Source of the DNA: an uncultured Saprospiraceae bacterium
GTDB lineage: Bacteria > Bacteroidota > Bacteroidia > Chitinophagales > Saprospiraceae
Reading direction: 5' to 3'
Length of the DNA: 64,000 nucleotides
Assembly: GCA_938007965.1 (NCBI GenBank)
Contig: CALLMH010000050.1
Coordinates: 1 to 64,000, forward strand
The notes under the pieces were generated by a model. The model saw nothing but the letters and a program-made list of their open reading frames with translations, did not search any database and was not told where the DNA came from. Below are positions 1 to 64,000 of the stretch, piece after piece. The translations under genes and the position numbers were made by a program. Every line of letters begins with the position of its first letter. Within the stretch, counting starts at the first letter, position 1.

Positions 1-147
1 GCCAAAAATGAAAGCCCGAACGGCGAGTGGAAGTTTAGGTTGAAATTTATTACCTCTTATTTACGTAAAATCAAGCGTAAACGGGGTATTCATTCAGCAG
101 TAAGCGGAGTGAAGGGCTATATAAATAAGGAAATTCAGATCAACTGA
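1..147 (+). CDS. C-terminal fragment of an unidentified protein (left edge)
   Basis: Reading frame 1 is open from the first base to a TGA at 145-147, giving 48 residues. The peptide is strongly basic (a run around KRKRG) and ends in INKEIQIN. I do not recognise a family. It could be the tail of a real gene that begins outside the window or a chance open frame. The 212 bases between it and the next gene show no further gene. Confidence 0.3.
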   Translation, partial: AKNESPNGEWKFRLKFITSYLRKIKRKRGIHSAVSGVKGYINKEIQIN

Positions 148-359
148 ATATCCCTAAGTAAGTATAGACTTGACTACTTTGTTTCGTTTTCTGTGTCAAG
201 ACAGTAATGAATGCCTAGCTCCAGCGAAATGATAGGCTTGAAAATATTGCATCATTTTTACGGTTAAGTCATCAAAAAAGGGTGATCTTTTCAGAAGTAA
301 GATTGTCATAGCATGGTGAATAAAAGGATATTCTTTATTTCGGAATCTCCATACCCAGA

Positions 360-3300
360 CTAGTCATTATCTAGACTTTCGTTATCCACTTCTACCACTT
401 TGAAGTTTTTCGACATTGTTTCTTTGAAGTCTGACAAGGTTCCAAACTCGGTTCTATACCCGACACCAAGTCCATATCTTTGTCTTCTTACCGCTTCGAT
501 CTCATCGAAGTCGTAGCGGCCGTACATTCTTAGTTTGAGCTTTCTATCATCGGTCAAAAAATATTCTACTACAAAGTTACCGATAAAGTAATTTCCGATG
601 GCGGTACCGTTGTTGAGTACATTATCCCATACATAGTTACCTCCTAAGTCCAATGACAACCGCTCGTTCAGAAATTTGAATCTGTTTTTTAAGTTGACTT
701 CTATTTCATCAGGTGCGAGTCCGTTTGCTGTATTTTCTACTCCATTGAATGAATTTTTACGGAGACCAATATCAAAATCAAATCCAGATATCAATCCATT
801 GTCCGCGAAAACCTCGTTTAACAAGCCAGTAAACAGAAGAGACGCCTGACTCGAGATAAACTCACTAAGTGTACCTATACCGGCGGACCCAATATCAGCA
901 CTACCGACAGCTATATCACTACTGTTACTCGGTAAGAAGGAATTGAATACGATCAATCCTAACACTTGACTATTGAGCTCCGTTTGATTCACTTGGAGTG
1001 TTCTCATTTTACTTACCATGACGGTCTGTAGCTCGCCCTGCAAGTCAGGAAAATCTAAATCGAAATTGACCTGTGGTTCGAACAATGTTCCACCCAGATT
1101 AAGAATCAATTCTACTTTTGTTTTACTTTTTGAAGCGGTTTGTAGTCTTGGATTATTATCACCGATAAATTCAGATAAGAATACATCCAATCCAGCCCTT
1201 AGGTCATAATCAGCGACGATATCTAAGGTTGCATTGATCGGATCACCCGTCCATCTGATCTGGCCTCCTCGTCGTACTTTGAATGGCTTTGCCACCGCTC
1301 CCAATGCTGTAAACAAATATTCACCACTTACGATTTCGTATGTTCCATACATATCGAAATCTCCATACCGTGTAATATTCATCTTCATATTTCCTCTGCC
1401 ATTGCCTTGGATTACATCACCTCTACTTTCATCGAATATAATATTGACTCTTGCTTCGGGCGTCATCGTCATATCTATTTCGATATCTAATCCTTCAAAG
1501 CGGAATTCTTTCTCACTTTTTGTCTTTTTGGTGAGCAGATCTTCTTTCTTTATAAATTTGATGAAGTTCTTATCCGTACTCGTTTCTCCTTCTGATATCG
1601 GTATATTTAAGATGGATCCTTCTTTGGCATCCGCATTGATTTTCATATTTACCAAGTGGAATGGACCCGTGAAGTGTACAAACATATCCCCCTTGCCATA
1701 TCCATAGTATAGCGGATTTTCAAATTTAGTGGTATTCAGAGCTACCACATCTTGACCGACAATTTTTGCATCCAAAACAAAATTCCTAAACGTATTATGA
1801 TATAAACCGCCCGTCATATAACCGATTCCCCCCTCTGGATCTATAATCTCAGCACCAGTCAGGTCTATAAAGTCCTCCGTCACCCTTACCTCCTGATTTT
1901 CAAATTTGTAATCTACTCCCGTATATATGATCGTGACGCCACCATCGAGATCGCCCTTCCCATCTATTTGTAAGTCAGATATAGGTCCTTTTATCTTTGC
2001 TTTTAAACCTACTCCTCCATAGGTATTCCTAATCCCGTCTCCTAGTAGATATTCGAATATGGCCAGAGGGAACTTCTTAGTTTCTACAGTTGCATCTACT
2101 TCATTATTATTCTCAAGATCTATGGATGCATTTACAATCAACTCTTGCACCTCATCACCTAATGAAAACAACATATTTACTGGCTTATCTATATCTTTAG
2201 TGACATCTAGCTCCAGTGTGCCATAGCTATCGTTATTGATCGTGAAGTCTTCAATGTACATATTGGCCTCCAGATTTTGATTTTCGTAGACATCATCTAT
2301 AAATACACTCAAGTCCCCTTCTCCAGCAAAATTCATTTGCTCGTAATTTATTAATCCATTGACCGTAGTGAAGTTGAAATCCGAAAGATATGCAGCTAAT
2401 CCTTTATTATCCACGTCATCAATAGTGATCGACCGATTTCCGTCCGTCATTCTCAGATTATCAATACTGTGGTAACTGGACCCTACTACGATCTCATTGT
2501 TCGGTTCGAAAGACCATATGCCGCCTATTGCCTCTATCGTATTGTCTGTTATCGTAACTTTGTACCCTTTTGGATGAGGAACCATTCTTCCTTGTATGTC
2601 GATACTCTCTAATGAATCTACCAATTCGGTCGTACTGACTAGAAATTCGACAGTGTCTCCTCTCATTCTGCTTTGTAGATCGATAGGATTGAAAGAATTG
2701 TTCCCTATTATAGTGGAGTCTATGTTGATAAGAATATCTCCTCTGTTATTATCACTACTGATTAGCAATTGAGAATCCCAGAATTTATTATTTTGAATTC
2801 CTAGATACGGTATCGAAGAAGCGAATGATAGATCTCCTTTTCTAGTGTCTAATGATCCTTTGGCTATGAAGTCTTTTGTTTTTAATTCTTTGACGCCGAC
2901 CAAATCGAAGTAATTCCTACTATCAAAAATACTAATATCAAATCTCAAGTCTTGCTCTGATGGTAGTATAGTATTATCAACCGTCCAATTCTGAGTAAAG
3001 TGCGGATACTTAGACTTAAGCAATCGCTTGGTAGCTGGAACCAAGTAATTTAGATCATATTCACCCTCTAGTTCCACACTAGCGATATCTGAGAAGAGTT
3101 TGATTTCTCTATTATTAAATCCAGCCTCGTATGCTCGTACAGATATTGTATCCATCAAATACAATGTATCATTGGCCGCCACTCGAAAATCACTTGCGAT
3201 CATAGTTCCGACTACATCATTTATATTCCGGCCATAGCCATTGATATCAATATTTCCCTGAATCGCAAATGGCTTCTCCACAAGATTTAATTTTTCGAAG

Positions 3301-5210
3301 TCGATCTGTTCGATATTTGCTTTGAAATCTAGGTATGGAACACTGTCTTTGATCTCAATATTTCCATCAAATACAAAGTCAATATTCTCATCAGAAATAC
3401 TAAACTCTCCGTTGAACTTATTCCTGTCTACTTGGGCGTCCATCACGAAATCCCGATATTCATACCCTTTGAATGTCAATGACTCGACAGTCGCATATAA
3501 ATCAGAATACACCGAATTCAGAGTCAATCCCTTGCCATCATCAATCGAAGCGGAAAAATCAACCATCCCAAACTCTTCATTATCTGTCCAGTCTCCTAGT
3601 TGGAACTGCTCTACACTCAGCTCCCCACTGTACTGCGCCAAGCTACTTCCATCCTTGATATCTAATCGCATATCCATGAGTGCATCACCCATATCAGATT
3701 TGAGAGCTCCGAATATTACGAAGTCTTTCAAGTATCCATAATAACTTCCACTAAAGGAAATATTTCCAAGTTTGTCAAAATTTTCCGGCGGTGTAAATCC
3801 TGGTATAAACGACTTCAAAAAACCAATATTCGTGGTCAAGTTTTTCATTCTGATATCCAGAAACTCTCGGTCCTTGATTGTTATTTTCCTAGTCGAGAAA
3901 CTTGCATCCAAGACGAGCTCATCTCCGACTCGTATATCCATATTCTGCCCTTTGAGATTATCAATAGGGCCACTGACTTGTCCAGCAAGGCTTACTGTTT
4001 TATTCTTATTTTGGATAAAGAAGGAGCTCCTGTTCAACTTCTCTACGAAGTGCATGATATCACCAAAATAAACTTTACTTGTCACAAAATTTGCAGACAT
4101 CTCGACTCTATCCTCGAAATTATTGAAATCATCGAACGAATCAAATTCTAACTTTATTGACTTCTTGAGGTTGGTTCTATCTGTGACAAAAGCAAAATTA
4201 GGGATACTTATATTTTTGGCGTTTATCACAGTACCCTCACTCGTAAGTGACCTTACTTCGAATCCCTTATCATCTATAAAATCGAATCGATCAAGATCAA
4301 ACTTATAGCTCTCACTTCCCTCCACTGCAATATCGGATACATCTAGATCAATATCCGAAATCTCGAAGTGATTATAATCTAGCACATCTGAATACTTCAA
4401 TGGGGTCTTCGTCATATCTTCAAGAGAAAAGATTCCTCCATTGATACTTAATCGCTTCAATAATATAGTAGCCTCATTCTTATTGTGAGATATAGTATCA
4501 GAGACTTGTGCGATTTGTTTGCTATCGTTTTGTATGGCTATACTTTCCCCTTCTTTTACAATCCTAATAATAGGCTTATCTAGCATGAGACGTTCTATAT
4601 CAATACCTCCATCGTCCAGGAATGAATTGATCTCTAGCGAACCACTGCCAACTCTTACGGATTGAACTTTCTTAGTATTTTCATTCTCTAAGACTAGGCC
4701 GACGTTTTTTAAATTGATCCGTTTTATATCAATGTTGAAAGAATCGCCTTGTTTTCCATCTTTTTTAGGACCATTTACAACAGATAAAATCTTTTGTAGA
4801 TTATTCTGATCCTCGCCCGCTATCGTTGTGATTTTTATATTCGGAGAATCTAAGTTGATCTCATCTATTGCTACAGAATTATTATAAAGGCTATATAGGC
4901 TTTGTGCTAGACTTACTTCTAATGAAGCGGCTGACAAGATAGTATCTGATTGCACCCCGATAAGTCTAAATCCAGATAACTGTACACCCTCACTAATACT
5001 AAGATCCACCTTATCTATAGCAACTTCTCCATCTATGGAGTTACTGATTCGAGTTGCGATATAGTCTATTACCTTGTTCTGTACAGGTGACCACTGAATA
5101 AGAAAAAACAAAAGAAAAGGTAAAAGAAACAAAATAAACAAAGTCCATAGTAATCGTCTCCTCCATGGAGAAGTTCGTTTTACGATATCCTTATTTTCAT
5201 TTTCAGTCAT
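360..5210 (-). CDS. TamB-like translocation/assembly module protein (AsmA/DUF490)
   Basis: Very large envelope protein (about 1616 residues) of the TamB/AsmA bridge type. These proteins span the periplasm and are linked to outer-membrane lipid transport and protein assembly. The sequence shows a basic N-terminus (WRRR) and one membrane anchor at about residues 20-40. An AsmA-like segment follows (INLDSPNIKI near residue 120), then a long beta-rich repeat body. The C-terminal TamB domain holds typical blocks such as GNGRGNMKMNITRYGDF and GGQIRWTGDPINATLDI. The start at 5210 (MTENENKD) was preferred over an in-frame ATG at 5237, because the nine extra residues look unlike a natural N-terminus. 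No TamA gene lies beside it. The next gene upstream is folP, about 150 bases away. Confidence 0.85.
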   Translation of the reverse strand: MTENENKDIVKRTSPWRRRLLWTLFILFLLPFLLFFLIQWSPVQNKVIDYIATRISNSIDGEVAIDKVDLSISEGVQLSGFRLIGVQSDTILSAASLEVSLAQSLYSLYNNSVAIDEINLDSPNIKITTIAGEDQNNLQKILSVVNGPKKDGKQGDSFNIDIKRINLKNVGLVLENENTKKVQSVRVGSGSLEINSFLDDGGIDIERLMLDKPIIRIVKEGESIAIQNDSKQIAQVSDTISHNKNEATILLKRLSINGGIFSLEDMTKTPLKYSDVLDYNHFEISDIDLDVSDIAVEGSESYKFDLDRFDFIDDKGFEVRSLTSEGTVINAKNISIPNFAFVTDRTNLKKSIKLEFDSFDDFNNFEDRVEMSANFVTSKVYFGDIMHFVEKLNRSSFFIQNKNKTVSLAGQVSGPIDNLKGQNMDIRVGDELVLDASFSTRKITIKDREFLDIRMKNLTTNIGFLKSFIPGFTPPENFDKLGNISFSGSYYGYLKDFVIFGALKSDMGDALMDMRLDIKDGSSLAQYSGELSVEQFQLGDWTDNEEFGMVDFSASIDDGKGLTLNSVYSDLYATVESLTFKGYEYRDFVMDAQVDRNKFNGEFSISDENIDFVFDGNIEIKDSVPYLDFKANIEQIDFEKLNLVEKPFAIQGNIDINGYGRNINDVVGTMIASDFRVAANDTLYLMDTISVRAYEAGFNNREIKLFSDIASVELEGEYDLNYLVPATKRLLKSKYPHFTQNWTVDNTILPSEQDLRFDISIFDSRNYFDLVGVKELKTKDFIAKGSLDTRKGDLSFASSIPYLGIQNNKFWDSQLLISSDNNRGDILINIDSTIIGNNSFNPIDLQSRMRGDTVEFLVSTTELVDSLESIDIQGRMVPHPKGYKVTITDNTIEAIGGIWSFEPNNEIVVGSSYHSIDNLRMTDGNRSITIDDVDNKGLAAYLSDFNFTTVNGLINYEQMNFAGEGDLSVFIDDVYENQNLEANMYIEDFTINNDSYGTLELDVTKDIDKPVNMLFSLGDEVQELIVNASIDLENNNEVDATVETKKFPLAIFEYLLGDGIRNTYGGVGLKAKIKGPISDLQIDGKGDLDGGVTIIYTGVDYKFENQEVRVTEDFIDLTGAEIIDPEGGIGYMTGGLYHNTFRNFVLDAKIVGQDVVALNTTKFENPLYYGYGKGDMFVHFTGPFHLVNMKINADAKEGSILNIPISEGETSTDKNFIKFIKKEDLLTKKTKSEKEFRFEGLDIEIDMTMTPEARVNIIFDESRGDVIQGNGRGNMKMNITRYGDFDMYGTYEIVSGEYLFTALGAVAKPFKVRRGGQIRWTGDPINATLDIVADYDLRAGLDVFLSEFIGDNNPRLQTASKSKTKVELILNLGGTLFEPQVNFDLDFPDLQGELQTVMVSKMRTLQVNQTELNSQVLGLIVFNSFLPSNSSDIAVGSADIGSAGIGTLSEFISSQASLLFTGLLNEVFADNGLISGFDFDIGLRKNSFNGVENTANGLAPDEIEVNLKNRFKFLNERLSLDLGGNYVWDNVLNNGTAIGNYFIGNFVVEYFLTDDRKLKLRMYGRYDFDEIEAVRRQRYGLGVGYRTEFGTLSDFKETMSKNFKVVEVDNESLDND

Positions 5211-5363
5211 CAAATATTTCAACCAATATTTTGGCAAAATTTATCAAAAAATCATTCAGTTTAACAAGAACTTAATCCTTACGGGATTTCCTACCAGTTC
5301 AAAGCTCAAAAATACACAAACACAGTAGACTATTCGCTAACATTCGGTTATTATATACCTGTA

Positions 5364-6194
5364 TTATTGTCGCTCAATGAGATTGTGTATATTTATTGCT
5401 TGCACAGCCTCTTTCACATCATGGACTCTGAGCAACTTTGCCCCATTTCGTAATCCGATCATATGTGCAGCTGTCGTACCATTCAGCGCATCGGCCGCAC
5501 TGATATCAAGTGGCTTATATATCATAGATTTACGACTTATACCAATCATCACAGGACATTCTAATATCTTAAAAACAGATAACTTATCAAGCAATGAGTA
5601 ATTTTGCGTTATTGTTTTTCCAAATCCAAATCCCGGATCTATGATTATGTCATTGAGACCTAAATTGCGCAATTCGAAGACTTTAGTTTTCATGTAGCTG
5701 AGGATATCCATAACCACATTATTGTAAGTTGGATCTTTCTGCATATCAGAGGGCTTACCTTGCATATGCATGAGTATGTATGGTACTTGTGATTTCATCG
5801 CTACTTCCATGATAGACGGATCAATACTTCCCGCTGAGATATCATTTATCATACTGGCACCCTCAGATAATGAGGCCTCTGCCACCGCTCCATGTACCGT
5901 ATCTATTGAGATAATTTGATCTGGATATTCTTTCTTTATTCTTTTTATCACAGGGATGACCCGATCTATCTCTTCCGCTACGTCTATAATCTCAGCACCT
6001 GGTCGCGAAGACATTCCTCCGACATCTATGATCGTAGCTCCATCTACAATCATTTGCTCGGCTTTAGCAAATGAAGCGACTAACGAATTATGCTTTCCCC
6101 CATCGTAAAAAGAATCTGGTGTGACATTAAGAATGCCCATAACTAATGGAACAGACAAATCGATAAGCACTCCATTACAGTTTAGTGTATTCAT
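5364..6194 (-). CDS. folP: Dihydropteroate synthase
   Basis: Condenses 6-hydroxymethyl-dihydropterin pyrophosphate with p-aminobenzoate in folate synthesis, in the cytoplasm. The TIM-barrel signature blocks are present: GILNVTPDSFYDGG near the N-terminus, DVGGMSSRPGAE, IDTVHGAVAEA, NDISAG, LMHMQGKP, IDPGFGFGKT and IGISRKS. The frame is open upstream to 6245, but the 17 extra residues (MMTSKKKKHLYVHYF...) are outside the family. The internal ATG at 6192-6194, 22 residues before the GILNVTPDSF motif, gives a normal length of about 276 residues. No other folate gene is adjacent. Confidence 0.95.
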   Translation of the reverse strand: MNTLNCNGVLIDLSVPLVMGILNVTPDSFYDGGKHNSLVASFAKAEQMIVDGATIIDVGGMSSRPGAEIIDVAEEIDRVIPVIKRIKKEYPDQIISIDTVHGAVAEASLSEGASMINDISAGSIDPSIMEVAMKSQVPYILMHMQGKPSDMQKDPTYNNVVMDILSYMKTKVFELRNLGLNDIIIDPGFGFGKTITQNYSLLDKLSVFKILECPVMIGISRKSMIYKPLDISAADALNGTTAAHMIGLRNGAKLLRVHDVKEAVQAINIHNLIERQ

Positions 6195-6442
6195 AGTCCA
6201 AAAGTAATGAACATATAAGTGTTTTTTCTTTTTTGAAGTCATCAATTTTAAAATCCTCCTTCTTTAGAAAATGCTTATTACTGCAATAGTCCTATGCAGA
6301 AATAACACGAGAACTAGCACCATATATATTCTTACAATAACTGTACGCTCTACACCTCCGATAATAAGGTGCTATTTTTCTATAATGACAATGTCAAATC
6401 ACGAAAATCCACTTCCGCAACTAGTAGCACTAAACTTCATCA

Positions 6443-7057
6443 TTAGTAAGTGAGAAAAGAAGTTGCTTTATTTGAATGATCGTAGTATACGAACAACCGC
6501 TTTTGTTTCAACGAAAAACAAAAATCAGCCAATGCAAAGTCACCAGCGCATACAGAACTATGCATAAGAATCACCGCTAAAAAACAGACCAATAAGTGGC
6601 TAAATAAGCCTAAGAAAATCAGCGAAAGGAGGGTTATGGATATGAATGGTGCAAGCAAAAAACTACAATATTCCTTCCTAGTTAATACAAACTTATCTGT
6701 ATAACATCCGAATCGTAATCTTACAATATCGTATTCAAATCTAATAGAATCACATCCCAAGATCTTCAAATAAATCCCATGTAGTAATTCATGCAAAGGG
6801 ACCAATAATAAACCACTGAAAATCCCAAGACCGAATTGAAAGAAAAAATCGACAAGTACATCACCCTCCATAAACTGGTAAAAGAGGATTGAAAACAACA
6901 TCAAAACCAATAGGGCTAAAAATGTAATATATACAAGGGTAATAAAAGATCTAGACTTAAACTGTTGAGTAATAAATTTTTGAAATTCATGACCATGATT
7001 GACTTCTGCCAATACCTTAATCTTATCGTTTTGATAGTGAGATACAGATCTCTGCAT
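6443..7057 (-). CDS. DUF3267-type membrane zincin-like protein
   Basis: A 204-residue protein with about four hydrophobic segments. A zincin-like HELLHG motif (HExxH form) sits at the end of the second segment, in the arrangement of the DUF3267 family of putative membrane zinc peptidases. No substrate is known for the family. It starts one base after the stop of the YdjM-like gene, which itself follows lon, so the three are probably one transcript. That suggests a membrane or proteostasis role, but this is inference from position only. Confidence 0.65.
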   Translation of the reverse strand: MQRSVSHYQNDKIKVLAEVNHGHEFQKFITQQFKSRSFITLVYITFLALLVLMLFSILFYQFMEGDVLVDFFFQFGLGIFSGLLLVPLHELLHGIYLKILGCDSIRFEYDIVRLRFGCYTDKFVLTRKEYCSFLLAPFISITLLSLIFLGLFSHLLVCFLAVILMHSSVCAGDFALADFCFSLKQKRLFVYYDHSNKATSFLTY

Positions 7058-7058
7058 A

Positions 7059-7589
7059 TTATCTCAGTTTCCGTACTCCTATAGCCAAACCGATAAAAAT
7101 CAATGATGGAATCCCAATCCACACAAACTCACTTTTCAGCACTTCGAGACCCCACTTATTGAAGAATCTAGAAATCCCCAATGGAGAAACCTGTATCATT
7201 CTATACGGTAGGAAGTAACGACCGTCATCAAATGGAGAAAAATATGCAATCCCCATACCACCCGTGGTCATACCATCTAATACGCCATGACTTACGGTAC
7301 AGACTATATAATAAAATCCAAGTATCGCTTTATCTTTGATTTCCTCTCTAAAGTGGAAAATAAGCATCATCATCAGTCCAAATCCAGCCCCGAATAATAT
7401 AGAGTGAGTCATCCCTCTGTGTCCCCAAAATCCATGATATGGAATACCGAGATTGAACGAGATAACATCCAAATCTGGCATCATAGAACACAACATTCCT
7501 GTAGCGATAACGCCTCTACGTCTTAACCTACTGGGCAGTGCTGCACCCATAGCTCCAGCCAATGCTGCATGTCCGAAAACTGATGCCAT
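7059..7589 (-). CDS. YdjM/DUF457-type inner-membrane metal-dependent hydrolase family protein
   Basis: About 176 residues. The N-terminus MASVFGHAALAGAMGAAL, the acidic-His pattern MMPDLDVISF and the GHRGMTHSILF block are hallmarks of the YdjM/DUF457 integral-membrane family, often named metal-dependent hydrolase. Several transmembrane helices follow. An upstream ATG at 7613 would overlap the end of lon by 20 bases. The ATG at 7589 gives the canonical N-terminus and leaves a four-base gap to lon, so it was chosen. The family's biochemical role is unproven. Confidence 0.75.
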   Translation of the reverse strand: MASVFGHAALAGAMGAALPSRLRRRGVIATGMLCSMMPDLDVISFNLGIPYHGFWGHRGMTHSILFGAGFGLMMMLIFHFREEIKDKAILGFYYIVCTVSHGVLDGMTTGGMGIAYFSPFDDGRYFLPYRMIQVSPLGISRFFNKWGLEVLKSEFVWIGIPSLIFIGLAIGVRKLR

Positions 7590-7593
7590 ATAA

Positions 7594-9999
7594 TTATTTT
7601 GAAATTGCCTCATTGATTACATCCATCATCTTATCTACGAATATGAAATCTAGCCCTTTTAAGTACTGTTCTCCGATCTCTTTTACATGCTTCTCATTGT
7701 CTGCACATAATACGATTTTGTTGAGACCCGCTCTTTTGGCCGCTAATATTTTCTCTTTTATACCGCCGACTGGAAGCACTTTTCCCCTTAATGTTATTTC
7801 TCCAGTCATGGCTAGGTGAGCTTTCACCTTCTTCTCTGTCAATGCGGAGGTAATAGCAGTCATCATCGTAATCCCAGCAGATGGACCATCCTTTGGCACT
7901 GCGCCCTCAGGCACGTGTATGTGTATATCCGTAGTATCGAAAACGTCTATCGGGATGCCTAACTCTTCACTATGTGCCTTGATAAAACTCAGTGCTGTAG
8001 TCGCTGATTCCTTCATCACATCGCCGAGATTTCCAGTAAGGTTTAGTTTGCCTTTACCTTTACTCTTACTCGCTTCTATAAATAGGATGTCACCTCCCAC
8101 ACTTGTCCAAGCCAAGCCTACAGCTACTCCAGGTACATCTACTTTTTTGTACTTGTCTAGATCGACCTTAGTCGGGCCTAATATATCTTCGATCATTTCA
8201 GGAGTAATCTTCTTTTCGTACTCCGTTTCCATCGCTACCTTCTTAGCAATATTTCTCATCACAGAACCGATCGTTCGATCTAGAGATCTTACTCCGGCTT
8301 CTCTTGTGTAAGACTGTATGATCTTCTCGATAGTTTTCACTGGTAGTGTCAGGTCGCTTGATTTTAATCCATGATTTTTACGCTGTTTTGCTATCAAGTG
8401 TTTTTTTGAGATTTCTATTTTCTCTTCTGTAGAATATCCGCTCAGCTGGATGATCTCCATCCTATCCCGTAAGGCCGGCTGTATAGTATTCAATGAATTC
8501 GCAGTAGCTATGAAAAGCACCTTGCTCAAATCGTATTCTAGTTCTAAGTAGTTGTCATAGAAAGTCTCATTCTGCTCTGGATCTAGCACCTCTAGTAAAG
8601 CTGAAGATGGATCTCCTCTGAAGTCTTTGCCTATTTTATCAATCTCATCAAGAATAAAAACAGGATTCGAAGTCTTCACTTTTTGTAGTGATTTTATTAC
8701 ACGTCCTGGCATAGCTCCTATGTATGTCTTTCTGTGTCCCCGTATCTCACTTTCGTCGTGCAATCCACCAAGCGACATCCTTACAAATTTTCGATTGAGT
8801 GCATTTGCGATAGACTTTCCTAGACTCGTCTTACCGACTCCCGGAGGACCTACGAGACATATGATAGGTGCTTTCATATCGCCTTTCAGCTTCAATACAG
8901 CAAGGTGTTCTAGTATTCTCTCCTTTATCTTATCCAATCCATGATGATCGCTATCCAGTATCTTTTTTACTTTCTTGAGATCAAAATTATCTTCGGATAC
9001 ATCATCCCAAGGAAGATCTAGTAATGTTTCTAAGTAAGACAATGTGACAGAGAACTCAGCCATCTGCGGATTTATCCTTTTTGCCTTTGCTAGATCTTTT
9101 TGGAATGCTTCTTTGGCTTTTTGTGGCCATTTTTTCTTAGCCGCTCTTTCTTCGAGTTGTTTGAGCTCTTCGGCTTGCGGATTCTGACCTAGCTCCTCCT
9201 GTATCGTTTTCAATTGTTGATTTAGGAAGTATTCTTTTTGCTGCTTATCTATCCCACCTCGTACTTTCGATTCTATCTTATCTTTCAATTCTAGAAGTTG
9301 GAGTTCTTTATCCATTTGAGATAATATCACTTTTGCTTTCTTCCCTAGATCATTGATTTCTAAGATATTTTGTTTTTCATGTATTTTTATATTGAGATTG
9401 GAGGATATGAAGGATAGAAGAAAGTTATCATTCTTTATATTCTGGAGCATCATTACAGCTTCTGTAGGGATCTGTGGCGATAATTCTATAATACTCTTGG
9501 CCAGGTCTCTGATTGAAGAGATGGTTGCCTTAAACTCTTCATTTTTTGTGATTTCTCCAGTCGTAAGCGTAGAGATTGCCGCTAGATAGTAGGGATCTGA
9601 TGACACGATTTCATCAAGGTGAAATCTTTTTCTGCCTTGTAATATTGCAGTGGTATTACCGTCTGGCATTTTGATCACTTTGATGATCCTTGCTACAGTG
9701 CCGATTTCAAATAAATCATTAAGCGTAGGTTCTTCTATAGTTGTTTCTTTTTGGGCGATCACGGCTAATAATTTCCCTCCTTTGTCCGCCGCTTTAAGTG
9801 CCTTAAGTGATTTATCTCTGCCTATCGTTATAGGAATAACTTGACCTGGGAACAATACAGTATTCTTCAAAGCTAGTAATGGAAGTTGATCAGGATACAC
9901 TTCTCCTTCGATATTCTCATCATCAGAATCTGAAACAGAGAATAGAGGTACCATATCGTCATTCTGCCTAATTGCCAATCTTTTTAACTCGTCGAACAT
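7594..9999 (-). CDS. lon: ATP-dependent Lon protease
   Basis: Cytoplasmic AAA+ serine protease (801 residues) that degrades misfolded and regulatory proteins. Order of domains: N-terminal LON substrate domain (starting around LPLLALKNTVLFPGQ), a coiled-coil linker, an AAA+ module with Walker A GPPGVGKTS and Walker B VFILDEIDKI, then the C-terminal protease domain. The catalytic dyad is visible: Ser707 in DGPSAGIT and Lys750 in GGIKEK, with the family's usual 43-residue spacing. First gene of a likely three-gene unit with the two membrane proteins downstream. About 260 bases separate it from porV. Confidence 0.97.
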   Translation of the reverse strand: MFDELKRLAIRQNDDMVPLFSVSDSDDENIEGEVYPDQLPLLALKNTVLFPGQVIPITIGRDKSLKALKAADKGGKLLAVIAQKETTIEEPTLNDLFEIGTVARIIKVIKMPDGNTTAILQGRKRFHLDEIVSSDPYYLAAISTLTTGEITKNEEFKATISSIRDLAKSIIELSPQIPTEAVMMLQNIKNDNFLLSFISSNLNIKIHEKQNILEINDLGKKAKVILSQMDKELQLLELKDKIESKVRGGIDKQQKEYFLNQQLKTIQEELGQNPQAEELKQLEERAAKKKWPQKAKEAFQKDLAKAKRINPQMAEFSVTLSYLETLLDLPWDDVSEDNFDLKKVKKILDSDHHGLDKIKERILEHLAVLKLKGDMKAPIICLVGPPGVGKTSLGKSIANALNRKFVRMSLGGLHDESEIRGHRKTYIGAMPGRVIKSLQKVKTSNPVFILDEIDKIGKDFRGDPSSALLEVLDPEQNETFYDNYLELEYDLSKVLFIATANSLNTIQPALRDRMEIIQLSGYSTEEKIEISKKHLIAKQRKNHGLKSSDLTLPVKTIEKIIQSYTREAGVRSLDRTIGSVMRNIAKKVAMETEYEKKITPEMIEDILGPTKVDLDKYKKVDVPGVAVGLAWTSVGGDILFIEASKSKGKGKLNLTGNLGDVMKESATTALSFIKAHSEELGIPIDVFDTTDIHIHVPEGAVPKDGPSAGITMMTAITSALTEKKVKAHLAMTGEITLRGKVLPVGGIKEKILAAKRAGLNKIVLCADNEKHVKEIGEQYLKGLDFIFVDKMMDVINEAISK

Positions 10000-10191
10000 A
10001 TATCTTTATTTTTCTACCTAAAGTGATTCGCTTTATTGAGAATCTAGTAGCTATTTTTATATTTATGTAATATTATAGTCAACTATTATTCCATTGCTGA
10101 ATATGGACCATTATCTGTAATTATGTCTATTCTATGTACTATTAAATTGACAAATAGTCAGACGAACTAGAATTTCACAGAGTATAAACGA

Positions 10192-10227
10192 CAAAAAAAA
10201 GCGCTACAGAATGAACCGTAACGCTTG
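10192..10227 (-). terminator. Rho-independent terminator after porV
   Basis: Read on the minus strand, AAGCGTTACGG and CTGTAGCGCTT form a stem with a few G-U pairs around an eight-base loop, followed by a run of eight T. It sits about 35 bases after the porV stop and should end the porU-porV transcript before lon. Confidence 0.7.
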
Positions 10228-10260
10228 ATTATTTTTCTAGAATAGAAAATCGATTTCTTA

Positions 10261-11514
10261 TTATTCATCAGCATATTTCGCTTGGTATCCTTCGAAGTCG
10301 AATATCAAACTAAATCTCAATGTATTGTCGAGTGGGTTTCTTCTATTGTTAGTTGGTACTAAGTAAGAAAGATTAATTCCAAATATATTGTACTGAATAC
10401 CTAGACCTACTGTAAGATACTGTCTATCACCTTTATCTTGGTGCTCATAGTAGTACCCTGCTCTCACTGCAAACTGCTTATCATACCAGTATTCTGTACC
10501 GAGGGAAAAAGCTAATTCTTTCATCTCTTCTCCGAAACCACCCTGAGCATCAGTAAATGATCCAAATACTCCTGCAAACAATGATTTCTGTCTATAATCT
10601 GCAAATTCGTCACCGTCCATTGTAAATTGTGGATTGGGCGATATGCTACCATCTTCATTTCTTATTGTCTTAGCTATTGGAGTCGGCACGAGAAGCTTGT
10701 TTACTTCGAAGTGAAAAGACATCGTATTATACTGATCGAAATTCATCAAAAGACCTGCCCCAAGTCCTAAGTTTGCAGGAAGAAAATCTTGAACATCTGC
10801 TTGATCAGTATACGATACTTTATTTCCTAGATTTGTAATCGCAGCACCGTATGTCCATTGACTATCGTAACCGCCTATATTTGTTTTACTTTTATAAGTG
10901 ATTCCGATATCCGCTGCAAATGCATTCGCACTATTGATATTTATACCATTTACTTGTTGTCCTGATGCAAGGTTAGAGTATACATACTTTGCACTTAATG
11001 ATGCAGATAGATTATCTCCTAACTTCCTAGCATATGCTACGTTAAATTCTAATTCTCTTGGCTGACCAAGACCGATATTGATTCCTTGTGCATCTGTAAA
11101 ATTGATTTCTCCTAGCGAGAAGTATCTGAGACCAAATGCTATTGTCTGTAGCTTATCAAGTCTTTTATATCCAGAAAAATGTAATAAAAATACATCATTG
11201 AGGTTCAGCTCTCTCAACCAAGGTGTATAAGTCAGTGCTAGCGATGTAGATTTTTCCGCAAAAGCAAGATTCGATGCATTATAATGTATCGAATTAGCAT
11301 CTGGCACAACCGTAATCCCTACATCTCCCATCGCACCACCTCTAGCATCTGGAGCGATTCTCAAGAAAGGCATCGCGGTCAAGAGCGTATTAGGTATACA
11401 CTCACCATTAGGCCCAATTACACATCCTAATGTGGGATCGAACTGTGCTTTACTAGATGTTGATGCAAGTAAAATTATAGCAAAAATCGTGGTAGCTTGA
11501 ATAAGTTTTTTCAT
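10261..11514 (-). CDS. porV: Type IX secretion outer-membrane protein PorV (LptO)
   Basis: Beta-barrel outer-membrane protein (417 residues) that receives T9SS cargo from the translocon and presents it to the sortase PorU. A signal peptide ends near residue 23 (SSKAQ). The following blocks match PorV: FLRIAPDARGGAMGDVG, HYNASNLAFAEKS and LTYTPWLREL, then alternating strand patterns to the C-terminus. It lies downstream of porU on the same strand with a 256-base gap. That gap carries its own -7-like element, so it may be transcribed both with and without porU. Confidence 0.93.
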   Translation of the reverse strand: MKKLIQATTIFAIILLASTSSKAQFDPTLGCVIGPNGECIPNTLLTAMPFLRIAPDARGGAMGDVGITVVPDANSIHYNASNLAFAEKSTSLALTYTPWLRELNLNDVFLLHFSGYKRLDKLQTIAFGLRYFSLGEINFTDAQGINIGLGQPRELEFNVAYARKLGDNLSASLSAKYVYSNLASGQQVNGININSANAFAADIGITYKSKTNIGGYDSQWTYGAAITNLGNKVSYTDQADVQDFLPANLGLGAGLLMNFDQYNTMSFHFEVNKLLVPTPIAKTIRNEDGSISPNPQFTMDGDEFADYRQKSLFAGVFGSFTDAQGGFGEEMKELAFSLGTEYWYDKQFAVRAGYYYEHQDKGDRQYLTVGLGIQYNIFGINLSYLVPTNNRRNPLDNTLRFSLIFDFEGYQAKYADE

Positions 11515-11639
11515 TGTTTATTTGGATTGACAATTTACGTAACGAGACATATTTATTATTTATTACGTCACTAGATAGTTTTCGAAATTTATTTTTTTTT
11601 TCAAAAAAATGGATAAATCTTTATAAAATCTTGAAGGTG

Positions 11640-11647
11640 CAAATGTA
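11640..11647 (-). promoter_or_regulatory. Putative -7 element upstream of porV
   Basis: The minus strand reads TACATTTG, matching the Bacteroidota -7 consensus TAnnTTTG, about 125 bases before the porV start. No good -33 TTTG is seen at the expected spacing, so support is partial. Confidence 0.35.
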
Positions 11648-11770
11648 AAATATTTTAGGTAATCTATCCCATTCTTAAGATATGCAATTAATAGACCACT
11701 TTATAAGGGATTCTAAATTGGTACGTTCCAAAATAAAACGCTAAGGCTTCCAAAAAATTATAACTAAGAT

Positions 11771-14700
11771 CTAAATAATAACTAATTTCTCAAAATCACT
11801 CTCCCTGTACTGGTTAAGCTCTCTCGATACCACCTTAATTTTATACAAATATAGCCCCCTGGCGAGACCAGATCCATAATCATCTTTAGCATCCCACTTC
11901 ACGTCATCTACTCTATAGCCACTGGAAAAAACATTTTGTTCTATAGTCTTTACCAGCCTACCAGAGACGGTATATATATCTACGAATACCTCCAAATCAG
12001 AACCAACCAAATCATGTTCAAACATGAATGTAGTGCTACTTGTAAATGGATTAGGATAATTATATACATTTCTTAACTCTTGACCTTCTTGTTCTACAAC
12101 GGTAAATTCTATCCTACTTTCAGCGCTATTATTTGACACATCCCAAGCTTTTACATTTATGGAGTGTCTTCCTACCTCGATGTCTTTGAGAGGAAATCTT
12201 ACCTTACCGCTTGTGTAGTCATCTATATTCGCCTCATAGAATTCATTGAGAATAAAAGTTTTTGATTTATCATCATCCAATATTGCAGTGATGTCATGCC
12301 CTATACTAGTACCACTTACATTAATACCTAGATCATCATTAAGATTTACAAGCAATATAGGATTTTCATCTGTGGTCCCTCCAAATACGAATTTCTCATC
12401 ATTCATAAACAATTCGATATCTGGCCCTTGATCATCGGCGATCCCATCAGGATCTGTTCCACCTACTATGATTTCACTAAAGTTACCCGCTGCATCTCTA
12501 GTGCCTCCATCATATGCGTAGTAAGAAATTCTACCTTTACCGTATTCGTAATTTATATCTTTTGGCATAATAAAGGTAAATTCAAATTCACCATTAGTAA
12601 CTGTAGCCGCTCCTTTGAATAATATACTTCTATACACTCCGAACTCCCGCACACTACTCTTAGAGTCATTGGCCAAAGTCTCCAAGGTAGATTCCTTGTC
12701 ATAAACAGTTGGATTTATAATACCATTGAAATCTGATATGACATTTCCATTCTCATCTGTTACATTTCCTCTTATTGTTACTTTCTCTAATGCACTTATC
12801 GTATCAATTTCCGCTGTAGTTTCTCCATTTATCTCAGTCGTATTGATATTGTAGGTAGGTATCGCGATTCTCTGCGAAGGATCACCGATCAAAGCGAATT
12901 TTCTATCATTTGTGATATTTGACGAACTCGTAGTCTTATTTTTGGCAGTAATCATGATATCTCCGATGGTCTGTGGTTTGCCGTCTACCTTTTCAAATAT
13001 TTCATCAAATACGGCTTTTGCTAACCTTTTATTAGCACTTGCATATACCGCTCGCACTGTGGTGAACAGTGCCACTACCCCACCATTTGCTTTTTGTATT
13101 GCTGCTTCTCCTGCAGTTATTAATGAAGGATCATCATATCCAGTAAAAGAACAAGTAGCCGTAATTAAAATCGGTAATTCATCGGGATTATTCCATGTAT
13201 CTATATCCGATTTCTTAAGTACTCTTTCTTGAGACCATCCTTTCGGTCCACCGTGTCCCATATAATTTAGAAGAAGCGATCCTTTCTGGATTGAAGTATT
13301 GATCGCATCTGAAGCTGCGGGGTACCGATCACCTCCGGGCGTAGATTCTTGCACGTATGAATCGAGGTATATTTTGGACTGATTATAAATCGGGTGCGCA
13401 ATCTCCATATCTTCAGCTAACTCATCCGCTTGATTTATATGTAGATTACTATCTTCATCATCAGCTGCGAAGGCTATTCTAAGCCTCCAATCTCCATAAG
13501 ACTTTGGATTTGTATCATAATTAATAATCTTATCTACAACTGCATTTGCCATCTCTAAATTTGTTACCGGCAATCTACCTACTGCGATATCTAGACCGCC
13601 ATTTAGCTTGTTTTCTCCTTCATCATCGCTCAATAGAGAGTAGTAATCGTCCGACGGAAAGCCTTCTATCGGGTGTAGTGATTCGTTAGTTTCGTATACA
13701 GGTATGAAGTTATGATCCAATAGATTCGGAGTAATACCTCTGTAGTCGTAACTTCCATCCCCGAGCAATAGCATATATCTGAATTCATCATCTCTTACAT
13801 GTACCATTCTTGCAAAATCTCTGATTGCCGTAGGATCTAATCTACCTGAAGAAAACTCATTGAAGATTTCATTTACATCTACAGTCTCAACTACATATCC
13901 ATTATGATCTCGTCTGTGACTTGCCAATTTCTCAGCTGCATCTTTGAATTCAGAAAAGTAAACGATTACCAAATCTGCTCTATCGATAGCATGCAAATTT
14001 TGGTTTGTCACTTGACCCGCTGCAATTGGTGTGAAATAACTGTCACCATTTACATAATAAAACGATCTTAATTGTCCTTCGCTATTGTATACTATCTTAT
14101 TATTCGTTGGAGTGACTATTGATGCATCATTTACATCTGTGACATCCCATACTGTTAACCCCGAAGTAGGTACAGATAGTGATGATTTTTCATAAGCCAA
14201 TGATTTTCGGTCACTTATTCTCAGCTGCGAGCTGATATTATTTATTCTTCTACGATATTCTAATTGAATGAAATCAAGCCATCCTTCATCAGGAGATGAT
14301 GACTTTACATATTCTATTTCGATATTATTAGTTCCATTTGTCAGATTAACATTCTCTACAAAGCTAATCTTGGAAGCATACTTAGATTCTATATTAGATA
14401 GGTTTGTTCCACTAGCTGTTTTGCTAAATTCTTCACCATTTACATTTAATTTCACCCTTGTAGTGGTCTCCCCTCTAGCTGCAAAATCCATCGATAAACG
14501 AGCTTCCTCTCCTGACACTAGATCAGTCACTAAAAACTTATTTCCAAAATTCTGTGATGTTTCGAGTCCAAAATATTCTCCAAACCAGTCTTTACCCGTT
14601 CCCTCTGTACTGGAGAATGCACCTAGAAGATTAGTCCTATCATCCTCATATATCTGGAGGCAATCGAACTGATCACTTTCATAATCAGCGGTTCCACTTG

Positions 14701-15601
14701 AGTTTATACTACTAACTCTTTTACCTGTAATGCCATCTATTTTTAGAAAAACATAATTATTGACATCATACACATTCCTCTGATGTGCATAGCCTGCATT
14801 CTCACTTTCGTAAAACCATTTATCCGCTCCATCTGCATAGAACAGAAAAAACTCATCTGGCGATATTTTTCCATCACTGCCTACTTCCATTTTCAGTGGA
14901 ATCTCTGTTAAGTCATCAGGCTGATCAGCGCTTGTATTCTGAGGCAACCTCCCACCTACATTTCCAAATAGTTGTATGTTTGATGTATTTACTGAACTTA
15001 GATCAATCCCCAATTCATTAGACATAAAATTTCCGTCTACTTTATAAACTCCCTCTTTTGGAATTGCGATTTTGTAGATCGTTCCTGTTGACAATATTGA
15101 ATTCCCAGTCATCCCAAGATCTCTCGTTGTAGACACATATGTCGATTCTAGATTCGGGGTGAAGTCAACCGCTATTTTAAAAGATTCAAGCTTTTCCAAC
15201 CCTGAGTTACTTTTCCTTATTGGAACCAGCGATATACTAGCGAAATAATCATCTTTAATTTGATAAACTACAGAACTGATTTCCCATTTTGCATCTATAT
15301 TTGCCAGCGTGTTTTTGTTTTCTATTGAAATCGAAGACGTTTTTATGGGTGTTATTTTGATGTCTATGTCACCCGTAGATGGCAATGGAATATTATGCAC
15401 ATATCGTACCTTTCCTGGATAGTTGACATCGAACTCCTCGCCTTCAAATCCTTTATATGCTATATTATCATAATCCTTGTGGATATTCTCAAAAGTGTAG
15501 TCACCCCACGCCAAATCCACTTGTGCAGAGTATGATTCCTGCGCCGATAAATTTGCTGAGATAGAAAAAATGATAAATAAGAAGGTCAATAGTTGATTCA
15601 T
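11771..15601 (-). CDS. porU: Type IX secretion sortase PorU (C25 gingipain-like)
   Basis: Cell-surface sortase (1276 residues) that cleaves the C-terminal signal of T9SS cargo and attaches it to the surface. A signal peptide ends at about residue 20 (ANLSAQ). The gingipain-like C25 domain carries the catalytic His783 in NYMGHGGPKGW and Cys817 in ITATCSFTGYD. The protein keeps its own C-terminal sorting-type domain (NYPNPFTSSTTFMFEHDL), as known PorU proteins do. The length is typical. It is followed by porV on the same strand, the usual PorU/PorV pairing, and is divergent from the PorP/SprF gene. Confidence 0.95.
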   Translation of the reverse strand: MNQLLTFLFIIFSISANLSAQESYSAQVDLAWGDYTFENIHKDYDNIAYKGFEGEEFDVNYPGKVRYVHNIPLPSTGDIDIKITPIKTSSISIENKNTLANIDAKWEISSVVYQIKDDYFASISLVPIRKSNSGLEKLESFKIAVDFTPNLESTYVSTTRDLGMTGNSILSTGTIYKIAIPKEGVYKVDGNFMSNELGIDLSSVNTSNIQLFGNVGGRLPQNTSADQPDDLTEIPLKMEVGSDGKISPDEFFLFYADGADKWFYESENAGYAHQRNVYDVNNYVFLKIDGITGKRVSSINSSGTADYESDQFDCLQIYEDDRTNLLGAFSSTEGTGKDWFGEYFGLETSQNFGNKFLVTDLVSGEEARLSMDFAARGETTTRVKLNVNGEEFSKTASGTNLSNIESKYASKISFVENVNLTNGTNNIEIEYVKSSSPDEGWLDFIQLEYRRRINNISSQLRISDRKSLAYEKSSLSVPTSGLTVWDVTDVNDASIVTPTNNKIVYNSEGQLRSFYYVNGDSYFTPIAAGQVTNQNLHAIDRADLVIVYFSEFKDAAEKLASHRRDHNGYVVETVDVNEIFNEFSSGRLDPTAIRDFARMVHVRDDEFRYMLLLGDGSYDYRGITPNLLDHNFIPVYETNESLHPIEGFPSDDYYSLLSDDEGENKLNGGLDIAVGRLPVTNLEMANAVVDKIINYDTNPKSYGDWRLRIAFAADDEDSNLHINQADELAEDMEIAHPIYNQSKIYLDSYVQESTPGGDRYPAASDAINTSIQKGSLLLNYMGHGGPKGWSQERVLKKSDIDTWNNPDELPILITATCSFTGYDDPSLITAGEAAIQKANGGVVALFTTVRAVYASANKRLAKAVFDEIFEKVDGKPQTIGDIMITAKNKTTSSSNITNDRKFALIGDPSQRIAIPTYNINTTEINGETTAEIDTISALEKVTIRGNVTDENGNVISDFNGIINPTVYDKESTLETLANDSKSSVREFGVYRSILFKGAATVTNGEFEFTFIMPKDINYEYGKGRISYYAYDGGTRDAAGNFSEIIVGGTDPDGIADDQGPDIELFMNDEKFVFGGTTDENPILLVNLNDDLGINVSGTSIGHDITAILDDDKSKTFILNEFYEANIDDYTSGKVRFPLKDIEVGRHSINVKAWDVSNNSAESRIEFTVVEQEGQELRNVYNYPNPFTSSTTFMFEHDLVGSDLEVFVDIYTVSGRLVKTIEQNVFSSGYRVDDVKWDAKDDYGSGLARGLYLYKIKVVSRELNQYRESDFEKLVII

Positions 15602-15936
15602 ACTTTCTAATGTTCAGTTGAGATATTGAGAATTATTCTATAATCAAATATAGTGTAATTTAAAATCAGATGCACTATATATATTTGACAACAGATTAAA
15701 AACGGAATATGGGCGACTGTATTGCTATTAATGATAAAAAATGTCGTGATGGGAAGAACTGTTTTGTATTTTGGTTTGTATCAAAATATTTGAACTACCA
15801 GAAACGTTGATTGTTCAGTCATTTTATGACAATAGGTTAAGATTTGAAGGAATTTCAGCTGTTAATCCTCTACATGATAAAATTAATTGATAGCTTTGTT
15901 TTTGAGTTACTCAACAACACACATTTTAATAAAACG
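15602..15936. other. Divergent intergenic region between porU and the porP/sprF gene
   Basis: 335 bases with no convincing gene. On the minus strand CAAATATA at 15645-15652 gives a TATATTTG -7-like element for porU. On the plus strand a TTTG at 15763-15766 and AATATTTG at 15785-15792 are a weak candidate for the porP/sprF promoter. The frame open from 15844 to the porP start gives an unlikely N-terminus and was not counted as coding. Confidence 0.5.
15645..15652 (-). promoter_or_regulatory. Putative -7 element upstream of porU
   Basis: TATATTTG on the minus strand, 44 bases before the porU ATG, matches TAnnTTTG. No clear -33 element is seen. Confidence 0.35.
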
Positions 15937-16947
15937 ATGAATTTAAAAATACTGGGATATATATTTTTTATTACTTTTCTATTTACCAATTCGGTGTTTG
16001 GACAAGACCCTGTATATTCTCAGTATTATAATTCTCCCATTCTTATAAATCCAGCATTCGCAGGCAATACAAGGGGTGCACTCGTATCTGCAATCTATAG
16101 AAATCAATGGCCTTCAATAGATAATGCCTACACTACATACTCTGTCACTTATGATCAAAGATGGAATGAGTCATCAGGAGTGGGTCTTTACGTAACCGCT
16201 GATGATTCGGGAAATGGTGCATTGAAAACGACTAAATTAGGAGGCATATATTCTTATAGAATACGTATTAATAATGATATGTATATTAAAGGTGGTATAG
16301 ATCTAGCGTACGGACAAACGAGAATTGATCAATCAAAACTTGTTTTTCTAGACAATTTAGACCCACAATTTGGTCTTACTACTCCTGGAGGTATATCATT
16401 ACCTACAGCGGAAGTATTAAGTCCGTCTCCATCAAAGAGCTACTTAGATGTTTCTTCGGGGTTCTTATTATACACACCTAGATATTATGCGGGTATATCA
16501 TTCAAGCATATGAATACACCCAATATCGACTTTATAGACGACATTACCGGAGATAGAGGCAATCTTCCCCTACGCTGGTCTATACATGGTGGAAGTCAGA
16601 TCAATTTAGACAAAGGCAATAAAGGAGAATATGGTACGTTTATTACACCAAATGTCTTATTTGTAAGACAAAGTGATTTTTGGCAAGCGAATGTCGGTGC
16701 GCTAGTCAATGTCAACCAAGCATTCGGCGGAGTCTGGTATAGACACGCGGGCAGCAACAGTGATTCAGTAATAGCATCAGTTGGGGGTAAATCTGGAATA
16801 TTTAAAATCACTTACAGTTTCGACTATACTGTCTCTGGACTATCAATCAATAGTGGAGGGAGTCATGAAGTGTCTGTAGTCATGAATTTTGACAAATTGC
16901 TGCCAAAAGAAAGTAAGTACAACGATTGTCTTATGTTATTTCGATAG
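15937..16947 (+). CDS. PorP/SprF-family type IX secretion membrane protein
   Basis: Outer-membrane barrel of the PorP/SprF family (336 residues). Members take part in T9SS and, as SprF, help export and anchor specific large surface proteins such as the SprB adhesin. The signature QDPVYSQYYNSPILINPAFAG follows directly after a signal peptide ending FTNSVFG. The start was set at the ATG at 15937 because it gives a clean signal peptide; the frame is open 31 codons further upstream. It sits between the porU/porV pair and gldJ, supporting a role in secretion. Whether it is the core PorP or a cargo-specific SprF cannot be settled from sequence alone. Confidence 0.88.
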   Translation: MNLKILGYIFFITFLFTNSVFGQDPVYSQYYNSPILINPAFAGNTRGALVSAIYRNQWPSIDNAYTTYSVTYDQRWNESSGVGLYVTADDSGNGALKTTKLGGIYSYRIRINNDMYIKGGIDLAYGQTRIDQSKLVFLDNLDPQFGLTTPGGISLPTAEVLSPSPSKSYLDVSSGFLLYTPRYYAGISFKHMNTPNIDFIDDITGDRGNLPLRWSIHGGSQINLDKGNKGEYGTFITPNVLFVRQSDFWQANVGALVNVNQAFGGVWYRHAGSNSDSVIASVGGKSGIFKITYSFDYTVSGLSINSGGSHEVSVVMNFDKLLPKESKYNDCLMLFR

Positions 16948-17052
16948 AATGGTATAATTTGTGCTTTTAAAATATCAGGGATATAAATTCTTTAATTTGA
17001 TATTATCTATCTCTAAATATTTTGAATGATAAGACTAGTACTAAAATTTAAT

Positions 17053-17060
17053 TATATTTG
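17053..17060 (+). promoter_or_regulatory. Putative -7 element upstream of gldJ
   Basis: TATATTTG, a match to TAnnTTTG, lies 30 bases before the gldJ ATG. No TTTG is found at the usual 19-21 base spacing upstream. Confidence 0.45.
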
Positions 17061-17090
17061 CCGACTTAACGGTTAAAACAAGTTAACAAA

Positions 17091-18587
17091 ATGAAGAGTT
17101 TATTAAAATTTATGACTATTGCTTTTACCACAAGTTTAATATTGGGGTCTTGTAGTAAAGGTGGAGAAACTTCTGACGCCACAGGCTGGAAGTACAATGA
17201 TCCTGAATGGGGAGGATTCGAAAAATTAGACTACGAAGGTCAGGTAACTGGTCCTAACTTGGCACTTATCGAAGGGGGAACATTCTCTATGGGTCTTACT
17301 CAAGAAGATGTGACATTCGAATGGAACAATATGCCTAGAAGAGTCACAGTGTCTTCATTCTATATGGATGAAACTGAAGTAAGTAATTCTTTTTACAAAG
17401 AATATTTACACTGGACTAAGACTCACTATGTATCATATCCTGATGTATATAGACAAGCGCTTCCTGACACCTTAGTATGGAGAGAAGAGCTCGCTTATAA
17501 TGAGCCACTAGTAAAAACATACTTCCGTCACCCATCATACGACGACTATCCAGTTGTCGGTGTAAACTGGGACCAAGCAAACGATTACGCAGCATGGAGA
17601 TCTGATAGAGTAAATGAAATGTTACTTATACAGAGAGGAATATTAAATCCGAGTCCTGAGCAAAAGGATTCTGACGTATTCGATACAGAAGCATACTTAG
17701 ACGGCCAATATCAAGGTAATGTAAAAGAAAACATGCCTGACTTAGTAACTGGAGGCGAAAGACAGGTGAAGTTCGAAGATGGAATTCTTCTTCCTGACTA
17801 TATAATCCCTACAGAAGCTCAGTGGGAGTATGCAGCTCTTGCACTCCAAGGAAACCAAGCTTCTTCAAAAGATGAATTAATCACAGATAGAAGATTCTTC
17901 CCGTGGGACGGAAACACAGCAAGATATAAGACTAGAAATGGTACACAAGGTAAGATCTTGGCCAATTTCAAAAGAGGTAGAGGTGATTATATGGGTATGG
18001 CTGGCGCTCTAAATGATAATGCATCAACTCCTGGTCCAGTTAGAGCTTTCTTACCTAATGATTTCGGACTATATAATATGGCTGGAAATGTGAGTGAGTG
18101 GACTGCAGATGTCTACAGACCTCTTACAGGATCTTCTTTGAAGGATACAGAGCAACAAGATTTGAATCCATACAGAGGTAACGTATTCCAACAAATAGTA
18201 TTAGACGAATCTGGAAATGTGACTGAAAAAGATAGTCTTGGAAACTTGAAATACCGTGACGTTACGGATGAGGAAGTTGCTTCAAGAGAAAATTACAGAG
18301 TTGGAGACGCAAGAGATTATCAAGATGATGACGACGAGTCTATTACTTATGGATACGGTAGGACTACGTTAATCAATGACGAGTCTATGGTTATCAAAGG
18401 TGGATCTTGGGCTGACAGATTATTTTGGTTATCACCAGGAGCTAGAAGATTTAAGCAAAGAGACAAGTCAGATAAATCTTTAGGTTTTAGATGTGCTATG
18501 ACAAGAGTCGGTGGAGAATCTGGAAATGAAGATACTGGGGGAAACACTTTCAAAGAAGGAAAGAAGAAAGTTAAAAGAAGATACTAA
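17091..18587 (+). CDS. gldJ: Gliding motility / type IX secretion lipoprotein GldJ
   Basis: Lipoprotein (498 residues) with a sulfatase-modifying-factor (FGE) fold, required in the GldJ/GldK group for T9SS and gliding. The signal ends in a lipobox, LILGSC, with Cys at residue 21. FGE blocks are visible: LALIEGGTFSMG, YMDETEVSNSFY, PTEAQWEYAAL, YNMAGNVSEWTADVYRP, VIKGGSWADR and SLGFRCA. The FGE active-site cysteines are not apparent, as expected for this structural branch. GldJ rather than GldK is favoured by the length and by the neighbours porU, porV and murF, an order seen around gldJ in flavobacteria. A terminator separates it from murF. Confidence 0.85.
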   Translation: MKSLLKFMTIAFTTSLILGSCSKGGETSDATGWKYNDPEWGGFEKLDYEGQVTGPNLALIEGGTFSMGLTQEDVTFEWNNMPRRVTVSSFYMDETEVSNSFYKEYLHWTKTHYVSYPDVYRQALPDTLVWREELAYNEPLVKTYFRHPSYDDYPVVGVNWDQANDYAAWRSDRVNEMLLIQRGILNPSPEQKDSDVFDTEAYLDGQYQGNVKENMPDLVTGGERQVKFEDGILLPDYIIPTEAQWEYAALALQGNQASSKDELITDRRFFPWDGNTARYKTRNGTQGKILANFKRGRGDYMGMAGALNDNASTPGPVRAFLPNDFGLYNMAGNVSEWTADVYRPLTGSSLKDTEQQDLNPYRGNVFQQIVLDESGNVTEKDSLGNLKYRDVTDEEVASRENYRVGDARDYQDDDDESITYGYGRTTLINDESMVIKGGSWADRLFWLSPGARRFKQRDKSDKSLGFRCAMTRVGGESGNEDTGGNTFKEGKKKVKRRY

Positions 18588-18609
18588 TCTCTTTTTATAA
18601 AAATATAAT

Positions 18610-18647
18610 AGCCTTTGTATCTTAGTTGATGCAGAGGCTTTTTCTTT
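18610..18647 (+). terminator. Rho-independent terminator after gldJ
   Basis: AGCCTTTGTATC and GATGCAGAGGCT pair, with two G-U pairs, around a six-base loop. The run TTTTTCTTT follows. It lies 22 bases after gldJ and just before murF. Confidence 0.7.
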
Positions 18648-18672
18648 GCTAAGTACTTACCAATCTATACAA

Positions 18673-19938
18673 ATGAAAATTGCTGAAATATTCAACCTAT
18701 ACAAAAAGTGCAAAGGCGTATCTATAGACTCACGTACAATTAGAGCTGGAGAAATGTTCTTTGCATTAAGTGGTCCGAACTTCGATGGTCATGCTTATAT
18801 AGAAAAAGCATACGACTCAGGGGCGAAATATGCAGTTATAGATAATAATGAGTACAGTGTATTACCCAATACTATACTAGTAAATGATGTAGAAGCCACT
18901 TTACAAGGCTTAGCAAAATTCTATAGATCACATCTTACTATACCCTTCATAGGACTTACTGGTTCTAATGGAAAGACCACTACCAAAGAGTTGATATCAA
19001 GTATCTTATCCGAAAAATACCGAGTCTATGCCACTAAGGGAAATCTGAATAATCATCTTGGTGTCCCGTTGAGTGTATTGTCTATAAAGGAGCATCATGA
19101 ATTAGCTATCATTGAGATGGGGGCAAACCATGCCAAAGAAATTGAATTCTTATCTGAAATTTGCATGCCAGACTATGGCTTAATTACTAATATTGGCAAA
19201 GCACACCTAGAAGGATTTGGCAGTATCGAGGGTGTACGAAAAGCAAAAACGGAACTATTTGAGTATATCCGTAAGGTAAAAGGTACCATATTCTTCAATT
19301 CTAATGATACTTATCTTCAATCTTCTATATTAAGAGATGATAAAATAATTGAATACAACATAGATAATATTAACATACTTTCTACATTCCCGACTGTATC
19401 TATTGAATATGAAGGAATAAAATACACCACCAAATTAAGTGGAGGTTATAATGCCACAAACATGCTTGCGGCTATAACTATCGGAAGGCACTTTCAATTA
19501 TCTGATCAATCAATTGTAAAGGGGTTAGATAAATATTCTCCTGACAATAATAGATCAGAAATAAAGAAGACTGAAAAAAATACATTAATTCTAGATGCTT
19601 ACAATGCTAATCCCACAAGTATGAAAGCAAGTATAGAAAACTTACATAAAGCGGATGCCAAAAATAAAGTACTTATCATAGGACACATGTTAGAATTGGG
19701 CGAAACCTCAACTTCAGAACATACTGAATTAATAAACTTAATTAGGACTATGAATTTCTCAAAGGTATATCTAGTTGGTACAGAATTCAATAATATCGAA
19801 AAGCCAAAACACTTTTTTTATAGCCCAACCACTGACAATTTGATTGAAGATATAAAGAAAACAGAAATTAGAGATAGTACTATCCTACTAAAAGGATCAA
19901 GAGGCGTAGCTCTAGAATTAATAATTCCTTATCTCTAG
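18673..19938 (+). CDS. murF: UDP-N-acetylmuramoyl-tripeptide--D-alanyl-D-alanine ligase
   Basis: Adds D-Ala-D-Ala to UDP-MurNAc-tripeptide in peptidoglycan precursor synthesis (421 residues). The Mur-ligase order is clear. An N-terminal SIDSRTIRAGEMFFAL segment binds the UDP substrate. The ATP loop is GLTGSNGKTTTKE, followed by EMGANHAKEIEFL and TNIGKAHLEGFG. The C-terminal domain contains LDAYNANPTSMKAS and LLKGSRG. The ATG at 18673 is used; a TTG nine codons earlier falls inside the gldJ terminator. Its stop is two bases from the convergent arginase-family gene. Confidence 0.95.
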   Translation: MKIAEIFNLYKKCKGVSIDSRTIRAGEMFFALSGPNFDGHAYIEKAYDSGAKYAVIDNNEYSVLPNTILVNDVEATLQGLAKFYRSHLTIPFIGLTGSNGKTTTKELISSILSEKYRVYATKGNLNNHLGVPLSVLSIKEHHELAIIEMGANHAKEIEFLSEICMPDYGLITNIGKAHLEGFGSIEGVRKAKTELFEYIRKVKGTIFFNSNDTYLQSSILRDDKIIEYNIDNINILSTFPTVSIEYEGIKYTTKLSGGYNATNMLAAITIGRHFQLSDQSIVKGLDKYSPDNNRSEIKKTEKNTLILDAYNANPTSMKASIENLHKADAKNKVLIIGHMLELGETSTSEHTELINLIRTMNFSKVYLVGTEFNNIEKPKHFFYSPTTDNLIEDIKKTEIRDSTILLKGSRGVALELIIPYL

Positions 19939-19940
19939 GA

Positions 19941-20930
19941 CTAAAGAAGTTTCAATAATCTATCCGGAATATCATTATTTATAGTCTGCTGATACTCTTC
20001 ATAAGCACAAGAAATATATTTGTTAGATTCATTGTCTACTTTCAGCCACCACTTCCCACTATTGATACTTTGTGCAAAGATCAAAGAATGATCTACTTCA
20101 TTCAATTCAATAATGTATTCTTTAAATTCTTTTGAATATGAAGGGTGATCTTTTGGTCTATGCTCTACTCCTTCATGTAGGTACCAAATCAATTCTGAAA
20201 CCAGATCTCCTTCTGTATGTGAATCCTCATCTAATCCATCAGTATCTATTGTTACCAACTTCAATCTTAATCCTTCACCAGCATATCGCATAATCTGACA
20301 AGCTTCTTCGGCATGCAGTCCTGTCGGCATAGATCGTACAGACTTCGGACAATCAGATCTTCTAATGGCTCCCAAATCAAAATGTAAATAATTACATTCT
20401 CGAAGAATAGGCTCTAGGATCTTTTGACCAGAACGCAAAGCCCCTAAACTTAATCCTGGAGTATTCGACTCCAATATTTCTTGGAACTGATACTTAGGTA
20501 TATAATGTCTTTGAAATCCAATATTTTCAACATTATATGAATTACCAGCTAAAGAGACGGAATTTGAAATGAATGTACAGTTATTCAATTTTCCTTCTAG
20601 GGACATTGCTTGACAAAATTCGTGAAAACTATCAATATCGACACCCAATAATACAGGAAGTATATATCCATCTTGCAGCTCAGAAATAACTTGATAGTTT
20701 GCAGATGCATTGGTAGCAGTAAGATTCCCAATATCAACTATTTCACACTCAAAATGATTATACAATTTACTTAAAGATGCCCTCACAGCGAAAGAAAACT
20801 TATGCTCTTTGAAAAAAACTACTATTTTTGCATTCTTTAAGTCAGGAAAGTTGCCTTGACAACTAAATCTGTCATTAAAATAATTATTGCTTTGGTCCGA
20901 AAGGATTGGAGATAACCAGTTAGCTAACAT
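19941..20930 (-). CDS. Arginase/formimidoylglutamase-fold protein, metal site apparently lost
   Basis: A 329-residue ureohydrolase-fold protein. Active members use two Mn ions bound by GGxH, DxHxD and SxDxDxxDP motifs. Here the corresponding positions read LGVDID (95-100) and HFDLGAIRRSDCP (183-195). No DxHxD is seen in the segment around residues 119-126 where it is expected. Fold-typical blocks remain (TGLHAEEACQIMRYAG, ELIWYLHEGVEHRP, GKWWLKV). I recall similar degenerate homologues annotated as formimidoylglutamase in flavobacteria. It is more likely a non-catalytic or altered protein than an arginase. It is divergent from the amino-acid dehydrogenase gene and has a -7-like element at 20951-20958. 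Confidence 0.75.
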   Translation of the reverse strand: MLANWLSPILSDQSNNYFNDRFSCQGNFPDLKNAKIVVFFKEHKFSFAVRASLSKLYNHFECEIVDIGNLTATNASANYQVISELQDGYILPVLLGVDIDSFHEFCQAMSLEGKLNNCTFISNSVSLAGNSYNVENIGFQRHYIPKYQFQEILESNTPGLSLGALRSGQKILEPILRECNYLHFDLGAIRRSDCPKSVRSMPTGLHAEEACQIMRYAGEGLRLKLVTIDTDGLDEDSHTEGDLVSELIWYLHEGVEHRPKDHPSYSKEFKEYIIELNEVDHSLIFAQSINSGKWWLKVDNESNKYISCAYEEYQQTINNDIPDRLLKLL

Positions 20931-20950
20931 AGTTCATATTATATTTTTAG

Positions 20951-20958
20951 CAAATATA
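20951..20958 (-). promoter_or_regulatory. Putative -7 element upstream of the arginase-family gene
   Basis: The minus strand reads TATATTTG, 20 bases before the ATG at 20930. It matches TAnnTTTG; no -33 TTTG is found at the right distance. Confidence 0.4.
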
Positions 20959-21004
20959 AAAAATATTGTTTTATAGTTACTTATAAATAATACAAAATCA
21001 TTTC

Positions 21005-22246
21005 ATGAAAGAAAGCTTAGATATATTACTAGAAAAATACAAAAATAAGAGTCCTGAAATCGTTTTCGAATGGCAAGATCAATTGACCGAAGCTAAAGGT
21101 TGGGTAGTCATAAACTCCCTAAAAGGTGGCGCTGCAGGTGGTGGTACTCGAATGCGAAAAGGGTTAAATAAAGAAGAAGTAGTATCTCTAGCCAAAGTTA
21201 TGGAAATTAAATTCGGTGTTTGTGGTCCACCAATAGGTGGTGCAAAATCAGGAATTGATTTCGACCCAAGAGACCCAAGACGGACTGAAGTTTTGGAAAG
21301 ATGGTATGCGGCAGTCTATCCGATTCTAAAAAACTACTATGGTACAGGAGGAGATCTTAATGTAGATGAGTTGAAAGATGTTGTCCCTATCACTGAAGAA
21401 CTAGGGCTGTGGCATCCTCAAGAAGGAATTGTGAATGGTCATCTACAATCTAACAAAGGAGAAATCATCAACATCATAGGTCAGCTTAGGTATGGCTGCG
21501 CAAAGACGATAGAAGACCCTACATTCGCACCCGTTACAAGAGGACGTTACGCTGTAGCAGATATGATAACTGGATATGGAGTTGCGGAATCGGTAGTTCA
21601 TTTTTACGATCTACTCTCAGACACGACTGTAAAAGATAAAAAAGTTATTATTCAAGGATGGGGCAATGTTGCTTCGGCAACAGCGTATTATTTATCTAAA
21701 TCTGGTGCCAAAATTGTAGGGATTATAGATCGTAAAGGTGGAATAATAAATCAAAAAGGACTATCTAAGCAAGAAGTCGAAGATCTATTCGTAGGAAAAA
21801 ACGGCAATGAAATTAATGCCGATCTTATTCCATTTGATGAACTGAATGAAAAAATATGGAATATTGAAGCTGATGTTTTTATCCCTGGAGCAGCATCGAA
21901 GATCGTAAAACGTGACCAAATTGAAAAATTACTGTCTAATGGATTGGAACTTATTTCTTGCGGTGCTAATGTGCCATTTATAGATGATAAGATTTTCTTT
22001 GGGGAAACGGCAAGGTATTTGGATGATAAATTAAGTATTATACCAGATTTTCTAGCAAATTGTGGAATGGCAAGAGTATTTGCTTACCTAATGCAAGAGA
22101 AAGCTGAACTTACCGACCAAGCCATATTTGAAGATGTCAGTCTGACAATTAGAAATTTTATTAGAAAAATGATTATTTCTGACAAAAGTAAAGTTAAATT
22201 AAGCGAAAGAGCCCTATATAATGTATTAAATACTATTTTTGCATAG
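21005..22246 (+). CDS. Glu/Leu/Phe/Val dehydrogenase family protein
   Basis: Oxidative deaminase of the glutamate/leucine dehydrogenase family (413 residues), cytoplasmic. The dimerisation/catalytic domain has GGAAGGGTRMR, the lysine motif PIGGAKSGIDFDP and GTGGDLNVDE. The C-terminal Rossmann domain has VIIQGWGNVASATAYYL, and an acidic/basic turn (IIDRKGG) follows at the cofactor site. Substrate preference among Glu, Leu and Val cannot be decided by eye. It is divergent from the arginase-fold gene, with 74 bases between the starts, so the two may share control in nitrogen metabolism (inference). Confidence 0.88.
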   Translation: MKESLDILLEKYKNKSPEIVFEWQDQLTEAKGWVVINSLKGGAAGGGTRMRKGLNKEEVVSLAKVMEIKFGVCGPPIGGAKSGIDFDPRDPRRTEVLERWYAAVYPILKNYYGTGGDLNVDELKDVVPITEELGLWHPQEGIVNGHLQSNKGEIINIIGQLRYGCAKTIEDPTFAPVTRGRYAVADMITGYGVAESVVHFYDLLSDTTVKDKKVIIQGWGNVASATAYYLSKSGAKIVGIIDRKGGIINQKGLSKQEVEDLFVGKNGNEINADLIPFDELNEKIWNIEADVFIPGAASKIVKRDQIEKLLSNGLELISCGANVPFIDDKIFFGETARYLDDKLSIIPDFLANCGMARVFAYLMQEKAELTDQAIFEDVSLTIRNFIRKMIISDKSKVKLSERALYNVLNTIFA

Positions 22247-22339
22247 TTAATTAATGCTTTAATATTTGGTGACTTATAATATTTAGGTATTTTTACACTA
22301 CAATAACATTCGAAAAAAAAAGATTAAATTTATTGCACT

Positions 22340-24172
22340 ATGACTAAAAGGATTTATTTACTCAGCTTTTTACTAGCTTTTTGCTTTTTAAGCGTAAATG
22401 CGCAAGATGATGCATTCATAAAGACTGGTATTTCAGATGAGATGACGAAAAACCCCGAACAAAACAAAATGTGGAGAATGGGTGAAACCAACTATTCTGC
22501 TAAACCAAAAAGTGCCTGGGAACTAGGAGTTCACTTAGGACACTCATTTATTGATGGTGATGTTGATAGAACCATACCTGGTGGTTACGGGTTAGGATTG
22601 CACTTAAGAAAAGCGGTTCATTATGTTTTTTCTATCAGAGCTGATTTATTCTACGGTCAAATGACAGGTTTAGATCCTCAACCTTGGGTAACAGCTGCCA
22701 ATGGTGGTGGTCTTGTTGAATCTGGCGGAGCTGCTAATGATCCTGATTTTGTTCAAGATTACAGAAAATACGACAATACACAAGGATGGTTCCCATCACA
22801 CAAAACTAGATATGTGTATGGTGCTTTACAAGGTGTTGTTAACATAGGAAACCTATTATTCCATAAAGATAGAAACAAGTGGAACTGGTACACAGCAGTT
22901 GGTGTAGGTTTAAGCAACCATAATACTAAATTAGATTTATTAGATGGTGACGGTAATGCTTACCAAAATCTAGTAACTGTGACAGGATTCAATTCTACAA
23001 ATCCATTTGATACACAATCTGGTAGACAGGAAATCAAGAACATACTCAACAACACATACGATGGTGTATATGAGACTGATGGTTTCAAAAAACAAGGTAT
23101 TTTCAGAATTGGTGATGACACAAATATTCATGTTGTATGGACAGGATCTATGGGTATATCTAGAAAGATCAGTAAGAGAATTAATCTAGGCCTTGAGCAC
23201 CAATTAATGGTTACAGATAATGATTATCTTGATGGTATTAAATTCAGAACTTCACTTGACCAAACCAACAATGTTGATCTAGTTCACTACACTAACTTAA
23301 GATTAGGTATTAACTTAGGTAATCTAGATAAAGTTACTGAGCCATTATACTGGTTAAATCCTTTAGATGCAACATTCAACGATATTGCGGAATTAAAGCA
23401 AAGACCACTTCTTGATCTTACTGATGAAGATGGAGATGGTATCATTGACATGTTAGATCAAGAATTAGATACTCCAGCTGGATGTCCTGTAGATACAAGA
23501 GGTGTTACACTTGATAGTGACGGTGACGGATTTGCAGATTGTAAAGACGAAGAGCCTTATTCTCCTCCTGGTTTCGATGTAGATAATAAAGGTGTGGCTT
23601 CAGTACCAACTATTACTGAAGATGACATTAATACTATTGTTGATAATAAGACAGCAGCTGTAATGAGTACTGTAAACAGTATGGCTTCAAATGTAAATAG
23701 ATCTGACTGTGGAAAATGGTTCTTGCCTATGATTCACTTCGATCTTGACAGATACAACATCAAGCCAGAATTCTATGGTCAATTACATCACGTAGCTAAC
23801 GTAATGAAGATGTGTCCTAGCGTATGTGTATCTGTAGTGGGTCACACTGATGCTAGAAATAGCAACGATTATAATAGAGTATTATCTTACAACAGAGCTC
23901 AAGCATCTATTGACTATTTAGTAACAAACTATGGAGTTGATAGAAGTAGATTCAAACTAATGTATGGTGGTGAAGATGCACCTATTATGGGTGGAGCAAA
24001 TGCAAAAACTGAAACTCAACATTACATGAACAGAAGAGTTGAATTCAGAGTATGTGGAGATAGCGACTATGAAATGGGAAGACCAGAAGGACCTAGCGCT
24101 GGAACTGGAGATAGATCAACTAGATCAGCTAGTGGTTCTACTTACAGTGGAAATAAAAACTCAGGATATTAA
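22340..24172 (+). CDS. OmpA-family outer-membrane protein with TSP3-like calcium repeats
   Basis: A 610-residue envelope protein. A signal peptide ends near residue 21 (LSVNAQ). Next come a beta-barrel-like region and an acidic stretch of thrombospondin type-3-like repeats (DEDGDGIIDMLDQE, DSDGDGFADCKDEEP at about 365-405). The C-terminal OmpA peptidoglycan-binding domain holds MIHFDLDRYNIKPEF, VVGHTDARNSNDYN and NRRVEFRVC. The tail is rich in Ser, Gly and Thr. Probably an abundant structural protein joining outer membrane and cell wall. Some OmpA-like proteins in this phylum work with T9SS, but nothing here proves that. A strong terminator follows. Confidence 0.88.
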   Translation: MTKRIYLLSFLLAFCFLSVNAQDDAFIKTGISDEMTKNPEQNKMWRMGETNYSAKPKSAWELGVHLGHSFIDGDVDRTIPGGYGLGLHLRKAVHYVFSIRADLFYGQMTGLDPQPWVTAANGGGLVESGGAANDPDFVQDYRKYDNTQGWFPSHKTRYVYGALQGVVNIGNLLFHKDRNKWNWYTAVGVGLSNHNTKLDLLDGDGNAYQNLVTVTGFNSTNPFDTQSGRQEIKNILNNTYDGVYETDGFKKQGIFRIGDDTNIHVVWTGSMGISRKISKRINLGLEHQLMVTDNDYLDGIKFRTSLDQTNNVDLVHYTNLRLGINLGNLDKVTEPLYWLNPLDATFNDIAELKQRPLLDLTDEDGDGIIDMLDQELDTPAGCPVDTRGVTLDSDGDGFADCKDEEPYSPPGFDVDNKGVASVPTITEDDINTIVDNKTAAVMSTVNSMASNVNRSDCGKWFLPMIHFDLDRYNIKPEFYGQLHHVANVMKMCPSVCVSVVGHTDARNSNDYNRVLSYNRAQASIDYLVTNYGVDRSRFKLMYGGEDAPIMGGANAKTETQHYMNRRVEFRVCGDSDYEMGRPEGPSAGTGDRSTRSASGSTYSGNKNSGY

Positions 24173-24196
24173 TTATTAATATCTTAGGAAATAATT

Positions 24197-24230
24197 AAAG
24201 GGATGTAACAATGTTACATCCCTTTTTTTT
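24197..24230 (+). terminator. Rho-independent terminator after the OmpA-family gene
   Basis: AAAGGGATGTAAC pairs perfectly with GTTACATCCCTTT (13 bp, three-base loop) and is followed by a T run. It lies 25 bases after the stop codon. Confidence 0.9.
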
Positions 24231-24279
24231 ATCATATTCTGTCCTGTCCTAACATAGTGTCACACAAAAAAGAAATATT

Positions 24280-24699
24280 ATGGATAACAAACAGATTGTC
24301 AACTATGTAAAGCGAACACAGCGTGATTACACATTGACTTTAAAATTAGAAATAGTTAGAGAAGTAGAAAGTGGAGAGCTTTCTGTAACTGGAGTGAAGA
24401 GGAAATATGGAATACAACGTCGGAGCTTGAGCAAAAGGTTAAACTATTAGAAAAACAAAAAGCTCTACTCGGAAAGCGGGCGGATTATGCAGATTAGAAG
24501 GTTATCATATTTGACATGATGATTGACATAGCAGAAAAAGAATTTAAGATACCGATCAGAAAAAAGCCTTTACCAAACAGTTGAACGATTCAAAAAAGAA
24601 CAAGAAATGAGTTTAATATTCACCTGCGGCTTGTTTGGGTATGATAGAAAGATATATTATAGGAATAACAAACCATATTTTGGTAGACCAATACAATAA
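24280..24699 (+). pseudogene. Decayed IS3-family transposase (OrfA with start of OrfB)
   Basis: The frame from 24280 encodes MDNKQIVNYVKRTQRDYTL and continues to KRKYGIQ, the N-terminus of an IS3-type OrfA helix-turn-helix protein. It is then shifted and stops at 24450. The correct frame resumes at about 24429 (EQKVKLLEKQKALL) and has an in-frame TAG before KVIIFDMMIDIAEKEFKI. It ends at 24584. At 24607 a third piece, MSLIFTCGLFGYDRKIYY, resembles the start of OrfB and stops at 24699. Most of OrfB, with its DDE catalytic core, is missing. This is a dead relic with at least one frameshift, one nonsense change and a large deletion. Confidence 0.85.
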
Positions 24700-24745
24700 C
24701 TTTAGCACAACGATCAAAAACCACTAAACTTACACTACGTGACTA

Positions 24746-24776
24746 TTTGCATAATATCAGAAAATGACTATCTTTG
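24746..24776 (+). promoter_or_regulatory. Consensus Bacteroidota promoter for rplU-rpmA
   Basis: TTTG at 24746-24749, a 19-base spacer and TATCTTTG at 24769-24776 exactly match the TTTG-N19-TAnnTTTG promoter form. Transcription should begin a few bases downstream, leaving a leader of roughly 30 bases before rplU. It lies about 50 bases from the end of the transposase relic. Confidence 0.75.
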
Positions 24777-24814
24777 CACTCCATTTGGAAAAATAGTAAT
24801 TAAAATTAAATAAT

Positions 24815-25126
24815 ATGTTTGCAATCGTAACTATAGCTGGTCAGCAAATGAAAGTGTCAGAAGGTCAAGAGATCTTTGTCCACCAGTTAGAAGCTTCAGA
24901 GGGTGATAAAGTTAATTTCGACCAAGTTCTTTTGGTTGAAAATGCTGGTTCTACTACTCTAGGCACGCCGGTTTTAAGTGGAGCTTCAGTCGGAGCCACT
25001 GTACTTGGTCATCAAAAAGGTGATAAAGTAATCGTATTCAAAAAGAAAAGAAGAAAAGGTTATAAGGTAAAGAATGGTCACAGACAGTGCTTTACTAAAA
25101 TCAAAATAAACACTATCTCTGCATAA
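24815..25126 (+). CDS. rplU: 50S ribosomal protein L21
   Basis: Ribosomal large-subunit protein (103 residues) binding 23S rRNA. It has the family N-terminus MFAIVTIAGQQMKVSEGQ, the central KVNFDQVLLV block, and the basic C-terminal motif KKKRRKGYKVKNGHRQ. Standard length. It is paired with rpmA 42 bases downstream, the conserved L21-L27 order, and preceded by a consensus promoter. Confidence 0.97.
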   Translation: MFAIVTIAGQQMKVSEGQEIFVHQLEASEGDKVNFDQVLLVENAGSTTLGTPVLSGASVGATVLGHQKGDKVIVFKKKRRKGYKVKNGHRQCFTKIKINTISA

Positions 25127-25168
25127 GTATTGCGGATATATATTTCATAACAATAAAAAATATTAATC

Positions 25169-25474
25169 ATGGCTCACAAAAAAGGAGTAGGTAGTACGGA
25201 CAATGGAAGAGATAGTAATCCTAAGTTTTTAGGTGTAAAGTTATTCGGTGGTCAGTATGCTAAAGCAGGAAATATCATCGTAAGACAAAGAGGAACTAAA
25301 TTTCATCCTGGCAACAACGTTGGGATCGGAAGAGATCACACATTGCACGCATTAGTACCTGGTGTAATTGAGTTTAAGAAAAAAAGAATGGGTAGAACAT
25401 TCGTGAATGTAATCCCTGACTTAAACTATCAAGCGCCTGTAAAAGGTAATAAAGCCTCAGCTGAGGAAGAATAA
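25169..25474 (+). CDS. rpmA: 50S ribosomal protein L27
   Basis: Ribosomal protein at the peptidyl-transferase side of the large subunit (101 residues). It begins [19 protein letters not shown] without the cleaved N-terminal extension found in Firmicutes. It continues with GVKLFGGQ and the diagnostic [22 protein letters not shown] short acidic tail follows. Second gene of the rplU operon, closed by a hairpin terminator. Confidence 0.97.
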
Positions 25475-25494
25475 ATACTATAACGTTTATATAG

Positions 25495-25529
25495 AAATGG
25501 ATGATTTGGAAACGAGTCATCCATTTTTT
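25495..25529 (+). terminator. Rho-independent terminator after rpmA
   Basis: AAATGGATGA pairs with TCATCCATTT over a 12-base loop, and a T-rich run follows. It lies about 20 bases after the rpmA stop. Confidence 0.8.
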
Positions 25530-25789
25530 ATTTAGGGTAGTTTACATTAGGCTCATTCAATATACTGAATATGCTGTGCATACCTCTCGACATCGCTCAT
25601 TGGATGCAGAAAAACTCGTTCAAACAGATGAAGATTCTTAACATCAAAATCCAATCCAAACACCTAAGTCAGCTAAGCCATCAAAGACTATCGACATAAA
25701 ACCATATCATCACCACTCAATTGTATTGCTCTCCTTAATGCTGAACTACCCTAAGTTGACTTGAATCCACTTTTACTTAAAGACACACC
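25530..25789. other. Intergenic region with no recognised gene
   Basis: Between the convergent rpmA and TauE genes. Only short frames with many stops are present and no family is recognisable. A small palindrome (ATTCA-ATATAC-TGAAT) occurs near 25556-25571. It may be decayed coding sequence, but I cannot assign it. Confidence 0.4.
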
Positions 25790-26515
25790 CTATCTAATCA
25801 ACATTACGATGGCACCAATTGCTGTCATTATTAATATGAATTTCCGATATTGATTATTTTCAAATTTTTTCACAATTTTTACACCTACTAAAAACCCCAC
25901 CATTATAGCTGGTATAAGTTTGAGATCAATTATTAACGAATTCATATTCACCGTCTTCCAGCTAATGATATGGAAAGGAAGTTTAAATAAGTTTACAATA
26001 AAATACAACCATGCAGCCGTTCCTATAAATTCATTCTTCGGTATTCGCGTAGCAAGAAAAAAGATATTAGAAAATGCCCCCGCCAAGTTCCCTATCATCG
26101 TTGTAAACCCAGCGGAGAGTCCCATGGAACTCAAAAACCATAATTTGTCTGGAATCCGATTAGTATCGTATCGTTCCCAAGCAATCATAATAATCACACT
26201 GACCAATATAATTATAGACATCCCGCGTTTAAATATAGCCTCAGGAAGCGCCTTACCTACAAGAGCGCCTAGTACGACTCCAGTAATCATCCAAGGAAGA
26301 AATTTCAAGAGATACTTCCATTGCGCGTGCCTATTATAATAACTAACAGCCAGAATGTCAGCAAAAATTAATAATGGCAACAAAATACCCGTAGATGCTT
26401 TCGCTCCGTGTACCAATGCCATCAATGTAACAATGACTATTCCCATTCCCTTTAGTCCAGATTTCGACATACCTAGAATAAAAGATGCAGCTATAGATAA
26501 AAATAAACTCAACAC
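25790..26515 (-). CDS. Sulfite exporter TauE/SafE family membrane protein
   Basis: A 241-residue integral membrane protein with about seven to eight hydrophobic helices. The TauE/SafE pattern is seen in the N-terminal GMSKSGLKGMGIVIV block and in the internally repeated half around GLSAGFTTMIGNLAGAF. The family moves small organic or inorganic sulfur anions or other anions across the inner membrane. The substrate here is unknown. It stands alone on the minus strand between rpmA and purH, with no neighbouring sulfur gene. Confidence 0.85.
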   Translation of the reverse strand: MLSLFLSIAASFILGMSKSGLKGMGIVIVTLMALVHGAKASTGILLPLLIFADILAVSYYNRHAQWKYLLKFLPWMITGVVLGALVGKALPEAIFKRGMSIIILVSVIIMIAWERYDTNRIPDKLWFLSSMGLSAGFTTMIGNLAGAFSNIFFLATRIPKNEFIGTAAWLYFIVNLFKLPFHIISWKTVNMNSLIIDLKLIPAIMVGFLVGVKIVKKFENNQYRKFILIMTAIGAIVMLIR

Positions 26516-26689
26516 TAAGATTTTAAATAATTAAACATGTCTCAAACCTACAAATTCTGAAAAAGAAATTAAGACAATCGATATAAGGTATAATACGCTC
26601 AATTCGTTGATAATACAAAATATTTAATCATATTACCAAAGAAGTTGGATACACCGTTTTAATCATTCATCTTTTACGACTCAATTCAT

Positions 26690-26697
26690 TACATTTG
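26690..26697 (+). promoter_or_regulatory. Putative -7 element upstream of purH
   Basis: TACATTTG matches TAnnTTTG and lies 61 bases before the purH ATG. No clear -33 TTTG is present. Confidence 0.4.
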
Positions 26698-26758
26698 CAG
26701 CTTTTAAAGAAAGAAATGGAATCTATTCCAGATTAAAAAAACCAACCTATCTTATAAA

Positions 26759-28291
26759 ATGGCTGAAAAGAAGATAAAATCGGCTCTAATATCTGTTTTT
26801 CATAAAGACGGATTAGAGGACATTGTCAAGACACTTATAGATCAGAACGTAACCATCTATAGTACTGGTGGCACCCAAAAATTTATCGAGTCCTTAGGAG
26901 GAAAAGTGGAAAAAGTCGAAGACCTTACTAGCTATCCTTCTATATTAGATGGAAGAGTAAAAACTTTGCACCCTAAAGTATTTGGTGGCATACTAGCTGT
27001 GAGGGAAGAAAATCATTTAAGCCAATTAGAACAATATGATATCCCACAAATAGATTTAGTGGTTGTAGATTTATATCCATTCGAACAGACCGTAAAAGCG
27101 ACAAGCGATCAAGCTACAATTATAGAAAAAATTGATATTGGAGGTATAGCACTTATCCGCGGAGCTGCGAAAAATTTTGGTGATGTGGTCGTAATTCCAT
27201 CTCAAAGTGAATATTCAGATTTGGAGAGAATTCTAATCAAACAAGATGGACTAACTACTCTTGATGAGAGACAGCGACTCGCTAGGAAAGCATTTAAAGT
27301 TTCTTCCAACTATGACACAGCCATTCATAACTACTTTGATGGCCTAGAGGAAGATACAGAACCAGCATTCAAACAATCTATCCACATGGGCAAATCTCTC
27401 AGATATGGAGAGAACCCTCACCAGCAAGGAATCTTCTTTGGAGAGATGGAAGCCATGTTTGAAAAAATCGGTGGAAAAGAATTATCATATAACAACCTAG
27501 TGGATGTTGATGCCGCTGTAAATCTAATGGCTGAATTTGAAGATGATGCACCCACATTTGCTGTGCTTAAGCATACCAACCCATGTGGCATATCGACGAG
27601 ACCCACAGTTCTTGAGGCTTGGCACGCAGCCTTGGCAGGAGATCCAGTATCTGCATTTGGAGGTATATTGATAACTAATACAAAAGTAGATCTAGCAACA
27701 GCCGAAGAAATCAACAAACTGTTCTATGAAGTTCTTATAGCTCCAAATTTTGATCAAGATGCTATGGATTTACTCACCAAGAAAAAGAAAAGAATCTTAC
27801 TTAAGATCAAACATTTTCATGTAAATGATAAAAGCTTCAAAAGCTTACTTAATGGTGTAATTCAACAGGATACCGACAAAAAAACTGAATCCCAGACTGA
27901 ATTGACTCCAGCAACTAATAGAAAACCAACTGATCAAGAATTAGAGGACCTCATATTCGCAAATAAGTGCGTAAAACACTTAAAATCTAATACCATCGTT
28001 TTGGCAAAAGGAAATCAGCTGCTTGGCATGGGATGTGGTCAGACGAGTAGAGTGGATGCCTGTAATCAAGCCATAGCAAAAGCAAAGGCCTTCGGATTCA
28101 ATCTCGAAGGATGTGCCATGGCTTCAGATGCGTTTTTCCCATTCCCCGATTGTGTTGAAATAGCCGATAAAGCTGGAATAAAAGCTGTGGTGCAACCAGG
28201 GGGCTCTATTAAAGACCAATTGAGCATCGACTACTGCAATGATAATGACATTGCTATGGTATTTACTGGAGTAAGACATTTTAAACACTAG
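26759..28291 (+). CDS. purH: Bifunctional AICAR transformylase / IMP cyclohydrolase
   Basis: Catalyses the last two steps of de novo IMP synthesis (510 residues). The N-terminal IMP cyclohydrolase (MGS-like) domain shows ALISVFHKDGLE, IYSTGGTQKFIE and LDGRVKTLHPKVFGGIL. The C-terminal transformylase domain shows LRYGENPHQQG, the catalytic block VLKHTNPCGIS, GDPVSAFGGIL and the end motif GSIKDQLSIDYCND. Length and order are normal. It is followed 22 bases later by coaX on the same strand. Confidence 0.97.
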   Translation: MAEKKIKSALISVFHKDGLEDIVKTLIDQNVTIYSTGGTQKFIESLGGKVEKVEDLTSYPSILDGRVKTLHPKVFGGILAVREENHLSQLEQYDIPQIDLVVVDLYPFEQTVKATSDQATIIEKIDIGGIALIRGAAKNFGDVVVIPSQSEYSDLERILIKQDGLTTLDERQRLARKAFKVSSNYDTAIHNYFDGLEEDTEPAFKQSIHMGKSLRYGENPHQQGIFFGEMEAMFEKIGGKELSYNNLVDVDAAVNLMAEFEDDAPTFAVLKHTNPCGISTRPTVLEAWHAALAGDPVSAFGGILITNTKVDLATAEEINKLFYEVLIAPNFDQDAMDLLTKKKKRILLKIKHFHVNDKSFKSLLNGVIQQDTDKKTESQTELTPATNRKPTDQELEDLIFANKCVKHLKSNTIVLAKGNQLLGMGCGQTSRVDACNQAIAKAKAFGFNLEGCAMASDAFFPFPDCVEIADKAGIKAVVQPGGSIKDQLSIDYCNDNDIAMVFTGVRHFKH

Positions 28292-28313
28292 AAGTAACTT
28301 AACAAAGTACACA

Positions 28314-29036
28314 ATGAATCTTTGTATAGATATAGGAAATACTAGAATTAAAATTGGGATTTTTAACGATGCAGGAAAAATGATACACAATGATGCATTC
28401 CTAACTATGGATGCGATAAATGTGAAGAATCTCATAAGTAAATATAAAATATCTAAAGCCATATCTAGCAGTACTCGCAAAAGTGTAAGTGCATTTGAAA
28501 AAAGAGTTAAATCTCATGTAGATTTGCTACGTCTGAGTCATAAGACACCGATTCCTATCAAAAATTTATATCATACACCAAAAACACTAGGCAAAGATAG
28601 GCTAGCAGTAGTCATCGGATGTACAAAAGTATATCCAAATACCAACTGCCTAGTTATTGACGCTGGTACTTGTATAACTTATGACATCATTACAAAAAAC
28701 AAGGAATATCTAGGAGGTAATATATCTCCTGGAATAAGAATGAGAGCAGAAGCAATGGATACATTGACCTCTACCCTCCCCTTGGTAGAGCCCGTATATA
28801 ATATAGATTACATAGGAAAGAGTACGGAAACTGCAATGCAAAATGGTATTGTATACGGTACACTATTAGAAATAGAATCGTTAATAACTAAGATAAAGCA
28901 AGATATCGGAGAAATTAACGTAATAATAACCGGAGGAGACGCTCCATTTTTTGCAGATCTCTTAAAAACTAAGATATTTGTCCACTCATATTTAGTCTTA
29001 GAAGGGCTGAATACAACATTAAACTATGCAATATAG
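28314..29036 (+). CDS. coaX: Type III pantothenate kinase
   Basis: Phosphorylates pantothenate in the first step of coenzyme A synthesis (240 residues, ASKHA fold). The sequence opens with the phosphate-binding loop CIDIGNTRIKIGIF. It has the CoaX block LGKDRLAVVIG and the catalytic-region motif VIDAGTCITYDII followed by GGNISPGIRMR. ITGGDAPFF near the C-terminus completes the fold. Its last 11 bases overlap the start of the following outer-membrane protein gene, which implies co-translation. Confidence 0.95.
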   Translation: MNLCIDIGNTRIKIGIFNDAGKMIHNDAFLTMDAINVKNLISKYKISKAISSSTRKSVSAFEKRVKSHVDLLRLSHKTPIPIKNLYHTPKTLGKDRLAVVIGCTKVYPNTNCLVIDAGTCITYDIITKNKEYLGGNISPGIRMRAEAMDTLTSTLPLVEPVYNIDYIGKSTETAMQNGIVYGTLLEIESLITKIKQDIGEINVIITGGDAPFFADLLKTKIFVHSYLVLEGLNTTLNYAI

Positions 29037-30369
29037 AATAATAGCATTCTTATTTTCATTTTTAGTAATTGCCCAGATCTCTGCGCAAACAAATGGAAAC
29101 TCACCATATTCAAGGTTTGGTATAGGTGATCTAACAGATGAAAATTTTCTTCATCTCAGATCAATGGGCTCTATAGGAACCTCTTACGTGGACGGATACC
29201 ATATCAACATTACTAATCCCGCTAGTTATGCTTCTCTTACAACAACGGCTTTTGATTTAGGACTATCAGCAAAAAGATCTACGCTCAGCACGTCTGAATC
29301 ATCAAACACCGAATGGAATGGTAATCTTCAGTATATTTCACTTGCATTCCCACTATCCAATCCGCTCAACGCAATACTAAATCAAAAGAAAAGGCCCTAT
29401 GACCTCGGCATGGCATTTACACTTATGCCGAATAGCACTGTAGGTTATAATATCACTTCGCAAGACTCTATAGCTGGATTCGGTAATACTGATCGAACTT
29501 TCAGAGGTGACGGTGGAAGCTATAAGTTTATATGGGGCAACGCGATCAAGTATAAGAATTTTTCTTTTGGTGTTAATATGGGTTACTTGTTTGGTAATAT
29601 ACGCTACGAACAGACCGTCACCTTCCAGGAACTGCCAGTTGGGTATCAAAATTTGTTTTCTTCTAAATACAATCTTAATGGATTTATTTGGGGCATTGGA
29701 GGAATGTATAATAAAGTACTCAACCAAAAACAAATCAACGATAAGTCTTCTCAGACAGCCAATATCCTATCCATTGGATTCAAATTAAAATCAGCTACTT
29801 CGTTTAATACTTCATTAACAGAATCGAAGCTTGGCGTCCAAACTCCAACGAGTACCTCTCAATTCATAGATACCCTTTCTATTTCAATCGATGAACCTGG
29901 AAATGGTAAATTGCCTTTAGAAGTTGGATTTGGAGCGAGTTATTACCATGGAAATAAATACATGATAGGATTCGACATCGGTGCGGCTAATTGGTCTACT
30001 TACGAAAATGATGCTGACCCTACAATTGCTAATAATCCGTTAAAAAACACAATGAATGTTTCTTTAGGTGGATATTTCCGTCCTAACTACAGATCATATA
30101 ACAGATATTTCAAAAGGGTATATTATCGATATGGTTTGTATCATAGAACTGATCCAAGGGTAATAGCGGGTGAGCAATTAGACGCTTATGGTGTCACATT
30201 TGGAATGGGACTTCCATTTATATACCAGAGAAAGATTTCTCATGCAAATCTTGGATTTGAATTTGGAAAAAATGGAAGTAATAGTGTTATTAGAGAATCA
30301 TTCTTTAAAGTAACCTTAGGATTTACATTTAATGATGATGAATGGTTTATCAAAAGAAAGTATAACTAA
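29026..30369 (+). CDS. Predicted outer-membrane beta-barrel protein of unknown function
   Basis: A 447-residue protein with a signal peptide ending near residue 21 (AQISAQ). It then has SPYSRFGIGDL and INITNPASYASL, a start common to a family of Bacteroidota barrel proteins resembling the FadL/PorV fold. Alternating hydrophobic strands continue to a C-terminal aromatic/basic end (TFNDDEWFIKRKYN). Function is unknown. The gene overlaps coaX by 11 bases and is followed after 91 bases by a secreted TPR protein. I recall the order coaX, barrel, TPR from other members of the phylum, which hints at an envelope role (inference). Confidence 0.75.
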   Translation: MQYRIIAFLFSFLVIAQISAQTNGNSPYSRFGIGDLTDENFLHLRSMGSIGTSYVDGYHINITNPASYASLTTTAFDLGLSAKRSTLSTSESSNTEWNGNLQYISLAFPLSNPLNAILNQKKRPYDLGMAFTLMPNSTVGYNITSQDSIAGFGNTDRTFRGDGGSYKFIWGNAIKYKNFSFGVNMGYLFGNIRYEQTVTFQELPVGYQNLFSSKYNLNGFIWGIGGMYNKVLNQKQINDKSSQTANILSIGFKLKSATSFNTSLTESKLGVQTPTSTSQFIDTLSISIDEPGNGKLPLEVGFGASYYHGNKYMIGFDIGAANWSTYENDADPTIANNPLKNTMNVSLGGYFRPNYRSYNRYFKRVYYRYGLYHRTDPRVIAGEQLDAYGVTFGMGLPFIYQRKISHANLGFEFGKNGSNSVIRESFFKVTLGFTFNDDEWFIKRKYN

Positions 30370-30460
30370 TCATCACAACTAATTAGATAAAAACTTCATC
30401 TTATACTTACTAGATATAATGCGAAGTTATAGATTAACAAGAATTAAAAAGCAATTTATT

Positions 30461-31882
30461 ATGACTCGACTTAAAAATTTATTATTTGCCAATGTATTGG
30501 TATTTGCAGTAGTAGCATTGGGGAATGCACAATGTGAATCATGGGTAGGATCACCTCAACAAGAGGATGCTGAAAATGCTCACTCCATCTACAGACAAGC
30601 ACTGAAAGATAAAGATTATGCAATCGCCTTCGAAAACTGGGAAAAGGCGTTTGGAATAGCTCCTGCCGCTGATGGCAAAAGAGATTACCACTTCACTGAT
30701 GGCGCTCAGCTATACTTAGAGAAATTTAAGAATGAAACAGATGCTGCAAAAAAAGAAGAATACAAGACTACCTACCTTTCATTAATCGATCAAGCAATAG
30801 CCTGTTACAAAGATGGTGCTATCGTAAGTAGCAAGTGTCCTGATGGTTCTTGTATCAATGCACGAATTGGATATTTAGCTGGGAGGAAGGCATTCGATAT
30901 GTATTACACATTTAATACACCATACTCTCAGACTACTGAGGCCCTAAAAATGGCACTAGAAAACAGTGGTAAAGACGTAGAATATATAGTATATGATCCA
31001 TATGCATCCATAGCTGTATATCAATTCCAGAAAGGAAAAATGGATAAAGCAGAAGCTAGAGCTATATACGAAGAACTTAATGATGCAGCAGATTACAGTA
31101 TCAGTAAGAATGATAACCTGTCAGCTTACTTCCAACAAGCTAAAGAATCTATGAATGCGAAGTTTGCTGTAATTGCAAATGATATTTTTGATTGTGAATT
31201 TTTCGTAGAGCAACTTAAGCCTGAATACGAAGATAATAAGGACGATCCACAGACATGGAAAAGGATAGTAGCAAAACTAAAAGGACAGGGTTGTGCACTA
31301 GATCATCCTTTCTTGGCAGAAGTAGAAGGTAAGTATAAAGTATGGGCTAAGACACAAAATGCAGCCGCACAAGCTGAGTTCGAGGCAAACAATCCAGGAA
31401 TTCTTGCTAAGAAATTATACGATAGTGAAGACTATGCTGGCGCTGTTGCTAAGTACGAAGAAGCGATCAATGCTGAAACAGACTCAAGTAAGAAAGCGGG
31501 ATACCAATTCAGTAAAGCTTCTATCCAATATAGAAAACTTAAGAGTTATGGTGCAGCAAGAGCAACTGCCTTAGAAGCCGCTAAAAATAGACCAGGATGG
31601 GGACGTCCATATATGCTCATAGGTGATATGTACGGATCAGGCGCTAGATCTTGCGGGGATTCTTGGAATCAGAGATTAGCGATATTGGCAGCAATGGATA
31701 AGTACAGATACGCTAAGTCCGTAGATCCATCAGTAGCTGATGATGCTGATTCTAGACTTGCTAAATATAGAGCATCTATGCCATCAAAAGAAGATGGATT
31801 CCAAAGAGGAATAAAAGAAGGTGCGACCGAAACAGTAGGATGTTGGATTGGTGAAAAAGTAAAAGTAAGATACGCCAAGTAA
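30461..31882 (+). CDS. Secreted tetratricopeptide-like repeat protein of unknown function
   Basis: A 473-residue exported protein. The ATG at 30461 is preferred because it is directly followed by a signal peptide (MTRLKNLLFANVLVF, cleavage near GNAQC); the frame is open 14 codons earlier. The body is alpha-helical with TPR-like repeats (for example AKKLYDSEDYAGAVAKYEEA). Several cysteines (KCPDGSC, NDIFDCEFF, RSCGDSW) could form disulfides in the periplasm. It ends GCWIGEKVKVRYAK. It is probably part of the coaX/barrel group. No enzymatic motif is seen. Confidence 0.75.
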   Translation: MTRLKNLLFANVLVFAVVALGNAQCESWVGSPQQEDAENAHSIYRQALKDKDYAIAFENWEKAFGIAPAADGKRDYHFTDGAQLYLEKFKNETDAAKKEEYKTTYLSLIDQAIACYKDGAIVSSKCPDGSCINARIGYLAGRKAFDMYYTFNTPYSQTTEALKMALENSGKDVEYIVYDPYASIAVYQFQKGKMDKAEARAIYEELNDAADYSISKNDNLSAYFQQAKESMNAKFAVIANDIFDCEFFVEQLKPEYEDNKDDPQTWKRIVAKLKGQGCALDHPFLAEVEGKYKVWAKTQNAAAQAEFEANNPGILAKKLYDSEDYAGAVAKYEEAINAETDSSKKAGYQFSKASIQYRKLKSYGAARATALEAAKNRPGWGRPYMLIGDMYGSGARSCGDSWNQRLAILAAMDKYRYAKSVDPSVADDADSRLAKYRASMPSKEDGFQRGIKEGATETVGCWIGEKVKVRYAK

Positions 31883-31901
31883 TTGGTAATTGACATATGA
31901 A

Positions 31902-31935
31902 AAAGGGAAGGATCAGTCATGATTCTTCCCTTTTT
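31902..31935 (+). terminator. Rho-independent terminator after the TPR gene
   Basis: AAAGGGAAGGATCA pairs with TGATTCTTCCCTTT (one G-U pair) over a four-base loop and runs into T residues. It begins 20 bases after the stop codon. Confidence 0.85.
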
Positions 31936-32196
31936 CTTTGCTTAAACATACAAACGGCCTATAAAACAGGTATTCTATCGTAAAACTGAACTTGGAATGC
32001 TTGTAGTTGGTTAACTTTACATCAAGTAGAAAGCATTTAACTATGGCACCTAATTTTCAAGGGTAAGATATTTTACTGTTAAGGACCGAAGTCATATCTA
32101 AGAGAATGTCTATTAATCGCAAAGCGAAAGTAAGTGAGGATAATGTATGTAACCGTGCATACTCTTACAATTAAATAGTTATTATAAAATATACAT
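31936..32196. other. Intergenic region without a recognised gene
   Basis: Leader region of the TraB/GumN lipoprotein gene. A minus-strand frame across 32079-32282 overlaps that gene's signal peptide and looks like chance. No consensus promoter or RNA structure is recognised. Confidence 0.4.
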
Positions 32197-33141
32197 ATGA
32201 AACAATATATCAAACTGATTGCATTAATATTAATAGCAGTCACATTTTCACTTACATCATGTAAGACGACCAAAGATGGCATATCCCAAGGAATAGAAAA
32301 TCAAACCTATAAGCCGCTCGAAAATGCTCTCTTATGGAAGATTGATGGAAATGGCATTACCGAACCATCATACTTATACGGTACTATACACCTCATCGAC
32401 GCTGAAGCTTACTTCTTACCAAGCGGCACATTAACTGCTATGGAAAACACTAAGAAAATGGTCTTCGAAATAGATATGAATGAAATGAGTGATATGGGAA
32501 ATATGATGAGTATCATGAATAAAGCATTCATGAATGACGGAAAGACATTGAAGGATCTCCTAAGTCCTGAAGATTATGAAATGGTCGATGCTCACTTTGC
32601 CAAAATAGGAATGCCATTAATGATGCTAGAGAGAATGAAGCCAATGTTCCTCACTGTATTCGCTTCGGGAGACATGGATCCATCAGGACTCCAAAGTGGA
32701 AGTTTGAAATCCTATGAAATGGAATTTTTGGAAATAGCAAAAAGCTCAAAAAAGCCTATAGCTGGATTAGAAACCATAGAATTCCAAATGAGCGTATTTG
32801 ACTCTATTCCTTATCAAGCTCAGGCTGACATGCTCATAGAAACAATCAAATCAGGGAATACAGGTAGCGATCAAATGAAAGAAATGGTACAAATGTATAA
32901 AGATCAAAATATCAATGCTATGATATCAATGATCACCGATGAGGACGAACAACTATCAGAATACGAGGATGTACTCTTAAGTAAAAGAAATAAAGCTTGG
33001 ATCGCAGGAATAAAAACTATGGTGTCAGAGATGCCTACATTTTTTGCTGTAGGTGCTGGACACTTAGCTGGCAAAAATGGTGTGATAAATCTACTGAAAA
33101 AAGAAGGATATACACTTACTCCAATTTCACATACTAAGTAG
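32197..33141 (+). CDS. TraB/GumN family lipoprotein
   Basis: A 314-residue envelope protein. The signal ends in a lipobox, FSLTSC, with the lipidated Cys at residue 22. TraB/GumN motifs follow: LWKIDGN, YLYGTIHLID, KKMVFEIDM, and the C-terminal FAVGAGHLAGKNGVINLLKKEGY. TraB-fold proteins with the conserved GTxH, acidic and GxGH positions are considered putative metalloproteases, but substrates of bacterial GumN members are unknown. It is followed 39 bases later by a gamma carbonic anhydrase gene. Confidence 0.88.
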   Translation: MKQYIKLIALILIAVTFSLTSCKTTKDGISQGIENQTYKPLENALLWKIDGNGITEPSYLYGTIHLIDAEAYFLPSGTLTAMENTKKMVFEIDMNEMSDMGNMMSIMNKAFMNDGKTLKDLLSPEDYEMVDAHFAKIGMPLMMLERMKPMFLTVFASGDMDPSGLQSGSLKSYEMEFLEIAKSSKKPIAGLETIEFQMSVFDSIPYQAQADMLIETIKSGNTGSDQMKEMVQMYKDQNINAMISMITDEDEQLSEYEDVLLSKRNKAWIAGIKTMVSEMPTFFAVGAGHLAGKNGVINLLKKEGYTLTPISHTK

Positions 33142-33180
33142 AAAAACAAATTTTCATATACCATCTTATACGCTAGCCAA

Positions 33181-33699
33181 ATGTCAATAATCTCGATAAA
33201 CGGTAAAACTCCAAAAATAGACAATACCTGCTGGATTGCAGATAATGCTACCATCACTGGGGACGTCGAGATAGGATCTGAGTCCAGTATATGGTTTCAG
33301 TCTGTAATAAGAGGCGACGTAAATAAAATAAGGATAGGAAATAGAGTCAATATCCAAGATGCGGCAATAGTCCATGGATCTAACGGCAAACAAGATACCG
33401 TTATCGGAAATGATGTATCGGTTGGACATAGAGCTATCATCCATGGATGCACTATACATAGCGATGTATTAATAGGAATGGGTGCCATAATACTAGATGG
33501 AGCCGTAGTCGAATCCAATGTCATTGTGGGAGCAGGAGCAGTAGTCACTGTAGGCTCGAATTTAGAATCAGGATATCTATATGCTGGTATACCCGCTAAG
33601 AAAATAAAACCTTTAGAAAAAGGAAAGCATGATTTCTTTATAGAGGCGACCGCGGCAGGATACGTAGAAAACAAAAAACTATACGAGAATAAATCATAA
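33181..33699 (+). CDS. Gamma carbonic anhydrase family protein
   Basis: Left-handed beta-helix trimeric protein (172 residues) built of hexapeptide repeats. The gamma-CA signature is present: IWFQSVIRGDVNKIRIGNR, NIQDAAIVHG, and the zinc-ligand segment VSVGHRAIIHGCTI. It ends with VGAGAVVTVG and AGIPAKKIKPL. It may hydrate CO2 or act in an uncertain housekeeping role, as YrdA-like members do. It is followed five bases later by the LytTR regulator and is probably co-transcribed. Confidence 0.88.
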   Translation: MSIISINGKTPKIDNTCWIADNATITGDVEIGSESSIWFQSVIRGDVNKIRIGNRVNIQDAAIVHGSNGKQDTVIGNDVSVGHRAIIHGCTIHSDVLIGMGAIILDGAVVESNVIVGAGAVVTVGSNLESGYLYAGIPAKKIKPLEKGKHDFFIEATAAGYVENKKLYENKS

Positions 33700-33704
33700 G
33701 ATCC

Positions 33705-34445
33705 ATGCAAAAACTTACTGCTATAATTATCGATGACATGGAGTTAGCTAGAACTTCACTGAAAGCTGATCTATCTGACTACTGTAGTCACGTAGAAGTG
33801 ATAGGTGAAGCAGAAGGTGTTCTTTCTGGAGCTAAATTACTCAAACAAACCATCCCCGACATTCTGTTTCTAGATATTGAAATGGAAGATGGTAATGGTT
33901 TCGACTTACTGGACATAGTCCCTAATAGTCTGGACTCCGTTATCTTTGTGACTGCAAGACAGGATTTTGCTCTGAAAGCTTTCCAATATTCCGCTCTAGA
34001 CTATTTATTGAAACCAGTCAATCCTGAGCTACTCATAAAGGCAGTCGAAAAACTTACCCAAAAGAAACAGTCAGCAAAATTACAATTAGATTTGCTTCGT
34101 GGCAGTATAGCGCCAGATTCTAAACTGGAGAAAATAGCCCTCCACACCTCAGAAAAAATCGAAGTTGCGGAGATCAAGAATATCGTCAGACTAGAATCTA
34201 TGACGAACTATACATACTTCTATTTCGCCGATGGGAGTAAACTATTGATCACTCGTACATTAAAAGAATTCGATAAGATGCTTAGTGACTCCGGATTCGA
34301 GCGAGTACACCAGTCTCACCTTATCAACATGGCACATGTAAAAGCTTATGTAAAATCTGAAGGCGGATATATTTCTATGAAGGACGGCAGTATGGTGCCT
34401 GTCTCGGTCAGAAAGAAAAGTTATGTGATGAGCATATTAGGCTAA
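33705..34445 (+). CDS. LytTR-type DNA-binding response regulator
   Basis: Two-component response regulator (246 residues). The receiver domain has the acidic pair at Asp10/Asp11, the phosphoacceptor Asp57 in ILFLDIEMEDG, and the switch region VTARQDFALKAF followed by DYLLKP. A LytTR DNA-binding domain occupies about 140-246 (EVAEIKNIVRLESMTNYT, FERVHQSHLINMAHVK). No histidine kinase gene is adjacent, so it is an orphan here. Only five bases separate it from the carbonic anhydrase gene. Targets are unknown. Confidence 0.9.
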   Translation: MQKLTAIIIDDMELARTSLKADLSDYCSHVEVIGEAEGVLSGAKLLKQTIPDILFLDIEMEDGNGFDLLDIVPNSLDSVIFVTARQDFALKAFQYSALDYLLKPVNPELLIKAVEKLTQKKQSAKLQLDLLRGSIAPDSKLEKIALHTSEKIEVAEIKNIVRLESMTNYTYFYFADGSKLLITRTLKEFDKMLSDSGFERVHQSHLINMAHVKAYVKSEGGYISMKDGSMVPVSVRKKSYVMSILG

Positions 34446-34690
34446 CAGAATCAAGGAAGCCTCCAGAACTAGTCAATCCGCTTGAATCCCTAATTCACTT
34501 TATGACATAGCTGGGTCAAGATTGTAACATTCTAACAAGGACTAACAAAAATGCTGCCTCAATACAAGATGAAAATCATCATATATGCGAACACATATTA
34601 AACATATCTCTAATATTATTATCTTCGCACTTAATTAAAATCTCCAGAACTCTATATTGACGTTATGGGAGATAAATCAAATCAATCATA

Positions 34691-36235
34691 ATGACATTTA
34701 AAGATCTAAATATAATAGAGCCAATACTAAAAGCTCTAACTGATAAAGGCTATGTAGAACCTACACCTATCCAAGAAAAAGCAATCCCTCTAGTCTTAGA
34801 AGAAAAGGACTTACTCGGTGTTGCACAGACAGGTACAGGTAAGACAGCTGCATTTGCCATTCCAATTATTCAACTAATTGAAAAAAATAAAGAATCGGAG
34901 CAAGGTAAGAAATTAATAAAAGCACTTATCGTCACTCCTACACGAGAACTCGCTATCCAAATCGATGAAAACATAAAAGAATATAGTAAGAATACAAATC
35001 TGACTCATACAGTGATCTTTGGAGGTGTAAAACAGCATAGCCAAGTAAAGAAACTCAATCAAGGTATAGATATATTGACGGCTACACCAGGTAGACTTCT
35101 CGATTTGATCAATCAGAGGCTTCTCAGTATAGATCAGATAAAATTATTCGTATTAGATGAGGCTGATAGAATGCTAGACATGGGCTTCATTAATGATATC
35201 CGAAAACTACTCAAAATAATCCCAGAAAAAAGACAGTCACTATTCTTCTCAGCTACAATGCCACAGAATATCATCGACCTATCAAACAAGATACTTGATA
35301 AGCCGATAAAAGTAGAAGTAACACCAGCCAGTTCGACTGCTGAGACCATCAAGCAAGTAATTTATTATACCAACAGAACTGATAAAGGTGCTCTTCTTAT
35401 TGAAATTTTAAAAGAAAGAAATATAGATCAAGCACTCGTATTTACTAGAACCAAGCATGGAGCAGACCGAGTAGCAAGGAACCTAACAAAAAAAGGAATA
35501 AAGTCTTACTCCATACACGGTGACAAAGCTCAAAATCAAAGACAGAAGTCTCTAAAACTATTCAAAGAAGGAAGTATACAGGTGCTAGTAGCGACTGATA
35601 TAGCAGCAAGAGGAATAGATATAGATAAATTGAAGTATGTAATCAATTATGAAATACCTAACCTTCCTGAAACGTACGTACATAGAATAGGTAGATCAGG
35701 CCGAGCTGGCGAAGAAGGGATAGCAATAGGAATAGCTGAACCTGAAGAAAATCAGTTTGTACGAGACATAGAAAAGCTGATCGGTATCAAAATAGAAGTT
35801 GCCGAAAGTGCTAACTATCCTCAGACCGATAAACCTATGACCCCCGCTGAGAAAAAAGAATGGGAAAAAGAAAAGCAAAAACGGAAACAAGAATTCTTCG
35901 CAAACAGAAAGGCCAAAAAGAACGGTCAAAAGGGAGGCAATAAAGGAAAATCTGACAAACCTAGAGGCGAAAAGAAACAAAGAAGAAGCAATAACGATAA
36001 TAATAAAAACAGGTCAGATCGTAATGAAACCCGTGGCGAAAAATCAGTGTCAAAAAACAAACGCGAAGGAGATAACCAAAACAGTAATTCGAAGGCGTCT
36101 GATAATAAAAACTCAAACGGTCAAGGATCAAAAAATAACAACCGAAAGAAAAACAATAAGAAAAGAGGCGGCTATAAATCTACAGAAGCGTCATCTAAAC
36201 TGAAAGGCAAATTTATGTGGCCATTAGAAAAATAA
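34691..36235 (+). CDS. DEAD-box RNA helicase (RhlE-like)
   Basis: ATP-dependent RNA helicase (514 residues) for RNA remodelling such as ribosome assembly or cold adaptation. The order of motifs is complete: Q motif PTPIQEKAIP, motif I AQTGTGKT, Ia PTRELA, motif II VLDEADRMLDMGF, III FSATMP, V ATDIAARGIDI and VI HRIGRSGRAG. After about residue 400 comes a low-complexity tail rich in Lys, Asn and Gly, a likely RNA-binding extension. The 245-base leader holds only an imperfect -7-like TATCTTCG near 34620. Confidence 0.93.
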   Translation: MTFKDLNIIEPILKALTDKGYVEPTPIQEKAIPLVLEEKDLLGVAQTGTGKTAAFAIPIIQLIEKNKESEQGKKLIKALIVTPTRELAIQIDENIKEYSKNTNLTHTVIFGGVKQHSQVKKLNQGIDILTATPGRLLDLINQRLLSIDQIKLFVLDEADRMLDMGFINDIRKLLKIIPEKRQSLFFSATMPQNIIDLSNKILDKPIKVEVTPASSTAETIKQVIYYTNRTDKGALLIEILKERNIDQALVFTRTKHGADRVARNLTKKGIKSYSIHGDKAQNQRQKSLKLFKEGSIQVLVATDIAARGIDIDKLKYVINYEIPNLPETYVHRIGRSGRAGEEGIAIGIAEPEENQFVRDIEKLIGIKIEVAESANYPQTDKPMTPAEKKEWEKEKQKRKQEFFANRKAKKNGQKGGNKGKSDKPRGEKKQRRSNNDNNKNRSDRNETRGEKSVSKNKREGDNQNSNSKASDNKNSNGQGSKNNNRKKNNKKRGGYKSTEASSKLKGKFMWPLEK

Positions 36236-36365
36236 AAAATCCGATTCAGTCAATATCAAATAAAGTGATTTAAGAATTCTATTATTCATCCGATATCAAA
36301 GTGTACTCTGTGGATGGAGATAGTATTTTTAAATCACTTTAGTATTTTTCAAAATAACTTAAACT

Positions 36366-36938
36366 ATGAGCATCTCAAGAGAACTAGATAAGCGAAGTCA
36401 ATCAAAATGTGAGCTATGCAGCAAGACTGAGCACCTATCAACTTTCATAGTGTCTCCAAAATCAGGAGACAAATTAGAGCATCAAATATCTACTTGTGGA
36501 GTATGCGCTGATCAATTGGACAATAAAGACAATATTGACCCAAATCACTGGAGATGTCTTAATGATAGTATGTGGAGACAAGTACCAGCCGTCCAAGTGG
36601 TCGCATACAGAATGCTACACCACCTAAAACCAACAACAGAATGGGCAGGAGAACTTATGGACATGATGTACCTCGATGATGACACAAAATCATGGGCTGA
36701 AGAAAGCATCATAGATGAGTCCGATATCATAATTCATAAAGACAGTAATGGCACCATACTGGAACCTGGCGACACAGTAACGCTGATCAAAGATCTAAAA
36801 GTGAAAGGGGCTAGCCTTATTGCCAAAAGAGGCACAGCCGTCCGCAGAATTAGACTCGTCAGAGACAATCCAAATCATATTGAAGGCAAGGTCGAAGGTC
36901 AGACGGTAGTCATTCTTACTCAATATGTCAAAAAATAA
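36366..36938 (+). CDS. PhnA/YjdM-family zinc-ribbon protein
   Basis: A 190-residue protein of the PhnA (YjdM) family, named after the alkylphosphonate operon though not itself proven to cleave phosphonates. An N-terminal zinc ribbon is seen as CELC near residue 18 and CGVC near residue 45. A middle segment (CLNDSMWRQVPAVQVVAYRML) follows. The C-terminal PhnA domain has LEPGDTVTLIKDLKVKGA and KRGTAVRRIRLV. It stands alone with no phosphonate genes nearby. Confidence 0.85.
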   Translation: MSISRELDKRSQSKCELCSKTEHLSTFIVSPKSGDKLEHQISTCGVCADQLDNKDNIDPNHWRCLNDSMWRQVPAVQVVAYRMLHHLKPTTEWAGELMDMMYLDDDTKSWAEESIIDESDIIIHKDSNGTILEPGDTVTLIKDLKVKGASLIAKRGTAVRRIRLVRDNPNHIEGKVEGQTVVILTQYVKK

Positions 36939-37043
36939 AAAAGCTGTTCACGCCTTATCTTACCTGTAAATACATTTCAAAAATTACCTTTTGATTTCTT
37001 GATCATGAAAAATGACATTTCAACTCAATTATGATTCATCATT

Positions 37044-37074
37044 TTTGCTACCTTTATATTGCAATATGAATTTG
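37044..37074 (+). promoter_or_regulatory. Putative promoter upstream of accA
   Basis: TTTG at 37044-37047, a 19-base spacer, then TGAATTTG at 37067-37074, one mismatch from TAnnTTTG. It ends 33 bases before the accA ATG. Confidence 0.5.
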
Positions 37075-37107
37075 TAATTGTAATACAAAATTCAAAAAAC
37101 CTAAACT

Positions 37108-38106
37108 ATGGTATTTTTAGAATTCGAAAAGCCGCTTGAAAAACTCTACGAACAGTTAGATAAAATAAAGCAAGTAGGTGAAGAAGGAGATATTGATGTT
37201 TCTGACAAAATAAAAGAATTAGAAAATAAGATAAAGTCCGAAACCAAAGAAATCTACTCCAATCTTAATGGATGGCAGAAAGTCCAACTCTCTCGGCATC
37301 CAGAGCGTCCATACACTTTATACTATATAGAATCTATATGTAAAAAATTTGTAGAATTACACGGAGATAGATACTTCAAAGATGATAAAGCCATAGTAGG
37401 AGGCATAGGTAAGATCAATGGGCAGTCTGTAGTCATATTGGGCCATCAGAAAGGAGTAAACACAAAACTAAGACAGTACAGAAATTTTGGGATGGCAAAT
37501 CCTGAAGGGTATCGTAAGGCACTAAGACTTATGAAGTTGGCAGAAAGATTCAACTATCCTGTAGTCTGCTTGATTGACACCCCTGGAGCATACCCTGGGT
37601 TAGAAGCAGAAGAAAGAGGACAAGCGGAAGCAATCGCCAAGAATCTGTTCGAAATGGCTCAATTAAAAGTACCAATCCTTTGTTATGTAATCGGAGAAGG
37701 AGCATCTGGTGGAGCCCTTGGAATAGGAGTAGGAGATAAAGTATTCATGTTCGAGAATACGTGGTACTCCGTGATTAGCCCTGAATCTTGTTCATCTATC
37801 CTTTGGAGAAGTTGGGACCACAAAGAGAAAGCTGCCGAAGCACTAAAATTGACTGCAGATGATATGCTTGGATTTGGTCTTATAGATGAAATCATCAAAG
37901 AACCTCTCGGTGGAGCACATAATGATCCAGAAAAAATGGCAAAAACACTAAGACTACATATCAAAAATGAGCTTGGTGCACTTATGGAGCTAACACCTGA
38001 TCAAAGAATCGAAAATAGATTGGTCAAGTATAGTAACATGGGAGAATTCACCAGAATTACAGAAACAGCCAAAACAGAAGAAAAGCAAAAAAAGGAATCT
38101 AAATAA
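37108..38106 (+). CDS. accA: Acetyl-CoA carboxylase carboxyltransferase subunit alpha
   Basis: Carboxyltransferase alpha subunit (332 residues) for malonyl-CoA production in fatty-acid synthesis. It has the N-terminal [15 protein letters not shown] helix, the [12 protein letters not shown] block, and [15 protein letters not shown]. The crotonase-like core motifs [34 protein letters not shown] and [12 protein letters not shown] follow. Standard length. Its last base is shared with the start of the next gene. accD is not in the window. Confidence 0.97.
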
Positions 38107-38618
38107 TGATTTCTACTATACGCACATGGATGTTCAACAAGTCAATGAAAGAACACCAGAACTTCAATAAAAGTAAAAATAGAAGTGGTGTAAACCTGTG
38201 TCAATCTATATGTATAGTCTCAAATGGAAGTAACCCTTCTAGCAAATCCGCTACAGAGAAATACAAAACTAAACTCGAATCGCACGGAAAGAAAGTAGAT
38301 ATCCTTTATTTCATAGATGACAAACAAGAAACAGACATTGGGTATTCTAGACAATCAATAAAATGGCCAGGTATCCCGCAAAATGAAATCATCGATAATA
38401 TACTAAGCAAAGAGTATGATCTATTTATATTTCTCAATCCTAAGATGGAAGATCATATGAGATATCTAACCATACTATGTAATGCAAAATTTAAGATTGG
38501 TCCAAAATTCGAAGGACAAAATCATATTTTTGACCTCATATTGGATCTATCAGACTTTTCTGATACTGAATCCTTAATACAGAGTATTGACAAACAACTA
38601 AGATTGCTCAGCAATTAA
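38106..38618 (+). CDS. Hypothetical protein, DUF6913-like
   Basis: A 170-residue, probably cytoplasmic protein. The pattern VNLCQSICIVSNGSNPSS, then ILYFIDDK, then KEYDLFIFLNPKMEDHMRYLTILCNAKFK resembles DUF6913, a family I know mainly from Bacteroidota. The centre looks like a Rossmann-type alternation. The start overlaps the last base of accA and 12 bases separate its stop from dapA, so it is translated within the same operon. Function is unknown. Confidence 0.6.
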   Translation: MISTIRTWMFNKSMKEHQNFNKSKNRSGVNLCQSICIVSNGSNPSSKSATEKYKTKLESHGKKVDILYFIDDKQETDIGYSRQSIKWPGIPQNEIIDNILSKEYDLFIFLNPKMEDHMRYLTILCNAKFKIGPKFEGQNHIFDLILDLSDFSDTESLIQSIDKQLRLLSN

Positions 38619-38630
38619 ACCTCGATTACT

Positions 38631-39530
38631 ATGGTACAACAATCAAAATTTACAGGAACTGGAGTTGCCATGATTACTCCATTCATAAATAATAAGGTAG
38701 ATTATCCGACAATAGAAAGAATAATTGAGCACTTAATAGATGGCGGAATAGACTATATCGTCGCTCTAGGAAGTACCGGAGAGACAGCTACTCTCAATGA
38801 AGAAGAATCTCGTAAAGTCTTAGATACCGTCATAGCAACTGTGGACAAACGAATACCTATAGTAGCTGGAAATTTTGGCGGTAATAATACACTAGAGCTC
38901 TGTAAAAAAATAAAAGGATACGACTTCAAAGGCATAGATGCGATTCTGTCATCCAGCCCAGCTTATGTGAAGCCTTCACAAGAAGGAATCTACCATCACT
39001 ACATGGAGATAGCGAAAGTAAGTCCAATACCAATTATACTTTACAATGTCCCAGGACGTACCAAAAGTAATATGGAGTGGACTACGACCATTAGACTGGC
39101 GGAAGCAAGTAAGAAATTTATCGGTATCAAAGAAGCAACTGGAGATCTTATCCAAGCTACTCGAATAATCAAAAACAGGCCGGATAACTTCTTTGTCACA
39201 TCGGGTGATGATGAGGTAGCACTTCCTATGATAGCATGCGGCGGTGAAGGTGTAATATCAGTGATAGGAAACGCATTCCCAAAAGAATTCTCGGGAATGA
39301 TAAATGCAGCTCTTAATAATGACTATCCTGAAGCAAGAAGACTAAATCTCCAAACATATGACCTCCATAAATGGTTATACATAGAAGGAAATCCTGTAGG
39401 TATAAAATCAGCTATGAAAATATTAGGCTTTGGAACTAATGATGTCAGATTGCCGCTGCATAATATGTCTGACATCAACTATAGATTACTAGAAAAGGCA
39501 GTCAGAAAAGTGATACAAACAGTAGCGTAA
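38631..39530 (+). CDS. dapA: 4-hydroxy-tetrahydrodipicolinate synthase
   Basis: Condenses pyruvate with aspartate semialdehyde in lysine and diaminopimelate synthesis (299 residues, TIM barrel). Motifs: GTGVAMITPF, ALGSTGETATLNEEE, IPIVAGNFGGNNT, and the tyrosine region PIPIILYNVPGRT. The Schiff-base lysine lies in FIGIKEATGD. VTSGDDEVALPMIACGGEGVIS follows. It feeds the same cell-wall pathway as murF. Likely last gene of the accA operon. Confidence 0.96.
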   Translation: MVQQSKFTGTGVAMITPFINNKVDYPTIERIIEHLIDGGIDYIVALGSTGETATLNEEESRKVLDTVIATVDKRIPIVAGNFGGNNTLELCKKIKGYDFKGIDAILSSSPAYVKPSQEGIYHHYMEIAKVSPIPIILYNVPGRTKSNMEWTTTIRLAEASKKFIGIKEATGDLIQATRIIKNRPDNFFVTSGDDEVALPMIACGGEGVISVIGNAFPKEFSGMINAALNNDYPEARRLNLQTYDLHKWLYIEGNPVGIKSAMKILGFGTNDVRLPLHNMSDINYRLLEKAVRKVIQTVA

Positions 39531-39591
39531 ATTAGATTTCATTCAGATAGACTTTCCAATTGTCTCTAACTAACATTAATCCATCGAAATA

Positions 39592-40587
39592 TTGAAAGAC
39601 GAACACATATTAGTTACTGGTGGTACAGGTGTCCTAGGTATGTATATAGTCGAAGCACTACTGGAAGATGGATTTACTGATATAGAGATATTCAGCCGGA
39701 GTGGAAGCAACGATCGACTATCGTTTGCTAATAATCCATATGTAACATTCACCAAAGGAGATATACAAGAACTACACCCACTCACCGAAGTCGTAGATAG
39801 ATCAGACTACATCATCCACGCTGCAGCGACCGTATCATTCAATCCTAAAAATTTTGACCTAATGCACAGTGTAAATGTTGCGGGCACGGCGAATGTGGTC
39901 AATATAGCACTAGAAAGTAATGTAAAAAAATTAATACATATCAGCTCGATAGCTGCAATAGGACGTAATGAAAAAAGTCATCCAATATCAGAAAAAACAG
40001 TCTGGTCAAATAGTAAGTACAACTCTTACTACGGAATCACTAAATACCTAGCAGAACAAGAAGTATGGCGGGCACATCATGAAGGGCTCAATCTAGCGAT
40101 CATCAATCCTTCATTGATTTTCGGTGGCAAATTATGGGATCAAAGCTCTCTGCAAATATTCCATAAAGTGTATAATGGTCTCCCCTACTACACCACTGGA
40201 AGTACAGGTATAGTAGATGCTACAGACGTCGCTAAAATGGCGCTCTTCCTCCTCCAATCTGACATAAATGGTGAACGGTATATCGCTTCAGCAGGAAACA
40301 TAAGCTACAAAAATCTATTCCAAAAAATGGCTACATTCATGGGCAGAAAAGCCCCTCAAAAACCAGCTCCCAAGTGGATGATGTCCCTATTCTGGAGAAT
40401 AGAAAAAGTGCGCAATTTACTAACTGGTAAGGAGCCAATTATTACGCGAGAGACCGTGAGGAGTTCATCACACATGTCATTTTATGACAATCAGAAATCA
40501 CAAGAACTGGGATGGGGAGAGTATCGTGGGTTAGAGAAGACTTTGGAGGAGTATTGTCTAGAGTATAAGACATTTCGAGAGAAATAA
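39592..40587 (+). CDS. NAD(P)-dependent epimerase/dehydratase family protein (extended SDR)
   Basis: A 331-residue extended short-chain dehydrogenase. The Rossmann nucleotide loop is VTGGTGVLGMYIVEALL, and the active site shows HISSIAAIG and YYGITKYLAEQEV (YxxxK). FNPSLIFGG-type residues follow (INPSLIFGG). A variable C-terminal substrate domain remains unassigned; dihydroflavonol reductase-like or sterol dehydrogenase-like members look similar. The start used is a TTG at 39592, which directly precedes the nucleotide-binding strand. No ATG suits better. Confidence 0.85.
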   Translation: MKDEHILVTGGTGVLGMYIVEALLEDGFTDIEIFSRSGSNDRLSFANNPYVTFTKGDIQELHPLTEVVDRSDYIIHAAATVSFNPKNFDLMHSVNVAGTANVVNIALESNVKKLIHISSIAAIGRNEKSHPISEKTVWSNSKYNSYYGITKYLAEQEVWRAHHEGLNLAIINPSLIFGGKLWDQSSLQIFHKVYNGLPYYTTGSTGIVDATDVAKMALFLLQSDINGERYIASAGNISYKNLFQKMATFMGRKAPQKPAPKWMMSLFWRIEKVRNLLTGKEPIITRETVRSSSHMSFYDNQKSQELGWGEYRGLEKTLEEYCLEYKTFREK

Positions 40588-40744
40588 TAAAGAAGCATCA
40601 TCTACTGACAAAATGCCCGTCCACATCAAATTCCCTACCCCCAATTGACATCTTTACACCTATCTCTGTGACATAATGACCCACTGGCCACAATGGCGCA
40701 ACTATTGATATAAATAAATAGTGTTACAAAAATTAAAAGATATA

Positions 40745-41293
40745 ATGAGCAAAGATAAATCTACCGATGCAAAAGCATCTGAAGAGAAAGATGAAGTAAA
40801 AAAAGCATCAAAATCTAAAAAACCTAAAGTAGCTGATCTACTTTCAGAGATAGAAGAGTTGAATATTCAATTAGCTGAATCGAAAGATAAGCACTTGAGA
40901 CTCTTCGCTGAGTTCGATAATTTCAAAAAGAGAAATATCAGAGAGCGAATGGATCTGATCAATAATGCTGGAAGAGATACATTATCATCAATGCTTCCAA
41001 TAGTAGATGACTTCGATAGAGCAAAAGCAAGTGCCGAAGACGAGAACACAGAAGAAACACTGAGCGAAGGGGTATTGATGGTGTACAACAAACTGTACAG
41101 CGTCCTAGAAAGTAAAGGGTTGAAAAAAATGGTAAGCAATGGTGAGACATTCGATCCAGAACTCCACGAAGCCATCACTAAGATACCGGCTCCATCAGAG
41201 GAGATGAAAGGGAAGGTGATCGACACTATCGAAGCGGGCTTCTACTTAAATGACAAGATCATCAGACACGCTAAGGTGGTCGTCGGAGAATAA
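40745..41293 (+). CDS. grpE: Nucleotide exchange factor GrpE
   Basis: Co-chaperone (182 residues) that releases ADP from DnaK. A charged N-terminal stretch (KDKSTDAKASEEKDE) leads into the long coiled coil and the diagnostic LRLFAEFDNFKKRNIRER. The beta-wing domain follows with LESKGLKKM, FDPELHEAI and VIDTIEAGFYLNDKIIRHAKVVV. A GTG at 40721 could add eight residues; the ATG was preferred. Dnak itself is not in the window. dnaJ follows 67 bases later. Confidence 0.95.
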   Translation: MSKDKSTDAKASEEKDEVKKASKSKKPKVADLLSEIEELNIQLAESKDKHLRLFAEFDNFKKRNIRERMDLINNAGRDTLSSMLPIVDDFDRAKASAEDENTEETLSEGVLMVYNKLYSVLESKGLKKMVSNGETFDPELHEAITKIPAPSEEMKGKVIDTIEAGFYLNDKIIRHAKVVVGE

Positions 41294-41360
41294 AAATATT
41301 CCCGAAAAAGATTTGAAGTCACATCATATCAAAGTGACATCGACAAGAAAATAAAACAGA

Positions 41361-42533
41361 ATGGCAAAAAGAGATTTTTACGAGATATTGGGTGTGGATA
41401 AGAATGCAGATGCTTCTACAATCAAAAAAGCATATCGTAAGACTGCGATGAAATTTCACCCTGATCGTAATCCAGACAATAAGGAGGCAGAGGAAAAATT
41501 CAAAGAAGCAGCTGAAGCATACGAGGTACTTAGCGACTCTGATAAGAAAGCTAGATATGATAGATATGGTCATGCAGGTGTAGACCCTAATCAAGGTGGT
41601 GGATTCCGAGGCGGTCGTGGTGGCATGACCATGGAAGATATCTTTGAGCAGTTTGGTGATGTATTCGGTGGTGGGGGCGGTAGCCCGTTTGACAGTTTCT
41701 TCGGCGGTGGTCAAAGATCAAGAGGAGGAGCAAGAACAGGCCAAAAAGGCAGCAACCTTAGAATCAAAGTCTCATTATCCCTTGAAGAAATAGCTACAGG
41801 AATAACAAAGAAAATCAAGGTAAAAAAGCAAAAAACTTGTGAGCCTTGTGACGGGTCTGGTGCCAAAGATAAGTCTTCTGTAAAGACTTGTGGAACATGT
41901 GGCGGATCTGGATATGTACGTCAGATCAAATCTACCTTCTTAGGTCAGATGCAGACAACAGCTACATGTCCTACCTGCGGCGGTGCGGGTACCCAAGTAA
42001 CCGCTAAATGCTCAACCTGCAAAGGTGAAGGTCGACAACTAGGAGAAGAAACTATCTCAATAGACATCCCCGCTGGAGTAGAAGATGGAATGCAACTGAG
42101 CATGAGAGGCACTGGAAATGCTGGTAAAAACGGAGGTCCAAAAGGTGACCTCTTGATCAATATCGTAGAAAAACCTCACGAGCACTTCAGCAGAGATGGT
42201 AAAAATGTAATCTATGATCTATTTATAAACTTTGCAGATGCAGCATTGGGTACATCAATCGAAGTGCCTACTCTAACTAGTAAAGTAAAAATAAAAGTTC
42301 CACCCGGTACTCAAGGAGGTAAAATATTCAGATTAAGAGAAAAAGGTCTACCAAGCGTACAGAGCTATGGTACGGGAGATCAACTGATCAATGTCAATAT
42401 ATGGACGCCTAAACAAGTCAATGATGAAGAGAAGAAACTTTTGGAGCAACTAAGAACTATGCCGAATTTCGCTCCTAATCCCGGTAAAAACGAAAAGGGA
42501 TTCTTCGATAGAATGAGAGATTATTTTTCATAG
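41361..42533 (+). CDS. dnaJ: Chaperone protein DnaJ
   Basis: Hsp40 co-chaperone (390 residues) that stimulates DnaK. The J domain has [13 protein letters not shown] and the HPD motif ([10 protein letters not shown]). A Gly/Phe-rich linker follows ([10 protein letters not shown]). Four zinc-binding CxxCxGxG-type repeats occupy about 155-225 ([32 protein letters not shown]). The substrate-binding C-terminal barrels have [12 protein letters not shown] and [14 protein letters not shown]. Complete class A DnaJ, downstream of grpE. Confidence 0.97.
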
Positions 42534-42553
42534 AAAAAACAAAATAACCAATA

Positions 42554-42588
42554 AATAAGGATATTCTGAAATACAGAATATCCTTATT
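42554..42588. terminator. Bidirectional terminator-like hairpin after dnaJ
   Basis: A perfect 15-bp inverted repeat (AATAAGGATATTCTG / CAGAATATCCTTATT, five-base loop) lies 20 bases after dnaJ. It is between convergent genes, and A/T-rich flanks on both sides suit use from either strand. The remaining bases to 42773 show no gene. Confidence 0.75.
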
Positions 42589-42773
42589 TCATTACCGTTT
42601 TTCTAACTACTTCCGAAAAGATTACCTCCGTGTTATTGATTTAATCGTAAAAATAATGCACAATTTTTTTAAGCCTCTCCCCTTGCGCTCACCGCTAGCT
42701 TTCATTTCTGGCTTACCACAGAAACGAAAAAAACCGAGGTTTCATCTAGCCATTAACGAAGAAAATTACGCTG

Positions 42774-43439
42774 CTATTTTTTCTTCTTTTTCCTCTCTTC
42801 CTTACTCTTAAAATCTCCGTTTCGCCAGGCATCTATGAATTTCTTCCAAGCGAGAGGATTAAAGATGTTCTGCGGCTTGGTCTGTCCTACATAACGGAAG
42901 TTACTGGCATTTTGTCTCAATTCTAATCCTACTGTTTCTCGTCCGTCAGCTGGAATCGAATATCTTAACTCATCGAGCACTTCTTTGGCTAGGTTTTCAT
43001 CGGCTTTTTCTCTAAGATCGTCACTTATATCTATAGCTAAAAACTCATATTTGAAATACTCTCTATCTGGCCATGGATATATTACCGCCTCTGGAAGTAA
43101 TAGACTGTCCTCACTCATGATCTGTACGTAGGAGTACATCTGCCTTGATAGCGTATCTGGTATGGTATATTCTGCATCTCTGAATCCAATACTGGTAAAT
43201 CGTACAGTCTCACCCTTTCTAGCTACAATAGAGAAGAAACCATCACGATCAGAGTTCGTACCTCGACTGCTTCCCACTATACCTATATTCGTATATGGAA
43301 GTACGATCACGTCACCATCGTCACCTTCGGTAACAACGAGTCCAGAAAACTGTATTACACTATCTTGAACGGTTTTCTTCTGAGCACTTACACTGAGACT
43401 TCCTAAAACCATAACCACCAATAACAATACTATCCTCAT
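42774..43439 (-). CDS. Carboxypeptidase-regulatory-like domain protein, exported
   Basis: A 221-residue exported protein. The signal peptide ends near residue 19 (GSLSVSAQ). An Ig-like CarboxypepD_reg domain follows (YTNIGIVGSSRGTNSDRDGFFSI, RFTSIGFRDAEY), the type often found at the start of TonB-dependent receptors and surface proteins in this phylum. The C-terminal part (EAVIYPWPDREYFKYEF, then NPLAWKKFIDAW) matches stand-alone members; it ends in a poly-Lys tail. Function is unknown. It lies downstream of yidC on the same strand. Confidence 0.75.
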   Translation of the reverse strand: MRIVLLLVVMVLGSLSVSAQKKTVQDSVIQFSGLVVTEGDDGDVIVLPYTNIGIVGSSRGTNSDRDGFFSIVARKGETVRFTSIGFRDAEYTIPDTLSRQMYSYVQIMSEDSLLLPEAVIYPWPDREYFKYEFLAIDISDDLREKADENLAKEVLDELRYSIPADGRETVGLELRQNASNFRYVGQTKPQNIFNPLAWKKFIDAWRNGDFKSKEERKKKKK

Positions 43440-43570
43440 AATTAATACAGATTGACATTATACTCTTTCAATTCTAAGCTTAGAAACGATATTGAAGTTC
43501 GAATAGGCGATGGATTTCATGATTTAACACTAAATTAATGCGCTAATTGTCTTCCTATTAATTCGCGATC

Positions 43571-45448
43571 TTACTTCTTTTTATTTTTTGCTTGCGCCGC
43601 TTGTTGTTGCTTCATCGCTTCTTCCATTCTTTGTTGAAACTTATTCACTTTCTTAGGTGCCGCTTTTTTGGCCTTTAATTCCGCTTGTAATTTTTCATCA
43701 TTGAACACAAATGACTTAGTGATTACCGTCTGCCCTATGTTGATCAAGTTACTAAAGAACATATAGCAAGTAAGTCCCGATGCATATGTATTAAAAAAGC
43801 CGAAAAACATTACTGGCATCAGATACTGCATATATTTCATCGCAGGATTTGCTGACATGTCCATATGCTTAGTATTATAGTATGTATAGATCAGCATACT
43901 CACAGAATATAGAATGGTAAACAAACTCAAATGATCTCCAACAAATGGAATATTGAATGGCAGATGGAAGAAATCATCGTAAGAAGATAGATCCTGTGCC
44001 CATAAAAATGACTCCTGTCTAAAAGATATAGAAGCTGGGAAGAACCTGAATAATGCATACCAAATCGGCATCTGGATGATCATAGGCAGACATCCACCGA
44101 GCGGACTCACGCCATACTCTTTGTAGATTTTCATCGTCTCCATTTGCTTCTTTTGCGGCTCATCTTTGTACTTATCTGTCAAGTGTGCCAACTGAGGCTT
44201 CAGTGCCCCCATGAGCGCTTGAGAATGAAGCATCTTGTACATAAGCGGATAGAGTAACATCTTTATAATGAATATTACTAAGATAATCACCACTCCAAGA
44301 CTACCTATATACTTCGAGAAAAAGTCAAACACTGGTCTGATCACCCACCGATTGATCGTACCAAAAATACTATTACCAAAAGGAATGATATATTCTAACG
44401 ACAGGTCATATGCTTTCAAATTATTGTACTCATTTGGTCCGATGTACATAGCCATATCGAAGCTACTGCCACCGATTGGAATCTCTAGCTGCGTAGTGAG
44501 TTTCTCAATGTGAGAGATTGGTTTATCCTCTTCGATTTCATTCTTTATACTTTCTACTATTCCTGATTCAAATGGTGTGTTTATTGCCATCAATGTAGAG
44601 TTAAAGTATTGATTAGAGTGCGATATCCAATCTAGCTTCTCCTCGTCAAGCACTTCCTTATCATCTTGCATACAGCCACAGTCACTAGGATCACTATCAT
44701 CGTGTTCCTTATAATATACCGCAGAATATTGTTGCTCGAACTGTGCATTACGCTCATAATCGTGAAGGTAGTTTTCCCAATTGAAGCCTATCGTATTCGC
44801 TTTGGCATTGAATACTTTATCGAGACCAGCATAATCAATTTTATAATCTAGATTATATCCATCATCCAACGTGTAGATCTGCTGAAAAGAACCACCTGTA
44901 CTAGCCTGCGCTGTAAAGGTTATCTTATTGCCCGATTGACTTCCTGTGAAATACAAATCCTCAGTTGATACATATCCACTAGGAGCTGATGCAATAGGAA
45001 GTAAATACTCAAACTTATTCCGCTCATCACTTAGAAGCTCGACAAGCTCTTCTGTCATATCTTCACCTCTGATATACTTTCGTTTTGTATAGTTTTTCAG
45101 TTTTACAGATGTAACTTTACCTCCCTTACTCGATAATGTAACGACTACCTTATCATTTTCCAATGTGTAATCTCTCGCTGTACCTACTGAAGCCGATGCG
45201 AGGGGACCGTAGATCCCTGCATTCTGTGCCATTCGTACTGAGTCTGGAATCTGAACTTCTGAAGTCTTTGCGATAAAATTATCAGCGGCAACCCTATCAA
45301 GACTATCCGCAGCGATCTGGACATTAGCGATAGAATCCTGCATCCTCTTATGATTAGCCAGTTCAGCTTCACTTGGTTTATTCAGATATGACCAAACGAA
45401 TAAGGTCGCAAATAAAAGTATAAATCCAATAATATGATTCTTTTCCAT
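43571..45448 (-). CDS. yidC: Membrane protein insertase YidC
   Basis: Inserts and folds inner-membrane proteins with or after Sec (625 residues). An N-terminal anchor (IIGFILLFATLFVWSYL) is followed by a large periplasmic P1 domain. The C-terminal conserved core has the helices around VVIILVIFIIKMLLYPLMYKM and the cytoplasmic coiled hairpin LTDKYKDEP. PLGGCLPMIIQMPIWYALFRFF is the signature of the family. A basic Lys/Gln-rich tail probably contacts ribosomes. A -7-like element lies at 45504-45511. Confidence 0.97.
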   Translation of the reverse strand: MEKNHIIGFILLFATLFVWSYLNKPSEAELANHKRMQDSIANVQIAADSLDRVAADNFIAKTSEVQIPDSVRMAQNAGIYGPLASASVGTARDYTLENDKVVVTLSSKGGKVTSVKLKNYTKRKYIRGEDMTEELVELLSDERNKFEYLLPIASAPSGYVSTEDLYFTGSQSGNKITFTAQASTGGSFQQIYTLDDGYNLDYKIDYAGLDKVFNAKANTIGFNWENYLHDYERNAQFEQQYSAVYYKEHDDSDPSDCGCMQDDKEVLDEEKLDWISHSNQYFNSTLMAINTPFESGIVESIKNEIEEDKPISHIEKLTTQLEIPIGGSSFDMAMYIGPNEYNNLKAYDLSLEYIIPFGNSIFGTINRWVIRPVFDFFSKYIGSLGVVIILVIFIIKMLLYPLMYKMLHSQALMGALKPQLAHLTDKYKDEPQKKQMETMKIYKEYGVSPLGGCLPMIIQMPIWYALFRFFPASISFRQESFLWAQDLSSYDDFFHLPFNIPFVGDHLSLFTILYSVSMLIYTYYNTKHMDMSANPAMKYMQYLMPVMFFGFFNTYASGLTCYMFFSNLINIGQTVITKSFVFNDEKLQAELKAKKAAPKKVNKFQQRMEEAMKQQQAAQAKNKKK

Positions 45449-45503
45449 TGTATGTTTTTGCTTTCGAAATGAGGCATTAATATCAGAGCCTCAAAAGTCG
45501 GTG

Positions 45504-45511
45504 CAAATGTA
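45504..45511 (-). promoter_or_regulatory. Putative -7 element upstream of yidC
   Basis: TACATTTG on the minus strand, 55 bases before the yidC start, matches TAnnTTTG. The -33 position reads ATCG at 19-base spacing, which is weak. Confidence 0.4.
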
Positions 45512-45673
45512 CAATTTTTCGTGCCTTATTCGATACAATGAGAGAAATGATCGACAGGAAACAAACAATTTACACGCACTTTTCTAGGATAGATTCCTTT
45601 TATTCATTAAAAAAGACTAAATATTCTCGGTTCAAAAACTTAGACGTTCATCTGCCTACTTTTCTACCGACCT

Positions 45674-46660
45674 CTACCAACGATGATGTACGGAGGGCCG
45701 AATCATGGATGTATAGATATCTTTTATTGCATCCATTTCATTTTTTGAAAAATCTCGAATATCTAATGCGCGCAGGTTGGAATGCAATTGCTCTACTTTG
45801 GATACTCCCGGTATGACACAACTTACTTCTTGCCACATCAAGATCCATTTTAGTGCAGATTGAACTAGTTCGAATTGATCTGGAAGTATAGATTTCAATT
45901 TTTCTACAGCCTCGAGTCCCAGATTGAAATCTACTCCTGCAAAAGTCTCTCCTTGATCAAAAGCTTCCCCCTTACGGTTAAACTGACGATGATCTTCTTT
46001 CGAGAAGCTAGACTCCGGATTGAACTTACCCGTAAGTAGTCCACTCGCTAAAGGCACCCTTGCTATAATACCGATATTTCGTTTTTTTGCCTCCTTAAAA
46101 AATAATTCCGATGGACGGTGCCTGAACATATTAAAAATGATTTGCACAGTATGTACGTTTGGATATTCTATAGCTTTCAGTGCTTCTTCAATTTTCTCGA
46201 CACTTACTCCTAAGTTTAATATCTTACCTTCTTCTTTGAGTTTTTCGAATTCTTCAAATATTTCTTGCCTATAATATACTTCCGTGGGAGGACAATGCAA
46301 CTGGACCAAATCTAGACAATCTAATCCAGTGTTTCTTAAGCTTTGTTCCACGTACTTTCTAAGGATTTTGGGTTGATATCCCTCGCTTACATGCGGATTT
46401 ATAAATCTTCCACATTTTGTCGCGATATATATTTTTTCCTTGCGTAATCGGATTAAATCTCCCACTGCACGTTCACTTTTTCCATTTTCATAAACGTCTG
46501 CCGTATCTATGAAATTCACCCCAGCATCAACCGCCTCATTTAGGATTCGTTCTGCATTATTACCATCAAAACCACTTCCCCATTTACCACCTACTTGCCA
46601 AGTCCCTAGGCTCAATTCTGAAATTTCTAATCCTGTCTTTCCAAGTACCCTATAATTCAT
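45674..46660 (-). CDS. Aldo/keto reductase
   Basis: NADPH-dependent oxidoreductase of the aldo/keto reductase family (328 residues). It begins MNYRVLGKTGLEISELSLGTWQ. The catalytic tetrad can be traced: Asp in FIDTADVYENGKSE, Tyr in the same block, Lys in YIATKCGRF and His in LVQLHCPP. The C-terminus (WQEVSCVIPGVSKVEQL) holds the cofactor-binding region. The ATG at 46660 was preferred; an upstream ATG at 46690 adds ten residues not seen in the family. Substrate is unknown. Confidence 0.92.
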   Translation of the reverse strand: MNYRVLGKTGLEISELSLGTWQVGGKWGSGFDGNNAERILNEAVDAGVNFIDTADVYENGKSERAVGDLIRLRKEKIYIATKCGRFINPHVSEGYQPKILRKYVEQSLRNTGLDCLDLVQLHCPPTEVYYRQEIFEEFEKLKEEGKILNLGVSVEKIEEALKAIEYPNVHTVQIIFNMFRHRPSELFFKEAKKRNIGIIARVPLASGLLTGKFNPESSFSKEDHRQFNRKGEAFDQGETFAGVDFNLGLEAVEKLKSILPDQFELVQSALKWILMWQEVSCVIPGVSKVEQLHSNLRALDIRDFSKNEMDAIKDIYTSMIRPSVHHRW

Positions 46661-46875
46661 TAACCTATTATTTGCTATAAAAATAATCAAATCTTCCTCA
46701 GTAAATAATGCACATATTTCAAAATCTGTAATCTGAAGTTATCTTATGCACCTTTACCTCATTAATCGACAGTTAAATTACTATAAATTTTTAATTTCGT
46801 ATTATTGTTCGCGAACCGACCAAATACTTGATGTCAGTTTCGATATCCAACATTTTAATAACTAAAGAATTATAA

Positions 46876-49053
46876 ATGGACAATTTTCTAAAAACACTTA
46901 CGATATTTATCATTTTGGCTATTGCTAATGTCTCATATGCAGGAAATGGTATGTGGTTACCTATATTCCTCAAATCCCTCAACGAAGCCGAGATGCAGGA
47001 CATGGGTATGAAAATATCTGCAGAGGATATCTATAGCACAAATAAGAGCTCGATGAAAGATGCAATCGTCCATTTCGGAGGATTCTGTACTGGTGAGGTT
47101 ATCTCTGATCAGGGTCTAGTACTTACCAATCATCACTGTGGATACGGCAATATACAATCGCACTCTTCTGTAGAAAACAACCTACTCAAAGATGGATTCT
47201 GGGCAAAGTCCCACTCCGAAGAACTTGCTAATCCTGGATTATTTGTAACATTCATAGAGAGTATAGAGGACGTCAGTGAGACTGTATTGAAAGGTACAAA
47301 TGATCGAATGTCTATGAAAGAAAGACAATCAATCGTGGATAAAAACATAGCGGCAATCAAAGGTGGATACAGACTTACGGAGTTCCAAGATATCGTCATC
47401 CGTCCGTTTTACAATGGTAATCAATACTTCTTATTTCACACATTAACATACAATGATGTAAGATTAGTAGGCACACCTCCAGAGTCGATCGGTAAATTCG
47501 GGGCAGATACTGACAATTGGATGTTCCCAAGGCATACTGGAGATTTTTCACTTTTTAGAATCTATGCAGGACCTAATAATGAGCCAGCAAATTTTGCCAA
47601 AGAAAATAAACCCTTCACACCGAAACACTCTCTTCCTATCTCTTTGGATGGTGTAGAAGAAGGTGACTTCACTATGGTATTTGGCTTTCCTGGCAGAACG
47701 AATCAATATCTCCCATCGCCCGCTGTAGAGCAAACCATAAATACGCTAAATCCTGCCAAAATAGAGATCAGAGATAAAGCACTAAAAATATTGGACAAAC
47801 ATATGAGGGCAGATCCTGAGGTAAGATTAAAATATGCATCAAAATTTGCCGGAGTGGCCAATTATTGGAAAAAATGGATAGGAGAAAGTACAGGCCTCAA
47901 GTCAACTGGTGCACTTCAAAAAAAATATGAACTAGAAGATGAATATGAAAAAAAGGCCCCTAAAGATTACAAAAACATTGTTAAAGAATTCAAACAAGTA
48001 TATTCTGATATAGAGCCTTATTCCCTAGCGAGAGACTTCTACTCAGAGACCGCTTCTAGAAATATAGAGATCCTTCGTCAGATGGGTAACTTCAAAAGAC
48101 TAGTAATTACTTATGAGGAGAATGGTGTTGAAGCATACAATAAGTTGGTACCGAGATACAAGTCGTATTTCGAAAGATTCTATAAAGATTACGAACCGTC
48201 GATCGACCGAGAAGTATTTGGATCACTGACAGAGTATTATGTAGAATCTCTTGATAGAAAATTCGTCCCGACATCATTATCAGCTGAGTACATGAGAAAG
48301 AATAACATGGACTACAATCAACTTGCAGAAGATCTATACTCAAATAGCAACTTCCCGAACGAGGAAGCAATGATGCGAATCTTCGACATGGCCCCAGAGG
48401 CTGCAGTAGAAGCGATGAAAGCTGATCCGATGTATCAATTCTACTCAGATTGGAACAGTATATATACTGATAAAATATCTATGCCTTACAATACTCTTAA
48501 GAGTCAGATAGATAGCCTCCAAAGACTATATATGAAAGGACAGATGAAAACATTCAAAAAGAAAAGATTCTGGCCAGATGCCAATAGTACGATGAGGATC
48601 ACATATGGAAAAGTAAATGGTTATAGTCCTAGAGATGCAGTAAGATACATGCCGTTCTCCTATGTAGAGGGTATCATGGAGAAGTACGTCCCTGGAGATT
48701 ATGAATTCGATGTACCTGAGAAGCTTATCAGTCTAATAGAGAATAAAGACTATGGCCAATATGCCGATAAGTCAGGGAGTGTCCCCGTGTGTTTTCTTGG
48801 AACCAATCATACCACCGGTGGAAACAGTGGCAGCCCTGCCATAGATGGATATGGGAACCTGATCGGACTGAACTTTGATAGAGTATGGGAAGGCACTATG
48901 AGTGATATCAACTACGACGCATCTATCTGTAGAAATATAATGGTAGATGCTCGATATGTTCTTTTTATCATAGATAAGTTGGGTGATGCAGGACATTTGA
49001 TAGCAGAAATGGAACTCGTAAGACCAAAAACGAACATTAGAAAAGGTAAATAG
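46876..49053 (+). CDS. S46-family dipeptidyl-peptidase, DPP11-like (Asp/Glu-specific)
   Basis: Exported serine dipeptidyl-peptidase (725 residues) that removes N-terminal dipeptides from peptides in the periplasm. A signal peptide ends near residue 22. The chymotrypsin-like triad is visible: His in LTNHHCGYG (86/87), Asp around TDNWMFPRHTGDFS, and Ser651 in GGNSGSP. The specificity residue after LIGLNF is Arg669, 18 residues after the Ser. This is the same spacing as Ser655/Arg673 in Porphyromonas DPP11, where Arg selects acidic P1 residues; DPP7 has Gly there. This argues for DPP11 rather than DPP7. The LVIVD cargo gene follows. Confidence 0.92.
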   Translation: MDNFLKTLTIFIILAIANVSYAGNGMWLPIFLKSLNEAEMQDMGMKISAEDIYSTNKSSMKDAIVHFGGFCTGEVISDQGLVLTNHHCGYGNIQSHSSVENNLLKDGFWAKSHSEELANPGLFVTFIESIEDVSETVLKGTNDRMSMKERQSIVDKNIAAIKGGYRLTEFQDIVIRPFYNGNQYFLFHTLTYNDVRLVGTPPESIGKFGADTDNWMFPRHTGDFSLFRIYAGPNNEPANFAKENKPFTPKHSLPISLDGVEEGDFTMVFGFPGRTNQYLPSPAVEQTINTLNPAKIEIRDKALKILDKHMRADPEVRLKYASKFAGVANYWKKWIGESTGLKSTGALQKKYELEDEYEKKAPKDYKNIVKEFKQVYSDIEPYSLARDFYSETASRNIEILRQMGNFKRLVITYEENGVEAYNKLVPRYKSYFERFYKDYEPSIDREVFGSLTEYYVESLDRKFVPTSLSAEYMRKNNMDYNQLAEDLYSNSNFPNEEAMMRIFDMAPEAAVEAMKADPMYQFYSDWNSIYTDKISMPYNTLKSQIDSLQRLYMKGQMKTFKKKRFWPDANSTMRITYGKVNGYSPRDAVRYMPFSYVEGIMEKYVPGDYEFDVPEKLISLIENKDYGQYADKSGSVPVCFLGTNHTTGGNSGSPAIDGYGNLIGLNFDRVWEGTMSDINYDASICRNIMVDARYVLFIIDKLGDAGHLIAEMELVRPKTNIRKGK

Positions 49054-49122
49054 AACATTTTTATGTACTATCGCCATTGTCATAATTTGAGATCTATTAT
49101 TTTCAAAATAAAAAAGAACATC

Positions 49123-50523
49123 ATGAGATTTTCAGTATTTATATTTTTCATTCTTATCTCACAATCTATCGTAGGACAGGCTGTAGAAGGCACATTATTA
49201 GGTACTTGGACCAATCCAGACTTACCTGCATCCAATGCACACGACAATGTATATAATGAAGTCTGGGGACTTGCAGTAAATGATCATGAGTTTGCAGTGA
49301 TTGGGACTACTTTCGGCACGCACATCATTGATGTGACTGACCCTACCAATCCTGAAGAAATCTTCGCTATCGAAGGAGGTACTACAGGAGGCGCAATAAT
49401 ACATAGAGATTTTCATGATTATAAAGGATACTTATACTCTATAGCGGACGAAGGATCTAATACAGGCTTACAGATTATAGATATAACGCAGCTCCCCGAT
49501 GCTATAGAAATCGCTTATGATAACTCGTCTCTATTCAGTAGAAGTCACAATATATTCATCGATGAATCAAGAGATAGATTATACTCCTTGATTTCAAACG
49601 GTGATGATCTTAGTTTTGCCCCGATGCGGATATTCGATATTACCAATCCTATAGATCCTGTGTTACTTGGTACTTATAATAGTTTTAATCAGTACACTTT
49701 CTCGCAAGTGCATGATGCGTACGTGCAGAATGATACTGCATATCTTAATCTAGGCCCTAGGGGGTTTGCTATTGTTGATTTTGAAAATGTAGATACACCT
49801 AATGTGATCAGCATACTTAGCCCCGCAGAATATCCGCAATCTGGATATAATCACTCCGGGTGGTTAAGTGAGGATGGTGATTACTATTATATGGCTGATG
49901 AAACATTTGGCAGCGACATGAAAGTATTGGATCTGACTAACTTGCCTGACATAGAAATCCCGACAGTATTCAATGCGGAATCGACAGATGTAACTATCCC
50001 CCATAATCAAATCGTAAAAGGAGATAAACTATACGTTTCCTACTATTTCGATGGATTGCAAGTATTTGATATTACTGATCCAATAAATCCGATTAGAGAA
50101 ATGTACTACCCTACCAGTAAATTCCCTCCGACAAATGGGCTCTACAGAGGAGCTTGGGGCGTATATCCATTGCTTCCATCGGGCAATATATTGGTATCCG
50201 ACATGCAGGAAGGACTGTTTGTCATTGATGGTGAATTACCCGTTACATCTACAGAAGAAATCGATGGACAGTCATTACAAACACAATTTACCTTATCTCC
50301 TAATCCGAGTAATGGCGTTTTTGATATAGATCTTAGTTCTTTTCTTGAATCCGAAGTATCTGTAGAAGTTACTAATAATACTGGAAAATTAATACATACA
50401 TCCACTTTATCTAATGGTGTTCATACTATGGATCTGTCACAACAGCTAAGCGCTGGAATTTATAATATAAATGTGAATGATGGCAAAAAAACAATCGCCA
50501 ATAGGCTGATGATAAGAAAATAG
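49123..50523 (+). CDS. Choice-of-anchor-B / LVIVD-repeat protein with T9SS sorting domain
   Basis: Secreted surface protein (466 residues). The ATG at 49123 gives a signal peptide ending near SQSIVGQ; the frame is open 20 codons earlier. The body is a beta-propeller-like series of repeats of LVIVD type (THIIDVTDPTNPEE, MRIFDITNPIDPVLLG, LQVFDITDPINPIRE). The last 80 residues form a type A T9SS C-terminal domain (FTLSPNPSNGVFDIDLSS, ending GKKTIANRLMIRK). It should be exported by the PorV/PorU machinery encoded in this window. Ligand or enzymatic role is unknown. Confidence 0.88.
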   Translation: MRFSVFIFFILISQSIVGQAVEGTLLGTWTNPDLPASNAHDNVYNEVWGLAVNDHEFAVIGTTFGTHIIDVTDPTNPEEIFAIEGGTTGGAIIHRDFHDYKGYLYSIADEGSNTGLQIIDITQLPDAIEIAYDNSSLFSRSHNIFIDESRDRLYSLISNGDDLSFAPMRIFDITNPIDPVLLGTYNSFNQYTFSQVHDAYVQNDTAYLNLGPRGFAIVDFENVDTPNVISILSPAEYPQSGYNHSGWLSEDGDYYYMADETFGSDMKVLDLTNLPDIEIPTVFNAESTDVTIPHNQIVKGDKLYVSYYFDGLQVFDITDPINPIREMYYPTSKFPPTNGLYRGAWGVYPLLPSGNILVSDMQEGLFVIDGELPVTSTEEIDGQSLQTQFTLSPNPSNGVFDIDLSSFLESEVSVEVTNNTGKLIHTSTLSNGVHTMDLSQQLSAGIYNINVNDGKKTIANRLMIRK

Positions 50524-50562
50524 TAATACTGTATGAATGTGCTGTGGCAATTACATTTGCTT

Positions 50563-50655
50563 TTAGCCAGCATAATACTCTTTATTGAAGTAGTTCATCT
50601 GAGCCCAAGGGTCGTCTACATTCATCTGTGTAAGTATGTCATATAAACAATACAT
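50563..50655 (-). CDS. Possible small protein of 30 residues
   Basis: A short minus-strand frame encodes MYCLYDILTQMNVDDPWAQM followed by NYFNKEYYAG and a TAA stop. The composition (DDPWAQMNYFNKEYY) looks like real protein rather than random translation of AT-rich DNA. It could be an independent small protein or the last piece of a decayed gene; the frame is open about 15 codons further upstream. I recognise no family. It is convergent with the LVIVD gene. Confidence 0.3.
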   Translation of the reverse strand: MYCLYDILTQMNVDDPWAQMNYFNKEYYAG

Positions 50656-50676
50656 GTAATATTTTCTATATTTATA

Positions 50677-50684
50677 TATCTTTG
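50677..50684 (+). promoter_or_regulatory. Putative -7 element upstream of the methyltransferase gene
   Basis: TATCTTTG, matching TAnnTTTG, lies 35 bases before the ATG at 50720. No good -33 TTTG is found. Confidence 0.4.
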
Positions 50685-50719
50685 TTTTTCTTCTAATAAT
50701 TCATAACTAGACGATATTA

Positions 50720-51517
50720 ATGTTCGATTTTCATAAGGATAAAGCGAGATACTTTAATATGCAGTATACTAACTCCAAGGAGTATATCCTTCCCTTCATA
50801 GAGAAATACGTCAATCATGATAAGAAACTAGACATCTTAGAGATAGGGTGTGCAGAAGCTGGGGTTTTGAAAGCATTCACAGATAAAGGGCACCAATGTG
50901 TAGGTATAGAGCTAGACCCCAAGCGAACAGAAATAGCCAAGAGTTTTATGGCCGAAGAGATGGCCGCTGGAAAAATTGAGTTCATGTCTAAGAATATCTA
51001 TGATATAGATATAGAAAAAGACTTAAAAACGAAATTTGATCTCATTATCCTAAAAGATGTAATTGAGCACATCCACGACCAAGCAAAGTTTATGTCATTT
51101 TTGCACAAATTTCTAAAGCCCGATGGAAAGATTTTTTTTGGATTCCCACCTTGGCAGATGCCATTTGGAGGGCATCAGCAAGTAGCAAAAAGTAAAATTC
51201 TATCTGCAATTCCATACTATCATATGCTACCACGACCGATCTATAAGGTGATTCTTAAAGCATTCGGCGAAACCCCACAAAAGGTAGAAAATATGCTTGA
51301 AATAAAAGATACCGGTATATCTATCGAACGATTCGAGTGCATACTAAAAAAAGAAAAATACAGAATCTTGAAAAGACAATTGTATCTTTTCAATCCTATA
51401 TATAAGTATAAATTTGGAGTTTCGGCTAGAAAGCAATCAGGCATAATCAGTGCTATACCTGTTCTGAGAAATTTTCTATCTACTTGCGCTTATTATATTA
51501 TCCAAGAAGAAAAATAG
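50720..51517 (+). CDS. Class I SAM-dependent methyltransferase
   Basis: A 265-residue methyltransferase. Motif I is ILEIGCAEAGVLKAF, followed by the acidic ribose-binding strand CVGIELD and motif IV-like FDLIILKDVIEHIHD. After the Rossmann core the C-terminal 90 residues are basic and partly hydrophobic, as in enzymes acting on lipids or glycans, but the substrate cannot be inferred. It is convergent with the DinB gene, six bases away. Confidence 0.85.
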   Translation: MFDFHKDKARYFNMQYTNSKEYILPFIEKYVNHDKKLDILEIGCAEAGVLKAFTDKGHQCVGIELDPKRTEIAKSFMAEEMAAGKIEFMSKNIYDIDIEKDLKTKFDLIILKDVIEHIHDQAKFMSFLHKFLKPDGKIFFGFPPWQMPFGGHQQVAKSKILSAIPYYHMLPRPIYKVILKAFGETPQKVENMLEIKDTGISIERFECILKKEKYRILKRQLYLFNPIYKYKFGVSARKQSGIISAIPVLRNFLSTCAYYIIQEEK

Positions 51518-51523
51518 ACATGA

Positions 51524-52069
51524 TCAAACTCTTGATTGTGCCTGCACGATATGCCTTTCGTTGTGCATGATTACAAATTGGAATACATCTCCCAATCTCA
51601 TTTTGATCCATTTGGTAAGACTTATTGCAGTTTTTATTTTTGTCAGGTCATATTCGTTGGCTAAGTCGAGAAGTCGTAGTAGTTCATTTTGATTTTTCAA
51701 AAATGTATCCATGACGCTACTAGCATCGAGATCATCTATTGGGATGTAATCTTTAAATGCTTTCACCTTATTTTTCCCTCTATAATCCATGGCATTGGTG
51801 AAGTATTTACCCAACCATCCACTAGTAAAAGTCGAAATTGAAGGATCTTTTTGGGCATGCTTTAGTGATTCCGCTATAGCTGGATTATAATATTTGTAGT
51901 ACATATTCAGATGTTCTAGATTCTGAATTATGCTCCATCCTCCGCTGTCTGTAGTTGTTAATAATTGATTACTTGTCAGGGATTGGAACTGATCAGTAAC
52001 TATATTTGAATGGCGCTTTACTTCTGTAGAAAGTTGTTCTATAAGTTGAGATTTATTTCGAGCTTTCAT
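51524..52069 (-). CDS. DinB-superfamily protein
   Basis: A 181-residue four-helix-bundle protein of the DinB/YfiT type. Blocks include GWSIIQNLEHLNMYYKYY and the C-terminal MHNERHIVQAQ. These supply the histidines (near residues 53 and 169-172) that bind a divalent metal in this fold. Members act as thiol-dependent S-transferases or have unknown function. It is 24 bases downstream of the unknown 52094-52729 gene on the same strand, so the two are probably co-transcribed. Confidence 0.82.
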   Translation of the reverse strand: MKARNKSQLIEQLSTEVKRHSNIVTDQFQSLTSNQLLTTTDSGGWSIIQNLEHLNMYYKYYNPAIAESLKHAQKDPSISTFTSGWLGKYFTNAMDYRGKNKVKAFKDYIPIDDLDASSVMDTFLKNQNELLRLLDLANEYDLTKIKTAISLTKWIKMRLGDVFQFVIMHNERHIVQAQSRV

Positions 52070-52093
52070 AATTTTTGGTATTTGAGCATAGAA

Positions 52094-52729
52094 TTATACC
52101 AATTCATTACTATGATCATTGAGTATGATATCGAGTAATTCCAAACCATCGTCGTAGATATTATCCATATCAACTATATCTACTTTTCTACTCTTCTTAT
52201 AGATTACCAAATAATCTCCATTTCCTTCAAGTGTATACTCACCTAATCGCAGCATGACCTCTGCAAAATGAGATGTAATCATCATTCGCATATAATTCAT
52301 ATCGTTGGATTCTACAACGAAGTCTTTATCAAAGTCCCTACTTAGTGATGACCACTCGGTCGATGAAAATATGTTGCCCAGCTTGCTAAGACCACTTTTT
52401 GGCTTTATTATAAACCTAGGCAAATCTAAAAGTGTGGTATCGTACAGAAATATAGTAGTCGTAATATTGGTATTTGTCGCATAGTACAAATCAAAAATTT
52501 GCGTCAACGCATCAAACTTGATGTCCTTTTTATAGAGATAGCCTTTTATCCTCTTTGCTTTAGTCTCATCATAGAATTGCATCGTTTTTACATCCACATG
52601 TAACTGCTCAGCGACTACTTTTCTTCTTATCTGAAAATTCTTACTTCTGGCAAAGTGCCTCAACTCATTGAACCGTTTATTTCCAAAGATAGCATCACCA
52701 ATATCATCAAAGAGGTCTATTAATCCCAT
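52094..52729 (-). CDS. Hypothetical protein
   Basis: A 211-residue protein without signal peptide or clear membrane segment. The N-terminus (MGLIDLFDDIGDAIFGNKRF) is amphipathic. The middle alternates short strands (TTIFLYDTTLLDLPRFIIKP). The part FDKDFVVESNDMNYMRMMIT followed by GDYLVIYKK has a weak resemblance to DUF3137-type proteins, not enough to assign. It lies between the M36 peptidase and DinB genes on the same strand. I cannot offer a function. Confidence 0.55.
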   Translation of the reverse strand: MGLIDLFDDIGDAIFGNKRFNELRHFARSKNFQIRRKVVAEQLHVDVKTMQFYDETKAKRIKGYLYKKDIKFDALTQIFDLYYATNTNITTTIFLYDTTLLDLPRFIIKPKSGLSKLGNIFSSTEWSSLSRDFDKDFVVESNDMNYMRMMITSHFAEVMLRLGEYTLEGNGDYLVIYKKSRKVDIVDMDNIYDDGLELLDIILNDHSNELV

Positions 52730-52778
52730 GTTTATTGAGGTAAGATTGAGTACAAATATAAGCCAATTCTAAAGATTA

Positions 52779-55700
52779 CTAAAAGCCCTTAATATTCAAA
52801 ACTCCTGTCACCTTCATATCGTTGTGATTTAGAATCAGAGAGGATGGGTTTGGAGTGTTTTCATTAGAGATTACATTTACATTATTCAATAATATAGTCC
52901 CATAATTAATAATAGCACCACCTTCATTCGAGGTTCCAGATAGTAGATTTACCTTATCTAAACTCAGACTTCCTTCGGTAGTAATTTCGAATATTGTGCT
53001 TGCACCCATCGCCTTAATTAGGTATTCATTATCATCTAGTATATCTAATTGAATCTCTTTATCTATGACTATTTTACTGATCAATGATATCGTATCCATA
53101 TTGAGCGAAACATCTATAGGTACAATATCCCCATCGTCAGCGCATTCGATTGTTCGACGCAAGGATCCCCATCCGTCATCTACAGTGTAAGAAACTTCAT
53201 CTGAACATAAGGTAGTGCACGACACATCAATATCAAAACCTGATCCTGTTACAAATTGATCACTTCTAAATCTTAATAGAATACATCCAGATTCATCTGT
53301 AGAAGTAAAAGTACCTGGATTATCAGTTCCATAAAATCCTCCCGCTGGAAAGCCAGCTTGGGTAGGCCCATTTCCACTATCAAACTGAGAAGCATCGATA
53401 CTATTACCATTATATATATATAGGGCATCCCAATTAGACTCTATATTAAGCGAATTGAATGTTATCTGGATTGCTTCATCAAGGTTGGGTGAGCAGATCA
53501 ATGTAGTTACATCTTCATTGTTCGAGTATTCGCCTTCTTCACCTCCAGAATCATAAATACTGTCTCCACAATCTATTTTTCTAATATCTACTTGATCTAT
53601 ATATGTGCACATATTTCTGTCTGTAACTGTCACCGAATAAGTACCCTCGACAAGGCTATCTATTGATTGAGTTACCTCGCCATTGCTCCAGCTAAATGAA
53701 TACGGAGCTCGGCCACCTTCCGGTAATACTGATGCCGTACCATTATTTTCACTTTGATTGGTTAGGAATGTACTATTCACCCTAGCGAATAGTTCTAGCG
53801 GTGTAGAAACTATTGCTATTTTAGAAATAGCTTCTGTACCATCAGAAACGGTAACCCTGTATAATCCTGCACCTAAATCGGTCCTCATATCACTGGTAGA
53901 CCCATCAGCCCATGAATAAGAATATACGCCGCTCCCTCCACTGGCTAGTACGCTTATTGTCCCGTCCGTATCTCCATAACATAATAATTCACTCTCAACT
54001 ATATCAATTACGAAATCTCCAGCACTCGGGACTATAGCTACTGAATTAGAGAGGGCGACACCTTCCGATGTGCCATTTTCAAAAGCAGCTGTGTTGACTA
54101 TATTCAATTGTAAGTTTTTGATAACTATATCATCTATCCACCAACCATTACCGCCGACAGTTTCATCGCATATCATTTGAAATCGGATTTTAATATCTTG
54201 TCCTTCGTAAATACTTAGATCTATAATCGTATTTATAAATAATCCGCTATCTCCACTAAATCCTGATTTGGATCCAAGTGTACTATTATATCCATTATGA
54301 ATCATCCGATGTCCTAAATCAGACCAACTCTGTCCATCATCAATGGATATGAGAACAGACCCACCATCAAATCCTGGTTCTGTATCATATTTATGATGAA
54401 ATGATAGTAAACTCTCATCGCCAATTCCTACGCTTAGAGCTAGATCTAGATTAGCTTCTCCTTCAGAATCATTATTTGGTGCAAACCATGCGAATGTCCC
54501 ATCATTGACTTGGGATGATTGCAGGTTCCAGTTTGTATTGCCTGATTGACTAGTATTCCAGTTCCCAGTCCCTGATTCTAATCCATCATAAAAATCAGAT
54601 GGTGTTTTTTTCTGACCACTGTCTACCTCTAATACGACCTCAACAGTCTTAGAACTCAGAGCCGCAAGATCAAATAATGGAAACGTAATGATACCCCCCG
54701 ATTCAGTTCCCCCATCCGTCGCGGAGACAAAAGATAATCCATCAGGTATGGAATCAGTCAACATAAAATCAACTTCGTCCACTCCGGTCTGATTGTTGGT
54801 TACTGAAATTTCGTAGGTAATCTGTTCCAACTCTTCGCTGGATACTGTAGATGTAAATTTCTCTATAGTCACTGATAAATTTGGTGGCATATCAAATGAT
54901 TCCGTACCATCTGATCGACTGGTAAAACTTCCTTGATCAGCACTAAATCCTAGTCCTCTATCTGCGAATGCTTTCCAGATAAGTAGCTCGTGTGCTCCAT
55001 CGTACAACAAGCGATCTGCTTCTAATATTGCATCTCTTCCGTCTATAAAACCAGGTCTACATGGTTGTAATTTCATTCCTTCCATGACCAATGCCATTGC
55101 CATATTATTACCTCCCGTGCCATTATACATATCAGAATCAAAACCGTACTGATCGATAAAAGCCCATGTCATATCCCACAGCATAGTACACCATACAGAT
55201 CCTACTCCGTGAGGAATAGAAAAAGTTTTGATATCGTCATATGTGCTAGGGTTTACGCCGAAATCAGTACTATATGGAAAAGGTCGTATCCCTAGCCCAT
55301 CAGCTTCTTGACCAAATAACCATGTTCCTACTGTTCGGGCATCAGCCTCAGCATCTCCTACCTCGATAGTCATCACCATACCAAGATAATCAGACCACCC
55401 TTCACCCATTTGTTCTTGTCCAGCCAGACAACCAGCTGCGGAGGGTCCACCTGTCAGCCTATTAGATATTCCATGGCCATATTCGTGAGCAATTACACCA
55501 TTATCATAATCTCCATCTCGTCCATTGCACAAATACATCTGCATTCTAGGATTACTACCATCTGGAGGTGTTCCGAAATTAGCATTACACGCACCCAATC
55601 CATCTTGCACTTCACTCTGTACGTAATCACTCCCCAGCCCAGCCAGCGAATAGTTTTCTTCTTGGAAATTTCCAGACTGTTCATCAAATCCATAATTATA

Positions 55701-56756
55701 CCATACGTCGTGCATTAGATTGGTCCAGAAGAAAGTATTGGTAATAGCTGCATCTGTATAATCCGCTGGATCACCAGCTACATCTAGAGGAAAAACAAAC
55801 TCAAGATTTGCACCACCTTCAGCCCGAGAAGTATCGTCACCAGTAGGAGCATTGGTATTATCATCATCAAGATAAGTATCTGTATTATTCCCTCTTGTGG
55901 TAGTATAATCTATACCTCCTATGGTATGCCATCCATTTGGAGAAGCGACTAAATTATCATTCCAAGGCGCTGTATTTATAGATCTAGATCCAAAATTTGG
56001 ACTTTCTACGGGCAGATCAAAGACTTCATAAGTATTCGGAACTAAGATGGATTCGGCAATGAGATCACTCTTGTCTGATTTATCGTATGTATGGTATTCA
56101 TGATCGTGAGTATGGTTGCATTCTTTTGACACATCTGATCCATGATTGCACTCTACTGTCCAGCTTATCTCTTCTAGAATATCACCAGACTCTGCGTCTA
56201 CTAAGTAGTCTGTGTACCAAGCTGACCGCACATCTTCTATGGCTAATTCCCATGCTAGCCTGAGTTCTCCCGTGTCTAATATATAGTACTGGAGTTTTGC
56301 AGGAATAGGTGCGATTGATATTTCAGGTGCGGATATTAATTGTCTATTTTCTCTCCCCTCTTTATTTTCTAATTGGATAAATTGAGCATCTTGTTTTAGC
56401 CCTTTCACGGACACCACCTTATCTATAGCCTCAAAGACTGTAATCTTGGCCTTTACTGATGTACTAGAGTCTTTATTTGCTTTCTTGAAGTTTATATTAT
56501 TGATCACACTCGACCGATCTTTATAGTGTATTGCTCCTCTCGAATTAAATATCGGAATCCCTCCAATAGACTCCTTGAAGTAAGTGTGGGTAATTCCTCC
56601 TGATGTATAATGGTCTGTGATGTAGAGTCCTTTGACTAATATATTCGACTTGGATAATTGTTCGCGAACAAAACCAGCTTCAGCATGATCCGATTGGCCA
56701 ATGAGACCAACTACAGAAAAAAAGATAATCATCACGGTTTCAAAAGCTCTTTTCAT
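52779..56756 (-). CDS. M36-family (fungalysin-type) secreted zinc metallopeptidase, multidomain
   Basis: A 1325-residue secreted peptidase. A signal peptide ends near residue 20. An FTP-type propeptide follows (LVKGLYITDHYTSGGITHTYF). The M36 domain has the zinc motif HEYGHG (His424, Glu425, His428) and the third-ligand region GEGWSDYLG. Next come a DUF11-like domain (YEISVTNNQTG), a jelly-roll adhesion-like domain (about 680-890), and two SprB-type repeats (GDTDGTISVLASGGSGVYSYSW). A CUB-like domain (CGDSIYDSGG...) and a beta-helix-like end complete it. The protein ends VTGVLNIKGF and has no recognisable T9SS C-terminal domain, which is unusual for such a mosaic in this phylum. Confidence 0.9.
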   Translation of the reverse strand: MKRAFETVMIIFFSVVGLIGQSDHAEAGFVREQLSKSNILVKGLYITDHYTSGGITHTYFKESIGGIPIFNSRGAIHYKDRSSVINNINFKKANKDSSTSVKAKITVFEAIDKVVSVKGLKQDAQFIQLENKEGRENRQLISAPEISIAPIPAKLQYYILDTGELRLAWELAIEDVRSAWYTDYLVDAESGDILEEISWTVECNHGSDVSKECNHTHDHEYHTYDKSDKSDLIAESILVPNTYEVFDLPVESPNFGSRSINTAPWNDNLVASPNGWHTIGGIDYTTTRGNNTDTYLDDDNTNAPTGDDTSRAEGGANLEFVFPLDVAGDPADYTDAAITNTFFWTNLMHDVWYNYGFDEQSGNFQEENYSLAGLGSDYVQSEVQDGLGACNANFGTPPDGSNPRMQMYLCNGRDGDYDNGVIAHEYGHGISNRLTGGPSAAGCLAGQEQMGEGWSDYLGMVMTIEVGDAEADARTVGTWLFGQEADGLGIRPFPYSTDFGVNPSTYDDIKTFSIPHGVGSVWCTMLWDMTWAFIDQYGFDSDMYNGTGGNNMAMALVMEGMKLQPCRPGFIDGRDAILEADRLLYDGAHELLIWKAFADRGLGFSADQGSFTSRSDGTESFDMPPNLSVTIEKFTSTVSSEELEQITYEISVTNNQTGVDEVDFMLTDSIPDGLSFVSATDGGTESGGIITFPLFDLAALSSKTVEVVLEVDSGQKKTPSDFYDGLESGTGNWNTSQSGNTNWNLQSSQVNDGTFAWFAPNNDSEGEANLDLALSVGIGDESLLSFHHKYDTEPGFDGGSVLISIDDGQSWSDLGHRMIHNGYNSTLGSKSGFSGDSGLFINTIIDLSIYEGQDIKIRFQMICDETVGGNGWWIDDIVIKNLQLNIVNTAAFENGTSEGVALSNSVAIVPSAGDFVIDIVESELLCYGDTDGTISVLASGGSGVYSYSWADGSTSDMRTDLGAGLYRVTVSDGTEAISKIAIVSTPLELFARVNSTFLTNQSENNGTASVLPEGGRAPYSFSWSNGEVTQSIDSLVEGTYSVTVTDRNMCTYIDQVDIRKIDCGDSIYDSGGEEGEYSNNEDVTTLICSPNLDEAIQITFNSLNIESNWDALYIYNGNSIDASQFDSGNGPTQAGFPAGGFYGTDNPGTFTSTDESGCILLRFRSDQFVTGSGFDIDVSCTTLCSDEVSYTVDDGWGSLRRTIECADDGDIVPIDVSLNMDTISLISKIVIDKEIQLDILDDNEYLIKAMGASTIFEITTEGSLSLDKVNLLSGTSNEGGAIINYGTILLNNVNVISNENTPNPSSLILNHNDMKVTGVLNIKGF

Positions 56757-56845
56757 TTTTAGTAGATTGTATAGGTTTCGGCGATTAGAATGTAGCCCTA
56801 GTTTTCACGTATAAATATACGCAATTTCTGATATATTCGGTTTTA

Positions 56846-58309
56846 CTATTTCTCATTTAGAGTTTCATGTATATCCATATTTGCAGCACTTATCGCTGGT
56901 ATCATTGACGCCGCTACTCCTATCAATAAAGAAATGACAAGTAGGATCCATTCTTCTTTCATAAAATGCCAGCCTGAAAAAGAATATTTATAAGAACTCT
57001 TCAAGGATGTAGCCAATATCTCCATTCCTACATGGCTAAATATGAACCCCACAAAAAATCCGATGGCAGTCATAATCATGCCCTCGACAGTAATCAATGC
57101 ATATAAACTAGATCGACTTCCTCCCATCACTCTTATCAATGCGAGCTCGTATTTTCGTTCTCTCATGGATTTCAGTAATACGATAAATATGCTGATCGCC
57201 GATATGATCCCTATCAAGATAGCCAACCACTGAAGCATCTGTCTGCCTGATCCTATCATCGAGTAGAGTCTATTGATCTCGATGGCAGGAGATGCTGCTT
57301 GCATATCTGTATTCTCATTTATTGACCTAGGCATACTTAGTGCTTGGAAGTTTGTCCTGTTTCTGAATTTGATGAGCAAAGTGGTAATCTCTTTGTCAGG
57401 AAATTTTAGCAATTCAGCGTTCGTCCGAGCAAGAGGTCCGTGTGCATGATTAGTATGATCGTGTTCTGTATGATCTTCTGCTGCATGATCAGGATGACCA
57501 TCTCCATCATGGTCATGGTCGTGATGTTCTTCTGGTTTATGATCGGGTTTTCCATCTCCGTCTTGGTCATGCTCATGGTCGTCATGACTATGTCCTTCAT
57601 GGCTATGTCCCGAGTGATCATGATCTGAGTGATTATGATCTGCGTGATCTACTTCTTGATCTGTTGTCATCGGGCTATCATCTGAGTGGTCATGTACGTT
57701 CCATACTGTGGATGGATTAGTCAATATCAATTGATCTATAACACTTCCTGTCCCATTCATTATTCCAGTTACTATAAAAGCTGCGTGGTCATGAGCGAGA
57801 TCCTCATCATCATTAAATCCATGAGAACTTTTGAATTTATCTCCTACCTCTAATCCTGTATCATCGGCGACTGCCTTTCCGATTACCACCTCAAGGTCGC
57901 TATCATAGAATCTACCTTGACTTATAGTAGCATTGTAAAATGACATCAAACTATCAGTAGTACCTACAATCCGATACGATTTATAATTATCACCTAGAGA
58001 TAGAGGCACAGCTGCCTTTATGAGAGGATGTTTGGGATTCAGGAAAGCTTTCACTTCGCTTACTTTCACATTCCCAGTAGGAGCGTCTACATGGTACATA
58101 CTTGATAATATCATCTGCAAAGGCGATCCTTTTGCTCCAATTACCAGGTCTATTCCTGCCAGATTACTATCAAACTTGTTTTTCAATTGAGTATTGAAGA
58201 GAATCAAGAAATTGATCAAGCCTATACCTAACCCAAAGAGTATAATACTCAATAGTAAGTTAAGTGGATTGTGTATAATGTTCTTCCAAGCTAACTTTAG
58301 TACTTTCAT
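56846..58309 (-). CDS. FtsX/MacB-type ABC permease with His/Asp-rich periplasmic loop
   Basis: A 487-residue permease with an N-terminal helix (about 18-39), a large periplasmic MacB-like domain (GIDLVIGAKGSPLQMIL, VPLSLGDNYKSYRIVG), and three C-terminal helices from residue 360 on. Residues 206-290 form an insertion with 25 His and many Asp, including two TSP3-like DxDGDGxPDH units. Related permeases in proteobacteria belong to gene groups tied to the zinc-limitation response (for example around PA4065 in Pseudomonas), so metal binding is plausible. Its start overlaps the stop of the ATPase gene by four bases. Confidence 0.88.
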   Translation of the reverse strand: MKVLKLAWKNIIHNPLNLLLSIILFGLGIGLINFLILFNTQLKNKFDSNLAGIDLVIGAKGSPLQMILSSMYHVDAPTGNVKVSEVKAFLNPKHPLIKAAVPLSLGDNYKSYRIVGTTDSLMSFYNATISQGRFYDSDLEVVIGKAVADDTGLEVGDKFKSSHGFNDDEDLAHDHAAFIVTGIMNGTGSVIDQLILTNPSTVWNVHDHSDDSPMTTDQEVDHADHNHSDHDHSGHSHEGHSHDDHEHDQDGDGKPDHKPEEHHDHDHDGDGHPDHAAEDHTEHDHTNHAHGPLARTNAELLKFPDKEITTLLIKFRNRTNFQALSMPRSINENTDMQAASPAIEINRLYSMIGSGRQMLQWLAILIGIISAISIFIVLLKSMRERKYELALIRVMGGSRSSLYALITVEGMIMTAIGFFVGFIFSHVGMEILATSLKSSYKYSFSGWHFMKEEWILLVISLLIGVAASMIPAISAANMDIHETLNEK

Positions 58310-58956
58310 TTCGCTAAGGTTGATTGGTGCGTTAATGTGATCTGATTTGGAATGATATCTTTAAGCCTAGCGTCATGTGTTACGATTACGAGTGCCGCTT
58401 CCGCAAGTTCGGCTTGTTCTTCTAATAGAGAGATCACCTCTTTACAATTATCATCATCCAGAGCGGACGTTGGCTCATCTGCAAGTATTAACTTCGGACT
58501 ATTAGCCAATACTCGTGCGATAGCAACCCTTTGTTTTTGCCCTTCACTTAGAGTATTGATAGGTTTATTCGCTTTATCTTTGATATTGAGTCGATCAAGT
58601 AGAGATTTACACTTCTCTTCGTCTTCCTTACCTCCCGAAAAAAATTGAGACATTAGTAAGTTATCAAGTACACTGAGAGAGGAGATAAAATGATTTTTTT
58701 GAAAGATGATACCGATGTTCGTCCCTCGAAACTGGTCCAATGCTTTGTTAGTCAACTTGGTCATATCCGTATTGCACAATTCGATAGACCCTTTATTCGT
58801 AGACAATAGACCACCTAATAGATGCAGTAATGTACTCTTACCCACTCCAGAAGATCCTAGAACTAATAATTGCTCTTTTGCCTTGCACTGAAAATCAGGA
58901 AATTCGAATGATTCCCCATTCTGGTATTTATATTTTAAAGAGGTTACTTTTAGCAC
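58306..58956 (-). CDS. ABC transporter ATP-binding protein (LolD/MacB type)
   Basis: ATPase partner of the adjacent permease (216 residues). Walker A is VLGSSGVGKSTLL, the signature motif is NTLSEGQKQRVAIARVLA, Walker B is LILADEPTSALDD, and the switch His is in LVIVTHDARL. A frame open to an ATG at 59037 adds 27 residues (LRLPPLKSYSYS...) that do not resemble the family. A GTG at 58956 gives the expected VLKVTSLKYKYQNG beginning, so it was chosen, with some uncertainty. Such pairs extrude or remodel envelope substrates rather than import. Confidence 0.88.
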   Translation of the reverse strand: MLKVTSLKYKYQNGESFEFPDFQCKAKEQLLVLGSSGVGKSTLLHLLGGLLSTNKGSIELCNTDMTKLTNKALDQFRGTNIGIIFQKNHFISSLSVLDNLLMSQFFSGGKEDEEKCKSLLDRLNIKDKANKPINTLSEGQKQRVAIARVLANSPKLILADEPTSALDDDNCKEVISLLEEQAELAEAALVIVTHDARLKDIIPNQITLTHQSTLAK

Positions 58957-59075
58957 TTTACAGATTTTGATTTGCAGGCTCAATATACTATAAGAATATG
59001 ATTTTAACGGAGGAAGTCGAAGTATTAAATGAATCAAAAAAACCTCTCATAGATGATCATATTGTAGTACAATCG

Positions 59076-59621
59076 TCATTTGAATCCATAATTATAAACG
59101 GGCTCTTTGCCGTCTTTAGATATGATCGCCCAAAACTTATGGTTTGACAACTCAGGTACTTGTAATAAGAAGATCCAATTCTTTGATACATCTTCTCCTT
59201 CTTCAGCATGAAAACACTGATCTGAAGCTCCTTCTATATCCGGCATACAGATACTACCTCCGTCATTAATTAGCTCTCTTAGTTTCTCAAGGTGTTGCTG
59301 AGGTTTGGAAGCATTACCTCTATAAGCATTTATCGAGTGAGGCACGACCGCTAGTGGGGAACCCGGATTACTATTATCCGTCAAGTAACTTTCGATCGCA
59401 AGATCAAGTGCATCCGCATAGGAGTACAAATCATCTGTTTCAATTGATTCTAATACAGACATATCATAATTGACTTTTATCCCATTCAGCCCATGCTTTA
59501 TCAAAATGTCAATGGTCTTAGGTCGTTGGACATCATTCGGTATCGCTAATCTGCTAGTGCTACAGCTGATTATTAAAACCATACCTAAAACAAAAAAAGT
59601 AAACTTCAATCCCTTCATCAA
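59076..59621 (-). CDS. Hypothetical lipoprotein
   Basis: A 181-residue lipoprotein with a signal and lipobox (VLIISC, Cys near residue 21). The mature part has no family I know. Two cysteines (SICMPDIEGASDQCF) lie 11 residues apart, and the end (NHKFWAIISKDGKEPVYNYGFK) is beta-like. The ATG at 59621 is followed by another at 59618; either may be used. It precedes the ABC ATPase gene by 119 bases on the same strand and could be its envelope partner, but position is the only evidence. Confidence 0.65.
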   Translation of the reverse strand: MMKGLKFTFFVLGMVLIISCSTSRLAIPNDVQRPKTIDILIKHGLNGIKVNYDMSVLESIETDDLYSYADALDLAIESYLTDNSNPGSPLAVVPHSINAYRGNASKPQQHLEKLRELINDGGSICMPDIEGASDQCFHAEEGEDVSKNWIFLLQVPELSNHKFWAIISKDGKEPVYNYGFK

Positions 59622-59762
59622 ATTATTTATATGAGCAAATCATATTGCCAGAATCTAGACTAACATCTAGCTAGATTCTCAATTCAACTGAAATACTATT
59701 GTGACTTTATTATAATCTTTCTTAAAACTGCAATTATATGTTGTGCAGATAATTTAAGCTTT

Positions 59763-62201
59763 TCATTTTACCAATCTTGTTTTTGGATATAGATTGTACC
59801 ATGCAAACCAAAATGCATTATGGGACGGTGCTCTAAGTAGTTTCCTTCCATTTTTAGAAATAAGGTATTCTTCATTCACATCCCAAATATCGCCCTTTAC
59901 ATCAGTAAGTACTCCTTTTTTATAGGTCTTGAATTTCACATTCTTGGAATAAAAAACCCTCGATGCCCCGTCTTTTTCAGTAATGACTAATACATTTTTA
60001 TCAGCAATTGTATTTTGGTGAATTCTTTCCTTTTTGAGATACTTGATAGAAATTGCAAGCGGATCTGTCTTGAATCTTGGAGACCTGATGATGAGCACCT
60101 CATCCTTATTGTCTAAACGCTCTACCTGAATTGGTACAGGAAACATCAGTTCATCATTAGAAAAATATGATTTGTATGCTGCCCCTTCAGCATAGTTTCT
60201 ATCAAACCCAGTATCTAGAGATAGAACTTTCGTTTCGGGATGGTCTTTTACCCAATTCTTCCATTTGGTTGTAACAACTGGAAAACTTTTAAGCTTTATC
60301 CCTTTATTGGATAGAGGTCCGAGTACGGGCTCTCCATCTATAGTAGACCAGAGAGATTTTGTTTTTTTGTCTACCATCAATTTATTGGATCGATAAAGAA
60401 ACCCGCTGGTACTGAGCTCATGGATATCTTTTCTATGATTCATATCATAGGCTATCATAGTACCACATAATGTGCAATATACCCCTGCAACATTTTCCTC
60501 TCCTATTTTATCTATAAAAAACTCATGCCATGCCAAAATCCGCTTTGGATATGCTTTTGCCTCACCATTTATTACGATTCCGAATACGATGTCATTATTA
60601 TTAAGATAGTCAGCCGCATCGGCATTTATCATTTTTGGTAGTTTGAGTTGGGGAATACTATTAGACTTTACACCTCCCCATACTATCTCATCTAGACTTA
60701 TCCTTGCTGTACTTTGTTGACCAATAAAGTAACTTCTAAATACAGGATCAATATGCTGATAAATCTCAGCTTTGTTATCTAGGTAGTAATTATCGTATAC
60801 AGGTTCGTCTGACCACATCCACTGTAACCCATCAAAATAATTGAATATCTCAGCTTTGGTAACCAATAATTCTATAATCCTAGGATTCAGTTCTTCAGAT
60901 GTGATCATCTTATTTATATCTAATAACATCGGAATGTATGAATCCTTCCATGTACGCTCTATATAACTTAGTGTCTCTGTCCGTGTATTCTTATCCCCAT
61001 ACAGCAATGCATGCGTTATAGATAAGGACGTTGTGTCCAATTCTGCGACAGGATTTCGTTCAGTTTTTGACTCATTTATTGCTGTCTTTGCCGACTCTAC
61101 CACAAAACCATAGTCGAATGGTAATAAATCCGCTATCGAGTGCTCTGTCCAGTATCCATATTTCTGTACGCTTTCCTGATTTCGTATTATACCGTACTTG
61201 TCCACTACCAAGTAAGGATCACTCTTATATATCATCGAAACTGGATGTCCTAACACAACATCCTCTTCATTATTAGCACCAAATAGACGGCTATCTCTAC
61301 CTAAACCCGCAGAAATTTTACGCTTATCTTTGATCTGATTTATATCTAAATGAACGACTTCTAAATAATCCTCAAATGCAATGTGATAAAATCCACTCAC
61401 AGAATCTAATGAAACCAACCTCCTTGATCTGGTGGATTCTAATTCATTGAGTGCATCATCTTTATGCTGTTTAGTTCCTATTTTATAGTTTGATTGGTCA
61501 AGATCATCAGCGATCATGCTAAGAACAAAATGGTTTGTACTTTTTTCGTACGATTCTTTTCTGTTTTTATCAATCTCGGCTCGATTAGATGTAAGACTTC
61601 GATCAGTAAATTTAGAATAACTAGTATATCTCATCGAACCGTCCTTATCAATCGTCAGCTCTTTCATCAAAAAACTAATATCGTACCCTAAATAATGGTT
61701 TTTTATTTTCAGCACGTCTATCGCTGTTGCCGTAAATATGCCCTCTTCATTTGAAAATCTCAAAACCTGCGGATTTATAATTTCACACAATACGGCTCTT
61801 TTACCAGTGCCAATAAATGCCTTAGAGAATTTCCTATAGTTTTGTTTCCATTGTTTTGCCCGCTTGCCGTCGATTCCTAGAGAACTAAGATCTATATAAT
61901 TCGGCTCTAGATATATAGTATCTCCCGGACCAAAAGTGCTGTAGGTATTGTGCGAAATTAACAAATCGTCATAAGCAACATGTGAGGCGAAGAGCTCCAT
62001 GGTTACGTCCATAGGAATATCAAATGCGCAATTACCGTCTTTATCACTGGATGTGCCAAAGGTGGAATTTCCTACAAAAATGTGTGCACCAGATATAGGT
62101 AGACTTGTTTCCTTATCCAAGACTGTAAATTCCAAACTTCTAACCTGAGCATGAACAGAACCTAGAAAAACCACAAAAATAAGTAACATTAATGATCTCA
62201 T
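59763..62201 (-). CDS. DUF3179 protein fused to a carboxypeptidase-regulatory-like N-terminus
   Basis: An 812-residue exported protein. A signal peptide ends near residue 19 (GSVHAQ). A CarboxypepD_reg-like domain follows (LPISGAHIFVGNSTFGTSSD), then a segment of about 250 residues typical of such outer-membrane-associated proteins (WKQNYRKFSKAFIGTGKRA). The C-terminal third is DUF3179: INGEAKAYPKRILAWHEFF, GVYCTLCGTMIAYDM with a CxxC, and GFLYRSNKLMVDKKTKSLW. DUF3179 normally stands alone in shorter proteins. Function is unknown. It is 20 bases downstream of a methyltransferase gene on the same strand. Confidence 0.82.
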   Translation of the reverse strand: MRSLMLLIFVVFLGSVHAQVRSLEFTVLDKETSLPISGAHIFVGNSTFGTSSDKDGNCAFDIPMDVTMELFASHVAYDDLLISHNTYSTFGPGDTIYLEPNYIDLSSLGIDGKRAKQWKQNYRKFSKAFIGTGKRAVLCEIINPQVLRFSNEEGIFTATAIDVLKIKNHYLGYDISFLMKELTIDKDGSMRYTSYSKFTDRSLTSNRAEIDKNRKESYEKSTNHFVLSMIADDLDQSNYKIGTKQHKDDALNELESTRSRRLVSLDSVSGFYHIAFEDYLEVVHLDINQIKDKRKISAGLGRDSRLFGANNEEDVVLGHPVSMIYKSDPYLVVDKYGIIRNQESVQKYGYWTEHSIADLLPFDYGFVVESAKTAINESKTERNPVAELDTTSLSITHALLYGDKNTRTETLSYIERTWKDSYIPMLLDINKMITSEELNPRIIELLVTKAEIFNYFDGLQWMWSDEPVYDNYYLDNKAEIYQHIDPVFRSYFIGQQSTARISLDEIVWGGVKSNSIPQLKLPKMINADAADYLNNNDIVFGIVINGEAKAYPKRILAWHEFFIDKIGEENVAGVYCTLCGTMIAYDMNHRKDIHELSTSGFLYRSNKLMVDKKTKSLWSTIDGEPVLGPLSNKGIKLKSFPVVTTKWKNWVKDHPETKVLSLDTGFDRNYAEGAAYKSYFSNDELMFPVPIQVERLDNKDEVLIIRSPRFKTDPLAISIKYLKKERIHQNTIADKNVLVITEKDGASRVFYSKNVKFKTYKKGVLTDVKGDIWDVNEEYLISKNGRKLLRAPSHNAFWFAWYNLYPKTRLVK

Positions 62202-62221
62202 AAATCTAATTGCTTTTCTCG

Positions 62222-63031
62222 CTATTTAACGAACTCGAATAAATAAATGTGAGGAATGGGGTAAGGAAAATCACCATATACATACTTACCTTTTTCAACT
62301 TCTCTCAACGAGTTAAATATATTGTATGGAGAGTAATAAAACTCTCTGAATGCGGACATTCTCATACCTCTATTGATATATGGCATAGATAACTCCTCTA
62401 GACTATGCTGCCAGAAGTACTCTTTTCCCCGCACAGATTGATTCTCATTTTGAGCGTAGGTGCCTTCTACATCCTCTTCATACACATGAGCATTATAATA
62501 TCCATAACTGATCTTATCTGTATCAAAATCAAATGTGAACAACATAGGATGAAATTCTACGCAGATCACTCTGCCGCCGGGTAACAACCGCTCATACACC
62601 TGCTCTGCGAGCTTATCAATATCTGGCAACCAACAAGTGACACCATAACTCATGAAAACAATATCAAATTGCTCAGTCACATTTTGATTTATCCTATATG
62701 TATCTGTCTCTATGAAAGTAACATCGGTACCACATATCTTATTGAATCTTCTTGCTTCGGATATTGCACGATCAGATATATCGGTGGCGACGACTTTAGC
62801 TCCCATCCGCGCTAAGGATATACTATCCTGACCAAAATGACATTGTATATGAAGAATCTTTTTATCCTTAATGTCATCGAGATATTCTAATTCGATCTCA
62901 TTGAGCGAATTGCGTCCTTCGAGAAACGAAGGATTGTCATAAAAATCAGATGCGATATGCACGTCTGTTTTATCATTCCAAAGCGCTTTGTTCGATCTAA
63001 AATATTCATTTATCTTATCTAATTCTTCCAT
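62222..63031 (-). CDS. Class I SAM-dependent methyltransferase
   Basis: A 269-residue methyltransferase. Motif I reads ILHIQCHFGQDSISLARMG; the usual GxGxG is changed to QCHFGQ, a form common in one subgroup. VVATDISDRAISEARRFN and FDIVFMSYGVTCWLPDID follow. The C-terminal half (LEELSMPYINRGMRMSAFREF) is typical of small-molecule methyltransferases. Substrate is unknown. It is first in the minus-strand run that ends at the DinB gene. Confidence 0.85.
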   Translation of the reverse strand: MEELDKINEYFRSNKALWNDKTDVHIASDFYDNPSFLEGRNSLNEIELEYLDDIKDKKILHIQCHFGQDSISLARMGAKVVATDISDRAISEARRFNKICGTDVTFIETDTYRINQNVTEQFDIVFMSYGVTCWLPDIDKLAEQVYERLLPGGRVICVEFHPMLFTFDFDTDKISYGYYNAHVYEEDVEGTYAQNENQSVRGKEYFWQHSLEELSMPYINRGMRMSAFREFYYSPYNIFNSLREVEKGKYVYGDFPYPIPHIYLFEFVK

Positions 63032-63217
63032 TCTATCCGTGATTTATGCCTATAAATTATGATTGCAAGATACTACTAACGTATTTTTTTTTCTACTATA
63101 TGTAATAATCAATTATATATCTGTCATATTATCAATTAGTTCCATATAAATATTTGTTTATCAAAGAGATACAGACGATTACACATTCAAATTTATTTAC
63201 ATTTTTCATTCATTTCC

Positions 63218-63248
63218 TTTCTTATAATTAAGTTTTCACCTATTTTTG
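63218..63248 (+). promoter_or_regulatory. Putative promoter upstream of the 63314 gene
   Basis: TTTC at 63218-63221 (one mismatch to TTTG), a 19-base spacer and TATTTTTG at 63241-63248 fit the Bacteroidota promoter form. It ends 65 bases before the ATG. Confidence 0.5.
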
Positions 63249-63313
63249 TGATGTAATCGTATTCCCAAGATACGATCTACATAAATTTATTAAAACTCAA
63301 ATCCGATTTAATT

Positions 63314-63802
63314 ATGAGAATCAATGATTACTCAAGTATCAAGCTTGCTACGCCTAATTTAATACCTAATCAACAAAGTTTCAATCAGAAATTTATTGAG
63401 AAAATACTACTTTTCTTAATTGCATTTTTAGGGTTTATGGGATCGTTATATGTCTTTACTTCTAGTTCAAACAATAATAATAATCCAAATTACCAGAATC
63501 TCGCAATAGCCGCAGCTTCAGTGTCAGACTATTCTACATTAGATGCAAAAGCGACAAAATTCAAAGACTTCTTCAAAATTGATGGAAAGAAGAAAGCAGG
63601 AGAAATGCTAAATTTCATATTTAAAGAAGATAGAAACGAATCTAGATTTGTACTAGACATGGGAAATGGAGAGAGAGTAATCATAACTTCTAATGAATTT
63701 CCATATAAATTCGATAGTCCAGGTAAGTATAAACTCGAACTCAAAACCATCAATAGAGGTCTTATTACTGTAGTGGCTACTAAAGAGTTGAAAATCAAGT
63801 AA
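63314..63802 (+). CDS. Single-pass membrane protein with PKD-like C-terminal domain, unknown function
   Basis: A 162-residue protein. After a polar N-terminus of about 28 residues there is one hydrophobic helix (ILLFLIAFLGFMGSLYVF), followed by an Asn-rich linker. The C-terminal part (FVLDMGNGERVIITSNEFPY, FDSPGKYKLELKT) follows the strand and GxGxx...PGxYxLxL pattern of PKD domains. The N-in/C-out orientation is likely. I recognise no named family. It has a promoter-like sequence upstream, and 100 bases separate it from the PspC-like gene. Confidence 0.65.
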   Translation: MRINDYSSIKLATPNLIPNQQSFNQKFIEKILLFLIAFLGFMGSLYVFTSSSNNNNNPNYQNLAIAAASVSDYSTLDAKATKFKDFFKIDGKKKAGEMLNFIFKEDRNESRFVLDMGNGERVIITSNEFPYKFDSPGKYKLELKTINRGLITVVATKELKIK

Positions 63803-63902
63803 TCAGTTTATCATCGGTTAGCTTTGTTTAACTTGTTTCAAATAAATATTAAACAATCATAAAAATGTTTGATGTTTTTGAAAAAAATGTCATACTTTAG
63901 CA

Positions 63903-64000
63903 ATGATGATAAATATAAAGAGCATAATAGAAAAGCAGGGTTTCGGCGTTTGTCACTACCTTGGAAATAAAATGGGAATACAAATATCCCGGGTGAGATT
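63903..64000 (+). CDS. PspC-domain protein, N-terminal fragment (right edge)
   Basis: An open frame from ATG at 63903 runs off the window. The 32 visible codons (MMINIKSIIEKQGFGVCHYL, GNKMGIQISRVR) match the start of short PspC-domain membrane proteins of Bacteroidota, in which a KxGFxVCxxLxxKxG block precedes the first helix. An imperfect promoter (TTTG at 63868-63871, TACTTTAG at 63893-63900) nearly touches the start codon, so the message may have a very short leader. Rest of gene lies outside. Confidence 0.6.
   Translation, partial: MMINIKSIIEKQGFGVCHYLGNKMGIQISRVR

Follow-up and report, generated by a model that had tools for sequence, protein, structure and literature searches.

A histidine-rich loop in an FtsX/MacB-like ABC permease of Saprospiraceae, a ZrgA-less relative of Zur-linked transporters with a putative role in zinc handling

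What does an ABC permease do with 25 histidines packed into a short stretch of what is predicted to be its periplasmic domain? The question is raised by a gene in the window, a stretch of 64,000 nucleotides from an uncultured Saprospiraceae bacterium, and a search of open-licence PMC papers listed none that describes such a permease from Bacteroidota. Published studies disagree on whether the related Zrg/PA4065 transporters take up zinc or export a chelator. A histidine triad that hardly varies across three phyla, together with a histidine-rich element inside the permease itself, provides defined residues, and a clean deletion of the loop, by which their role could be settled. For Bacteroidota, the present analysis also yields a candidate zinc operator with its regulon, on which the same literature search returned no study.

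The permease and its histidines

The gene (56846..58309, minus strand, ATG start) encodes a protein of 487 residues that scores above the Pfam cut-offs for both FtsX (PF02687, 43.8 bits, cut-off 25.5) and MacB_PCD (PF12704, 32.9 bits, cut-off 27). An AlphaFold2 model, based on 77 aligned homologues and having a mean pLDDT of 86, contains four transmembrane (TM) helices (residues 15-50, 341-384, 399-440 and 451-476). With both domains and four TM helices, the protein is an FtsX/MacB-like ABC permease. The best structural match to the model is 5xu1_M (Z 25.3, rmsd 7.2 over 352 residues); other matches are LolE (9rld, Z 23.5), MacB (5gko, Z 19.7, rmsd 4.4 over 354 residues) and 5nik (Z 19.5).

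The initial annotation had singled out residues 206-290, and its figure of 25 histidines is exact: of the 85 residues, 25 are H, 21 are D and 7 are E. No strand had been named; the block is encoded on the minus strand and maps exactly to 57694-57440 (57440..57694), the plus-strand reading of these positions being non-coding. The next-highest of the 72 open frames in the window (stop to stop, at least 100 residues) has 7 histidines per 85 residues, and the whole permease, shuffled 20,000 times, gave at most 17, in a control that is lenient because the block's own 25 histidines belong to the shuffled composition. In the model, the block starts close to where a predicted helix (199-209) ends and lies between TM1 and TM2, with nearly all of residues 212-288 below a pLDDT of 50. 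Position and pLDDT together point to a disordered loop of the periplasmic domain, which is where the annotation had placed it. The histidine codons are mixed (18 CAT, 7 CAC) and the DNA repeats in the block are short, imperfect and of 15 bp, so that it is not a recent pure microsatellite.

Conservation was followed in 178 distinct homologues, i.e. differing in their last 120 residues, of which 163 are from Bacteroidota and 15 from Deinococcota, Alpha- and Gammaproteobacteria. Among the 163, the block stays in the same place and varies in length between 12 and 148 residues, the pattern for which the initial annotation had proposed to look. It holds 1-57 histidines (median 9), at least five in 137 homologues and at most two in 5. 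The histidine fraction, calculated for 79 homologues, is 0.175 in the block region versus 0.020 elsewhere in the protein.

A TSP3-like calcium motif had also been read into the block. The two DxDGDGxPDH units are present as described, at residues 248-257 (57539..57568, minus strand) and 266-275 (57485..57514, minus strand), but they are genus-specific. The pattern D.D.DG..D is found in 3 of 173 homologues, namely the window permease and two other members of its genus, and the calcium reading is for this reason rejected as a property of the family.

We now consider the histidines that are fixed in position. H163 (codon 57821..57823, minus strand) and H206 (57692..57694, minus strand), the latter being the first residue of the block, are histidine in 178 of the 178 homologues. 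H173 (57791..57793, minus strand) is histidine by alignment column in 174, and the other four have a histidine within a few residues. A further position, H73 (58091..58093, minus strand), is histidine in 135 of the 178 and is otherwise Q, Y, L, R or a further residue; its counts are inflated in a set of 80 loci, because the peptide patterns by which that set was found, [YF]H[IV]DxPTGN and GAKGSPLQ[LM], selected for H73, while H163, H173 and H206 lie outside the patterns. The 80 loci were kept from a named genome collection with at least 586 relatives and are mostly from Saprospiraceae, together with Pedobacter, Algoriphagus, Dysgonomonas and others. A pattern for the triad H163/H173/H206 matches 145 of 173 homologues. 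Unlike the window permease, the host genome's other MacB_PCD proteins show neither triad nor histidine block, and the triad pattern matches 0 of 11 ORFs of at least 300 residues in their six loci. We regard the triad, in the periplasmic domain, as a putative structured metal site.

The suggestion that related permeases in Pseudomonas belong to a zinc-starvation gene group also holds. A P. aeruginosa record in the plasmid collection has the gene order ZrgA (DUF2796), ATPase, permease and DUF3299, followed by oprG, with profile matches for ZrgA (PF10986, E 1.5e-56) and DUF3299 (PF11736, E 2e-47). By gene order and content it is taken to be PA4063-PA4066, the gene numbers being those given in the consulted portions of PMC8561739 and PMC11481552. 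Its permease, PA4065, is homologous to the window permease (BLASTP E 1e-27, 27% identity over 237 residues, and the C-terminal domain in addition) and shares the triad.

ZrgA (PF10986) was found neither in the host genome nor above cut-off in any of 395 Bacteroidota, which gave four weak fragments; no control genome was matched in this search, and the model is the same one that recovers the Pseudomonas protein. The ZrgA-bearing operons of Phaeobacter and Aeromonas look like that of P. aeruginosa. Among the 15 non-Bacteroidota permeases, three are accompanied by ZrgA and have blocks with 1-2 histidines; of the 12 without ZrgA, six have a block of 12-28 residues with 1-2 histidines and six have 8-16 histidines. 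A strict either/or between ZrgA and the histidine block is rejected on account of the former six. Since both ZrgA and a histidine-rich block are missing from several Alphaproteobacteria and Deinococcus, neither feature is essential to the family, and a shift of the histidine-rich element from a partner to the permease would be no more than a trend.

Operon, neighbourhoods and a candidate operator

Directly preceding the permease, with a 4-base overlap, is the gene of an ABC ATPase of the LolD/MacB kind (58306..58956, minus strand). The automatic frame begins at 59037, but the GTG at 58956 is kept in four genus members and is most likely the start. Just upstream lies a lipoprotein-like gene (59076..59621, minus strand; 181 residues, TTG start, no family), with which the operon possibly begins. 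Three of four genus members (the window and two of three others) have the order methyltransferase, DUF3179, lipoprotein, ATPase, permease, M36 protease, and the remaining member is without the lipoprotein and M36 genes. The lipoprotein is present in just 8 of 60 related genomes, host included, and is thus probably a local addition. The permease itself has a homologue in 38 of these 60 genomes and, in the wider sample of Bacteroidota, in 64 of 395 genomes, with the host included in both counts.

The gene directly downstream of the permease (window 52779-56756) encodes a secreted M36 fungalysin-type protease with SprB repeats, of which one genus relative (L219) has two copies and another (L220) none. 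The DUF3179 protein upstream (window 59763-62201) is found at the same position in two genus relatives. A profile search of the window gave no DUF3299-like, Fur, MerC or COG0523 neighbour of the operon, and genes for an adaptor, an outer-membrane channel or the synthesis of a chelator were likewise not recognised alongside it.

In some other Bacteroidota, the permease stands in zinc-type neighbourhoods with COG0523, MerC and Fur-family genes. The available part of PMC2770081 describes a zinc-linked subset of COG0523 proteins. For the 80 loci and the window, 81 stretches in all (with no permease frame in loci L070 and L117), the neighbours among the matches listed are the ATPase cluster in 70, a DUF3299-like protein in 45, MerC in 11, the Fur family in 10 and COG0523/CobW in 10. 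At 56 phylum-wide permease loci, counted within five frames on each side at an HMM E of 1e-3, the numbers are 40 for the ATPase, 36 for DUF3299-like, 6 for MerC, 3 for Fur and 6 for CobW; locus L183 gave no permease frame, and 7 of the 63 other genomes with a permease match were left out, one of them (G009) having been sampled in the earlier set. Zinc-type neighbours other than DUF3299 are found at a minority of permease loci. Several Pedobacter loci have the order CobW (divergent), MerC, ATPase, permease, DUF3299-like, Fur, and the Fur-family protein of the host has 42% identity to the operon-borne one of Pedobacter cryoconitis. The CobW matches in the host genome are weak.

The DUF3299-like neighbour is an exported protein of about 150 residues with an invariant CxxC (in the 45 of 81 stretches, among the matches listed). 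PF11736 matches 13 of 44 such proteins, the PDB match to 4hsp (PA4066) is weak (E 0.044), and a single-sequence PDB search gave nothing useful. In the host, a tandem pair of DUF3299-like genes lies on a different contig from the permease, next to glycosyltransferase genes (L148:6280-7301, contig C92).

We now turn to the palindrome TGCAAY-N3-RTTGCA, which is enriched before the permease operon in other Bacteroidota. With one mismatch allowed, TGCAAT-N3-ATTGCA occurs within 3 kb upstream of 13 of 135 permease loci, whereas 59 permuted half-sites averaged 0.9 loci and never exceeded 5; this control is post hoc, because the word was picked after three exact palindromes had been seen upstream of relatives. 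The host genome (4.19 Mb) has one exact copy, TGCAAYNNNRTTGCA, located 80 bp before a lipoprotein gene and TonB receptor pair (L234:5697-8679, contig C4). The sole PDB match of this receptor at 1e-10 is ZnuD (E 8.9e-18); in NCBIfam, a heme-type receptor model (E 4.5e-32) scores slightly better than ZnuD (4e-29), both under cut-off. As the word was chosen without use of the ZnuD-like match, the position of TGCAAYNNNRTTGCA provides independent though single support for a zinc-type operator, at a count of one exact match per genome that is, by a rough estimate, about that of chance. With one mismatch, the host has 18 sites versus 7 for the reversed control.

Near the window operon, no operator box was found within two mismatches. 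A three-mismatch site at 59689 was discarded, being near chance (73 such sites in 64 kb) and not conserved in the genus, as was the perfect inverted repeat ATTGTA-C-TACAAT in the gap between lipoprotein and ATPase, considered as a Fur-family box and not seen in the upstream sequences of genus relatives. Two further palindromes are recorded here: ACAAATGCAACAATGTTGCATTTGT, a longer one inside which the host TGCAAYNNNRTTGCA sits, and the perfect TGTAACAATGTTACA at window 24204-24218, shortly downstream of an OmpA-like gene, which could be a terminator or an operator.

A putative role in zinc handling, and alternatives

We propose, at slightly better than even confidence, that the pair encoded by 58956-56846 is an FtsX/MacB-like (mechanotransmission) ABC transporter that, when zinc is scarce, handles periplasmic zinc or a periplasmic molecule with zinc bound to it, as a sister of ZrgB/ZrgC of Vibrio and PA4065/PA4064 of Pseudomonas. 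The proposal is based on the homology to PA4065, the triad, the variable disordered histidine loop, the lack of a detectable ZrgA, and the zinc-starvation neighbours and palindrome elsewhere in Bacteroidota. Against it stand the window operon itself, with neither an operator nearby nor zinc-type neighbours, and the near absence of the block (at most two histidines) in 5 of 163 Bacteroidota homologues. The minority share of loci with zinc-type neighbours other than DUF3299, the members of the family outside Bacteroidota that lack both ZrgA and a histidine-rich block, the dispensable ZrgA loop of V. cholerae and the case made for pyochelin export in P. aeruginosa also weigh against it.

In the mechanism envisaged, the flexible loop would serve as antenna and buffer for zinc, binding it with low affinity, raising the local metal level and feeding the triad, the latter being the structured site, and it would take over the role of the separate histidine-rich ZrgA. 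Permeases of the FtsX/MacB type use ATP to move their periplasmic domain, a coupling that is described for MacB in the consulted text of PMC11481552. Here, such a movement may hand over the metal, perhaps to the DUF3299-like partner with its CxxC.

Export of a metallophore or another small molecule, as proposed for PA4064-PA4065, is a different way to read the same features, with block and triad sensing or stripping metal at the gate. We consider it rather unlikely. It draws on the MacB-like fold (5gko, 5nik), on the pyochelin and cobalt accumulated by a P. aeruginosa mutant of this system, from which the portion of PMC11481552 at hand argues for pyochelin export and not zinc uptake, and on an alphaproteobacterial operon (L216) in which ATPase, permease and DUF3299 are preceded by a gene for a biotin/lipoyl-binding, adaptor-like protein. 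The model is, however, matched at least equally well by LolE and further FtsX-type permeases that are not exporters, and neither beside the window operon nor among the identified recurrent neighbour clusters was a gene for an adaptor, an outer-membrane channel or the synthesis of a chelator recognised.

The transporter could instead be a true Zrg-type zinc importer, the block being a built-in, tethered substrate-binding segment that replaces ZrgA. The reduced growth of V. cholerae zrg knockouts under zinc limitation, as reported in the accessible part of PMC9820375, is in line with this, and so is the finding that ZrgA is not found where the block is present. The block is, on the other hand, nearly absent in some ZrgA-less members. 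Moreover, we know of no FtsX/MacB-type permease, with its four TM helices, that passes ions inward, and import is in our judgement unlikely. It is quite improbable, finally, that the block is a tolerated low-complexity linker, lengthened and shortened by replication slippage and having no function of its own, with the triad alone being of importance. The wide range of lengths (12-148 residues) with little alignable sequence, the predicted disorder, the short imperfect 15-bp repeats and the few members with 1-2 histidines would all suit such a linker. What is kept, however, is composition and not sequence (at least five histidines in 137 of 163 Bacteroidota homologues), the histidine fraction is almost nine times as high as elsewhere in the protein, and the codons are mixed.

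Of 11 annotated plasmid regions read, eight have an operon of alkaline phosphatase, hypothetical protein of about 150 residues, ABC ATPase and FtsX permease, the permease carrying the same triad (L134, L135, L209, L210, L211, L213, L214 and L217, from Deinococcus and Alphaproteobacteria). For L134 and L135, which were checked, the phosphatase belongs to PF00245, a family of zinc enzymes, and the small protein has CPFC. This operon suggests a link between the permease family and the metal loading of a secreted enzyme. On a tentative and rather doubtful extension of zinc handling, the family would be a periplasmic zinc-allocation machine, in which an ATP-driven FtsX-type permease with a histidine antenna and a three-histidine site charges a CxxC DUF3299-like carrier, by which zinc would reach secreted enzymes; the operon of PhoA, CxxC protein, ATPase and permease in Alphaproteobacteria and Deinococcus would be its dedicated form and the Bacteroidota operon its general zinc-starvation form. 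A Rhodobacteraceae plasmid (L216:2869-7112) has a biotin/lipoyl-binding adaptor-like protein, ATPase, a histidine-block permease (16 histidines) and DUF3299, an arrangement that looks more like a tripartite exporter.

Comparison with known systems

MacB, the macrolide/toxin exporter, has the periplasmic core domain and FtsX-type TM fold in common with the window permease. In MacB the nucleotide-binding domain is fused to the permease, whereas the window system is split into two polypeptides, with no MacA or TolC partner seen beside it, and the window proteins do not reach the NCBIfam MacB cut-off. LolCDE shares the LolE fold and a LolD-like ATPase with the window pair, but the scores are far under the curated cut-offs (37.9 of 362 bits for lolCE, 166.7 of 308 bits for LolD). 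TSP3-type calcium proteins differ in that DxDxDGxxD repeats are not a family-wide trait of the permease (3 of 173).

PA4063-PA4066, which is zinc- and Zur-controlled according to the part of PMC11481552 available to us, has a ZrgB-type permease with the same three histidines and an adjacent LolD/MacB-type ATPase, as in the window, and a DUF3299 protein, as in many relatives of the window permease. PA4065 has just 2 histidines in the corresponding segment of 32 residues, compared with 25 in the block of the window permease, and the histidine-rich ZrgA of P. aeruginosa is a separate gene that was not detected in Bacteroidota.

The ZrgABCDE system of Vibrio consists of the same kinds of genes as window-type operons and is induced by zinc starvation (excerpts of PMC9817125 and PMC9820375), with a 76- to 206-fold induction of the zrg operon of V. 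parahaemolyticus under zinc limitation in the former. In V. cholerae, ZrgA is needed for function, yet its histidine-rich loop is dispensable for growth (PMC9820375, in the section consulted), and the window system has no ZrgA counterpart. The literature on these relatives, as far as the portions used here extend, is in conflict, with zinc uptake in Vibrio (PMC9820375, PMC9817125) versus pyochelin and cobalt export in P. aeruginosa (PMC11481552). The histidine-rich loops of ZnuA and ZrgA, as portrayed in the parts of the sources at hand, are likewise disordered, rich in His, Asp and Glu, variable in length and located on a periplasmic zinc protein, whereas the window loop belongs to the permease itself.

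Of the Zrg components, the window has the permease homologous to ZrgB/PA4065, while its operon contains neither ZrgA nor DUF3299 (ZrgE). Because ZrgA was searched for and not found, we class the pair as a sister of the Zrg system and not as a Zrg system, with a physiology that is probably the same. The histidine-rich feature is real and conserved, and the window transporter is a ZrgA-less branch of the known Zur-linked FtsX/MacB-like permease family, for which zinc is the putative metal.
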